Below are positions 1-39,369 of a stretch of 39,369 nt of DNA, piece by piece (within the stretch, counting starts at the first letter, position 1; each line of letters begins with the position of its first letter). A program made the position numbers and the translations under genes. Source of the stretch: Actinomycetota bacterium (GTDB lineage: Bacteria > Actinomycetota > UBA4738 > HRBIN12); assembly GCA_005885035.1 (NCBI GenBank), contig VAXZ01000118.1, positions 1 to 39,369 of the forward strand, given 5' to 3'. The notes beneath the pieces were generated by a model that did not search any database, was not told where the DNA came from, and worked only from the letters and a program-made list of their open reading frames with translations.

Positions 1-1
1 G

Positions 2-682
2 ATCGCCGCGCAACCCGAGACCAAGGCGATCCGGCGGGAGATCCGGGCGTCGCTCGGCGAGCAGCGGCTGCTCCTGCGTGTCGACCGCCTGGAGCCGTCG
101 AAGAACATCCTCCGCGGGTTCCTCTCGTACGAGCTCTTCCTCCGACGGAACCCGGGCTGGCAGGGGCGCGTGCGCTTCCTGGCGTTGCTCACGCCGTCGC
201 GTGAGGAGCTCGCCGCGTATCGCGAGTACGGCGACGCCTGTTTGGCCGAGGCGCACCGGATCAACAGCGAGCTCGGCCGCGAGGGATGGGTCCCCATCGT
301 CGTCCGGCTCCAGCACGATATGGACTACGCGGTGGCCGCGTACGGCATGTACGACGCGATGCTCGTCAACGCGGTCTACGACGGGATGAACCTCGTGGCG
401 ATGGAGGGCCCGGTCGTGAACCGAAACGGGGGGGTCCTGATCCTCTCGCGGAACGCCGGAGCGTACGGACGCCTCGGCCGCCACTCGCTCGGCGTCAACC
501 CCTTCGACGTCCGGGAGACCGCGGACGCGATCCAGCAGGCGCTGGAGATGGACGAAGACGAACGAATCCGGCGCGCGCGGGGGCTCTCGCGAACGGTCCT
601 CGCGCACACGCCCGCCACCTGGCTCGCCGATCAGCTCGACATGCTCGACCGGGCCGTCCGCCTCCGCGGATCCGACGAATGA
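2..682 (+). CDS. otsA: Trehalose-6-phosphate synthase-like GT20 (3' part)
   Basis: This is the C-terminal ~226 residues of a GT-B glycosyltransferase of family 20, open at the left edge of the window. OtsA joins glucose from a nucleotide sugar to glucose-6-phosphate to make trehalose-6-phosphate in the cytoplasm. The visible half holds the donor-binding domain. RVDRLEPSKNILRGF stands where OtsA has its RLDYSKG loop, followed by PSREELAAYREY, WVPIVVRL, DGMNLVAMEG (the acidic donor-site loop) and GVLILSRNAGA, all in family order. The tail VNPFDVRETADAIQQAL is also typical. The RLEPSKN variant differs from textbook RLDYSKG, so a related activity such as glucosylglycerol-phosphate synthase cannot be excluded. 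The gene ends 53 bases before the YceI gene. Family assignment is firm; substrate is inferred. Confidence 0.87.
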   Translation: MAAQPETKAIRREIRASLGEQRLLLRVDRLEPSKNILRGFLSYELFLRRNPGWQGRVRFLALLTPSREELAAYREYGDACLAEAHRINSELGREGWVPIVVRLQHDMDYAVAAYGMYDAMLVNAVYDGMNLVAMEGPVVNRNGGVLILSRNAGAYGRLGRHSLGVNPFDVRETADAIQQALEMDEDERIRRARGLSRTVLAHTPATWLADQLDMLDRAVRLRGSDE

Positions 683-735
683 CCGGAGACGGCCACCGTT
701 CCCCAGTTCCTGCATAGCGAGCGCCCAGGCTCCGC

Positions 736-1461
736 ATGAAGCGCAGGACCGGGGTGGCGATCGGCGTCGGGGTCGCCCTGTTCATCGCGCTCGCGGCCGC
801 CGGGTTCGCACTCTGGCGGGTGCTCGGGGGAAGCGCGCCACCGCCGGTCGCGCTGAACAGCGTGTCGGCCTCCGCCGGCGCGACCGCGAGCGGTAGCGCA
901 GGCGGGAGTCTCGACGGGACGTGGTCGATCGATGCCACGTCAGGGTCCCTCGCGGAAGGCACGTCGTCGTTCGCCGGCTATCGCGTCAAAGAGGAGCTCG
1001 CGGGGACGGGTGCAAACACCGCGGTGGGTCGCACCCAGAACGTGTCGGGGTCCATGACCATCGACGGCACGGCCATCACCGCGATGCAGGTCGGGGTCGA
1101 CATGACGACGCTCCACAGCGACGACAGCCGTCGGGACGACCGGCTTCGGACCGACGGACTGCAGACGAACGAGTTCCCGACGGCGACCTTCACGTTGACC
1201 CAGCCGATCGAGGTTGGCTCGGTGCCGAAGGAACGTCAGACGATCCAGGCGGTCGCGGTAGGCGACCTCACCTTGCACGGCGTGACGCGGAGCGTCCAGG
1301 TGTCGATCCAGGCGCAGCGGAACGGTGACGAGATCGAGGCGATCGGTAACGTCGACGTCGCGCTCACCGCCTACGGGATCCAGGCGCCGACCGGGTTCCT
1401 CGTGCTCTCGATCGCCAACACCGGCACGATCGAGCTCCATCTGCTCTTCCAGCGCGCTTGA
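736..1461 (+). CDS. Membrane-anchored YceI-like domain protein
   Basis: The product has 241 residues: a short basic N-terminus, one hydrophobic helix (about residues 8–27), a Ser/Gly/Ala-rich linker to about residue 58, and then a YceI-like beta-barrel domain. Domain signs are GTWSIDATSG at the start, SGSMTIDGTAIT, the conserved DDSRRDDRLRTDGLQT stretch, FPTATFTLTQP, GDLTLHGVTRSVQVSI and a closing GTIELHLLFQ. YceI proteins are lipocalin-like barrels that bind isoprenoid-type lipids and are usually periplasmic or secreted. Here the helix suggests anchoring outside the cytoplasmic membrane. The ligand cannot be read from sequence. ATG 736 gives the hydrophobic anchor directly, and no clear Shine-Dalgarno precedes it. 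The next gene (1550) has its own strong ribosome site. Confidence 0.85.
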   Translation: MKRRTGVAIGVGVALFIALAAAGFALWRVLGGSAPPPVALNSVSASAGATASGSAGGSLDGTWSIDATSGSLAEGTSSFAGYRVKEELAGTGANTAVGRTQNVSGSMTIDGTAITAMQVGVDMTTLHSDDSRRDDRLRTDGLQTNEFPTATFTLTQPIEVGSVPKERQTIQAVAVGDLTLHGVTRSVQVSIQAQRNGDEIEAIGNVDVALTAYGIQAPTGFLVLSIANTGTIELHLLFQRA

Positions 1462-1520
1462 GCCCCCCGACGGAACACACGGTCCGTTCTCAGCGACTTC
1501 CCAGGTTCAGGTGTTGCACT

Positions 1521-1533
1521 TGTCTGCGAGACA
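1521..1533. promoter_or_regulatory. Inverted repeat before the SHOCT/two-component operon
   Basis: TGTCT-GCG-AGACA is a perfect 5-base inverted repeat three bases before the AGGAGGT ribosome site (1537–1543) of the SHOCT gene. A TTGCAC hexamer at 1514–1519 could be a -35 element. The position would suit autoregulation by the response regulator encoded downstream, but a repeat this short may be chance. Confidence 0.25.
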
Positions 1534-1549
1534 GACAGGAGGTACGTCG

Positions 1550-1906
1550 ATGGGTCAGCACTACGCACCCTGGCAAGGACCCGGGGTCGAGCACCACGGC
1601 GCCTGGTGGGGGATCGTGCACCTGTTGCCGTTCGTGATGCTGCTCGTGTTGATCGGCGTCGTGATCTGGGCAGTCGTGCGCTTCACGGCACGGCCGATGC
1701 CGCTCAGCGCGGGCGCAGGGCCGGCTCCGCTCCCGCCGCGCGACACGGCCGTGGAGGAACTGCGCATCCGGTACGCTCGCGGCGAGCTCGAGCGCGAGGA
1801 CTTCGCGCAGCGGATGCGCGACCTGGGAGGCACGGACATCGGCGGCCGGGCATCGCCCATCGATCCGCCGGTGCCTCCGGACGACTCCACACCTGCGAGC
1901 GGATGA
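1550..1906 (+). CDS. Small membrane protein with SHOCT domain
   Basis: The product has 118 residues. It has one strongly hydrophobic helix near residues 22–45 (HLLPFVMLLVLIGVVIWAVV), a Pro-rich linker, and a C-terminal SHOCT motif near residues 64–86 (LRIRYARGELEREDFAQRM). SHOCT is a short helical module found at the ends of many bacterial membrane proteins and is thought to mediate oligomerisation. ATG 1550 is chosen because AGGAGGT (1537–1543) lies six bases upstream; the frame is open further upstream but that part overlaps the YceI gene. The stop lies 13 bases before the response-regulator start, so the three genes probably form an operon, and this protein may work beside the sensor kinase in the membrane. 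That role is inference. Confidence 0.8.
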   Translation: MGQHYAPWQGPGVEHHGAWWGIVHLLPFVMLLVLIGVVIWAVVRFTARPMPLSAGAGPAPLPPRDTAVEELRIRYARGELEREDFAQRMRDLGGTDIGGRASPIDPPVPPDDSTPASG

Positions 1907-1919
1907 GGAGGTGGGTCTG

Positions 1920-2648
1920 ATGGAGCGGACGGTGCCGGGCGGACCGATGGAGTCGGTCGCCGACGCCGTCCGCGTGCTCGTGGTGGACGACGAACCCGCG
2001 ATCGCCGACCTGGTGGGCACCGCGCTGCGGTACGAGGGGTTCGACGTCGCGACCGCCGGGAGCGGTCGCGACGTCCTCACGATGGTCGAGTCCTTCCGGC
2101 CCGACCTGATCGTCTTGGACATCATGCTGCCGGACCTCGACGGCTTCGAGGTGCAGCGTCGGCTCTCGGACCGCGGCCGGCGGATCCCGGTGCTCTTCCT
2201 CACGGCCCGTGACGCGACCGAGGACAAGGTGCGCGGGCTGACGATCGGCGGTGACGACTACGTCACCAAGCCGTTCAGCCTCGAGGAGTTGATCGCCCGG
2301 ATCCGCGCGGTGTTGCGGCGCGCCGGTCACGGCGAGGACGCGGCCGGGCGGTTGCGGTTCGAGGACCTGGAGATGGACGAGGACTCGCATGAGGTCTGGC
2401 GCGCGGGAGGACCGGTGGAGCTCACCCCGACCGAGTTCAACCTCCTCCGGTTCATGCTCGTCAACCCGCGGCGCGTGCTCTCGAAGGAACAGATCCTCGA
2501 CCATGTCTGGCACTACGACTTCGGCGGCGACCCGTCGATCGTCGAGACGTACATCAGCTACCTGCGCAAGAAGGTGGATGGGACCGAGCCGCACCTGATC
2601 CACACGGTGCGCGGGGTCGGCTACGCGCTCCGGTTGCCCAAGGAGTGA
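1920..2648 (+). CDS. OmpR/PhoB-family response regulator
   Basis: The product has 242 residues: a receiver domain (about 18–135) followed by a winged-helix DNA-binding domain (about 145–240). The receiver shows the acidic pair Asp23/Asp24, the phospho-acceptor Asp67 in VLDIMLPD, the conserved Thr in LFLTAR and Lys117 in YVTKPF. The output domain has ELTPTEFNLLRFML, SKEQILDHVW, VETYISYLRKK and the terminal HTVRGVGYALR typical of OmpR-type regulators. ATG 1920 is preferred over GTG 1911 because GAGGAGG (1905–1911) then sits eight bases upstream. The gene overlaps or abuts the kinase start (2651), so the two are translated together and act as a cognate pair. The stimulus and targets cannot be told from sequence. 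Confidence 0.93.
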   Translation: MERTVPGGPMESVADAVRVLVVDDEPAIADLVGTALRYEGFDVATAGSGRDVLTMVESFRPDLIVLDIMLPDLDGFEVQRRLSDRGRRIPVLFLTARDATEDKVRGLTIGGDDYVTKPFSLEELIARIRAVLRRAGHGEDAAGRLRFEDLEMDEDSHEVWRAGGPVELTPTEFNLLRFMLVNPRRVLSKEQILDHVWHYDFGGDPSIVETYISYLRKKVDGTEPHLIHTVRGVGYALRLPKE

Positions 2649-2650
2649 GG

Positions 2651-4150
2651 ATGTCCCTGCGGGCACGGCTGTTGATCGTGACGGTCGTGCTCGTCGCATC
2701 CGGCCTCTTGGTGGCGAACCTCGCGACCTATCACTACCTGTCTGGGTTCTTGCTGCGGCGGGTTGATCAGCAGTTGGCGACAGCGGTGCCCGACGCCGCG
2801 GTCGCGTTCGCGCCACCGTTAGGCGCAGGTGACCATCCACCCGGCCTCCCAGGAGTGGCGTACGGCACGTACATCGCCGTGCTCGACGGGTCCGGAAGGA
2901 CGGTTCTCCACCGCTTCCTGGGGCCAGCAGGTTCCCCACCCAACCTGCCCGCCCAACTTCCGATGTGGTCTCCAGGGGATTCGGCTCCTATCACCGTCCG
3001 GTCACTTGACGGTTCCACGCGATATCGGGTACTCGCCAACGACGTGCAGTTCACGCAGAACGGGCAGCCCGCGACCGGAACGATCGTTGTCGCGATCCCG
3101 CTTACGGAGCTCCACGTGACGCTCCGGCATCTGATGGGGGTCGAGTTCCTCGTGAGTGCGATCGTGCTCCTCATCGTCGCCGGGCTCGCCTTGTGGCTCG
3201 TCCGCATCGGGCTACAACCGCTCGAGGGGATGGGCACGACCGCGGATGCGATCGCCGCCGGCGATCTCACGCGGCGGGTGGAGCCCGCCGACGATCGCAC
3301 CGAGGTCGGGCGGCTCGGGATCGCCCTCAACACGATGCTCGCGCGTATCGAGGCGGCTTTCGAGCAACGGCGTCGCTCCGAGGAACGTCTCCGCCGGTTC
3401 GTCGCTGACGCATCGCACGAGCTGCGGACGCCGCTGACGTCGATCCGCGGGTACGCGGAGCTGTTCCGCAGGGGTGCCGACACCCGGCCCGAGGATCTGG
3501 CGAAGTCCATGTCCAACATCGAGTCCGAGGCGTCGCGCATGGGCGTGCTCGTCGACGACCTGCTGCTGCTCGCCCGGTTGGATCAGGGCCGGCCGCTCGA
3601 ACGCGAGCCGCTCGACCTCGCCGCGGTCGCATCGTACGCCGTCGAGAGCGCGCGGGCGATCGAGCCGGATCGAACGATCGAGCTGGTCGCTGACGATCCG
3701 GTCCGGATCGTCGGTGACGCCTCGCGTCTGCGCCAGGTGATCGACAACCTGCTCGACAACGCGCGCGTCCACGCGCCCGGCTCGCCGGTACGAGTCGAGG
3801 TTTCGCTCGATGATGAGGAGGCCCTGCTGCGGATCGGGGACCGGGGACCGGGACTGGATCCAGAGGTCGAGGGACGGATCTTCGAACGGTTCATGCGCGG
3901 CGACCCTTCGCGCTCGCGTGGGACGGGCGGCGTAGGCCTCGGATTGTCGATCGTCCAAGCGATCGTGGCCGCGCACGGTGGGGAAGTCACGGCGTCTTCA
4001 CATGACGAGGGCGGCACGGTCTTCGAGGTTCGGCTACCCGTGGGTGGTCCTCCCGATGCTCCGACCCGCCCGGATCAGCCGGAAACGAGGAACGAAGAAC
4101 CAGGATTCGGCACCGCGGAAGTGGCTCCGACGGGAGGAGCGGCCGGGTAG
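2651..4150 (+). CDS. Membrane sensor histidine kinase
   Basis: The product has 499 residues: an N-terminal membrane helix (about 6–30), an extracytoplasmic sensor region of ~130 residues, a second helix (about 166–186), a HAMP linker (RIGLQPLEGMGTTADAIAAG), a HisKA dimerisation domain with the phospho-acceptor His near residue 256 in DASHELRTPLTSIRGYAEL, and an ATP-binding domain. The ATPase part shows the N box (VIDNLLDNARVHA), the G1 box GDRGPGLD, the F box IFERFMRGD and the G2 box GTGGVGLGLSIVQAI. ATG 2651 is chosen over GTG 2645 because AGGAG (2641–2645) lies just upstream. It follows its response regulator directly. The sensor region has no recognised ligand-binding motif. The last ~30 residues are low-complexity and past the domain end. 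Confidence 0.93.
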   Translation: MSLRARLLIVTVVLVASGLLVANLATYHYLSGFLLRRVDQQLATAVPDAAVAFAPPLGAGDHPPGLPGVAYGTYIAVLDGSGRTVLHRFLGPAGSPPNLPAQLPMWSPGDSAPITVRSLDGSTRYRVLANDVQFTQNGQPATGTIVVAIPLTELHVTLRHLMGVEFLVSAIVLLIVAGLALWLVRIGLQPLEGMGTTADAIAAGDLTRRVEPADDRTEVGRLGIALNTMLARIEAAFEQRRRSEERLRRFVADASHELRTPLTSIRGYAELFRRGADTRPEDLAKSMSNIESEASRMGVLVDDLLLLARLDQGRPLEREPLDLAAVASYAVESARAIEPDRTIELVADDPVRIVGDASRLRQVIDNLLDNARVHAPGSPVRVEVSLDDEEALLRIGDRGPGLDPEVEGRIFERFMRGDPSRSRGTGGVGLGLSIVQAIVAAHGGEVTASSHDEGGTVFEVRLPVGGPPDAPTRPDQPETRNEEPGFGTAEVAPTGGAAG

Positions 4151-4228
4151 GCGGAGCGTGGTGTCGGCGCGCCGCAGCTTTCCCGTTCGAAACGTGAGCA
4201 CCGTCACATCCTTAGCGAGGCGAGGGCG

Positions 4229-4260
4229 GCACCCCATCGAACACATGTTCGATGGGGTGC
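4229..4260. promoter_or_regulatory. LexA (SOS) box inside a 32-base palindrome
   Basis: Positions 4237–4252 read TCGAACACATGTTCGA, a perfect match to the actinobacterial LexA operator TCGAAC-N4-GTTCGA. It lies at the centre of a longer near-perfect palindrome with 15-base arms (4229–4243 and 4246–4260) around two unpaired bases. The first possible start codon of the HNH gene, GTG 4265, is only four bases after the palindrome. SOS boxes in front of DUF222/13E12-type HNH genes are known in mycobacteria. The extended arms could also form an RNA hairpin ending the kinase transcript, but no T-run follows. Confidence 0.8.
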
Positions 4261-4264
4261 GTTT

Positions 4265-5455
4265 GTGAGCGAGCTCAGATCGGTCGTCGAAGCGTTCCGA
4301 TGTGAGGCGATGTCCGAGCTTCCGGACGCTGGTTTGGAACAAGACTTTGCGGAGCTTCAACGCGCCGTCGAGCTGCTCGAGGCGGAACGACTCCGGCGGT
4401 TGGCCGAGATCGACCGTCGTGGACTCCACGAGCGGGACGGATTCCTCTCGGCGGCTTCGTGGCTGGCCTCATCGCACAAGGTCGCTTGGGGGAACGCCAG
4501 AGCAGATCTGCGCATCGCTCGAGCGCTCCGAGATATGCCACGGTCGCTCAGCGCGCTCCTGGAAGGAGAGGTCTCGATGTCGGCCGTCAAGGTGCTGGCG
4601 GCCGCTCGCCAGACCGACCCGCTGACGTTCGACCACTCCGAGCCGCAGCTTCTGGAGGCGGCCAGGGTTCACGCGATCGGCGACCTGCAGCGCGTGGTCG
4701 GCTTCTGGCGTCAGCAGGTCGATCACGCTCACGACCTACGGGGTGATGACGCGGCACGTGCGCGGCGACGACTGCATGCATCCGCAACGTACCTGGGGAT
4801 GGTCCGTGTCGACGGTGACCTCGACCCGGAGACCGGCGAAGCGCTTCTGACCGCTCTCGGCGCGGTTCTCGATGCCGAGACACGATCGAACATCGGCGAG
4901 GACGGTCTCACGCCGGCGCAGCGGCGCGCAGACGCGCTGGGCGAGATCTGCCGGCTGTGGCTCGACCGCTCGGACAGGCCGATGGTCGGGGGCGAACGAC
5001 CTCACGTCACCCTCACGGTCGACGCCGGGATGCTGGCAGGCCGCGAGGCAGGCACCGCGGAGCTCGACCGGACGGGCCCCGTCCCGGAGGAGCTCGAGAA
5101 GCAGCACCTGTGCGACGCCTCGGTGATGCGCGTCGTGCTTTCAGGTCGTTCGCAACCGATGGACGTCGGCCGGCGGACGCCGATCGTCCCTCCCGCGATG
5201 CGACGAGCCGTGATCGTGCGCGATCGTCGCTGCCGGTTCCCGGGCTGCGACCGGCCGCACAGCTGGTGCGATGCGCATCACATCGTGCATCGGGCCGACG
5301 GCGGACCGACCGCCATCGGGAACCTCCTCTTGCTGTGCCGTCGGCATCATCGGATGGTGCATGCCCCCGGCGGGTTCAGTTTGGAGCTGCTCGACAGCCG
5401 CCCGGCGTTCAAGCGACCCGATGGATCGCTGTTGGAGGACCGAGTGCCGCCGTGA
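4265..5455 (+). CDS. DUF222 domain protein with C-terminal HNH motif
   Basis: The product has 396 residues. The N-terminal ~280 residues are the helical DUF222 region typical of the actinobacterial 13E12 repeat family (for example AEIDRRGLHERDGFLSAASW, VLAAARQTDPLTF, DLDPETGEALLTALGAVL). The C-terminal part has an HNH nuclease fold: RDRRCRFPGCDRP supplies a Cys pair, HHIVHRADGG the HH of the motif, NLLLLCRRHHRMVH the Asn and final His. The activity is probably DNA cleavage, but cellular roles of this family are poorly defined; mobile-intron-like behaviour and SOS-linked DNA processing have both been suggested. GTG 4265 starts right after the LexA palindrome and lacks a clear ribosome site; ATG 4310 is an alternative that would leave room for a leader. 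The gene is convergent with the ABC genes at 5480. Confidence 0.9.
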   Translation: MSELRSVVEAFRCEAMSELPDAGLEQDFAELQRAVELLEAERLRRLAEIDRRGLHERDGFLSAASWLASSHKVAWGNARADLRIARALRDMPRSLSALLEGEVSMSAVKVLAAARQTDPLTFDHSEPQLLEAARVHAIGDLQRVVGFWRQQVDHAHDLRGDDAARARRRLHASATYLGMVRVDGDLDPETGEALLTALGAVLDAETRSNIGEDGLTPAQRRADALGEICRLWLDRSDRPMVGGERPHVTLTVDAGMLAGREAGTAELDRTGPVPEELEKQHLCDASVMRVVLSGRSQPMDVGRRTPIVPPAMRRAVIVRDRRCRFPGCDRPHSWCDAHHIVHRADGGPTAIGNLLLLCRRHHRMVHAPGGFSLELLDSRPAFKRPDGSLLEDRVPP

Positions 5456-5479
5456 CGCGGGCCGCGCGTTCGGGACGAT

Positions 5480-6163
5480 CTATGCGCCCATCGGGAGATC
5501 TTCCAGCACGCGACCGGCCTCCAGGCGCATCCGGCGGGCTGCGCGCGTCGCCACCAGATCGTCATGGGTCACGACGATCAGCGTGACCCCGTGGGTCGTC
5601 CACAGCTTCTCGAGCAGACCCACGATCTCATCGCGCGTCTCCTGGCCGAGGTTGCCGGTGGGTTCGTCGGCGAGGACGACGCGCGGCCCCTTGACCAGCG
5701 CTCTCGCGATGGCGGTCCGTTGCTGCTCACCGCCGGAGAGCTCGCCGGGCAGATGTGCGGCACGCTGCGTCAGCCCGACCTCGGCCAACGCCTCCTCCGC
5801 TCGTCGTCGTCGCTCGGACCCGTGCACGCCCAGAGGAACCAGGGCCGTCTCCACGTTCTCGAGGCTGGAGAGCGTCGGGATCAGGTTGAACGTCTGGAAG
5901 ACGAACCCGAACTCGTGTGCCCGCAATCGGGTCAGCTCGCCCTCCGAGAGCGCTCCGAGCTCGCGTCCGTCGTACGTGACGGTCCCGCTCGTCTGGCGGT
6001 CCATGCCACCGAGCAGCTGGAGCAATGTGCTCTTGCCCTGACCGGTCGGCCCCTGGATCGCGACGAACTCACCGTCGCCGACCGTGAGGTCGACGCCCGC
6101 GAGAGCCTCGACCGACCCTCTTCCGTTGCCGTACCGCTTCGTGACGTCGTTCAGCTCATACAT
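5480..6163 (-). CDS. ABC transporter ATPase, LolD/MacB type
   Basis: The product has 227 residues and complete ABC motifs: Walker A GPTGQGKSTLL (~37–47), Q-loop in FVFQTFNLIPTLSSLENV, signature LSGGEQQRTAIARAL (~140), Walker B VVLADEPTGNL and the H-loop IVVTHD. The NLIPTLSSLENVE stretch and EPTGNL are typical of the LolD/MacB/FtsE group, which drives mechanotransmission-type permeases rather than substrate channels. The start has a strong site (AGGAGGAGAGG on the minus strand) that begins inside the end of the upstream permease gene; the two genes are 12 bases apart and form one transporter. No membrane-fusion subunit is nearby, as is usual in Gram-positive bacteria. Substrate unknown. Confidence 0.93.
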   Translation of the reverse strand: MYELNDVTKRYGNGRGSVEALAGVDLTVGDGEFVAIQGPTGQGKSTLLQLLGGMDRQTSGTVTYDGRELGALSEGELTRLRAHEFGFVFQTFNLIPTLSSLENVETALVPLGVHGSERRRRAEEALAEVGLTQRAAHLPGELSGGEQQRTAIARALVKGPRVVLADEPTGNLGQETRDEIVGLLEKLWTTHGVTLIVVTHDDLVATRAARRMRLEAGRVLEDLPMGA

Positions 6164-6175
6164 GACCTCTCCTCC

Positions 6176-7585
6176 TCACACGACCTGCCGGATCGCGTCC
6201 GCCGGGCGCATACGCGCTGCCCGCCATCCGCCGAACAGCCCGGCGATCGCCCCGCCGGCCAGGGAGAGCCCGACGGCGGTCACGACCAGAGCCGGGGTCA
6301 CCGAGGCGTGCAGCGCGACCGCGATCGTCCGTGAGAACGGGTTCCCACCCGGACCGCTGCCGCTGGGGCCGACGAACCCCCCGGCGCTCGACACCGTTGC
6401 CTCGAGGCTCGGTGCGACCTTCGTTACGACCCACGCGCCGGCGATGCCCAGGCCGATCCCGAGCGCGCCGCCGATCACTCCCAGGACGAGGGTCTCGCCC
6501 ATCACCTGGCCCACCACGCGTCGCGTGCGCCAGCCGATCGCCTTGAGCGTCCCGATCTCGCGGACCCGGCGACCGACGGCGGCGAGGGTGAGCAGCGTCG
6601 CGAGTGCGATCGCGGTCACGAGGGCCGCTATCGAGAGCCAGGTTCCGAGCTTCGTCGCGAGGTTCGAAGCGCTCGAGAGCGAACCGGTCACCTGCTTCGC
6701 CAGGTCGCTCGATGTCGAAACGGTGGCCTTGGGATCGGCCTGCATGATCGCGCGTTTGGCCGTCGCGATCGACTCCGAGCTGGTCGCATTGACGTAGACG
6801 GTGTTGATCCGACCCTTGACGCCCGCGAGCGCCTGCGCCTTCGCGAGCGGGAGGTAGATGTCGGATCCGGCGCCTTGGACCGGGGGCGAGGTGATCCCGA
6901 CGACCGTGAACGAGGTGCCGTCGATCGTGATGCTGTCTCCCACCGCGAGGCCCTTCTGGTTCGCGAACTGGGCATCGAGGATCGCGACGTCCCGCTTCGC
7001 ATCGGACACGGTGAACGTGCGTCCGTGCGCGAGCTCCGTGGCCGACAGCGGTCCGATCGACACGTTCGATGTGTCGATCCCGCTGACCGACGAGGTACTC
7101 ACGTTGATCTGACCAGGCGTCACGGCGACCGACGACTGCGCGGTCGACGCGCCCGAGCTGGCTGCGCCTTGGCTGGGGAGGGTGAACCTCGGAAGTTTCC
7201 CGTTCAGATGGATCAGGGAGAGATCGAGCCCTCCGACCGCACCCGATACGCCGTCGAGCTTCGCGATCGTGTCGGCCTCCGAGGCGTCGAAGGACGCCTG
7301 GCCCGGGCTCGTCAGGACCCGATCGCGCGAGATGCGCTGCCGGTCGTTCCCCGCGCCAACCTGGAACCGGCCCGTCGCCGGGCCTTCGGGGGCGGCGCGG
7401 GTCACCTTGATGTCGGTCCCGACCCCATAGAGGGAATGCAGCACGGTCCCCTGTGCACGCTGGACACCTGTGGCCATCGCGCTGACGGCCACGACGAGAC
7501 CGATGCCGACGGCGAGGCCGAGCGACACGACCAGGGCCTGCTTGCTCCTGCGACGGAGCTCTCTGGAGAGGTAGCGAAAGAACAC
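6176..7585 (-). CDS. ABC transporter permease, MacB/FtsX family
   Basis: The product has 469 residues. An N-terminal helix (about 15–38, VVSLGLAVGIGLVVAVSAMA) is followed by a large extracytoplasmic domain of about 270 residues containing the MacB-like core (LAVGDSITIDGTSFTVVGIT and SDIYLPLAKAQALAG), then three C-terminal helices with the FtsX-type EIGTLKAIGWRTRRVVGQ loop between the first two. This matches the four-helix MacB/LolC plan. GTG 7585 is chosen because AGGAGGT (complement at 7591–7597) is five bases upstream; an open frame runs to 7609 but has no ribosome site. The extracytoplasmic part is rich in Ser/Ala/Gly. It is co-transcribed with the ATPase at 5480. Such pairs export lipoproteins, peptides or antibiotics or report cell-envelope stress; which applies here is not visible. 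Confidence 0.92.
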   Translation of the reverse strand: MFFRYLSRELRRRSKQALVVSLGLAVGIGLVVAVSAMATGVQRAQGTVLHSLYGVGTDIKVTRAAPEGPATGRFQVGAGNDRQRISRDRVLTSPGQASFDASEADTIAKLDGVSGAVGGLDLSLIHLNGKLPRFTLPSQGAASSGASTAQSSVAVTPGQINVSTSSVSGIDTSNVSIGPLSATELAHGRTFTVSDAKRDVAILDAQFANQKGLAVGDSITIDGTSFTVVGITSPPVQGAGSDIYLPLAKAQALAGVKGRINTVYVNATSSESIATAKRAIMQADPKATVSTSSDLAKQVTGSLSSASNLATKLGTWLSIAALVTAIALATLLTLAAVGRRVREIGTLKAIGWRTRRVVGQVMGETLVLGVIGGALGIGLGIAGAWVVTKVAPSLEATVSSAGGFVGPSGSGPGGNPFSRTIAVALHASVTPALVVTAVGLSLAGGAIAGLFGGWRAARMRPADAIRQVV

Positions 7586-7687
7586 GGGGAACCTCCTGTC
7601 GGGACCCACGGTCCGGTCAAGCAGCAGTGGACCGCACGCGACTTGGAGGTCCGTGGGACGTCGCTGGGAGATGGCTGTGCGTTCGCG

Positions 7688-10159
7688 TCAGCCGTCGCCG
7701 GCTCGGACCGACTCGATCGAGTGCACGGGCGAGGGCATCCTGCTGTCGGGGCCCCGCATCGCCTTCCACAGGATCCGGTTCATCAGTCGCATCGGGATCA
7801 GGTCCGGGTCGGAGAAGTCGATCCGCAGCGACGCCGTGGCCATCGGGGTCCCGAAGGTGTTCTTGGCGAAGAGGGACACGCCGGGGACGACGGCCGTGTA
7901 CGGACGGAGGTTCGCGGTGCTGGAGAACGCCGCCGACATCGGGGTGGCGACCGCGTCGAACTGGCTCATCGGCGGAACGCCCAGGACCAGTTCCATGGTC
8001 CGCAGCACCGAGACCGACGAGTAGAAGGTGGAGTCGATAGCGCCCGTCTGGGTGTAGGGGCTGATCACTAACGCGGTCGACCGATGGGCGTCGACGTGAT
8101 CGGGCCCGTCCTGCGCGTCGTCCTCGACCGAGAAGATCGCGGTCGAGCCCCAGAAGGAGGAGTGCGACACGGCTTCGACCAGCCGGCCGAGCGCGAGATC
8201 GTTGTCGGCGACCATCGCATCGGGCCGCCGCGCCCGAGGGGTCGTGCCCGCGGTGTGGTCGCTCGGGAGATAGACGAACTGCATCGTCGGCATCGAACCG
8301 CGCGCCTGATACCCCTGGAACACGTGGAGCCAGCGGTCGATGCGCACCTGATCCGGCACCATGAGATCCCACCCCGGATATTGCGGGTCGGTGTGCCCGA
8401 GGAGCCCTGGGATCGAGGGCTGGAGGTCGACGGGGTTGTCGACGAAGAAGCCGAAGTTCCGGTACGGGACGCCCGCTGCAGCCAGCTGGTCCCAGAGGAA
8501 CCCCCGCCCCGGGTGCTCGCCGGGAAGGCCGGCCGTGGTCCCCTCGCCGAAGCCGCCGAAGTCGTACGGCCTGCCGTAGCCGTTGTAGTCGACCGGCCAG
8601 TTCCGCTGGATGTACCCGTTCGCGTACGCGCCCGTGGTCCAGCTCCATCCGTCGGCCGAGACCTCCGCGTCGGCGTAGAAGTTGTCGAAGGTCACGAAGC
8701 GGCGCGCGAGCGCATGCTGGTTCGGCGTCACGTCCTGCCCGAAGATGGCGAGCGACGGGTCACCGTTGCCCTTCCCGAGGTCGCCCAGGATCTGATCGTA
8801 GGTCCTGTTCTCCTTCATCACGTAGATCACGTGGGTGATCGGTGTGGCGTCGCCGGGCGCCGAAGGGATCACGCTGCCGCTGGGAACGGTGGGGGGCGCG
8901 CCGAACCGATCGTTCGCCGAGACCTGGGCCGTGTAGGCGGCGAGCTGGGCCGCATCGGGGACCGGGATCGTCGAGAGGGTCCCGTGCATGAACGCCGGCC
9001 AGTAGGTCGTGGGATCGAGGTGCGGACCGGCGCCGAGTCCCTTCATGTTGATCGCGAACAGCGTCCGTCCGGACGGGGCGACCGCGACGCCGCTCGGGTA
9101 CCAGGCCGTGGGGATCAGGCCGGCGACATGGTCCGGCATCGCTGCGCTCCCCAGTTCGACGACCGCGACGTCGTCGTCGCCGCCCATCGCGACGTACAGG
9201 GTCGTGCCGTCCGGGCTCACCGTGAGTCCGTCCGGCATCGCGCCGACCGGCGCAGCTGGGTACGGTCTCAGGTCGATCGTTCGAAGGACCGATCCGGTCG
9301 TGCCGTCCAGAACGGTGACGCTGTCGCCGTCGCCGTTCGCGACGTAGAGCTCGTTGCCGACCGGGTTCGCGACGATCGAGCAGGGGTGCATGCCCACCCC
9401 GACGGTTCTCACGACGGAGTCGGTGCTCGTGTCGATCACGCTGACGCTGCTCGCGCCCCAGTTGGTCACGAAGGCGCGGGTGCCGGCGGCGTTGAGCGCC
9501 ACCCCGTACGGCAGGTGGCCGACCGCGACGGTTGCGAGGACGGAACGCGAGGCGGGGTCGACGACGCGGAGGGTGTCGTCGAGGTTCCCCGCGACGTAGA
9601 GCCGGTTTCCGTTATCGCCGACCGCGATCCCGGCCGGCCATGCGTGGTCGTTGCCCCGGTTGCCGGTGAGCTTGATGTGCTGCGTCTCCGTGAGCGTCCG
9701 GCCGGTGATCCGGAACGCGTGGATCGCGCCGCCGGGTCCGTCGGACGCCCACGCGTGGCGCCCGTCCTGCGCGAAGGCGAGTCCCACGTAATACCCGGTC
9801 GGATGACCGCTCGCCCAATCCCACCATCCGTGGGACTTGGCTCCGGCGGCCGAGATCACTTGGAGGACTGCGCCCGTCGCGGGGTCGACCGCCGCCAGCG
9901 AGTGATGCGCGTAGCCCGCGTTCGCGACAAGCAGCAGGTTCCCGGTGGGGCTGATCGCGACGTCCATCGGCCACAACCCGAGGTTCGTCTGAGCGCCGGC
10001 CGGGGTCACGCGCCAGCCCTGGGGCGTGATGGCGGTTCCGTCGGGCTGGGGGCCCGCGGTGGGCGGCGTGGCTGCCGCCGCCATCGCAGCGACGGCCACG
10101 GAGAGCACCACCGCCGCGGCGACGGCCCGGAACGACCTGAGCCCCGATCCCCGACCCAC
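7688..10159 (-). CDS. Secreted YncE-type beta-propeller/phosphoesterase
   Basis: The product has 823 residues and three parts: a signal peptide (about 1–32, ending AAMAAAATPP), an N-terminal seven-bladed-type beta-propeller (about 60–400) with repeated YVTN-like units (RLYVAGNLDDTLRVVDPASR, RAFVTNWGASSVSVIDTSTD, ELYVANGDGDSVTVLDGTTG, TLYVAMGGDDDVAVVELGS), and a C-terminal phosphoesterase of the phospholipase C/AcpA group (about 465–770). The latter shows HVIYVMKENRTYDQILGDLG, the metal-site region near FDNFYADAEVSADGWSW, FSVEDDAQDGPDHVDAHR and ALVISPYTQTG. It is probably an extracellular or cell-wall phosphomono- or diesterase. GTG 10159 is used because GAGGAGG (complement within 10167–10174) is seven bases upstream, although the frame is open to 10240. 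It is transcribed toward the ABC permease, with a 102-base gap. Confidence 0.9.
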   Translation of the reverse strand: MGRGSGLRSFRAVAAAVVLSVAVAAMAAAATPPTAGPQPDGTAITPQGWRVTPAGAQTNLGLWPMDVAISPTGNLLLVANAGYAHHSLAAVDPATGAVLQVISAAGAKSHGWWDWASGHPTGYYVGLAFAQDGRHAWASDGPGGAIHAFRITGRTLTETQHIKLTGNRGNDHAWPAGIAVGDNGNRLYVAGNLDDTLRVVDPASRSVLATVAVGHLPYGVALNAAGTRAFVTNWGASSVSVIDTSTDSVVRTVGVGMHPCSIVANPVGNELYVANGDGDSVTVLDGTTGSVLRTIDLRPYPAAPVGAMPDGLTVSPDGTTLYVAMGGDDDVAVVELGSAAMPDHVAGLIPTAWYPSGVAVAPSGRTLFAINMKGLGAGPHLDPTTYWPAFMHGTLSTIPVPDAAQLAAYTAQVSANDRFGAPPTVPSGSVIPSAPGDATPITHVIYVMKENRTYDQILGDLGKGNGDPSLAIFGQDVTPNQHALARRFVTFDNFYADAEVSADGWSWTTGAYANGYIQRNWPVDYNGYGRPYDFGGFGEGTTAGLPGEHPGRGFLWDQLAAAGVPYRNFGFFVDNPVDLQPSIPGLLGHTDPQYPGWDLMVPDQVRIDRWLHVFQGYQARGSMPTMQFVYLPSDHTAGTTPRARRPDAMVADNDLALGRLVEAVSHSSFWGSTAIFSVEDDAQDGPDHVDAHRSTALVISPYTQTGAIDSTFYSSVSVLRTMELVLGVPPMSQFDAVATPMSAAFSSTANLRPYTAVVPGVSLFAKNTFGTPMATASLRIDFSDPDLIPMRLMNRILWKAMRGPDSRMPSPVHSIESVRAGDG

Positions 10160-10264
10160 CGTGAGGCCCTCCTCGGCCGGACGTCCGGTCCTGGACTCCC
10201 GCTTATAGCACGGGGGGGTCGCTCGGTGGTACCGGCGCACGTCGGTGCGGCGGCTGCCCGCGGC

Positions 10265-10702
10265 TCAGGTCTCGGAGAGCGGCAATCTGGCGACCGCATC
10301 GCGGAGCGCCTCGAGGTCGGCGCGGGCAAGCGACAGGAGCTCGGGCGGCGGCTCGAAGAGCGCATCCAGCAGCAGCCGTTTGACCTGGGCTCCGCGAGGC
10401 GTCAGGACGACGAGCTTCACGCGACGATCACCGGGACGAGGACGGCGTTCGGCCAACCCGTGCTCCTCCAGCCGGTCGACGATCCAGGTGGCGTTGGACG
10501 CATCGCACATCCAGCTGTCGGCCAGCGCGCTCATCGTTGTGCCTTCATCTTCGGACAACAGGTGGAGCGCCTTCGCATCGTTGGGGGTCAGGCCGTGCTC
10601 GCCGATGATCCGCGATCGATGGCGGGCGGTCTCGAAGAAGAAGCGCGCGAGCGGGCGCCACGCCGCCGCTGCGAGGTCTTCGTTCGTCAGCACCCGTGCC
10701 AT
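10265..10702 (-). CDS. MarR-family transcriptional regulator
   Basis: The product has 145 residues, the usual MarR length. The winged-helix core is visible as HGLTPNDAKALHLLSEDEGTTMSALADSWMCDASNATWIVDRLEEHGLAERRPRPGDRRVKLVVLTPRG when split into its parts: helix 3 (MSALADSWMCD), recognition helix (ASNATWIVDRLEEHGL) and wing (RRPRPGDRRVKLVVLT). Long helices at both ends would form the dimer interface. ATG 10702 puts the protein start where family members begin; an upstream ATG at 10774 would add 24 atypical residues and overlap the operator-like palindrome. The gene diverges from a DrrAB-type exporter, a common arrangement in which the regulator represses the pump until a drug-like ligand binds. 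Confidence 0.9.
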   Translation of the reverse strand: MARVLTNEDLAAAAWRPLARFFFETARHRSRIIGEHGLTPNDAKALHLLSEDEGTTMSALADSWMCDASNATWIVDRLEEHGLAERRPRPGDRRVKLVVLTPRGAQVKRLLLDALFEPPPELLSLARADLEALRDAVARLPLSET

Positions 10703-10767
10703 GCGGTCATCGTAGCCCAACGACCACCGAACCTCCAAGCGTCTCCACCATGCCTGCGTTTCGATAG

Positions 10768-10781
10768 TTGACATAGTTCAA
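10768..10781. promoter_or_regulatory. MarR-type operator/-35 region for the DrrAB genes
   Basis: TTGA-CATAGT-TCAA is an inverted repeat of the size and base composition seen in many MarR operators, in the 129-base space between the MarR gene and the exporter. Its first six bases, TTGACA, are also a consensus -35 hexamer reading toward the exporter, so a bound repressor would block that promoter. No convincing -10 was found at the right distance. It is an unusually AT-rich patch in this GC-rich window. Confidence 0.5.
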
Positions 10782-10831
10782 GTATCTGTGGGAGGGTGTC
10801 GGCTCCGCGAGCGACACAGGAGGGTGGACCG

Positions 10832-11809
10832 GTGGCCAGCCAGACCGCGATCGTCGTCGAGAACCTGACCAAACGCTTCGGGAGCGTCGAGGCGCTCGCC
10901 GGCGTCGATCTCGAGGTCGAGAGCGGCACCGTGTTCGGGTTGCTCGGACCGAACGGTGCGGGCAAGACCACCGCGATCCGCATCCTCACCACGATCCTTC
11001 GGCCGGACGGCGGCCGGGCCGAGGTGCTGGGCTTTGACGTCGTGCGGGACGCGCAGAAGGTTCGGCTCCGCATCGGCATGGCCGGGCAGTTCGCAGCGGT
11101 CGACGCCTTGCTGACGGGTCGCGAGAACCTCCGGCTGGTCGGCAAGGTCGCGCAGATGCCGCGGGATCTCATCATGCCCAGGGCCGACGAGCTTCTGGAT
11201 CGGTTCGAGCTGACGGACGCCGCCGATCGGCCCGCTCGGACCTATTCGGGAGGTATGCGGCGGCGGCTCGACATCGCCGCCGCCCTCGTCGCCCGCCCGC
11301 CCGTGCTCTTCTTGGACGAGCCCACCACCGGGCTCGACCTTCACAGTCGCAACGAGCTGTGGACCATGATCAAAGAGCTCGTGGCCGAGGGCACGACCCT
11401 GCTCCTCACGACGCAGTACCTGGAGGAGGCGGATCGACTCGCCGGCCGGATCGCTGTGATCGATGGGGGACAGGTGATCGCGGAGGGCACCCCCTCGGAC
11501 CTGAAGGCGGGCCTCGGCCGCAGCGTGATCGAGCTCTCGATGGCGGATGAGACCGACGCCTTCCGCGCGGAGCGCGCCCTCTCGCACCTCGGCCGGCCGG
11601 AGCTCGATGGCACGATCCTTCGCCTGCCGGGCAGCGTTGCCGGTGGCGCCATGGAGGTGCTCCGCTCGCTCGACGGCGCCGACCTCGAGCCCGACACTCT
11701 CATGGTCCGCGAACCCAGCCTCGACGACGTCTTCCTCCAACTGACCGGACACAAAGCCGAGCGGACCGAACCCGAGGATGCAACCGTTCCCGTAGGAGGT
11801 GCCCGATGA
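10832..11809 (+). CDS. ABC exporter ATPase, DrrA type
   Basis: The product has 325 residues: an ABC ATPase (about 1–230) with Walker A GPNGAGKTTAIRIL, Q-loop at GMAGQFAAVDALLTGRENL, signature YSGGMRRRLDIAAAL, Walker B PVLFLDEPTTGLD and H-loop LLTTQYLEEAD, plus the ~90-residue C-terminal extension typical of DrrA/CcmA-like drug-efflux ATPases, ending EPSLDDVFLQLTGHKAE. GTG 10832 is chosen because AGGAGGG (10818–10824) lies seven bases upstream; an earlier GTG at 10796 is in frame but has no ribosome site. The stop overlaps the permease ATG by four bases (ATGA), so the two subunits are translationally coupled. Likely exports a hydrophobic or drug-like compound; MarR control is inferred from the neighbouring divergent gene. 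Confidence 0.93.
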   Translation: MASQTAIVVENLTKRFGSVEALAGVDLEVESGTVFGLLGPNGAGKTTAIRILTTILRPDGGRAEVLGFDVVRDAQKVRLRIGMAGQFAAVDALLTGRENLRLVGKVAQMPRDLIMPRADELLDRFELTDAADRPARTYSGGMRRRLDIAAALVARPPVLFLDEPTTGLDLHSRNELWTMIKELVAEGTTLLLTTQYLEEADRLAGRIAVIDGGQVIAEGTPSDLKAGLGRSVIELSMADETDAFRAERALSHLGRPELDGTILRLPGSVAGGAMEVLRSLDGADLEPDTLMVREPSLDDVFLQLTGHKAERTEPEDATVPVGGAR

Positions 11810-12642
11810 GTCGAACCGCAGCGATCCCGTTCACGATCCCGGACGAACGGCGGGGCTTCGGTCGCATCGGTGGCGCGATCTCCGACGGGCTCGCGCTCTG
11901 GCAGCGGAACCTGATCGGGCTCCGGCGAACGCCACAGACCCTTGTGTTCTCGACGCTCCAGCCCGTGATCTTCGTCCTGCTCTTCCGCTACGTCTTCGGG
12001 GGCGCGGTATCGCAGACGCTTAACGTGCCCTACGTCGACTACCTGATGCCTGGGATCTTCTGTCAGATGGTGGTCTTCGGCGCCATGCTGACCGCGGTCG
12101 GACTGGCGGCCGACCTCAAGAGTGGGATGCTCGAGCGGTTCCACTCGTTGCCGATGTCGCGCTCCGCCGTGCTGGCGGGACGCACGACCGCCGATCTCAC
12201 GCGCAACTTCTTCGTGGTGATCCTGGTGAGCATCATCGGGTTCATCGTCGGGTTCCGCATCCACACGAGCGTGTTCGGGTTCCTCGCCGGGATGGCGCTG
12301 GTCCTGCTGTTCGGGTACGCACTGTCGTGGGTGTTCGCGACCGTGGGGCTCGCGGTGGGCGACCCCGAGACGGCGCAGGCTGCCTCGTTCCCGGTGATGG
12401 CGCCACTCGTATTCGCCTCGTCCGCGTTCGTCGCCGTCGCGACGATGCCAGGATGGCTCCGGCCCTTCGCCGAGCATCAGCCGGTCTCGGTGACCGCCTC
12501 CGCCGTCCGAGCGCTCATGATCGGCAACACGACGCCCGGCACGTCGACGGCAACCTACGTGTGGCAAGCGCTCGCATGGTTGATCCTCCTGATCGTCGTG
12601 TTCGCTCCGGTCGCCGTGCGCCAGTACCGCAAGGCCGTGTAG
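11806..12642 (+). CDS. ABC-2 type exporter permease, DrrB type
   Basis: The product has 278 residues with six predicted membrane helices in the ABC-2 permease plan. Signs are QRNLIGLRRTPQTLVFSTLQ before helix 1, VIFVLLFRYVFGGAV, the coupling region YLMPGIFCQMVVFGAM, KSGMLERFHSLPMSRSAVLAG, and the late AEHQPVSVTASAVRALM loop seen in daunorubicin-resistance permeases. It begins inside the last codons of the ATPase gene, with AGGAGGT (11794–11800) five bases upstream. Together they form a 2+2 exporter in the cytoplasmic membrane. The following gene is convergent. Confidence 0.93.
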   Translation: MSRTAAIPFTIPDERRGFGRIGGAISDGLALWQRNLIGLRRTPQTLVFSTLQPVIFVLLFRYVFGGAVSQTLNVPYVDYLMPGIFCQMVVFGAMLTAVGLAADLKSGMLERFHSLPMSRSAVLAGRTTADLTRNFFVVILVSIIGFIVGFRIHTSVFGFLAGMALVLLFGYALSWVFATVGLAVGDPETAQAASFPVMAPLVFASSAFVAVATMPGWLRPFAEHQPVSVTASAVRALMIGNTTPGTSTATYVWQALAWLILLIVVFAPVAVRQYRKAV

Positions 12643-12665
12643 CGGCGCGACGGACAGGGCCAGGA

Positions 12666-13961
12666 TCATCCTCCCGTGACGGAGATCCGAGCGCGCGCCA
12701 GGATGCGGACGATCGCGTCCTCGTACGGCTCGGCCTCACCCGACCCGTACGTGGACGTGAGGATCGAGAACGCGACGCTCGTACCGGCGGCGGTTCGGAC
12801 GTACCCCGAGAGCGCCGACGCCGGCCGGACGAAGAGCGTCCCGCTCTTCGCGCGGAGCCGGATCCCGGCGAGCCGATCCGAGAGCGTGCCCTGGCCGGGA
12901 GTGGGGAGGGACCGGACGAACGCTCGACCCCATGACGCCCGCCGCGCGTCGAGCAGCAGGGTGACGATGCCGAGCGGGCTCGTCCGATCCTGATCGGACA
13001 AGCCCGACCCGTCCCGGACGCTCGCCCGCACGTGCCATCCGCGCGTCCACGCGCGGATGGCACGCGCCCCCGCCGCGGTGGAGCCAGTCCCCTCGACGCG
13101 CACGCCGAGCGCCTTCGTCAGCATCTCGGCGATGAAGTTGACCGAGTCGTGGTTCTGGGTGCGCAGGAGCGACGCGAGCGGTGCCGAGCGGATCCGGGCC
13201 AGTGGGCGCAGGTGGTCGGGGGCGCGCCCAGCGACCGCGCCGCCGCCCACTCTGACCCCGAGTGCGACGAGCGTGGTCCGCAGCGTCGAGGCGGCGCGCC
13301 GCTCGGGTGAGCCGGGGTCGCGGTTGCCGTCGATCGCGAGCGCGGTCGGGCGGGTGACGTAGCTTCGCGAGATCCCCGGGAGCCAGCCCGGCGCCCACCA
13401 GCCCCGATCGAACGCGGAGGTGTCGCCCACGATCGAGCCCGTGATCCGCCTGATCCCGAGCGCATGGAGCCGCGCGGCCAGCGTGGCCAGCCGTGCCGCG
13501 GTCAGTTCGGGATCACCTGCACCGATCAACCAGAGGTCGCCGCGGAGGAGGCCGCCGCGGACGCGTGCGTCCGCGGCGGCCACGGTCGGGAACCGGTGGC
13601 GCGGCCCGAACACGTCGAGCGTCGCCATCGACGTGAGGAGCTTCTCGTTCGACGCAAGGACGCGGGAGGCGCGTCCTCGATGGAGGTAGACGATCCGGTC
13701 GCCCAGCCCCACGGCGACCGCGACGTCCCGCCCCGCGACCACGTGGTCGATCGCGGCAGTCCACGGCGCGTCGACGGGTCGGAGCCGCGCCCTGGGAGTT
13801 CCCGGTGGGACCGCCGTTGCGGGTGTCGACGATGCGATCGTCGATGGCGGTGCCGCGGTGGGATATCCGGAGGGCGGGCCGGACGGGGGGATGCGTGAGG
13901 CGGCCGTGCAGGCCACGAGCACCAGGGCGGCGCTGCCTCGCCACGCACGGATACGGCGCAT
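12666..13961 (-). CDS. dacB: PBP4-family D-Ala-D-Ala carboxypeptidase lipoprotein
   Basis: The product has 431 residues and looks like a peptidase family S13 enzyme (DacB/PBP4), which trims or cleaves peptidoglycan cross-links outside the membrane. The N-terminus has a lipobox-like LVAC with Cys18, then a Pro/Ser/Thr-rich linker to about residue 60. Catalytic motifs are all present: S104-NE-K107 in VLASNEKLLTS (SxxK), SVN in HDSVNFIAEML (SxN), and KSG in RAKSGTLF (the KTG box with Ser). Other family marks are LWLIGAGDPELT, GSIVGDTSAFDRG, and RDGSGLSDQDRTSP. Frame remains open upstream to 14351 but that part overlaps the divergent membrane gene and is not protein-like. The KSG variant also occurs in other carboxypeptidases. 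Confidence 0.88.
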   Translation of the reverse strand: MRRIRAWRGSAALVLVACTAASRIPPSGPPSGYPTAAPPSTIASSTPATAVPPGTPRARLRPVDAPWTAAIDHVVAGRDVAVAVGLGDRIVYLHRGRASRVLASNEKLLTSMATLDVFGPRHRFPTVAAADARVRGGLLRGDLWLIGAGDPELTAARLATLAARLHALGIRRITGSIVGDTSAFDRGWWAPGWLPGISRSYVTRPTALAIDGNRDPGSPERRAASTLRTTLVALGVRVGGGAVAGRAPDHLRPLARIRSAPLASLLRTQNHDSVNFIAEMLTKALGVRVEGTGSTAAGARAIRAWTRGWHVRASVRDGSGLSDQDRTSPLGIVTLLLDARRASWGRAFVRSLPTPGQGTLSDRLAGIRLRAKSGTLFVRPASALSGYVRTAAGTSVAFSILTSTYGSGEAEPYEDAIVRILARARISVTGG

Positions 13962-13972
13962 CGCAGGGGTCG

Positions 13973-13982
13973 AGGCTACGCT
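13973..13982. promoter_or_regulatory. Overlapping divergent -10 hexamers
   Basis: On the plus strand TACGCT (13977–13982) ends six bases before ATG 13989. On the minus strand TAGCCT (complement of 13973–13978) ends eleven bases before ATG 13961. The two hexamers share the central TA. Neither gene has a clear Shine-Dalgarno site in this 27-base gap. The same arrangement recurs at 38307–38316. Confidence 0.5.
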
Positions 13983-13988
13983 TCGGTC

Positions 13989-14534
13989 ATGATCGCTGCC
14001 CAGTGGTTCTTCATCGTCTTCCGGATCCTGCACATCGGTGCGGGGGTCGCGTGGGTGGGTTCGGTCTTCTTCCTGGTCATGTTCGTCCAGCCGAGCGCTG
14101 CCGCGATCGCCCCGGCGGGCGCGCCGTTCATGGCCGAGTTGCTCGGCGCCCGGCGACTCGTGGACCGCATCCTGATCATCGCGAGCGTCACGATCGTGGC
14201 GGGGCTGATCCTGTACCTGCGTGACATGAACGACGCGGGCGGCTTCGGCGACTTCCTCGGCACGAACTACGGGGTGGCGATGACGATCGGGGGGGTGACG
14301 GCGATCGCGGCGTTCCTCGTCGGACTGTTCGGCACGCGCCCCGCCGTGCAACGGTTGCTGGCCCTCGGCCGAGAGATCGCGTCCTCGGAGGGCCCCCCGA
14401 GTCCCGATCTGCCCGCCGAGGTCCCGACCCTCCAGGTCCCGGCCCTCCAGGACCTGACCAAGATCCTCGCGAGGATCAGTCTGGGCTTGCTCGGCATCAC
14501 GATCATCGCGATGGCGACGGCGCGGTATTGGTGA
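13989..14534 (+). CDS. Four-helix integral membrane protein, DUF2269/CopD-like
   Basis: The product has 181 residues with four hydrophobic helices (about 5–30, 58–78, 93–115 and 158–178). The start WFFIVFRILHIGAGVAWVGS, with a His in helix 1 followed by WVGS, resembles the DUF2269 and CopD-like membrane families, where such His residues can bind haem or metal. A Pro-rich loop lies at about 133–152. The gene starts as a probable leaderless message: TACGCT is six bases before ATG. It diverges from the PBP4 gene and may share its promoter region. Function unknown. Confidence 0.75.
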   Translation: MIAAQWFFIVFRILHIGAGVAWVGSVFFLVMFVQPSAAAIAPAGAPFMAELLGARRLVDRILIIASVTIVAGLILYLRDMNDAGGFGDFLGTNYGVAMTIGGVTAIAAFLVGLFGTRPAVQRLLALGREIASSEGPPSPDLPAEVPTLQVPALQDLTKILARISLGLLGITIIAMATARYW

Positions 14535-14581
14535 GACCAGGGCCAGGACCCGATGTACAGGATCCGGGGAACTCGTAGAAC

Positions 14582-16342
14582 TCAGAGCTTGAACGAGAGC
14601 GTGCGCTTGTTCGGAGCGTGGGTCGTGTTGCCGGCGTACCGTACGACGAACCGATAGGCGCCGGCGGCCGGCCGCTTGAACGAGGCGACGTACGCCGCGT
14701 CGAGGATGCCGTCGAGGTTCCGATCCAGGAGACCCTTGGCGCCGACGGTCTTGGTGGACACGACCACGTACTTCCGTCCGACCTTGTGCAGGAGGCTGAC
14801 CTTGATCATCATCCCGCCGATCGCCGACTCGATCAGGCCCTTGGCCTTGATCGCGGTCCGTCCCTTCACCAGCTTCGTCGTGAGCGTCGTGGGGATCTTG
14901 TCGTCATCCGTGATCGTCCCGGCGGCCGTGCCCCCGACGATCGTCGCTCCCACAGGGTTCGACAGCGTGAGCGTGAAGTTCTCGTTCGGCTCGTACTTCG
15001 TGTCACCGAGGACGCTCACCGCGATCGATCCGGAGGACTGACCCGCCGGGATCGTGAGCGTGCCGGACGCCGCGGTGTAATCGGAACCTGCGGTAGCCGT
15101 GCCATCGGACGTGGTGTAGTCAACCGTCACGTCTGAACCCGAGACGGGGGCCATCGCGACGGTGAAAGTGAGTGGGCTCGTGCCCGAGTTGCCTTCGAGC
15201 ATGCTCGTGTCGCTAACGGCCAGCTTGGGACCGACGTTGTCGTCATTCGTGATCGTGCCCGTCGCGACGCTGGACCCCAGGTCGGCGTTGAAGGGCGCGG
15301 TGAGCGTCACTGTGAGCGTTTCGTTGCCCTCGACCTGGATGTCGCTGTTCACGGTGACATCGATCTGCTTCGAGGTCTCGCCAGCAGCGAAGACCAGCGT
15401 GCCGGACGTGGCGGCGTAGTCGCTGACCGCCGTCGCGGTGCCATCGGACGTTGCGTAATCGACATCCACCTCGCGCCCGCTTGGACCGGAGAGCGTGACC
15501 GGGAGGGAGAGGGTGGTCGTGCCGATGTCGCCCTCGAGCACCGATGCGTTCGCGACCGACACGGTGGGGTCAGGGTCGTCGTTCTGGATCGTCGCGGTCC
15601 CGGTTGCGTCGGCGATCGCGATCCCACCGGTCGCGTTCGAAAGGTTCAGGGTGAAGGTCTCGTCGTCTTCGGCGAGTGAGTCGTCGATGATCGTCACGGC
15701 GACCGTCTTCGAGGTCTCTCCGGGATTGAACGTGAGCGTGCCCGAGTCCGATGAGTAGTCGGAGCCCGCTATCGCGGTGCCGTCGGCGGTCGCGTAGCCG
15801 ACGCTCACGGCCGTGCTGTTCGCGTTCGTGAGCAGCACGCCCAACGTGAAGGTTCCGCTCGCCTCGGCGCCCACGACGTCGGTGACGACGAGCGAGGGAG
15901 GACCCTCGTTGTCGTAGATGGTCCCGATGCCCTGGGCGTCCGCGATCGTGGCGTTGACTGGGCTCGAGAGGTTGACCGCGAAGGTCTCCGTCCCTTCGGT
16001 CATCGTGTCGCCGAGGATCGGGATACCGACGGTCGCGCATCGGCACCCGCCGTTCGTGAGAGGGACGGTGCCGGATGATGCGGTGTAGTCCGCTCCGGCG
16101 GTCGCCGTCACGTCGGCCGTCGCGTAGTGCACCGAAGGCGCCGTGCCGCCCTTGGAGCCGCTCCACGAGATCGTGAACGTCATGGTCTTCTGGCCGCTGT
16201 CGCCCTCAACGATCGATGCGTCGTTGATCCGGATCGACTTCTGGCGGGCCGCCAGGGCCGGCGTCGCGGTGACGAGCGGGATCAGGCCGACAACGACCAG
16301 GATCGCTGCTCCGCGTGCGATGTGCCTCCCGAGGTTCTTCAT
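14582..16342 (-). CDS. Secreted protein with four Calx-beta repeats
   Basis: The product has 586 residues: a signal peptide (about 1–32, GAAILVVVGLIPLVTATPALA), then four tandem Calx-beta domains of about 110 residues. Each shows the same marks: VxEGxxG near the start, a YATxDGTA-type strand, ATAGSDY, SGTLTF/IPAG, and ending with ATGTIxNDD. The C-terminal ~90 residues form a different all-beta domain ending THAPNKRTLSFKL, with a DRNLDGILDAAY segment that looks like a single Ca-binding loop. Calx-beta modules bind calcium through clustered Asp/Glu and occur in surface adhesins. Repeat 1 is divergent and holds a CRC cysteine pair in NGGCRCATVGIPI, absent from the others. ATG 16342 gives the signal peptide directly. 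No sorting signal is seen, so it is probably released or held by the wall. Confidence 0.88.
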   Translation of the reverse strand: MKNLGRHIARGAAILVVVGLIPLVTATPALAARQKSIRINDASIVEGDSGQKTMTFTISWSGSKGGTAPSVHYATADVTATAGADYTASSGTVPLTNGGCRCATVGIPILGDTMTEGTETFAVNLSSPVNATIADAQGIGTIYDNEGPPSLVVTDVVGAEASGTFTLGVLLTNANSTAVSVGYATADGTAIAGSDYSSDSGTLTFNPGETSKTVAVTIIDDSLAEDDETFTLNLSNATGGIAIADATGTATIQNDDPDPTVSVANASVLEGDIGTTTLSLPVTLSGPSGREVDVDYATSDGTATAVSDYAATSGTLVFAAGETSKQIDVTVNSDIQVEGNETLTVTLTAPFNADLGSSVATGTITNDDNVGPKLAVSDTSMLEGNSGTSPLTFTVAMAPVSGSDVTVDYTTSDGTATAGSDYTAASGTLTIPAGQSSGSIAVSVLGDTKYEPNENFTLTLSNPVGATIVGGTAAGTITDDDKIPTTLTTKLVKGRTAIKAKGLIESAIGGMMIKVSLLHKVGRKYVVVSTKTVGAKGLLDRNLDGILDAAYVASFKRPAAGAYRFVVRYAGNTTHAPNKRTLSFKL

Positions 16343-16430
16343 ACCCGTGGTGTCGGCAGGTTGGGGGATATCGCTGCATACCCGAGGGGGATGGAAAGGC
16401 TGTACCTGAACGCCGGTAGGCATCCTCCGA

Positions 16431-16436
16431 TACCGT
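16431..16436 (+). promoter_or_regulatory. -10 hexamer for a probable leaderless start (VWA gene)
   Basis: TACCGT ends nine bases before ATG 16446 and no Shine-Dalgarno lies between them, which suggests transcription starts at or next to the start codon. Confidence 0.4.
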
Positions 16437-16445
16437 TAGCGGCCC

Positions 16446-17387
16446 ATGCAGATCCTGATCACGATCGCCGTGCTCGCCCTGGTCATCGGCGTGGTCTTCT
16501 TCCTTGGGTCACGACAGCGTGGGCCCGGTACGAGCACGCGCGGCGTGCGGCCGCGGCCTTCGGCCACGGCCGCGCGCCGCAGGCCCGTGCAGAAGAAGGC
16601 CTCGCCCTTCCAACAGGCTCCGGCCTGGCTCCGGCGTTTGCCGATCCTGCTGCTGATCGGCGCGGTCGCCGCGCTCGGGGTCGCGCTCGCCCAGTTCCGG
16701 GTCTCGCGAACCGCGAAGCCGCCCACCGTGGTGCTCGTGCTCGATGTCTCGCTCTCGATGAACGCCACCGATGTGCAGCCCAGCCGGCTGGCGGCCGCCC
16801 AGCAAGCCGCCGAGACGCTGGTCGCGCAGCTCCCGGAGTCCTTCTACGTCGGCCTCGTGACGTTCGCCGACAAGGCGACCGTCCTCGTTCAACCGACCGT
16901 CGATCACACCAAGGTCGGCGCCGCGCTGGACCATCCGCAGCAGGGTCACGGCACCGTGATCGGTGACGGGTTGTCGACGACGCTCGACGCGATCCAGCAG
17001 CGGTGGACCGCCCAGGGGACCGACGCGGCCGTGGCGGTGCTGTTGTCGGACGGGCGTGACACGGGGAGCCAGGTTGCCCCGCTCGATGCCGCCGCCCGCG
17101 CCGCCTCCCTCGGCGTGCCGGTGTACACGGTGGTGCTTGGAAGGACCACGGGCCGGGGCGCCGCCGACGCGAGCCTGCTGTCGCAGATCGCCAGCGCAAC
17201 AGGCGCGCAGACCTCGACGGCCGAGTCGGCCGGCGCCCTGACGACGATCTATCAGGATCTGGGAACGCAGCTCTCCGCGCAGTTGCAGATCAGCAGCTCC
17301 GCGCAGCTCTTCGTGATCATCGCGGTCGTGCTGGCGATGGCTGCCGCGGTGATCGTGATCGTCTTGTCCCAGCGGCGCCCGTACTGA
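16446..17387 (+). CDS. Membrane protein with von Willebrand A domain
   Basis: The product has 313 residues. Two N-terminal helices (about 1–21 and 66–84) flank a basic Pro/Arg loop, then comes a VWA domain (about 93–270) and a C-terminal helix (about 287–309) with a short basic tail. The MIDAS metal site is intact: DVSLSMN (DxSxS), a Thr in LVTFAD, and LLSDGRDTG. This layout resembles BatA/BatB-type proteins, which sit in the membrane with the VWA domain outside and may work with MoxR ATPases or in envelope stress. No MoxR gene is adjacent. It is divergent from the Calx-beta surface protein, 103 bases away, which may mean shared regulation. Function beyond metal-dependent protein binding is not known. 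Confidence 0.88.
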
Positions 17388-17397
17388 GGAATCACCC

Positions 17398-17874
17398 TTA
17401 TCGGTCTGGCTTCGTGACGTCGACGACGCTTGCTCCGAGCGCTCGGATGAGATCGTCGCCGGTCACGTGGAGATTGACGCCGTGGGCGCCGGCCCCGATC
17501 GCGACCCGGCCGACGGACCGGATCCCTGCGTCCGCGACCACCGGCCACGCCGTGCGCGAACCGAACGGTGTGATCGCGCCACGTTCGTAGCCCGTCGCCT
17601 CGCGCGCCTCCTCCCGATCGGGCAGCGAGAGGCGGCGCGTCCCGAGGTGCGCGCGCAGCTTCGGCCAGTCGATCTGCCGTCCGCCGGGCACCAGCACGAA
17701 CACGTAGTCACGCTCGCCACGGCGGACCACGATCGTCCGGAGCAGCTGCTCGAGGTGGATGCCCTGGAGCCGCGCGCTCTCTTCGGCGCTCGACGGTCGC
17801 TCGGTCCGGACCAGGTCGAAGGCGAGGCCCGCGGCGGTCGCAGCGCGGGCGCCGGCTGGCGGATCCGCTTCCAT
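17398..17874 (-). CDS. YbaK/EbsC-type aminoacyl-tRNA deacylase
   Basis: The product has 158 residues and covers the whole YbaK/ProX editing domain. Signs are [17 protein letters not shown] (family V-Q/H-K-T-L-V-like region), [35 protein letters not shown] (the conserved G-x-xPFG loop) and [26 protein letters not shown]. These stand-alone domains hydrolyse mischarged tRNAs such as Cys- or Ala-tRNA(Pro). The usual catalytic Lys of the central strand is probably replaced by Arg here (VVRR), as in some subfamilies, so the exact substrate is uncertain. ATG 17874 lies eight bases after a TACGGT hexamer with no ribosome site. It diverges from hutU across 63 bases. Confidence 0.87.
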
Positions 17875-17882
17875 GCACGAGA

Positions 17883-17888
17883 ACCGTA
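17883..17888 (-). promoter_or_regulatory. -10 hexamer for a probable leaderless start (ybaK-like gene)
   Basis: On the minus strand TACGGT ends eight bases before ATG 17874, with no Shine-Dalgarno between. Confidence 0.35.
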
Positions 17889-17937
17889 CCGGGTAGGCTG
17901 CCGGTCGGACGGCACGCCGCGTCGCCAGGAGGTGACC

Positions 17938-19617
17938 ATGGCACCCACATCGGCCGGCACATCAGCAGGACCGCGAGAGGTTCGCGCCCCCCGCGGCTCG
18001 ACGATCACGTGCAAGGGCTGGCAGCAAGAAGCCGCGATGCGGATGCTGATGAACAACCTGGACCCCGACGTCGCCGAGCGTCCCGAGGACCTCGTGGTCT
18101 ACGGCGGCACGGGGAAGGCCGCCCGCTCCTGGCCCGCGTTCGATGCGATCGTCCGCGAGCTCCAGCGGCTCGAGGGCGACGAGACGCTCTTGGTGCAGTC
18201 GGGCAAACCCGTGGGGGTCGTGACCACGCACGGATGGGCTCCGCGGGTCCTGATCGCGAACGCCAACCTCGTCCCGGAATGGGCGACCTGGGAGGAGTTC
18301 CGCCGGCTCGAGGCGCTCGGGCTGACGATGTACGGCCAGATGACGGCCGGCTCGTGGATCTACATCGGAACGCAGGGGATCCTCCAGGGAACGTTCGAGA
18401 CGTTCGCGGCGATCGCCGCGAAGCGCTTCGGCGGGTCGCTCGCCGGGACGATCGCCCTGACGGCCGGGCTGGGAGGCATGGGGGGCGCGCAGCCGTTGGC
18501 CGTGACGATGAACGGGGGCGTCGTGCTCTGCGTCGAGGTGGATCCCGCGCGGATCGAGCGACGGATCAAGACCCGCTACCTCGACGTCATGCTCGACGAC
18601 GTGGACGAGGCCCTGCGCCTGGCCACCGACGCCCGCGACCGACGGGAGCCGCTGTCGATCGGTGTCCTCGGCAACGCGGCCGACATCGTGCCCGCGCTCG
18701 CCGCGATGGACGCGCCGATCGACATCGTGACCGACCAGACGAGCGCGCACGACCCCCTCGCGTACGTGCCGCAGGACCTCGCGCTGGCCGATGCCGCGTC
18801 CCTGCGCGAGCGCGATCCCGAGGGATACACGCGCCGGGCGCGGGCGTCGATGGCCGCACACGTCGCCGGGATGGTCGCGTTCCTCGACGGGGGAGCGGAG
18901 GTCTTCGACTACGGCAACAACCTCCGGGCCGAGGCGAGGCTCGGGGGTTTCGATCGGGCGTTCGACTACCCCGGGTTCATCCCCGCATACATCCGACCGT
19001 TGTTCTGCGAAGGCAAGGGTCCGTTCCGCTGGGCCGCGTTGTCGGGCGATCCAGCCGATATCGCCGCGACCGATCGAGCCGTGCTGGAGGAGTTCCCCGG
19101 GAACGAGCCGCTCGCCCGATGGATCCGGATGGCCGGCGAGCGCGTCGCCTACCAGGGGCTGCCCGCGCGGATCTGCTGGCTCGGGTACGGCGAGCGGCAT
19201 CGGCTCGGGATGCGGTTCAACGACATGGTCGCTCATGGCGATCTGTCGGCGCCCATCGTGATCGGCCGCGATCATCTGGACTGCGGCTCCGTCGCCTCGC
19301 CGTACCGCGAGACCGAGGCCATGCTCGACGGTTCGGACGCGATCGCCGATTGGCCGCTCCTGAACGCGCTCGTCAACACCGCGAGCGGCGCTTCGTGGGT
19401 CAGCATCCATCACGGCGGAGGGGTGGGCATCGGCCGGTCGATCCACGCGGGCCAGGTCGTCGTGGTCGACGGAACGGAGCTCGCGGGCCAGAAGGCCGAG
19501 CGGGTCCTCACGAACGACCCCGTGATGGGGATCTTCCGCCACGTCGACGCGGGGTACGAGGCGGCCGAGCGTGTCGCGGCCGAGCGCGACGTCCGGATCC
19601 CGATGACCGAGGCGTGA
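17938..19617 (+). CDS. hutU: Urocanate hydratase
   Basis: The product has 559 residues, the usual length for HutU, which adds water to urocanate to give imidazolonepropionate, the second step of histidine breakdown. It uses a tightly bound NAD as electrophile. Family marks run the full length: [64 protein letters not shown], the NAD-site [33 protein letters not shown]-like [10 protein letters not shown], and [19 protein letters not shown]. In [18 protein letters not shown], Cys replaces the more common Ser and Tyr replaces Asn. ATG 17938 follows AGGAGGTGA (17927–17935), the best ribosome site in the window. hutI follows after three bases. Confidence 0.96.
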
Positions 19618-19620
19618 TCC

Positions 19621-20787
19621 GTGCTCGTCGGGGGGATCGGCGAGCTCGTCACCAACGATCCATCGCACGGCCCGCCGCTCGGGATCGTCCATGACGCCGC
19701 GGTCGCGATCGACGGGGACCGGGTCGTGTGGACCGGGTCGCGAGCGACGGCGCCCGAAGGTATCCCGGGCCCGTCGCTCGACCTCGACGGTCGCGCCGCG
19801 CTCCCCGGTTTCGTGGACGCCCATACACACCTGGTCTTCGCGGGCGACCGGGCCGAGGAGTTCGATGCGCGGATGCGAGGCGAGCCGTACGAGGCCGGCG
19901 GGATCCGTTCGACGGTCGATGCCACCCGCGCCGCCACCGACGAGACGCTGCTGAACGGCGCGCGCCGCCTCGCCCGCGAAGCGCTCCGGTCGGGAACCAC
20001 GACGCTCGAGGTGAAGTCGGGATACGGCCTCACCGTCGCGGACGAGGCCCGGCTGCTTACGATCGCCGGGACGGTCGCCGAAGAGGTGACCTTCCTCGGC
20101 GCCCACGTCGTCCCGCCCGAGTGCGCGGACGATGCGGACGGCTACGTCGACCTGGTGTGCGGCGCGATGCTCGATGCGTGCGCACCGCTCGCGCGCTGGT
20201 GCGACGTGTTCTGCGACCGCGGCGCGTTCGACGGCTCGCAAGCACGGCGGGTGCTCACGGCCGCGCGCGACCGAGGGATGGGGCTCCGTGTCCATGCGAA
20301 CCAGCTGGAGCACGGCCCCGGCGCGCAGCTCGCCGCCGAGCTCGGCGCGGCGAGCGCCGACCATCTCACGCACCTGCGAGCCGAGGATAGGGAGGCGCTC
20401 GCCGCGGCGGACGTCGTCGCGACCCTGCTCCCGGTGGCCGAGCTGTCGACCCGCTCGCCGTGGCCGGACGCCCGGGCACTGCTCGACGTGGGGGTGACCG
20501 TGGCCCTCGCGACCGATTGCAACCCCGGGACGTCGTTCACGACGAGCATGCCCATCGTCGTGGCCCTCGCCGTCACGGCGATGGGGATGACGCCGCACGA
20601 GGCCGTGTGGGCGGCGACCGCCGGCGGTGCGACGGCGCTCCGTCGAACCGACGTCGGCCGCCTCACCGTGGGTGCCCGCGCCGACCTGATCGCGATGGAC
20701 GCTCCCTCCTCGGTGCACCTCGCGTACCGGCCGGGCGTCCCGCTGATCCACACCGTGATCCGGGGCGGCGAGGTCGTGGTGGGGTGA
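19621..20787 (+). CDS. hutI: Imidazolonepropionase
   Basis: The product has 388 residues, an amidohydrolase that opens the imidazolone ring in step three of histidine breakdown. The metal and substrate residues are in place: [16 protein letters not shown] (first metal His pair and the Arg/Glu region), [40 protein letters not shown], and the [11 protein letters not shown] segment with the metal Asp. It starts with GTG three bases after the hutU stop. The stop overlaps the next gene's GTG by four bases (GTGA). No hutH (histidase) or formimidoylglutamate hydrolase/deiminase gene lies in this window, so the pathway must be completed elsewhere. Confidence 0.96.
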
Positions 20788-21371
20788 GCCGATCGCGAGG
20801 CCCCGAGGTGGGCTTGTTCCTCGCGGGCGCGGCGCTCTTCGGGGTGAGCCTCGTGCTCGCGCGGCGCCCGGGCATCGACCCCGCCGAGGAGGAGATCTTC
20901 CGCGCCGCGAACGACGCGCCCGACGCGATCACGCTCCCCGTCCGCTCGGTGATGCAGATGGGGACGTTCGGGACGGTCCCCGCCATCTCGGCGGTCGCTC
21001 TGCTGGCCGGGAAGCAGCGCCTGGCCGCCGCGCTCGGGGTCGGCGGCGCCGCGGCGTGGGTGCTTGCGAAGCAGGTGAAGGTGCTCGGGGGGCGTTCGCG
21101 ACCCGAGGGCGTCCTCATGGACGTCCGGACCCGCGAGAAGATCGACGGCGACCTCGGATGGCTCTCGGGCCACGCGGCGGTCGCGACCACGATCGCCTTC
21201 ACGGCGTGGCCCGCGACCCCGCGATGGTCGCACCCGTTCCTGGTTGTCGGAACCGTGACCACCGCCTTCGGCCGGATGTTCGTGGGCGCGCACCTTCCCC
21301 TGGATCTGGTCGGCGGGGCCGGTCTCGGGATGATGGTGTCCGCCGTTGCGCGCCGGCTCTTGCGGGACTGA
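20784..21371 (+). CDS. PAP2-family membrane phosphatase
   Basis: The product has 195 residues, with membrane helices around residues 8–25, 58–80, 118–138 and 160–185. All three PAP2 signature motifs can be seen: K-x6-RP in [12 protein letters not shown] in WLSGHAAV, and R-x5-H-x3-D in [12 protein letters not shown]. The motif-2 Pro is replaced by Leu and the first motif-3 Ser by Gly. PAP2 enzymes remove phosphate from lipid phosphates such as phosphatidate or undecaprenyl pyrophosphate at the membrane surface. GTG 20784 overlaps the hutI stop by four bases, so it is translationally coupled to the hut genes although its chemistry is unrelated. The function in that operon is unclear. Confidence 0.88.
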
Positions 21372-21377
21372 CGAGGT

Positions 21378-22259
21378 TCAGCCGAGCGCTGCGCCGAGCG
21401 TGCGGATCGACCCCTCGGTGATCGGATCGCACACCAGGATCACCTCGTCCGCTCCGCCTTCGGCGAAGGCGTCCAGCGCGGCGGTGAGGTCCGATGGATC
21501 GACGGGCTCGATGCCGGGCTCGTCGGGGCGTTCGCCCGCGCCGCCGGGGAACCGAACGAGCACACACGCGCTGCGCTCGAGGGTCGCCGGATCGCGCCCG
21601 GCTCGCTCGCAAGCGTCGTCGATCGTCCGGCTCTCCCGGGCGAACCCGTCCGGGGTGTTCGCGAACAGGTCGTACCAGGTGTTCCACACGTCGACGTGGG
21701 GGAGCGTCGCGGCAAGGACGCGCGGGCCCGTGGAGCCAACCATCAGCGTCGGTCGCCCGGCGGGCTTCGGCAGCAGGACGGCGTCGCGGGTCGAATGCCA
21801 CCGTCCAGCGAAGGTCACCCGCTCCCCGTCCAGGAGCCGGCGGACGATCTCGAAGGACTCCTCGAATCGCGACGCGCGATGGTCGAACGGGATCCCGAAG
21901 GCGTCGAAATCCGTTCGGTTCCAGCCGGCCCCCATGCCCAGAACCAAGCGGCCGCCGCTCACCACGTCGACCGTGGCGGCGATCTTGGCGAGCACCGCGG
22001 GGGGATGGAAGTTGAGACAGGCGACGAGGGGGCCGAGCCGCACGCGGGTCGTGACCGTGGCGAGCCCCGCGAGGAGCGTCCAGGCTTCCCAGGGTCCCCG
22101 CTCGGGGCGGCCGTCCCCTCGATAGAGGTAGTGGTCGCCGACCCAAACGGAGTCGAAGCCCGCATCCTCCGCCGCCAGCGCCATGGCCACGTATTCGGGC
22201 CAGCGAACCTCGCGTTCCACCTCGGGGAGCTGAACACCGAGCCGGGGTCGTCGTGGCAC
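21378..22259 (-). CDS. LLM-class flavin/F420-dependent oxidoreductase
   Basis: The product has 293 residues and the luciferase-like TIM-barrel pattern: LGVQLPE at the start, MALAAEDAGFDSVWVGDHYLYRG, LATVTTRVRLGPLVACLNFHPPAVLAK, DVVSGGRLVLGMGAGWNRTDF, FDHRASRFEESFEIVRRLL, RPTLMVGSTGPRVL and a final EVILVCDPITEGSIRTLG. The GAGW and HPP segments are characteristic of actinobacterial members, most of which use F420, though FMN members exist. The substrate cannot be predicted. GTG 22259 is six bases after a TAGACT hexamer on the minus strand and has no Shine-Dalgarno. The gene is convergent with the PAP2 gene and divergent from the coiled-coil protein. Confidence 0.9.
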   Translation of the reverse strand: MPRRPRLGVQLPEVEREVRWPEYVAMALAAEDAGFDSVWVGDHYLYRGDGRPERGPWEAWTLLAGLATVTTRVRLGPLVACLNFHPPAVLAKIAATVDVVSGGRLVLGMGAGWNRTDFDAFGIPFDHRASRFEESFEIVRRLLDGERVTFAGRWHSTRDAVLLPKPAGRPTLMVGSTGPRVLAATLPHVDVWNTWYDLFANTPDGFARESRTIDDACERAGRDPATLERSACVLVRFPGGAGERPDEPGIEPVDPSDLTAALDAFAEGGADEVILVCDPITEGSIRTLGAALG

Positions 22260-22265
22260 GGCGGG

Positions 22266-22271
22266 AGTCTA
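22266..22271 (-). promoter_or_regulatory. -10 hexamer for a probable leaderless start (LLM gene)
   Basis: On the minus strand TAGACT ends six bases before the GTG start at 22259; no ribosome site is present. Confidence 0.45.
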
Positions 22272-22336
22272 AGAGACCGGCGACCGGCGACCGGCGACAG
22301 TTCAACCACCCTCCGTGGCGCGTCGATAGCACCTGC

Positions 22337-23479
22337 ATGGCCGGGGATGGGTCTCGGGTTCGTGCGTGCGCGCTGCTCGTTGCGGTGACGCTGCTCGTCG
22401 GCATCGTGCCGGCGAGCGGCGCGTCCACCGACACGAAGCTGCACCGCGCCCGGGCGGACCTCGGCGATCTGGTGTCCCAGATCGCCGAGCAGGCGGCTGC
22501 CGTCGAGACGATCCGCGGCCGCGTGGCGGCCGCGGATCGCCGGATCGACGTCGCTGAGCGCGCACTCAGCCTCGTCCTCGCCTCGCGGCTGGCGGTCCGT
22601 GACGAGCTCGAGGCGGCCCAGGCGGCCTACGCCGTCGCTGAGTCACGGTTGCACGACACCGTGGTGGACACCTTCATGAACTCGCCGGGGGGGCTTGCCC
22701 AAGCCGACGTGCTGGGTGCCTTCCTGGAGGCGAGCTCGATGGCGGACCTCCAGGACCGGCTCGCGCTGGGCGACGCGATCGTCGCCGACCGCGAGCGAGC
22801 CGTTGGGGACCTCGCCGCGGCGAAGGCCAGGCTCGACGCGCGTGCGAGGGCGCTCGACGGGGCGCTCGCCGCGCAGCAGGCGACCGTCAAGGAGCTGCGG
22901 GCCGCCCAGGAGGAACAAGCGAACGCGCTCGCGAGCGAGCAGGCGGCGCTCGCACAGCTGAGCGAGACTCGCGATCGCATCGTGACGTTGATCGCGCGGC
23001 TCAAGAAGCGTCTGCACGCCGAGGACGTCGCCGCCGTCGCCCGGGCGTTCCAGGGTGCCGACCACGTTTCGTACGGCGATTGGGCGGACCTGCTGCTGCG
23101 CATCTTCGACGCCCCCACGTGCCGAGAGAACCGCGTCGTCGTGGTCGCCTGGCAGGTGCAGGAATTCACGCAGGCGGCCTGGAACCCGCTCGCGACCACA
23201 CACCGGATGCCGGGCTCGATGGACTTCAATGGGGCCGGGGTGCAGGACTTCGTCTCGTTAGCGCAGGGTCTCGAGGCGACCAAGGAGACGATCCAGAACG
23301 GATGGGACGTCTACGGGTACGGCGCGATCGTGACCTCCCTCCATCGGTGCGCCGACGCGTCGACGACCGCCTCGAGGATCGCGGCCTCCAGCTGGTGTTC
23401 CGGGTGCGTGAACGGCAACTACGTCGTCGGGGTCGTCCCGACGGTGGAGGCCGATCTGGCGACCTACTCCTCGCTCTGA
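22337..23479 (+). CDS. Secreted coiled-coil protein with lysozyme-like domain
   Basis: The product has 380 residues: a signal peptide (about 1–30, ALLVAVTLLVGIVPASGA), a long Ala/Glu/Arg-rich coiled coil (about 33–245) of the kind found in CwlO/RipC-type cell-wall hydrolases, and a C-terminal domain (about 255–380). The C-terminal part has the motif series VVVAWQVQEFTQAAWNPLA, MPGSMDFNGAGVQDF, SLAQGLEATKETIQNG and GAIVTSLH. That WNPL…FN..GV…GL.AT…NG series is seen in lysozyme-like domains attached to actinobacterial secreted and phage proteins. Four Cys residues (one in DAPTCRENR, one in SLHRCAD, a CSGC pair) may form disulfides. ATG 22337 gives the signal peptide directly. It probably acts on peptidoglycan, with the coiled coil as a regulatory arm. 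Confidence 0.75.
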   Translation: MAGDGSRVRACALLVAVTLLVGIVPASGASTDTKLHRARADLGDLVSQIAEQAAAVETIRGRVAAADRRIDVAERALSLVLASRLAVRDELEAAQAAYAVAESRLHDTVVDTFMNSPGGLAQADVLGAFLEASSMADLQDRLALGDAIVADRERAVGDLAAAKARLDARARALDGALAAQQATVKELRAAQEEQANALASEQAALAQLSETRDRIVTLIARLKKRLHAEDVAAVARAFQGADHVSYGDWADLLLRIFDAPTCRENRVVVVAWQVQEFTQAAWNPLATTHRMPGSMDFNGAGVQDFVSLAQGLEATKETIQNGWDVYGYGAIVTSLHRCADASTTASRIAASSWCSGCVNGNYVVGVVPTVEADLATYSSL

Positions 23480-23498
23480 TCCCTGCGAACGTCGCCGC

Positions 23499-23897
23499 TC
23501 AGCGCCGGACGGCGAGCACCGCTCGGTAGAGCGGGTCCTTCGTGAGGGTCGCCGTGGGTCGGTACCTGGGGTTGGCCACGACGCGCACCTCGTCGAGGAA
23601 CGGCGTCAACGCGACCGTGTCGGCCGTGAGCAGTCGGCGCTCGTCCAGCGTGTAGACCGGACGGCCCTCGATATCGAGGTTACCGGGCTTGCGCATCGAA
23701 CGGATCAGCTCGCGTGGCTCCGGGTGCCGGACGAGCTCCTCCTTGGACCAATGCGGCTCCCTCCGGAGCTCGCGACGATGTCCCTGCTGGAGCTTCGGCA
23801 GGATCACGGCGAGCCCGGGCTTGCCTCTGCGGCCGCGGACCGCGGTGCGGAGCGGGGCCAGCGCGTCCGACGCCTCAGAAGTAGGCGACGAAGCCAT
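23499..23897 (-). CDS. Short protein of unknown function, McrB-linked
   Basis: I do not recognise this 132-residue protein. It is basic, lacks a signal peptide or membrane helix, and has an Arg/Lys-rich first half (AVRGRRGKPGLAVILPKLQQ, HRRELRREPHWSKEELVRH) and a second half with LDERRLLTADTVALTPFLDE and RPTATLTKDPLYRAVLAVRR. ATG 23897 lies inside the end of the AAA ATPase gene (23-base overlap), so the two are expected to be made together. In McrB-like systems the next gene normally encodes a large DUF2357/PD-(D/E)XK nuclease of 400 residues or more. No nuclease motif is visible here. It may be a truncated remnant or a small adaptor. It ends 19 bases from a convergent gene. Confidence 0.6.
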   Translation of the reverse strand: MASSPTSEASDALAPLRTAVRGRRGKPGLAVILPKLQQGHRRELRREPHWSKEELVRHPEPRELIRSMRKPGNLDIEGRPVYTLDERRLLTADTVALTPFLDEVRVVANPRYRPTATLTKDPLYRAVLAVRR

Positions 23898-24852
23898 GCT
23901 CGTCGAGGTCCCGGCGCATCGTGCGCGTCTTCGCTGCCGAGAGCGGGTAGTCACCCGACGCGAACTCGAGGAAGGCGTCGATCGCATCGCGGGCGGACTC
24001 GTCGCCACGCACGCGCGGCAGGACCTTCTGCATCAGCTGCTCGTCCAACGCCGTGCGCCAATCGGTGCCGACCTCTTCCGCGGCCGTGACGTAGGCGTCG
24101 ATCTCGTCCAGGACGCGGAACCCGAACGGCGAGACGTCGTGGAAGATGTCCCACACACGCAGGACGACGTCCGCGTACGGGCGCCCGCTCATGTGGTCCA
24201 TGACGTGCTCGCGCGAAAGCGGCAGCTCGATCACCTGGGCGCGGTCGTAGACCTTGTCCGCGAATCCATGCGTCGTCTCGTCGACGTTGACCGTCCCGGA
24301 GAACTTGAGATTGGGCGTGAGCTCGACCGTGTGCCCCGGCGCCAGGTCGAGTCGCGCCACGCCTTCGCGCGTGCGGATCTCCATGGCCGACAGGAAGCGG
24401 CTGAAGTAGTGCTCGACACGTGCGAGGTTCATCTCGTCCAGGATCACGTGGAACTCGCGCGCCACCCGGCCCGCACCGTTGGCGGAGTTCCACTCCCGCG
24501 CGGCATCGGCCACGAACTCGCTGAACGGCGTGTGGTGGTAGAAGCCGTCGAGCGGCGACAGGTAGCCCAGGAGGTCTTCGTTCGACGACCAGCTCGGGTC
24601 GACGGCGACCAGCTTGATCCGCGCGCCGACGATCTCGGCGTACGCCTGCGCCAGCCACGTCTTGCCGGTGCCGCTCGGCCCGCAGAGGATCACGAACCCG
24701 CGGGTGGACGCGGCCAGGTGGTAGCGGCGGATCAGGTCGTCGCTGATCCGGAACGTGGGGTAGTTCGCATGGAAGCGTCTGACGAGTTCCACGAACGCGC
24801 TATCGATCGTGGACACGCTCGACGCGCGGATATCGTCGCTCGCGGTAGCCAC
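23875..24852 (-). CDS. McrB-like AAA ATPase (dynein-related subfamily)
   Basis: The product has 325 residues and an AAA+ domain from about residue 50: Walker A GPSGTGKT (58–65), the insertion VDPSWSSNEDLLGYLSPLDG typical of McrB-type ATPases, Walker B VILDEMNLA (136–144) with the McrB hallmark DEMNLARVEHYFSRFL, and GTVNVDETTHGFADKVYDRA (about 186–205) holding sensor and Arg-finger residues. The first ~50 residues hold no specificity domain such as DUF3578 or EVE. McrB proteins form GTP- or ATP-driven hexamers that power McrC-type nucleases against modified or foreign DNA; other relatives have chaperone-like roles. GTG 24852 is backed by GGAGGG seven bases upstream. The partner position is filled by a 132-residue protein, and a flap-type nuclease gene lies 116 bases upstream in the same direction. 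Confidence 0.87.
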   Translation of the reverse strand: MATASDDIRASSVSTIDSAFVELVRRFHANYPTFRISDDLIRRYHLAASTRGFVILCGPSGTGKTWLAQAYAEIVGARIKLVAVDPSWSSNEDLLGYLSPLDGFYHHTPFSEFVADAAREWNSANGAGRVAREFHVILDEMNLARVEHYFSRFLSAMEIRTREGVARLDLAPGHTVELTPNLKFSGTVNVDETTHGFADKVYDRAQVIELPLSREHVMDHMSGRPYADVVLRVWDIFHDVSPFGFRVLDEIDAYVTAAEEVGTDWRTALDEQLMQKVLPRVRGDESARDAIDAFLEFASGDYPLSAAKTRTMRRDLDEHGFVAYF

Positions 24853-24968
24853 CTTCGATCCCTCCGATCGGAACGGCCGGGGTCTCGTTCCGGTATCGGC
24901 CCAGGGTACAAGGCCGGCCGGGGTGATGCTATCGGGCCTTCGGTCCGGACCGTTCGGCCGTGGGCCGT

Positions 24969-25856
24969 TCAGCCGGTACCCGTGGTGGCCTGCGCGGCGA
25001 GGAGACGCTGGACGGGGCCTTTGAGACCGAGCTCGGTCGCGAGGTCCTTCAGTGCCGCCTCGTCCCGGTCGCCCGCCCACAGCGACAGCGGCGCGTCGGC
25101 GTTCACCGGGACGAGGCTGCGCATCGCGTCGAGGTACGAGCGGGCTTCCAGGAGGCGCGCGCGCACCCCCGGTTTGAGACGGAGGTCCCCCGCCGCCGCC
25201 GCTTCGAGCAACGCGTCGATCGACGGGTACGCGAGCACCAGGTCGCGTGCTGTCTTCGCGCCGACCCCTCGGACGCCGGGAAGGCCGTCCGAGGGGTCTC
25301 CGCGCAGGATCGCGAACTCCCCGTAACGGCTCGCCGGCACCTCGTACTTCGCCAGGACCCCCGCCTCGTCGAGCTCCAACAGCTCCGACACCCCGCGCAC
25401 GGTGAACAGGAGCTTCACGACGGGGTCGCGGACCAGCTGGATCAGATCTCGATCGCCGGAGACGATCTCGATCCGATCGTCCTCGCGAGCATCCAGGCAG
25501 AACGCGCCGATCGCGTCTTCGGCTTCCCACCCTTCGGTCTGCGCCTGGAGCATCCCCGTCGCGTCGAGCACCTGGCGGAGCAGGACGAACTGCTGCGGCA
25601 GATCCTCGGGGTCTGGCAGCCGGTTGCCCTTGTACGCGGGGTAGATGTCCGTTCGCGCCACCGGGCGCCAGTCGTGGTCGTAGACGTGGACGATCTCATC
25701 CGGCTTCCGGTCGACCATCAACTTCGTGACCATGTCGAGGTACCCGTGGACCGCGGCGATCGGTCGGCCGTCGGGCGTGAAGACGCCCGGTTCGCGGAGC
25801 GCGAAGAACGCTCGGTACATCATGCTCGAGACGTCGAGAAGTGCCCTCCGTACCAT
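24969..25856 (-). CDS. Stand-alone 5'-3' exonuclease/flap nuclease
   Basis: The product has 295 residues, matching the N-terminal 5' nuclease domain of DNA polymerase I without a polymerase. Metal-site Asp and Glu residues lie in LLDVSSMMYRAFFAL, YDHDWRPVARTDIYPAYKGNR, GWEAEDAIGAFC, SGDRDLIQLV and GDPSDGLPGVRGVGAKTARDL (the last carrying the helix-hairpin-helix and K+-site region). It would remove RNA primers or flaps. ATG 25856 comes three bases after the upstream stop, with TGAGG of that stop region as a weak ribosome site, so it is co-transcribed with the DUF1801 gene. Such proteins are common in actinobacteria as housekeeping enzymes; a link to the downstream McrB-like gene is only positional. 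Confidence 0.92.
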   Translation of the reverse strand: MVRRALLDVSSMMYRAFFALREPGVFTPDGRPIAAVHGYLDMVTKLMVDRKPDEIVHVYDHDWRPVARTDIYPAYKGNRLPDPEDLPQQFVLLRQVLDATGMLQAQTEGWEAEDAIGAFCLDAREDDRIEIVSGDRDLIQLVRDPVVKLLFTVRGVSELLELDEAGVLAKYEVPASRYGEFAILRGDPSDGLPGVRGVGAKTARDLVLAYPSIDALLEAAAAGDLRLKPGVRARLLEARSYLDAMRSLVPVNADAPLSLWAGDRDEAALKDLATELGLKGPVQRLLAAQATTGTG

Positions 25857-25859
25857 GCC

Positions 25860-26264
25860 TCACGTCCAACCCAGTACACGTTGCGCTTGCTCGACCCACC
25901 TGCGCATCTCCGGTCCCAGCGCCTCCTCGAGCGTCTTCACCTTGATGTACCGGCTCCGGTCGGTCGTTCCGAGCGGCGGCGGATCGTCGAAGTCCGCACC
26001 ACCGAGGAACACGACGTTCACGGAGACGTCGTAGGGGACCACCTCGATGATCCAGCCGAGCTCCGGCAACCCGTAATACGCCCTCTTCCATCTGATCGCG
26101 TAGCGGAGCCCCGGGTTCGCGGCGCGGATCGAGGCATCCAACGCCTGCACGACCGGCTGGAGATCCGGGATCACGCGGCGACGCATCCATTCTTCGACCT
26201 CGGCGTGGCTTTCCGATGGCACAGGCGGCCTCCGGGTCGTGATCGGTTTGCGTGCATCCTTCAC
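25860..26264 (-). CDS. DUF1801 (YdhG-like) domain protein
   Basis: The product has 134 residues, a DUF1801/YdhG-like domain: VEEWMRRRVIPDLQPVVQAL, the conserved RYAIRWKRAYYGLPELGWI strand region, VSVNVVFLGGADFDDPPPLG, RYIKVKTLEEA and a final helix WVEQAQRVLGW. The fold is small and alpha/beta; no enzymatic activity is established for the family, although frataxin-like and ligand-binding roles have been suggested. GTG 26264 has GGAGGAG about nine bases upstream. It leads an operon with the 5' nuclease. Confidence 0.8.
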   Translation of the reverse strand: MKDARKPITTRRPPVPSESHAEVEEWMRRRVIPDLQPVVQALDASIRAANPGLRYAIRWKRAYYGLPELGWIIEVVPYDVSVNVVFLGGADFDDPPPLGTTDRSRYIKVKTLEEALGPEMRRWVEQAQRVLGWT

Positions 26265-26362
26265 TGAAGGTTGCTCCTCCCTGGCCAGAACCTCGCGGCG
26301 GTCAAAGCGAGCGGGTCACGCTGAGCAGCGTAGCCGCGCTCGCGTGACACCTCGCATCGGCC

Positions 26363-26368
26363 TAGGGT
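26363..26368 (+). promoter_or_regulatory. -10 hexamer for a probable leaderless start (two-helix protein)
   Basis: TAGGGT ends six bases before ATG 26375. It is the main reason for taking that ATG as the start of the damaged small membrane gene. Confidence 0.4.
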
Positions 26369-26374
26369 GTCCCT

Positions 26375-26624
26375 ATGCAGACAGGCCAGAGGCGTGAAGT
26401 AGACGCACGCCCGTTCCTTAACGTGGGCCTTCGGCATCGGGATCGCCATCTGGGTCGCGGCATCCGCGGTTCTTGCCAACCCGCATGGGCAGGGCCACTC
26501 CGTCGGGTCGATGACGTTTTTCGTCGTCCTTCATGATGCGGCTTTCCCTGTGTGGGTCGGAGCGTTCGTCTGCATCCTGGCCGGGCTTGCCCTCCGGGCA
26601 TGGCGGTCGCTCGACGAGCGATAG
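26375..26624 (+). pseudogene. Frameshifted small two-helix membrane protein
   Basis: From ATG 26375 the frame reads MQTGQRREVDARPFL and then becomes non-protein-like. In another frame, open from 26403 to the TAG at 26622 but lacking any ATG/GTG/TTG near its start, lie TWAFGIGIAIWVAASAVLA and VVLHDAAFPVWVGAFVCILAG, two clear membrane helices, with a basic tail WRSLDER. Removing one A at about 26419–26420 joins the two into a single ~82-residue protein. I infer a one-base insertion (mutation or sequence error) or, less likely, a recoded site. The gene stands alone, between the minus-strand operon ending its start at 26264 and the damaged sigma-partner gene. Function unknown. Confidence 0.55.
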
Positions 26625-26688
26625 CGGTCGCTGGGAACATCCGTACTTATCCGAAGCGCCAAGCACGCTCGCCGAAGTGTCGGCTAGA

Positions 26689-27676
26689 TCAGTTCGAGGG
26701 AGGGTCCCGTATGAGACGTCCGGGCATCACGTATCCGGCATGGAGGGGCGTGTTCAGCGCCGCGGCGAGCTCGGGCGTCAGCTGTCCGTCGCGTGCCCCG
26801 TTCGTGATGCCGAGATGTCCGCAGAACCCGACGTGCGCCCAAAGCGGAAGGGGGGCCGACCCCGCCTCGCTGACCCACAGGAGGAACCCACTGCCGAGTT
26901 CGCCACCCGCCGATGACGGCTCGCTGCACAGCGACGGATCGTAGGTGCTCGGCGGAGCGTGGACGAAGCCCTCAGGTAAGCCGTTGACCACGCTAGCCAG
27001 GTCCGTCATCTCCTGGCCCGTCAAGGTCGCCGAGCTCACGAGCCAGTGGTCGATGTAATGGCAGATCGCGATCGACGACGGCGCGCCGGCGATCAGCACG
27101 TCCCTCATCGAAGCCTCGGGCTGGTACGAGGTTGGAGGGTCGAGCTGCATCTGGCGCATCCCGCATCCGTTCGGGTCGGTGTCCGCGAGCTGGATCGAAT
27201 CGATGATGGCGTTGGTCCCCGTGTTGGTCACGGTGTCGACGAACATCAGGACGTGCAGATCGGGCACGTAGATGGCCGCGCCAGGGCGATCGGGAATCGT
27301 TCCTCGTTCCAGTTGCACACCATGCGGGTTCGTGATGCTACGGACGGACTCCATCTTCGCCTGCCAGTACTCGGGGTTGTCGACCAACTCGAGGCTGTTG
27401 ATCCCCGGGGGCCGCGGGACCAGACACGTGGTCGTGGCCCCTTCGTCACGGATCACCGTGTCGCTCTGCGGCGTCCCGCACGTCGTGTCGTTGATCTTCC
27501 ACGACGCGGGCGCGGTCACTTCGAGGCCGTGGAACCCGATCACCTGGCCGGGCGAGTTCGGGACCACACTGCCGCTCGGCGGGCTGCTGCCGATCGACGG
27601 CTGTGGTCCCCCCGGCTTCAGGGCGCCGATGAGGGCCGACCGCGCGATCGAGAAGGTCGTTCACGTCCTCACGCAT
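26689..27676 (-). pseudogene. Damaged partner gene of the ECF sigma factor
   Basis: ATG 27676 overlaps the sigma-factor stop by eight bases and has AGGAGG (complement at 27682–27687) five bases upstream. It begins MREDVNDLLDRAVG, a typical start for membrane proteins encoded after actinobacterial ECF sigma genes, but this frame is not protein-like afterwards and stops at 27446. The real body lies in another frame from about 27650 to 26689: ALIGALKPGGPQPSIGSSPP, then GFHGLEVTAPASWKIND, four or more Cys in an extracytoplasmic-looking domain, and a C-terminus near GYVMPGRLIRDPP. The expected basic segment and membrane helix between the two parts are missing. I infer an internal deletion with a frameshift between about 27640 and 27600. 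A rescue start at GTG 27567 would give a 292-residue protein without a signal. Confidence 0.6.
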
Positions 27677-28172
27677 CGTTGCCTCCTACCTGACGCCGCA
27701 GTTCCAGTCGCGCGCGATGCAGCCGCCCGCGAACCGATGCGGCCTCGATCCCGAGAAGGAGTGCCGCCTCCGAAGGCGGGAACCCCAGCCAGTCGACGAG
27801 CAGCACCGCCTGTCGCTGCGCGATCGGTAGCGCGGCGACGGCCCTCAGGAGATCGAGACGTTCGTCGGCGACGTGCCCGCCGGGATCGTCTTCCTGCCGG
27901 ACCGCACGGTTCCGAACCTCAACGGCGAGGCGCCGCAACCGCTTCCGGTGCAGGTTCAGGGCCGTTCGATAGAGGTAGCCGGTCGGCGAGTCCATCTTCC
28001 GGATCTGCGGCCACCGCTCGTACACGCGCACGAACGCATCCTGGGCGAGGTCTTCGGCCTCGCCGACCCGTCCGGTCAGTAGGAGCATGGCTCTGACGAG
28101 CCGGGCCCGCTCGGCGAGATAGAGGTCCTCGAAGTCGATCGCTCCTCCATCCACATCCGAGACCGTCTGCAT
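27669..28172 (-). CDS. ECF-type RNA polymerase sigma factor
   Basis: The product has 167 residues with the two domains of ECF sigma factors. Region 2: FEDLYLAERARLVRAMLLLTG, EAEDLAQDAFVRVYERWPQI and SPTGYLYRTALNLHRKRLRR. Region 4: LLRAVAALPIAQRQAVLLVD, LGFPPSEAALLLGIEAASVRGRLHRARLELRR, a helix-turn-helix for the -35 element. This resembles actinobacterial groups whose next gene encodes a membrane-bound regulator or anti-sigma. ATG 28172 follows two in-frame GTG codons (28175 and 28178), and any of the three could be the start. The stop overlaps the partner gene start by eight bases. With the partner damaged, the sigma factor might be free of its usual control. Confidence 0.92.
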   Translation of the reverse strand: MQTVSDVDGGAIDFEDLYLAERARLVRAMLLLTGRVGEAEDLAQDAFVRVYERWPQIRKMDSPTGYLYRTALNLHRKRLRRLAVEVRNRAVRQEDDPGGHVADERLDLLRAVAALPIAQRQAVLLVDWLGFPPSEAALLLGIEAASVRGRLHRARLELRRQVGGNDA

Positions 28173-28235
28173 CACCACGCCAGCATGAACCCCCAGCCCG
28201 GTCGATCCGTTCGGGTGAACGCCCAGCTGGGGTGG

Positions 28236-28625
28236 TTATCCGACGACGTGCTCGACGGGACAGCCGTGCGTGAGGGTCCGGGAGACCGTGCAGAGATCCT
28301 CGGCGGTCTTCGACCGGGCTCGTTCGAACTTGCGCGGGTCGACCTCCTCCGCCACGTGGTACGTCACCCGCAACCACTGCATCCGCTGATCGTCCTTGAG
28401 CCCCTCGACGTCGACGGCGAGCGGCGCGACCGGCGCCCTTTGTTTCCGCATCAGCTCGACGATGTCGACCGCGCTGCAGCTCCCGAGAGCGGCGAGCAGC
28501 ATCTCCAGCGGCGTGAGCCCACGCAGGCCGTGCAGGTCGACCGTGATCTGCGTGCCGTGCCGATTCGTCACGATGACGGTGCCGTCATCGTTCGCCGTGA
28601 GGCTCAGGTTCCGGTTGGCGTCCAT
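28236..28625 (-). CDS. OsmC/Ohr-family protein
   Basis: The product has 129 residues with the OsmC fold. The two redox-active Cys are present: one in LLAALGSCSAVDIVELM and one in TLTHGCPVEHVV. Other marks are GLRGLTPLEMLLAA and QRMQWLRVTYHVAEEVDP. Members reduce organic or fatty-acid hydroperoxides in the cytoplasm using thiols. ATG 28625 comes seven bases after TAGCCT with no ribosome site. It diverges from the serine hydrolase; 50 bases separate its start from that gene's leader ORF. Confidence 0.9.
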   Translation of the reverse strand: MDANRNLSLTANDDGTVIVTNRHGTQITVDLHGLRGLTPLEMLLAALGSCSAVDIVELMRKQRAPVAPLAVDVEGLKDDQRMQWLRVTYHVAEEVDPRKFERARSKTAEDLCTVSRTLTHGCPVEHVVG

Positions 28626-28632
28626 GCTCGGG

Positions 28633-28638
28633 AGGCTA
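28633..28638 (-). promoter_or_regulatory. -10 hexamer for a probable leaderless start (osmC-like gene)
   Basis: On the minus strand TAGCCT ends exactly seven bases before ATG 28625, the spacing expected if RNA starts at the A of ATG. Confidence 0.5.
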
Positions 28639-28662
28639 CAGACCGATAGCGAGGGACGGCCG

Positions 28663-28668
28663 TATCCT
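28663..28668 (+). promoter_or_regulatory. -10 hexamer before the leader ORF of the serine hydrolase
   Basis: TATCCT ends exactly seven bases before ATG 28676. With transcription starting at that A, the message would be leaderless for the seven-codon ORF. Confidence 0.5.
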
Positions 28669-28675
28669 GCGCGCC

Positions 28676-28699
28676 ATGGATCGGGCGGTCGGAACGTGA
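28676..28699 (+). CDS. Seven-codon leader ORF overlapping the hydrolase start
   Basis: ATG 28676 reads MDRAVGT and stops at TGA 28697–28699, which overlaps the GTG start of the serine hydrolase (28696) as GTGA. The hydrolase has no Shine-Dalgarno of its own. This suggests that ribosomes load on a leaderless ATG, translate seven codons and restart at the overlapping GTG. It is a structural inference; the peptide itself need not have a function. Confidence 0.45.
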   Translation: MDRAVGT

Positions 28700-29922
28700 C
28701 ACGCGAGAAGATCCCGACGGCGGCTGAGCGCGGGCTGCTGGCAGGCCCACCCCCGTTCCCCGCCGGGCGACTGGTGACGCTCGCGAACTGGCAGGAGCCG
28801 CCGTTCAACCGGTGGGCGTTCCAACACGTCGGCGAGCTGATCCCAACCGCCCGGATCACGCGGGGCGACGGCCCCGTGATGCGACTGCCGGAGGAGCCCC
28901 GCGGCCTTTTGCGGACGCCGATCCACGCCGACGGGCGGCCCGTCCCGCTCGCGATCTTCCTCGAGCGCACCTACACCGACGGCATCATCGTCCTGCACGG
29001 GGGTCGCGTCGTGATGGAGTCCTACTTCAACGGCATGACGGCTCGGACGCGGCATCTCCTCATGTCGGTCTCGAAGTCGGTCACGTCGGCCGTCTGCGGG
29101 CGGCTCGTCGGTCGGGGACTGCTGACGCCCGACGATCCGGTGACCACGCACGTGCCCGATCTCGCCGGCACGTCGTGGGACGGCTGCACGGTGCGGCATC
29201 TGTTGGACATGCGGGCCGGGACGCGCTTCGAGGAGGACTACACGAACCTCGACGCCGATGTCCGCGTCTACGAGCAGATCTACCTATGGCGACCTCGGGT
29301 GAACCCCGACCTGCCGGCCGATATCACCGCCTATTACGCGACGCTCGGGAACGAACGTCCGCACGGCGGTCGCTTCGATTACCGGTCGATCCTCACGGAC
29401 CTGCTGGCGTGGGTGATGGAACGTGCCGCCGGCGCTCGGTTCGCCGATCTGGTCGCGAGCGAGCTCTGGGGACCGATGGGTGCGGAGGCCGACGCCGAGG
29501 TGACCGTCGACGGGCACGGCAACGCGATGGCAGACGGCGGCATCTGCTGCACCCTCCGGGATCTGGCGAGGTTCGGCCTCCTCGTCTCGCGAGACGGGCG
29601 GCGGGGGAGCGAGCAGGTGATCCCCCGTGCCTGGATCCAGGACACCCTGACCGCCGATCCCGAAATCGTGGCGGCGTTCGCCGCCGCTCCCGACGCCGCC
29701 GAGTTCCCCGCCGGCGCGTACTACCGGAACCAGTTCTGGGTGGTTGACCCGCGCGGACCGATCCTCATGGCATCGGGCATCAACGGACAGGCCGTGTTGG
29801 TCCACGGTCCGGCGGACGTCGTCATCGCCAAGTTCTCCACGTGGCCCGTGGCCTGGACACCGGACTTCGGTGTGACGAGTCGAACCGGCTTGATCGACCT
29901 CGCCGAGCGCGTCGCGGGCTGA
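28696..29922 (+). CDS. Beta-lactamase-fold serine hydrolase
   Basis: The product has 408 residues of the class C beta-lactamase/esterase/6-aminohexanoate-dimer hydrolase group. The SxxK nucleophile motif is S-V-S-K in LLMSVSKSVTSAVCG, and the Tyr motif is YRS in FDYRSILTD. Other family marks are GIIVLHGGRVVMESYFNGM, TVRHLLDMRAGTRFEEDY, LWGPMGAEADAEVTVDGHGN, GGICCTLRDLARFGLLV and MASGINGQAVLVHG. The match to the 6-aminohexanoate hydrolase subgroup is the closest I can name; natural substrates of such enzymes are mostly unknown. No signal peptide, so it is cytoplasmic. GTG 28696 is chosen because the preceding in-frame codons overlap the OsmC gene and because it couples to the leader ORF. Confidence 0.88.
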   Translation: MTREKIPTAAERGLLAGPPPFPAGRLVTLANWQEPPFNRWAFQHVGELIPTARITRGDGPVMRLPEEPRGLLRTPIHADGRPVPLAIFLERTYTDGIIVLHGGRVVMESYFNGMTARTRHLLMSVSKSVTSAVCGRLVGRGLLTPDDPVTTHVPDLAGTSWDGCTVRHLLDMRAGTRFEEDYTNLDADVRVYEQIYLWRPRVNPDLPADITAYYATLGNERPHGGRFDYRSILTDLLAWVMERAAGARFADLVASELWGPMGAEADAEVTVDGHGNAMADGGICCTLRDLARFGLLVSRDGRRGSEQVIPRAWIQDTLTADPEIVAAFAAAPDAAEFPAGAYYRNQFWVVDPRGPILMASGINGQAVLVHGPADVVIAKFSTWPVAWTPDFGVTSRTGLIDLAERVAG

Positions 29923-29977
29923 CGGAACCGGTTGCCCCGGACGGCTCGACGTGGTTTCGGGCGAGGGCGCCCCGTTC

Positions 29978-30700
29978 CTAGGACGTGAAGGCGCCGACGA
30001 TCGCCAAGGCTCCGGAGAGCCCGAGCAGGGTGAGCACGGCCACGCGGAACGCCCGGCCGTGCAGCCGGGTCGAGAGCCGCTTCCCGCCGAGCGTGCCCGC
30101 GACGATCGCGGGCACGCCGACGACGAACGCCACTCCCACGTCGCGCGTGAGCAGACCCCCGGCCCAGAACAGGAAGAGGGCGACCACGCCCTGAACGAAG
30201 AAGCATCCCGCGAGCGTCGCGCGGAACGCGTCCCGCTCCATCCCGGTCGCCTGGAAGGCGATCACGAGCGGCGGTCCGTTCGTCCCGGTGCTCGTGCCGA
30301 GCGCCCCCGAAGCGATCCCCGCAGCGATCTCGGTCCGCGGTCCGGGCGGGAGCTGCAGGCCGCGCCAGAGCCAGGCCGTCAGGCCGAGGACGACGATCCC
30401 GATCGCGAAGGTGAGGGCGGGATCGGGCGCCCGGGCCAGGATCAGCGCGCCGATCGGCATGCCGATCAACGACGCTCCGACGACCGTTGTCATCGCGCCC
30501 ACCCGCAGGTGCGCACGCCACCGGATCGTGTTCCACAAGGTCATCGGGACCCCGATCGCCGTTATCGCCACGACGGCGACCTTCGGATCGTCCGCGACCG
30601 CGATGATCGGGACCGCGACCAGGGCGAACCCGAAGCCCATCGTGGCCTGGATCGTCGCCGCGAAGGCCACCGTGGCGGCGATCACGACGATCAGCGCCAT
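29978..30700 (-). CDS. TauE/SafE-family membrane transporter
   Basis: The product has 240 residues, nearly all hydrophobic, with about seven or eight helices arranged as two similar halves, each starting with the family motif: ATIQATMGFGFALVAVPII in the first and ASGALGTSTGTNGPPLVIAF in the second. TauE/SafE proteins export sulfite, sulfoacetate or other small organic anions. ATG 30700 overlaps the stop of the upstream gene by one base (TGATG), so the two are co-translated. Its link with the sugar-acting genes upstream is not obvious. Confidence 0.9.
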   Translation of the reverse strand: MALIVVIAATVAFAATIQATMGFGFALVAVPIIAVADDPKVAVVAITAIGVPMTLWNTIRWRAHLRVGAMTTVVGASLIGMPIGALILARAPDPALTFAIGIVVLGLTAWLWRGLQLPPGPRTEIAAGIASGALGTSTGTNGPPLVIAFQATGMERDAFRATLAGCFFVQGVVALFLFWAGGLLTRDVGVAFVVGVPAIVAGTLGGKRLSTRLHGRAFRVAVLTLLGLSGALAIVGAFTS

Positions 30701-31710
30701 CAGCCCGGCTCGGGCAGGTCCACCGGTGAGCGAGCCAACGGATCCTGGAGCGACCGCGCCACCTCGAGCGCATCGTCGAGCAGTGCCTCGGCGGCCACGA
30801 TGTTCGACTCGGCGCCCGAGTTCTCCGAGACCCGGCCCTGATCGATCCCGTCGGCGACGCGGCCGCGACGCCGGTCGTAGACCGGCGCCGCGGCCGCGTT
30901 CCGCCCGTCGAACCAGGCGCGAGCGTCAGACGCCAGAGTCGCCCACCGCGGCTCGCCGGTCGTCTCGGACAGCCGGTCCAGCGAGTAGATGCACGACGCC
31001 ACGTCGTATGGCGAGGTGCTGATCGCGTCGAAGCTCGCTTCCACCGCGGGAAGGACGAGTGCTTCGGCGCTCCGTGCGGCGACGTCCAGGAGCGCGGGCT
31101 CGTCGAGGAGCGTCGAGGACCACGCGAGCACCCCTTCCTGGATGTGCGCCCACAGATGCGGCGGCCCGGTCTCCTCGTCGTTGTTCTTGAGCACGTCGCC
31201 CTCGCGGCACGTCGCAAGCTCCTGCACCCAGTCGAGCATCGCCGGGCGCAGGGACGTGACGCCCGCGTCGGCGATCAGCCGGCGCGCGGTCAGGATGTGC
31301 AGCGCCCTCACGTCGGCCGGCGCGGGTTTCGACACCGCGTGGTCGAGCCCCGAGAGCGCGCGCGCGTGCCAGAAGCTCTCGCCGGTCGCCGACGTGATGC
31401 CGTGGAGGTTCCGCGTGCCATCCCAGTCGTAGACGAAGTTGATCCACCGTCCATCGGGCTCCTGCATCCACAGCACGAACTCGAGCACCCCGCGAGCCCA
31501 TCGCTCGGCCCACGGCTGCTTCGTCCGAGCCCACACATCGCACAGCACGTCCAGGAGCCGGGCCGCGTCGTCCACACACGCGACCCCTTCGAAGCCGGAC
31601 TCCTTCGCGACGATGTGCGCTCCTGCGCCGTCGCCGTAGACCGCGATGGCCAGCGCGTCAGCACCTGCGGCGGGGATCGGGCGGGTCAGACGGGCGAGCT
31701 GTCGGAGCAT
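30700..31710 (-). CDS. Probable (alpha/alpha)6-barrel sugar-acting protein
   Basis: The product has 336 residues, a helical protein with repeated aromatic and acidic pairs typical of (alpha/alpha)6 barrels: GVACVDDAARLLDVLCDVW, WMQEPDGRWINFVYDWDGT, GESFWHARALSGLDHAV, DDEETGPPHLWAHIQEGVLAW and SENSGAESNIVAAEALLDD. Such proteins commonly sit beside glycosyltransferase–GH130 genes in actinobacterial clusters and are thought to act on the same oligosaccharide, but no reaction is established. ATG 31710 is 44 bases after the stop of the upstream fusion gene. No catalytic pair can be assigned with confidence. Confidence 0.72.
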   Translation of the reverse strand: MLRQLARLTRPIPAAGADALAIAVYGDGAGAHIVAKESGFEGVACVDDAARLLDVLCDVWARTKQPWAERWARGVLEFVLWMQEPDGRWINFVYDWDGTRNLHGITSATGESFWHARALSGLDHAVSKPAPADVRALHILTARRLIADAGVTSLRPAMLDWVQELATCREGDVLKNNDEETGPPHLWAHIQEGVLAWSSTLLDEPALLDVAARSAEALVLPAVEASFDAISTSPYDVASCIYSLDRLSETTGEPRWATLASDARAWFDGRNAAAAPVYDRRRGRVADGIDQGRVSENSGAESNIVAAEALLDDALEVARSLQDPLARSPVDLPEPG

Positions 31711-31754
31711 GGCTGCGGAGTCTCGCAGGATGGCGAGTGAAGGACCAGCGCCCG

Positions 31755-34054
31755 CTATACCGGGTCCAGCGCCGACAGCACGTCGTCGATCGCCATGTCG
31801 GCAGCGCAGACGCTCGTGTCGGCCGCCCCGTAGAAGACGCGGATGTCGCCGTCCCCGAGGTCGACGTGTCCGCTGGGGAACACGACATCGCGCAGGAACC
31901 CATCGACCTCGTACTCCGCCTCCGGGGCCAGCAGGGGCCTGTCCGTGCGGGCGAGCACCTTCGTGGGATCGCCGGCATCCAGCAGCAGCGCGCCCACCCC
32001 GTACCGGTTGTCGCGGTCGGCGCCGTGGTAGATCTCGAGCCACCCTTCCCCCAGTGCACGAGGTCGTCGCTCTCGGACAGCCACAGACCGAGCACGCGAC
32101 CGAAGGATCCGGGCATCGGGCGCGTCAACGCGAGGTAGCGTCCCTCGAACTGCTCGGGGAACAGCACGACGTCCTTCTGGTCGGGCTCGAGCATCGTGCC
32201 GTGGCGTTCGAACGAGCGGAAGTCGGTGGTGGTCAGGCGTGCGGTCGTGATCCCCAGTCGGCTCACCGCGACGTAGGTGATGTGGAACACGTCGCCGAGC
32301 CGAGTGATCCGTGGGTCCTCGACGCCGTACTCCTCGAGCGGGGTCGCCGACACGATGGTCGGTTCGGGATCGATCGTGAAGTGGTTCCCGTCCGAGCTGC
32401 GCGCGACGCGCAGGTGTGAGATGTGCGAAAGGTAATCCGTGAACTCCGTCTGACCCTGGGTGAACCCCCCGGCCGTGTTCCGGTACCGGATCGTGCGTGG
32501 GTCGGACAGGTCGAGGCCCGGCAGGTCCCTCGGGACGTAGCCGATCACGATCTTCGGCGGCTCCTGTTGATGGTCGAAGAAGGCCATCCCGATCAGCTGC
32601 TCCGGACGGAGCCCGCCCGGGAGGGGAACGAGCCGAGGCTCGGGACCCGAGAGGTCGACCATCCGTGCGTCCGCACCCGGTTCGGGCTTCGGTCGCTCGG
32701 TCACGCGCACCAAGAGGACCGTCTCGTCGCCGACGGTCGCGACTCCCGGGTTGATCGTGGAGATGACCTCGAACCCCGGCTGGGGCTCCACGTCCCCAGG
32801 CTGGATCAACGGGTTCCCGCGCAGCCGGTGGGCGACCGTGAGCGGCTTCTCGCGCCGCCGCTCCTTCTGGACCGGCGGATGCTCTGCGACGAGCTCACGC
32901 ATCACATCGAGGAATCGGGCGCCCGTCTTCGGCCACGTCGCCTCGTTCGCGTAGCGGTACGCGGACTTCTCCAACCTGGCCTTGAGCTTCGGATCGTCCA
33001 AGATCGTGTTGACCGCGTCGGCGATCTGGTCGGCCGCCTGGAAGTCGACGAGGAGCCCTCGTTCTTCGGCGAGTGCTTCCTTCGCGTGCAGGTACGGCGT
33101 GGAGACGACGGCTTTCCCCGCGCCGAGCGCGTACGAGAGCGTTCCGCTCGTGATCTGGTTCGGGTCGAGGTACGGCGTGACGTACACGTCGGTGGCGAGC
33201 AGGTAATCGATGATGTCCCTCTGTTCGAGGTACTGGTTCACGAAGACGACGTTGTCGGTGAGGCCGAGCTCCTCGACGAGAGCGGTCAGTCGGTTGCGGT
33301 ACTCCTCGCCGCGCTGCTTGAGCAGCTCCGGGTGCGTCTGACCGGCGATCAGGTAGAGCGCGTCCGGATGCCGGGCGACGACCGCCGGCATCGCCTCGAT
33401 CACGTACTCGAGTCCCTTGCCGGGACCCACGAGACCGAAGGTTGACACGATCTGGCGGTGATCGAGACCGAGCTTCGCCTTAAGGCGGCGCCGCCCGATC
33501 GGCTCGATGTGGGGCATCCCGTGCGGGATCACCGTCGGGCGTTCCGCGATGCCGTAGACGTCGCGGAGGATGTCGACCGCGGTCTCCGCCATCACGGTGA
33601 GGCCGTGTGCGGCATCGGCGATCGATCGCACCGCTTCGCGAACCGCCGGCGACGGTTCGGGCAGCACCGTATGAAGGGTCACCAGGGCGGGCTTCTCGAG
33701 CTCGTCGAGGAACGGCGTTAGGTGGTCCTCGTAGGTGCCCTCGATCCAGTGGTCGCCCACCCAACCGCCGCCCTTCCACAGGCCGTAGAGACCGAACTCG
33801 TGCTGGACGCACACGACGTCGGCGTTCGACCGGTCGATCGCCCGGGCGGCCGCCCGGTAGGGCATGGGGGTGCCCTGCCGGATCCGCCACCGGACCTCGG
33901 ACCCGTAGGCACGCACCGAGTTGCGCTCGTCGATCGCCGCGATGCGGGCGCGGGTCGAGGGGTCCGCCTGGCGGATCGCGTGGATCAGATCCGAGGTGAA
34001 GGTCGCGATCCCACAGCGGCGGGGTGGGTAGGTGGAGACGAACGCGATGCGCAT
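31755..34054 (-). pseudogene. Frameshifted GT4 glycosyltransferase–GH130 fusion
   Basis: Residues ~1–395 form a GT4 glycosyltransferase: FVSTYPPRRCGIATFTSDL, VCVQHEFGLYGLW, VIPHGMPHIEP, TFGLVGPGKGLEYVIEAMP, and the donor-site loop DPNQITSGTLSYALGAGKAVV. From ~425 follows a five-bladed GH130-type domain (mannoside phosphorylase/mannosidase group): NPGVATVGDETVLLVRVTER, EEYGVEDPRITRLGDVFHITYV, LFPEQFEGRYLALTRP. At a run of five G (complement of 32048–32052), just after ESDDLVHWG, the frame breaks; the rest, EGWLEIYHGADRDNRYGVGA through GFLRDVVFPSGHVDLGDG, continues in another frame to the stop at 31755. Homologues normally have about 25–30 residues between those two pieces, so a deletion plus frameshift is likely. 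ATG 34054 follows TACCCT by nine bases. Confidence 0.8.
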
Positions 34055-34063
34055 ACGCACCAA

Positions 34064-34069
34064 AGGGTA
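34064..34069 (-). promoter_or_regulatory. -10 hexamer for a probable leaderless start (GT4–GH130 gene)
   Basis: On the minus strand TACCCT ends nine bases before ATG 34054, and there is no ribosome site. Confidence 0.35.
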
Positions 34070-34158
34070 GCGGAGAGGTCCTTCCTGTGGTGGGTGACGG
34101 CTTCCCCCGTGGTCCTGCGCACCTTGACTCCGCGAGTCAACCGGACTACCACGTACCC

Positions 34159-34557
34159 GTGCCCAGCGTCCTCGAGTCTCTCTCCAGCGTCCCGCTCTTC
34201 GCGAATCTCACTCCTCGACAGCTGCGCAAGGTCGCGCGGAACGCGAGTGAAGACTCGTACGCTGCCGGCAGCAGCATCGTTACGGAGGGCGGACGCACGG
34301 AGACACTCTTCGTCGTCCTGGAAGGGACCGCGAAGATCGTCCGGAACGGGCGTACCATCGCCCGGCGGAACCCCGGCGACTACTTCGGTGAGATCTCGAT
34401 GATCGATGGGCGCCGGCGAGCCGCCTCGGTGGTCGCGGACACGCCGATGCGCTGCCTCGTCCTGTACCACGACGGTCTTCGGAAGCTGGTGATGGATGAT
34501 CCGGGGATGGCCTGGAGTCTGCTCCTGACGCTCGCAGGGCGGGTTAGAGAAAGCTAG
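34159..34557 (+). CDS. Stand-alone cyclic-nucleotide-binding domain protein
   Basis: The product has 132 residues and consists almost wholly of one cNMP-binding beta-roll: VLESLSSVPLFANLTPRQLRKVA, YAAGSSIVTEGGRTETLFVVLEG, TAKIVRNGRTIARRNPGDYFGEISMIDGRRRAASVVADTPMRCLVL. The phosphate-binding cassette FGE…RAA is intact and closely resembles the protein-kinase-A type, so it should bind cAMP or cGMP. There is no DNA-binding domain, so it is not a CRP-like regulator. GTG 34159 starts the conserved region; upstream frame is open but not protein-like. It ends three bases from the convergent cyclase gene, which could supply its ligand. Confidence 0.86.
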   Translation: MPSVLESLSSVPLFANLTPRQLRKVARNASEDSYAAGSSIVTEGGRTETLFVVLEGTAKIVRNGRTIARRNPGDYFGEISMIDGRRRAASVVADTPMRCLVLYHDGLRKLVMDDPGMAWSLLLTLAGRVRES

Positions 34558-34560
34558 GGC

Positions 34561-35907
34561 TCAGTTCGGAGCGACAGCGTAGAGGTGCCAATCGCCGGGC
34601 ACACCCTTCAGCGTGTGGGCCCCTCGGTCTCGCAGATCGATCCCGGAGCCCACGACGAGATCCTTGACGGTGCTCGAGACTAGAACCTCGCTGGGGCCCG
34701 CAAGCGCGCCGACGCGCGCGCCGATCGCCACCGCCAGACCTGCGACGTCCCCGTCAGCGACCTCGATCTCTCCCGTATGCAACCCCGCCCGAACCTCGAT
34801 GCCCAACGCCGGCACCGCGGCGACGATCGCTTGCGCACATCTCACAGCTCGGCCGGGGCCGTCGAAGGTGGCGAGGAAGCCATCACCCATCTTTCGGATC
34901 TCACGGCCGTGGAACCGCGCGAGTTGCGCGCGGACGATCAGGTCGTGACCATCTTGCACCTTGCCCCAAGCCTGGTCGCCCATCGCGGCGCTCTGGCTCG
35001 TCGAATCCACGATGTCGGTGAACAGGACCGTCGCGAGGAGGCGATCGAATGCGGCTTGTTCGTGCTGGATCGATCCGAGGAAAGCACGGATCGCCTCGCT
35101 CAACTGATCGAGATCGCTCATCCACGCGACGCGACGCGCGCCAGGTAATGGGAGGAGCTTGGCTCCGGGGACACGCGACGCGACGTGTTCGGCCTCACCC
35201 TGATCACCGCGCTCTCCGTGGATGACCGCCGTCGGAACCTGGATCGCCGACAGGATGTCGCGAACATCGGTTTGTGCCCACATGCGATCGAAGGCGAGCA
35301 TGTCGCCCGGCGCCGCGGCGTAGCGTGCCCACTTCGCCGCCCACTGGAACAGTTCAGGGTCGTCCGGGTCGTTCCCATCGAGGAGGAGCGATATCTCTGC
35401 CCACTCGCGGCCGTAGCGCTCGCGGCCCCAGATCTCGGGGATGCGGCCGTGTTCCCTGGTCCAAGCATCTTCGGTCAACCCCCAGGGATAGTCGGGTGCC
35501 CACGTCATCCGAGCGTTCCCTCCATAGAGGATCAGCCCGGCCGACCGTTCCGGGTACGTGGCGGCGAACAGCGCAGCGAGAGCGGCACCATCACCGAGAC
35601 CAAGGAGCGTAGCTCGTTCGCTGCCGGCAGCGTCCATCACGGCTCGGATGTCGTCCATCCTGGCCTCGAGGTCGGGGACCCGACTGATCCGATCGGAAAG
35701 TCCGGTCCCCCGCTTGTCGAACAAGATCACGCGAGCGTCCTTCGCGAAGGAGCGCAGCATCTGGGCGATCCGCGGCTGTTCCCAATAGATCTCCAGATGG
35801 GAGACCCACGCGTGGACGACGATCAGATCGACGGGCCCATCTCCCAGCGTTTGATAAGCGATCCAGACGTCGTCGCTCGTCTTCGCGTACAGGGTCTCGG
35901 GGATCAC
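34561..35907 (-). CDS. Class III nucleotide cyclase fused to a pseudo-alpha/beta-hydrolase
   Basis: The product has 448 residues. Residues ~1–278 are an alpha/beta-hydrolase fold (IAYQTLGDGPVDLIVVH, FDKRGTGLSDR, YPERSAGLILYGG); residues ~285–448 are a class III adenylate/guanylate cyclase: metal Asp298 in LFTDIVDST, Asp342 and Lys339 in RKMGDGFLATF, GLHTGEIE, and Arg398 in VAIGARV. This is the Rv1900c-type layout. In the hydrolase part the nucleophile elbow reads GLGDG with Gly105 where Ser is expected (GxSxG), and PGARRVAW has Arg259 where the catalytic His of PGxDHxPW lies, so the domain is probably non-catalytic and may act as a ligand sensor that controls cyclase activity. The start is GTG 35907. 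Confidence 0.88.
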   Translation of the reverse strand: MIPETLYAKTSDDVWIAYQTLGDGPVDLIVVHAWVSHLEIYWEQPRIAQMLRSFAKDARVILFDKRGTGLSDRISRVPDLEARMDDIRAVMDAAGSERATLLGLGDGAALAALFAATYPERSAGLILYGGNARMTWAPDYPWGLTEDAWTREHGRIPEIWGRERYGREWAEISLLLDGNDPDDPELFQWAAKWARYAAAPGDMLAFDRMWAQTDVRDILSAIQVPTAVIHGERGDQGEAEHVASRVPGAKLLPLPGARRVAWMSDLDQLSEAIRAFLGSIQHEQAAFDRLLATVLFTDIVDSTSQSAAMGDQAWGKVQDGHDLIVRAQLARFHGREIRKMGDGFLATFDGPGRAVRCAQAIVAAVPALGIEVRAGLHTGEIEVADGDVAGLAVAIGARVGALAGPSEVLVSSTVKDLVVGSGIDLRDRGAHTLKGVPGDWHLYAVAPN

Positions 35908-35990
35908 TGGTCGAGTCTCGGGCTTGGACCGTCTCGCCTACAACCCCCCCTTACTCGCGGAACACGCTCATCCGATGTCGCGGGTGTCGT

Positions 35991-36013
35991 GCCGCTCGTT
36001 TCAAGCGAGCGGC
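35991..36013 (-). terminator. Hairpin across the tryptophanase stop codon
   Basis: GCCGCTCG (35991–35998) and CGAGCGGC (36006–36013) form a perfect eight-base stem with a seven-base loop that holds the TGA stop of the tryptophanase gene. There is no T-run after it on the minus strand, so intrinsic termination is doubtful; it may shield the 3' end. Confidence 0.3.
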
Positions 36014-37380
36014 TCGAATCGCGCGGTGAAGTGCCTGAGCCGGGATGCTTGCTCGACGATCTTGTAGCCAGGGAGCTCGTTCGCCTGTGCCGCTACGTCG
36101 GTCACGACCTCGATCACGTAATCGACGTGACTCTGCGTATACGTGCGCCGAGGGATCGCGAGCCGGACGAGATCCGTCGCGGCCGGCTCCTCGGTGCCGT
36201 CTGGCTTCATCCCGAACATCACCGTTCCGATCTCGCATCCCCTTATCCCGCCGGCTTCATAGAGGGCCACCGCCAGTGCCTGGCCGGGGTACCGCAGCGG
36301 TGGAACGTGGGGGAGGAGGGCGCGCGCGTCCAGGTAGACGGCGTGCCCGCCTGCGGGTCGAACGATCGGCACGCCGGCCGCCACCAACGCATCGGACAGG
36401 TACTCGATCGAGCGGGTCCGGTACCGGAGGTAGTGCTCGTCGAGGCACTCGCGCAGCCCCTGCGCGATCGCCTCTAGATCGCGGCCGGCGAGCCCGCCGT
36501 AGGTTGGGAACCCCTCGGTCAGGATCAACAGGTTGCGGCACTGTTCGGCCCACGCGTCGTCGCGCAGCGCGAGCCAGCCGCCGATGTTCGCCATCGGATC
36601 CTTCTTCGCCGACATCGTCATGCCGTCGGCGAGCGACGCCATCTCCCGGACGATGTCGGGCACGTCCCGCCCGTCCTGCCCCGCTTCGCGCGTCTTGATG
36701 AACCACGCGTTCTCCGCGAACCGGCACGCGTCGAGGAACAGCGGCACCCCGAAGCGATCGCAGAGCGACCGGACGCTGCGCAGGTTCTCCAGCGAGACGG
36801 GCTGCCCCCCGCCGGAGTTGTTCGTCACGGTGACGAACACGACGGGGATATCCGCCGCTCGTTCGACGAGGAGCTTCTCGAGCGCCTCGAGATCCATGTT
36901 GCCCTTGAAGGGATGCAGCGCCGCCGGATCGCGACCCTCGGGGATCACGAGGTCGACCGCCTCGGCCCCCGTGAACTCGACGTTCGCACGTGTCGTGTCG
37001 AAATGCGTGTTGTTCGGAACGATGTTCCCCGGGCCGGCGATGGCGGAGAACAGGATCTTCTCGGCGGCACGCCCCTGATGCGTCGGGATCACGTGCGGGA
37101 ACGGGAACAGCTCCTGTACCGCTCCGAGGAAGACGAACCACGAGGGCGACCCCGCGTAGCTCTCGTCGCCGTGTTGGACCGCCGCCCATTGATCGCGGCT
37201 CATCGCGCCCGTCCCAGAATCGGTGAGCAGGTCGATCAGGACGTCGTCGGCGTGGAGGTTGAACAGGTTGTACCCGGCATCGCGGATCTTCGTCCGGCGC
37301 TCCCGGTCGCTGAGGAACCGGAGCGGCTCGACGGAGTGGATCCGGAACGGCTCGATGATCGTGCGGTACCGCTCGGACAC
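36001..37380 (-). CDS. tnaA: Tryptophanase (PLP-dependent beta-eliminating lyase)
   Basis: The product has 459 residues, close to the 460–475 of tryptophanase and tyrosine phenol-lyase. PLP binding is clear: Lys260 in MTMSAKKDPMANIGGW forms the Schiff base, and LFLDACRFAENAWFI holds the cofactor Asp. TnaA splits tryptophan to indole, pyruvate and ammonia. Arg381, which binds the tyrosine ring in tyrosine phenol-lyases (MERG), is Ile384 here (CEIG, like VEIG in TnaA), which favours tryptophan. The stretch PTYGGLAGRDLEAIA looks more like the tyrosine enzyme, so some doubt remains. The ending ASRLRHFTARFEPL matches the family. GTG 37380 follows a near-consensus TATCAT by six bases. No TnaB permease or TnaC leader is present. 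Confidence 0.9.
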   Translation of the reverse strand: MSERYRTIIEPFRIHSVEPLRFLSDRERRTKIRDAGYNLFNLHADDVLIDLLTDSGTGAMSRDQWAAVQHGDESYAGSPSWFVFLGAVQELFPFPHVIPTHQGRAAEKILFSAIAGPGNIVPNNTHFDTTRANVEFTGAEAVDLVIPEGRDPAALHPFKGNMDLEALEKLLVERAADIPVVFVTVTNNSGGGQPVSLENLRSVRSLCDRFGVPLFLDACRFAENAWFIKTREAGQDGRDVPDIVREMASLADGMTMSAKKDPMANIGGWLALRDDAWAEQCRNLLILTEGFPTYGGLAGRDLEAIAQGLRECLDEHYLRYRTRSIEYLSDALVAAGVPIVRPAGGHAVYLDARALLPHVPPLRYPGQALAVALYEAGGIRGCEIGTVMFGMKPDGTEEPAATDLVRLAIPRRTYTQSHVDYVIEVVTDVAAQANELPGYKIVEQASRLRHFTARFEPLA

Positions 37381-37386
37381 GCCGGG

Positions 37387-37392
37387 ATGATA
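37387..37392 (-). promoter_or_regulatory. -10 hexamer for a probable leaderless start (tryptophanase)
   Basis: On the minus strand TATCAT, the best -10 match among the probable leaderless starts, ends six bases before the GTG start at 37380. No ribosome site is present. Confidence 0.5.
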
Positions 37393-37402
37393 GGTCGCCG
37401 GC

Positions 37403-38296
37403 TCAGAAGAAGGTGCGGCGTTCCAGCTTCGGGCCGAACCTGGGGGCCGTGATGCCGCTCGCCTCCAGGAGCAGTTGCACGCGGCCGCGTTGCCCGCGGT
37501 ACGGCTCGAGCAGCTCGAGCATCCGGTCGTCGGTGCCGCGCGTCTCGCCCGCGAGCGCCCACGCGACGATGTTCGGCAGGTGGAAGTCGCCGACCGAGAC
37601 GGCGTCGGGATCTCCGAGCGCGAGCCGCGCGACCTCGGCCTCGGTCCACGGACCCACGCCGGGCAGTCTCCGGAGCCACGAACGCGCTTCGTTGAACGGC
37701 GCGCCGGCCAGCGCGGCGATCTTCTTCGGGTGGCGCGCGACCTCGCGGAGCGTGGCCGCGCGCGTGCCGGTGACCCCGAGCCGCGTCAGCTCCGACGGTG
37801 GGAGCGACGCCACCCGCTCGGCATCGGGAGGCAGGCGGAGACCATGATCGCCGGGCGCCTCGTCCGCCGTCATCCGGACGACCCGACGCCATGCGGTCCG
37901 AGCCTCGGTCCCCATGACCTTCTGCTCCAGGACGGCCGCGACGAGCACAGGGAACGGGTCCGCCCGCGTGAGGAGGACGGTGCGGTGATCGCGCCACGCG
38001 AGCGCGACCATGGGATCCCGTGCAACGAACGACGTCGGGTCATCGAAGGAGCCGACCGCACCCGGCGCGTCGACGGCGACCGCGCACTCGGCGCCGGGGC
38101 CCCACGCCTCCGCCTCGATCGTGGAGATCGCCGACTGGCGCAGTTTCATCGTCGCCGGCCCGTCCGGCGTCCGTACCGCGCGCCACACGGTCCCGCCCTC
38201 GACCCGTGCGGTCGGGTCACCGGTCCCACGGATCAGAGGGAAGATCGTCCGTCGGAGATCGACGGGGTGCTGCAGTTCGATCCGACGGACGGTCAT
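37403..38296 (-). CDS. AlkA-type DNA-3-methyladenine glycosylase
   Basis: The product has 297 residues. The N-terminal ~110 residues resemble the AlkA N-domain (PVDLRRTIFPLIRGTGDPT). The C-terminal part is an HhH-GPD domain: VLVAAVLEQKVMGTEARTAW, LGVTGTRAATLREVA, the hairpin LRRLPGVGPWTEAEVARLAL, and the catalytic Asp in SVGDFHLPNIVAW. The enzyme flips and removes alkylated bases in the first step of base-excision repair. ATG 38296 is chosen over GTG/ATG codons further upstream, which would overlap the divergent rlmN start. The gene shares a 28-base intergenic region with rlmN. Confidence 0.85.
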   Translation of the reverse strand: MTVRRIELQHPVDLRRTIFPLIRGTGDPTARVEGGTVWRAVRTPDGPATMKLRQSAISTIEAEAWGPGAECAVAVDAPGAVGSFDDPTSFVARDPMVALAWRDHRTVLLTRADPFPVLVAAVLEQKVMGTEARTAWRRVVRMTADEAPGDHGLRLPPDAERVASLPPSELTRLGVTGTRAATLREVARHPKKIAALAGAPFNEARSWLRRLPGVGPWTEAEVARLALGDPDAVSVGDFHLPNIVAWALAGETRGTDDRMLELLEPYRGQRGRVQLLLEASGITAPRFGPKLERRTFF

Positions 38297-38306
38297 GGCG
38301 CCGCTC

Positions 38307-38316
38307 AGCGTACGCT
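38307..38316. promoter_or_regulatory. Palindromic bidirectional -10 element
   Basis: AGCGTACGCT is a perfect ten-base palindrome that gives TACGCT on both strands, the two hexamers sharing the central TA. On the plus strand it ends eight bases before ATG 38325 (rlmN), and on the minus strand ten bases before ATG 38296 (glycosylase). Neither gene has a Shine-Dalgarno. Confidence 0.55.
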
Positions 38317-38324
38317 CGTTCGCG

Positions 38325-39368
38325 ATGTCCACCGTCTACGACCTGTCGTTCGACCAACTGGCGGAGCGACTCGCCAGCTGGGGCGAACCCTCGTTCCGCG
38401 CCAGGCAGGTGTGGACGCAGCTCTGGAAGCGCGGGGCGACCTACGAGGAGATGTCTGACGTTTCGCCGGCGCTCCGGGAGCGCCTGACGGGTGCGCTTCC
38501 GATCGGCGTCGAGCTCCTGGATGAGCGGACCGCCGACCGGGGCGCGACCCGCAAGGCGCTTCTCAGGCTCGGCGGGACGCACGTGATCGAGGCCGTCCTG
38601 ATGGGGTATCGAGACCGCGTCACGGTCTGCGTGTCGTCGCAGGCCGGCTGCGCGATGGGGTGCACCTTCTGCGCGACGGGCCAGATGGGTCTTCGCAACA
38701 ACCTGACCGTGGGCGAGATCGCGTCGCAGGTGGTGTGGGGCCGGCGGGAAGCGGGCAGACTGCCGGCCGCGACCCCGCAGCGCCTCAGCAACGTCGTCTT
38801 CATGGGCATGGGAGAACCCCTCGCGAACGAGCGTCACGTCTTCGGAGCGCTCGCGAAGCTGACCCAGCGCGATGGCTTCGGGATGGGCGCGCGTCATCTC
38901 ACAGTGTCGACCGTCGGGATCGCGCCGGGGATCCGCCGGCTCGCGTACGCTCATCCGCAGGTCGGTCTGGCTGTGAGCTTCCACGCCGCGAGCGATGAGC
39001 TCCGCGACCAGATTGTGCCACCCAACCACCGCTATCCGCTCGCTGCGGTGGAGGAGGCGATCGCCGCATGGCGTTCGGCGACGCGCCGGCGCCCGTCGAT
39101 CGAATGGGCCCTGATCGATCACGTCAACGACACCGTCGAACAGGCCGAGCTGCTGGCACCGATCGCGAGGCGCCTCCACGCGCACGTGAACCTGATCCCG
39201 CTCAACCCGACGCCGGGGTATCCCGTCGTCGGGTCGCCACCGGCGCGGATCCGGACGTTCGTAACTGCGCTCGAGCGGGCCGGCGTCAACGTCACCGTCC
39301 GCGACACGCGGGGACGAGATATCGACGCCGCGTGCGGCCAATTGGCTCTGTCGGCCGTCGGTCGTTAG
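38325..39368 (+). CDS. rlmN: Dual-specificity 23S rRNA/tRNA adenine-C2 methyltransferase
   Basis: The product has 347 residues and is complete. RlmN is a radical-SAM enzyme that adds a methyl group to C2 of A2503 in 23S rRNA and of A37 in some tRNAs. The iron-sulfur motif is C109-AMG-C113-TF-C116; the acid/base Cys102 in VCVSSQAGC lies seven residues before it, and the methyl-carrying Cys337 is in RDIDAACGQL. Other marks are FRARQVWTQLW, VVFMGMGEPLAN, LTVSTVGIAPGIRRLA, VSFHAASDELRDQIVP, LIPLNPTPG and TVRDTRGRDI. Frame is open upstream to 38010, but ATG 38325 is the standard start and lies eight bases after TACGCT. The stop is the last codon before the window end. Confidence 0.96.
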   Translation: MSTVYDLSFDQLAERLASWGEPSFRARQVWTQLWKRGATYEEMSDVSPALRERLTGALPIGVELLDERTADRGATRKALLRLGGTHVIEAVLMGYRDRVTVCVSSQAGCAMGCTFCATGQMGLRNNLTVGEIASQVVWGRREAGRLPAATPQRLSNVVFMGMGEPLANERHVFGALAKLTQRDGFGMGARHLTVSTVGIAPGIRRLAYAHPQVGLAVSFHAASDELRDQIVPPNHRYPLAAVEEAIAAWRSATRRRPSIEWALIDHVNDTVEQAELLAPIARRLHAHVNLIPLNPTPGYPVVGSPPARIRTFVTALERAGVNVTVRDTRGRDIDAACGQLALSAVGR

Positions 39369-39369
39369 G

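Follow-up and report, generated by a model that had tools for sequence, protein, structure and literature searches.

The locus and its LexA box

The stretch of DNA analysed here (39,369 nt, referred to as the window) is part of a draft genome (G000; 2.5 Mb, 166 contigs, 86.8% complete) and contains response regulator and histidine kinase genes placed upstream of, and on the same strand as, a gene encoding a DUF222-HNH protein. The features of this region are the following:

2645..4150, + strand: upstream sensor histidine kinase gene (HAMP, HisKA, HATPase_c; Pfam)
4193..4208, + strand: CRP-like site CGTGAGCACCGTCACA, one mismatch to TGTGA-N6-TCACA (motif scan)
4229..4243, + strand: left arm of the perfect inverted repeat, GCACCCCATCGAACA
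4230..4235, + strand: slot that holds the -10 (TANNNT) in relatives; it reads CACCCC and lies within the left arm
4237..4252, + strand: LexA operator (SOS box) TCGAACACATGTTCGA (consensus match)
4246..4260, + strand: right arm of the perfect inverted repeat, TGTTCGATGGGGTGC
4254..4259, + strand: Shine-Dalgarno-like GGGGTG inside the right arm (assigned by eye)
4265..5455, + strand: DUF222-HNH protein, 396 aa, GTG start (homologues begin MSELRS)
5246..5362, + strand: HNH domain, residues 328-366 (Pfam)

The LexA box sits within a perfect 15-bp inverted repeat (4229-4260) with a 2-nt centre, so that beyond the 16-mer a further 8 bases are paired; the right arm is followed by four bases and then by the GTG at 4265. 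The initial annotation had described a perfect actinobacterial SOS operator and 15-base arms ending four bases before the first start codon, and both descriptions are exact.

In the 2.5-Mb draft genome, exact TCGAACNNNNGTTCGA (12 fixed bases) occurs at six places only, next to recA, dnaE/UDG, DUF402/DUF6504, uvrD and both DUF222 genes; the DnaE-type polymerase is divergent from UDG at one of these boxes, and DUF402 from DUF6504 at another. The start of RecA lies at a contig end, and its match (21.3 bits) fell below the cut-off as just 25 residues were matched, while lexA has two boxes upstream with 2 mismatches each. The UvrD-type helicase gene has its likely ATG inside its LexA box (L006:1501-1516). 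All six exact boxes adjoin SOS-type or DUF222 genes; the set is an SOS regulon, with both DUF222 genes as members by sequence. The box at the window gene has the TCGAAC-N4-GTTCGA form of an actinobacterial LexA/SOS operator near the start of an SOS gene, and the prediction that 4237-4252 is a genuine LexA operator putting the DUF222-HNH gene under SOS control is well supported.

A DUF222 match was present in 16/17 genomes of the same taxonomic family. The 44 match rows of this search were reduced to 29 genes with a readable N-terminus by dropping fragments, and to 28 since one gene had no upstream sequence; 25 of these 28 carried the box with up to 2 mismatches, a count that became 27/31 class-level genes after three were added. 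Gene G018:C223 is without a box (4 mismatches). Across the phylum DUF222 was present in 29/70 genomes, and 60 genes from 21 of those 29 genomes were scored: the box was found upstream of 29/60 at up to 1 mismatch and of 35/60 at up to 2 mismatches, leaving 25/60 without it, whereas the same 60 regions gave 0 and 0 matches to the reversed pattern and, far upstream, 1 and 6 matches at the two thresholds. Given 35/60 against 0/60 (reversed) and 6/60 (far upstream), the LexA box is, as judged from these sequences, a feature of the DUF222 family, although not a universal one. The initial annotation had named a lack of the box at homologues as grounds for dropping its reading; the homologues carry it in both samples, so that the reading passed this check, and DUF222/13E12-type genes are LexA targets in general. 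One genome of the family, G005, holds many DUF222 copies (18 match pieces in one search, 11 in another), several of them broken; their promoter regions are almost the same, which hints that the copies spread recently.

The core of the finding, an SOS box at a DUF222-HNH gene, is thus right and largely known in kind. LexA targets of M. tuberculosis are reported to include 13E12-family HNH genes, with the SOS motif TCGAAC(N)4GTTCGA (PMC4181829), and five HNH endonuclease genes are listed in its RecA-dependent mitomycin C response (PMC8151990). Our case resembles the 13E12/DUF222 part of that regulon, as these sources describe it, in having the same SOS motif and HNH genes as targets; it differs from it in belonging to an uncultivated actinobacterial class, in the CRP-like plus LexA layout described below and, for the window gene, in the long arms and the missing -10.

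Promoter architecture of the DUF222 genes

When the upstream regions of the DUF222 genes were aligned on the box, three layouts were seen (e.g. at L023, L027 and L034), all combined with the same LexA box: PafBC-like, CRP-like, and one with a TTGACA-type -35 touching the box. The PafBC-like element, TGTCNG-N10-TANNNT, stands directly before the LexA box in 10/30 class-level genes, whose motif resembles the PafBC/P1 damage promoter reported as tTGTCRgtg-8nt-TannnT (PMC5656591); it is absent from the upstream region of the window gene. Two or more WYL-domain genes were found in 17/17 family genomes, and CRP-type regulators in 16/17, the exception being G009, whose DUF222 promoter is PafBC-like.

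In the CRP-like layout a TANNNT follows the CRP-like 16-mer at exactly 21 nt in 12 of 15 genes other than the window gene (3/15 being without it), and this spacing holds whether the LexA box stands between the CRP-like site and the -10 or past the -10. Relative to the presumed start, the CRP-like site would occupy the class II position. The window gene retains the upstream site expected of a CRP-activated promoter (4193-4208, one mismatch), to which a CRP-type regulator may bind. The -10 at +21 is missing, since the slot, which falls within the left arm, has CACCCC, and no TANNNT was found on the + strand upstream of the gene (starts 4151-4275 scanned). Moreover, the CRP-like site and the box are 28 nt apart here and 26 nt apart in six genes (G017 among them), while the distance from box to start, 12 nt, is the same in G009, G010 and G017; for this reason the left flank is likelier to be the side that changed.

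With the -10 missing, strong damage induction of the window gene is doubtful, and from the sequence the palindrome probably damages the promoter that it surrounds. As a counterpoint, a weak -10 that departs from the consensus, for instance CATGTT within the box, might do instead. It could then be argued that this is an ordinary LexA operator with normal SOS induction from a -10 that consensus scans missed, the arms being due to chance or neutral; the box is indeed perfect and the gene intact, but a given box would extend by at least 8 further pairs by chance with a probability of only ~5e-5 (at the window's GC), and the position of the -10 is nearly fixed in relatives, so that we give this account little credence. 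Were a hairpin placed at random, the expectation of its centre coinciding with any of the six boxes would be ~0.001.

Our literature searches found no description of DUF222 genes with a CRP-like site combined with a LexA box, which does not prove its absence from print, and a literature search for DUF222 together with SOS gave no match.

Extended arms and perfect hairpins in the genus

The extension of 8 pairs sets the window box apart from all others compared: elsewhere in the genome, the five remaining exact boxes have 0, 0, 0, 0 and 2 extra pairs, class boxes 0-2 and phylum boxes 0-4. The whole 32-mer, with up to three mismatches allowed, was detected in 1/27 class genomes, the source genome itself, and its core had 0 matches in viral contigs. 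As far as sequence comparison goes, the extended arms thus lie outside LexA control.

The initial annotation had offered two RNA roles for the arms; a conserved RNA device is not supported. The predicted RNA fold of the box ±12 nt has -28.6 kcal/mol, compared to -5.0 to -16.1 kcal/mol for 24 other boxes (a range that includes a G017 value scored on the wrong stretch), and GGGGTG (4254-4259), the sole Shine-Dalgarno-like stretch noticed by eye, is in the 3' arm; it is thus possible that the hairpin hides the start in read-through RNA. The arms might then be a selected two-level switch, in which LexA acts on DNA, the RNA hairpin in kinase read-through hides GGGGTG and the GTG, and protein is made only from transcripts starting inside or after the palindrome. 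The Shine-Dalgarno-like stretch in the 3' arm and the strong fold agree with such a switch, as does a kinase gene on the same strand with no terminator-like site found after it. On the other hand, the arms occur in no homologue examined, we found no promoter that would start within the palindrome, and the arms agree with the excess of perfect, mostly intragenic hairpins seen throughout the genus (see below), all of which makes the switch unlikely.

Still less probable, and indeed very improbable, is that the palindrome serves chiefly as the terminator of kinase transcription, 79 nt past the kinase stop. Its place downstream of 4150 and its strong stem would suit that role, but the scan found no terminator-like site (a GC stem then a T-run) at the palindrome, since no T-run follows the stem, and congener G002 has deleted the stretch yet retains the kinase. 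There was no Rfam match near its threshold.

Including the palindrome at 4229-4260, the window contains eight perfect inverted repeats with arms of at least 12 bp, five of them with arms of at least 14 bp, whereas each of 20 Markov shuffles of the window gave 0-2 and 0 of them, respectively; palindromes of this length are therefore nothing out of the ordinary here. The other seven are:

2043..2075: perfect hairpin, 14-bp arms, within the response-regulator gene; congener G002 has identical arms
13031..13064: perfect hairpin, 16-bp arms, intragenic; 15/16 paired in G002
13550..13581: perfect hairpin, 15-bp arms, in the gene that also holds 13031..13064; perfect in G002
22460..22489: perfect hairpin, 13-bp arms, intragenic; perfect in G001 and G002
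22509..22539: perfect hairpin, 14-bp arms, in the gene that also holds 22460..22489; perfect in G001, 9/14 in G002
25263..25298: perfect hairpin, 13-bp arms, intragenic; perfect in G002, 10/13 in G001
30091..30117: perfect hairpin, 12-bp arms, intragenic; 9/12 in G002, 11/12 in G001

Extending the count to 422 kb of the genome, 66 perfect hairpins (arms at least 12 bp, loop up to 10 nt) were found compared to 1 in a second-order Markov control; shuffling codons inside genes left 8-10, eight of which are intergenic hairpins left unshuffled, so that the excess also exceeds a codon-aware expectation. By the gene borders of a crude custom gene finder, 58/66 are wholly intragenic, in DNA that is 91% coding. 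Loops have 2-4 nt in 48/66, arms in the genus measure 12-28 bp, and among the 58 the codon pairing phase is 36:14:8, that is, 36/58 pair in register.

Hairpins with arms of at least 13 bp numbered 12.3 per 100 kb in G000, 11.3 in G002 and 12.3 in G001 when all stretches were counted, some of which had been chosen because they carry orthologues of genes with hairpins; the stretches taken initially, without such selection, gave 7.9 in G002 and 6.5 in G001. The values were 9.6 in G003, 4.3 in G009, 3.6 in G010 and 0-3.3 in fourteen other genomes, from small samples of 32-120 kb each. Many hairpins are shared with two congeners: of those covered by alignments, 8/17 are perfect in G002 and 7/12 in G001, with changed loops and flanks; since three draft genomes share hairpins at the same places, assembly artefacts are unlikely as the main cause. 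An intragenic perfect hairpin with 28-bp arms (L204:3938-3996 / L313:9419-9477) has identical arms in G000 and G001 and compensatory changes relative to G002.

Perfect hairpins may instead be kept for a function (binding site, replication, packaging or RNA stability), the operator having been absorbed and regulation of the gene being secondary. Their presence at orthologous places in three draft genomes with some compensatory changes, their mostly 2-4-nt loops and their pairing phase all speak for this. However, picking perfect repeats alone halves the expected arm difference: from G000 to G002 arms diverged by 5.1% and flanks by 12.5%, with p 0.39 against half of the flanks, and from G002 to G000 by 2.9% and 12.3%, with p 0.004 against half, so that only the second comparison clearly beats the selection bias and the slow change of the arms largely follows from the choice. 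Compensatory pairs are few (for example, G000 and G002 differ by three such pairs, located in two hairpins, among four pairs changed on both sides), and no shared motif was found. We thus regard maintenance for a function as a rather improbable primary explanation. In more distant orthologues (~42-69% protein identity) pairing was no better, or just somewhat better, than in shifted controls, and in the hairpins compared, protein alignments run gap-free, with identity near that of the flanks.

Altogether, the extended arms at the LexA box belong to a genus-wide hairpin phenomenon and not to SOS control. A wider statement, which we make tentatively, is that perfect 12-28-bp hairpins arise and persist by the hundreds in this genus, mostly intragenic and some with compensatory changes between species, which would parallel, in bacteria, the coding palindromes found in mitochondria of nematomorphs. 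Short palindromes such as transcription-factor operators may act as seeds, and here a LexA operator would have become a hairpin erasing the promoter under its control. The mitochondrial palindromes are reported to have many perfect inverted repeats in protein genes, both arms coding, with arms up to 142 bp and template switching discussed as their source (PMC6649704); intragenic perfect repeats are common to both cases, the ones described here having 12-28-bp arms and occurring in a bacterial genus. Literature searches did not find a bacterial genus rich in coding hairpins, which again is no proof of absence from print.

Fate of the gene and origin of the palindrome

The product matches DUF222 (77.8 bits) followed by HNH (28.5 bits), both above the Pfam cut-off. 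In the alignment its HNH metal-binding residues are intact, with R343 replacing a near-invariant W; apart from this change the motif is whole, and the gene is thus not clearly dead. NCBIfam and PHROGs match the HNH part only, PADLOC gave weak matches only, to the same part, and a sequence search of solved structures returned IscB-type HNH (E 0.003-0.03). In the predicted fold (mean pLDDT 70.9, pTM 0.44) Foldseek found the HNH part weakly like McrA-type endonucleases (best E 0.066) and the helical N-part weakly like ParB/Noc DNA-binding domains (E 0.6 and up). A mycobacterial HNH nuclease, MSMEG_1275, is reported to kill its host when overproduced (PMC9416677).

The locus of congener G002 is syntenic, but window 4116-5403 is represented there by 22 bp, after which GACAGATCGCTATTGGAAGACCGGGCGCCGCCGTGA encodes DRSLLEDRAPP-stop, the C-terminal tail of the DUF222 family; this remnant locus lies downstream of the kinase, at L302:10897-10960. 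The conserved synteny and the leftover tail indicate that G002 lost the gene by deletion. Compared to its orthologues in G009 and G010, the window protein has more unique changes (50 vs 17 and 49 vs 21, respectively), faster change not being seen against paralogue C20 (42 vs 34) or L057 (34 vs 25). Paralogue C20, the second DUF222 gene of the genome (L022, G000:C20, near 7980-9050), has its conserved N-terminus in another frame and X residues in its 3' part, through either decay or an assembly fault. Taken together, the deletion in G002, the unique changes and the state of C20 fit a dispensable gene with eroding control.

The reading that we favour, with moderate confidence, is that a template-switch-type event, started from the dyad of the SOS operator, wrote over the -10 of the operator's own promoter. 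The ancestral layout would have had the CRP-like activator site first, the -10 21 nt further on and LexA over the -10/start region. In the window gene the palindrome would have grown outward from the operator, the 8 extra left pairs replacing the -10 and the spacing between CRP-like site and box shifting from 26 to 28 nt, perhaps by a template switch (quasipalindrome) that copied the right flank into the left with the operator dyad as seed; the event would be one instance of a genus-wide process or selection making perfect hairpins. As a consequence LexA should still bind, the gene's own promoter would be weak or lost and its expression presumably low, and any read-through kinase mRNA would hide the ribosome site in the hairpin.

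A single copying event would explain the arms, the spacing and the lost -10 together. The left spacing differs from that in relatives (28 vs 26), and the right one is kept (12). The ancestral -10 is deduced from paralogue C20 and more distant genes, because no close orthologue shares the window promoter, G009 and G010 (68-69% identity) having the PafBC-like layout. In E. coli, quasipalindrome mutation is reported to make imperfect inverted repeats perfect by copying one arm (PMC7202029; PMC8794818); unlike those cases, in which the events are observed, template switching is here suggested by comparison. Template switching alone also leaves without explanation the intragenic hairpins that keep the protein sequence.

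These results carry the link between DUF222-HNH genes and the SOS response into an uncultivated class of actinobacteria, and the CRP-like site with a fixed 21-nt spacing to the -10 and LexA on top suggests that such nuclease-like genes require another signal in addition to damage. The hairpin excess has a wider bearing: in genomes of this kind a long palindrome, taken singly, is not to be interpreted as a regulatory device, and there is a natural setting here in which to ask which of the two, template switching or selection, produces and maintains perfect hairpins in coding sequence.
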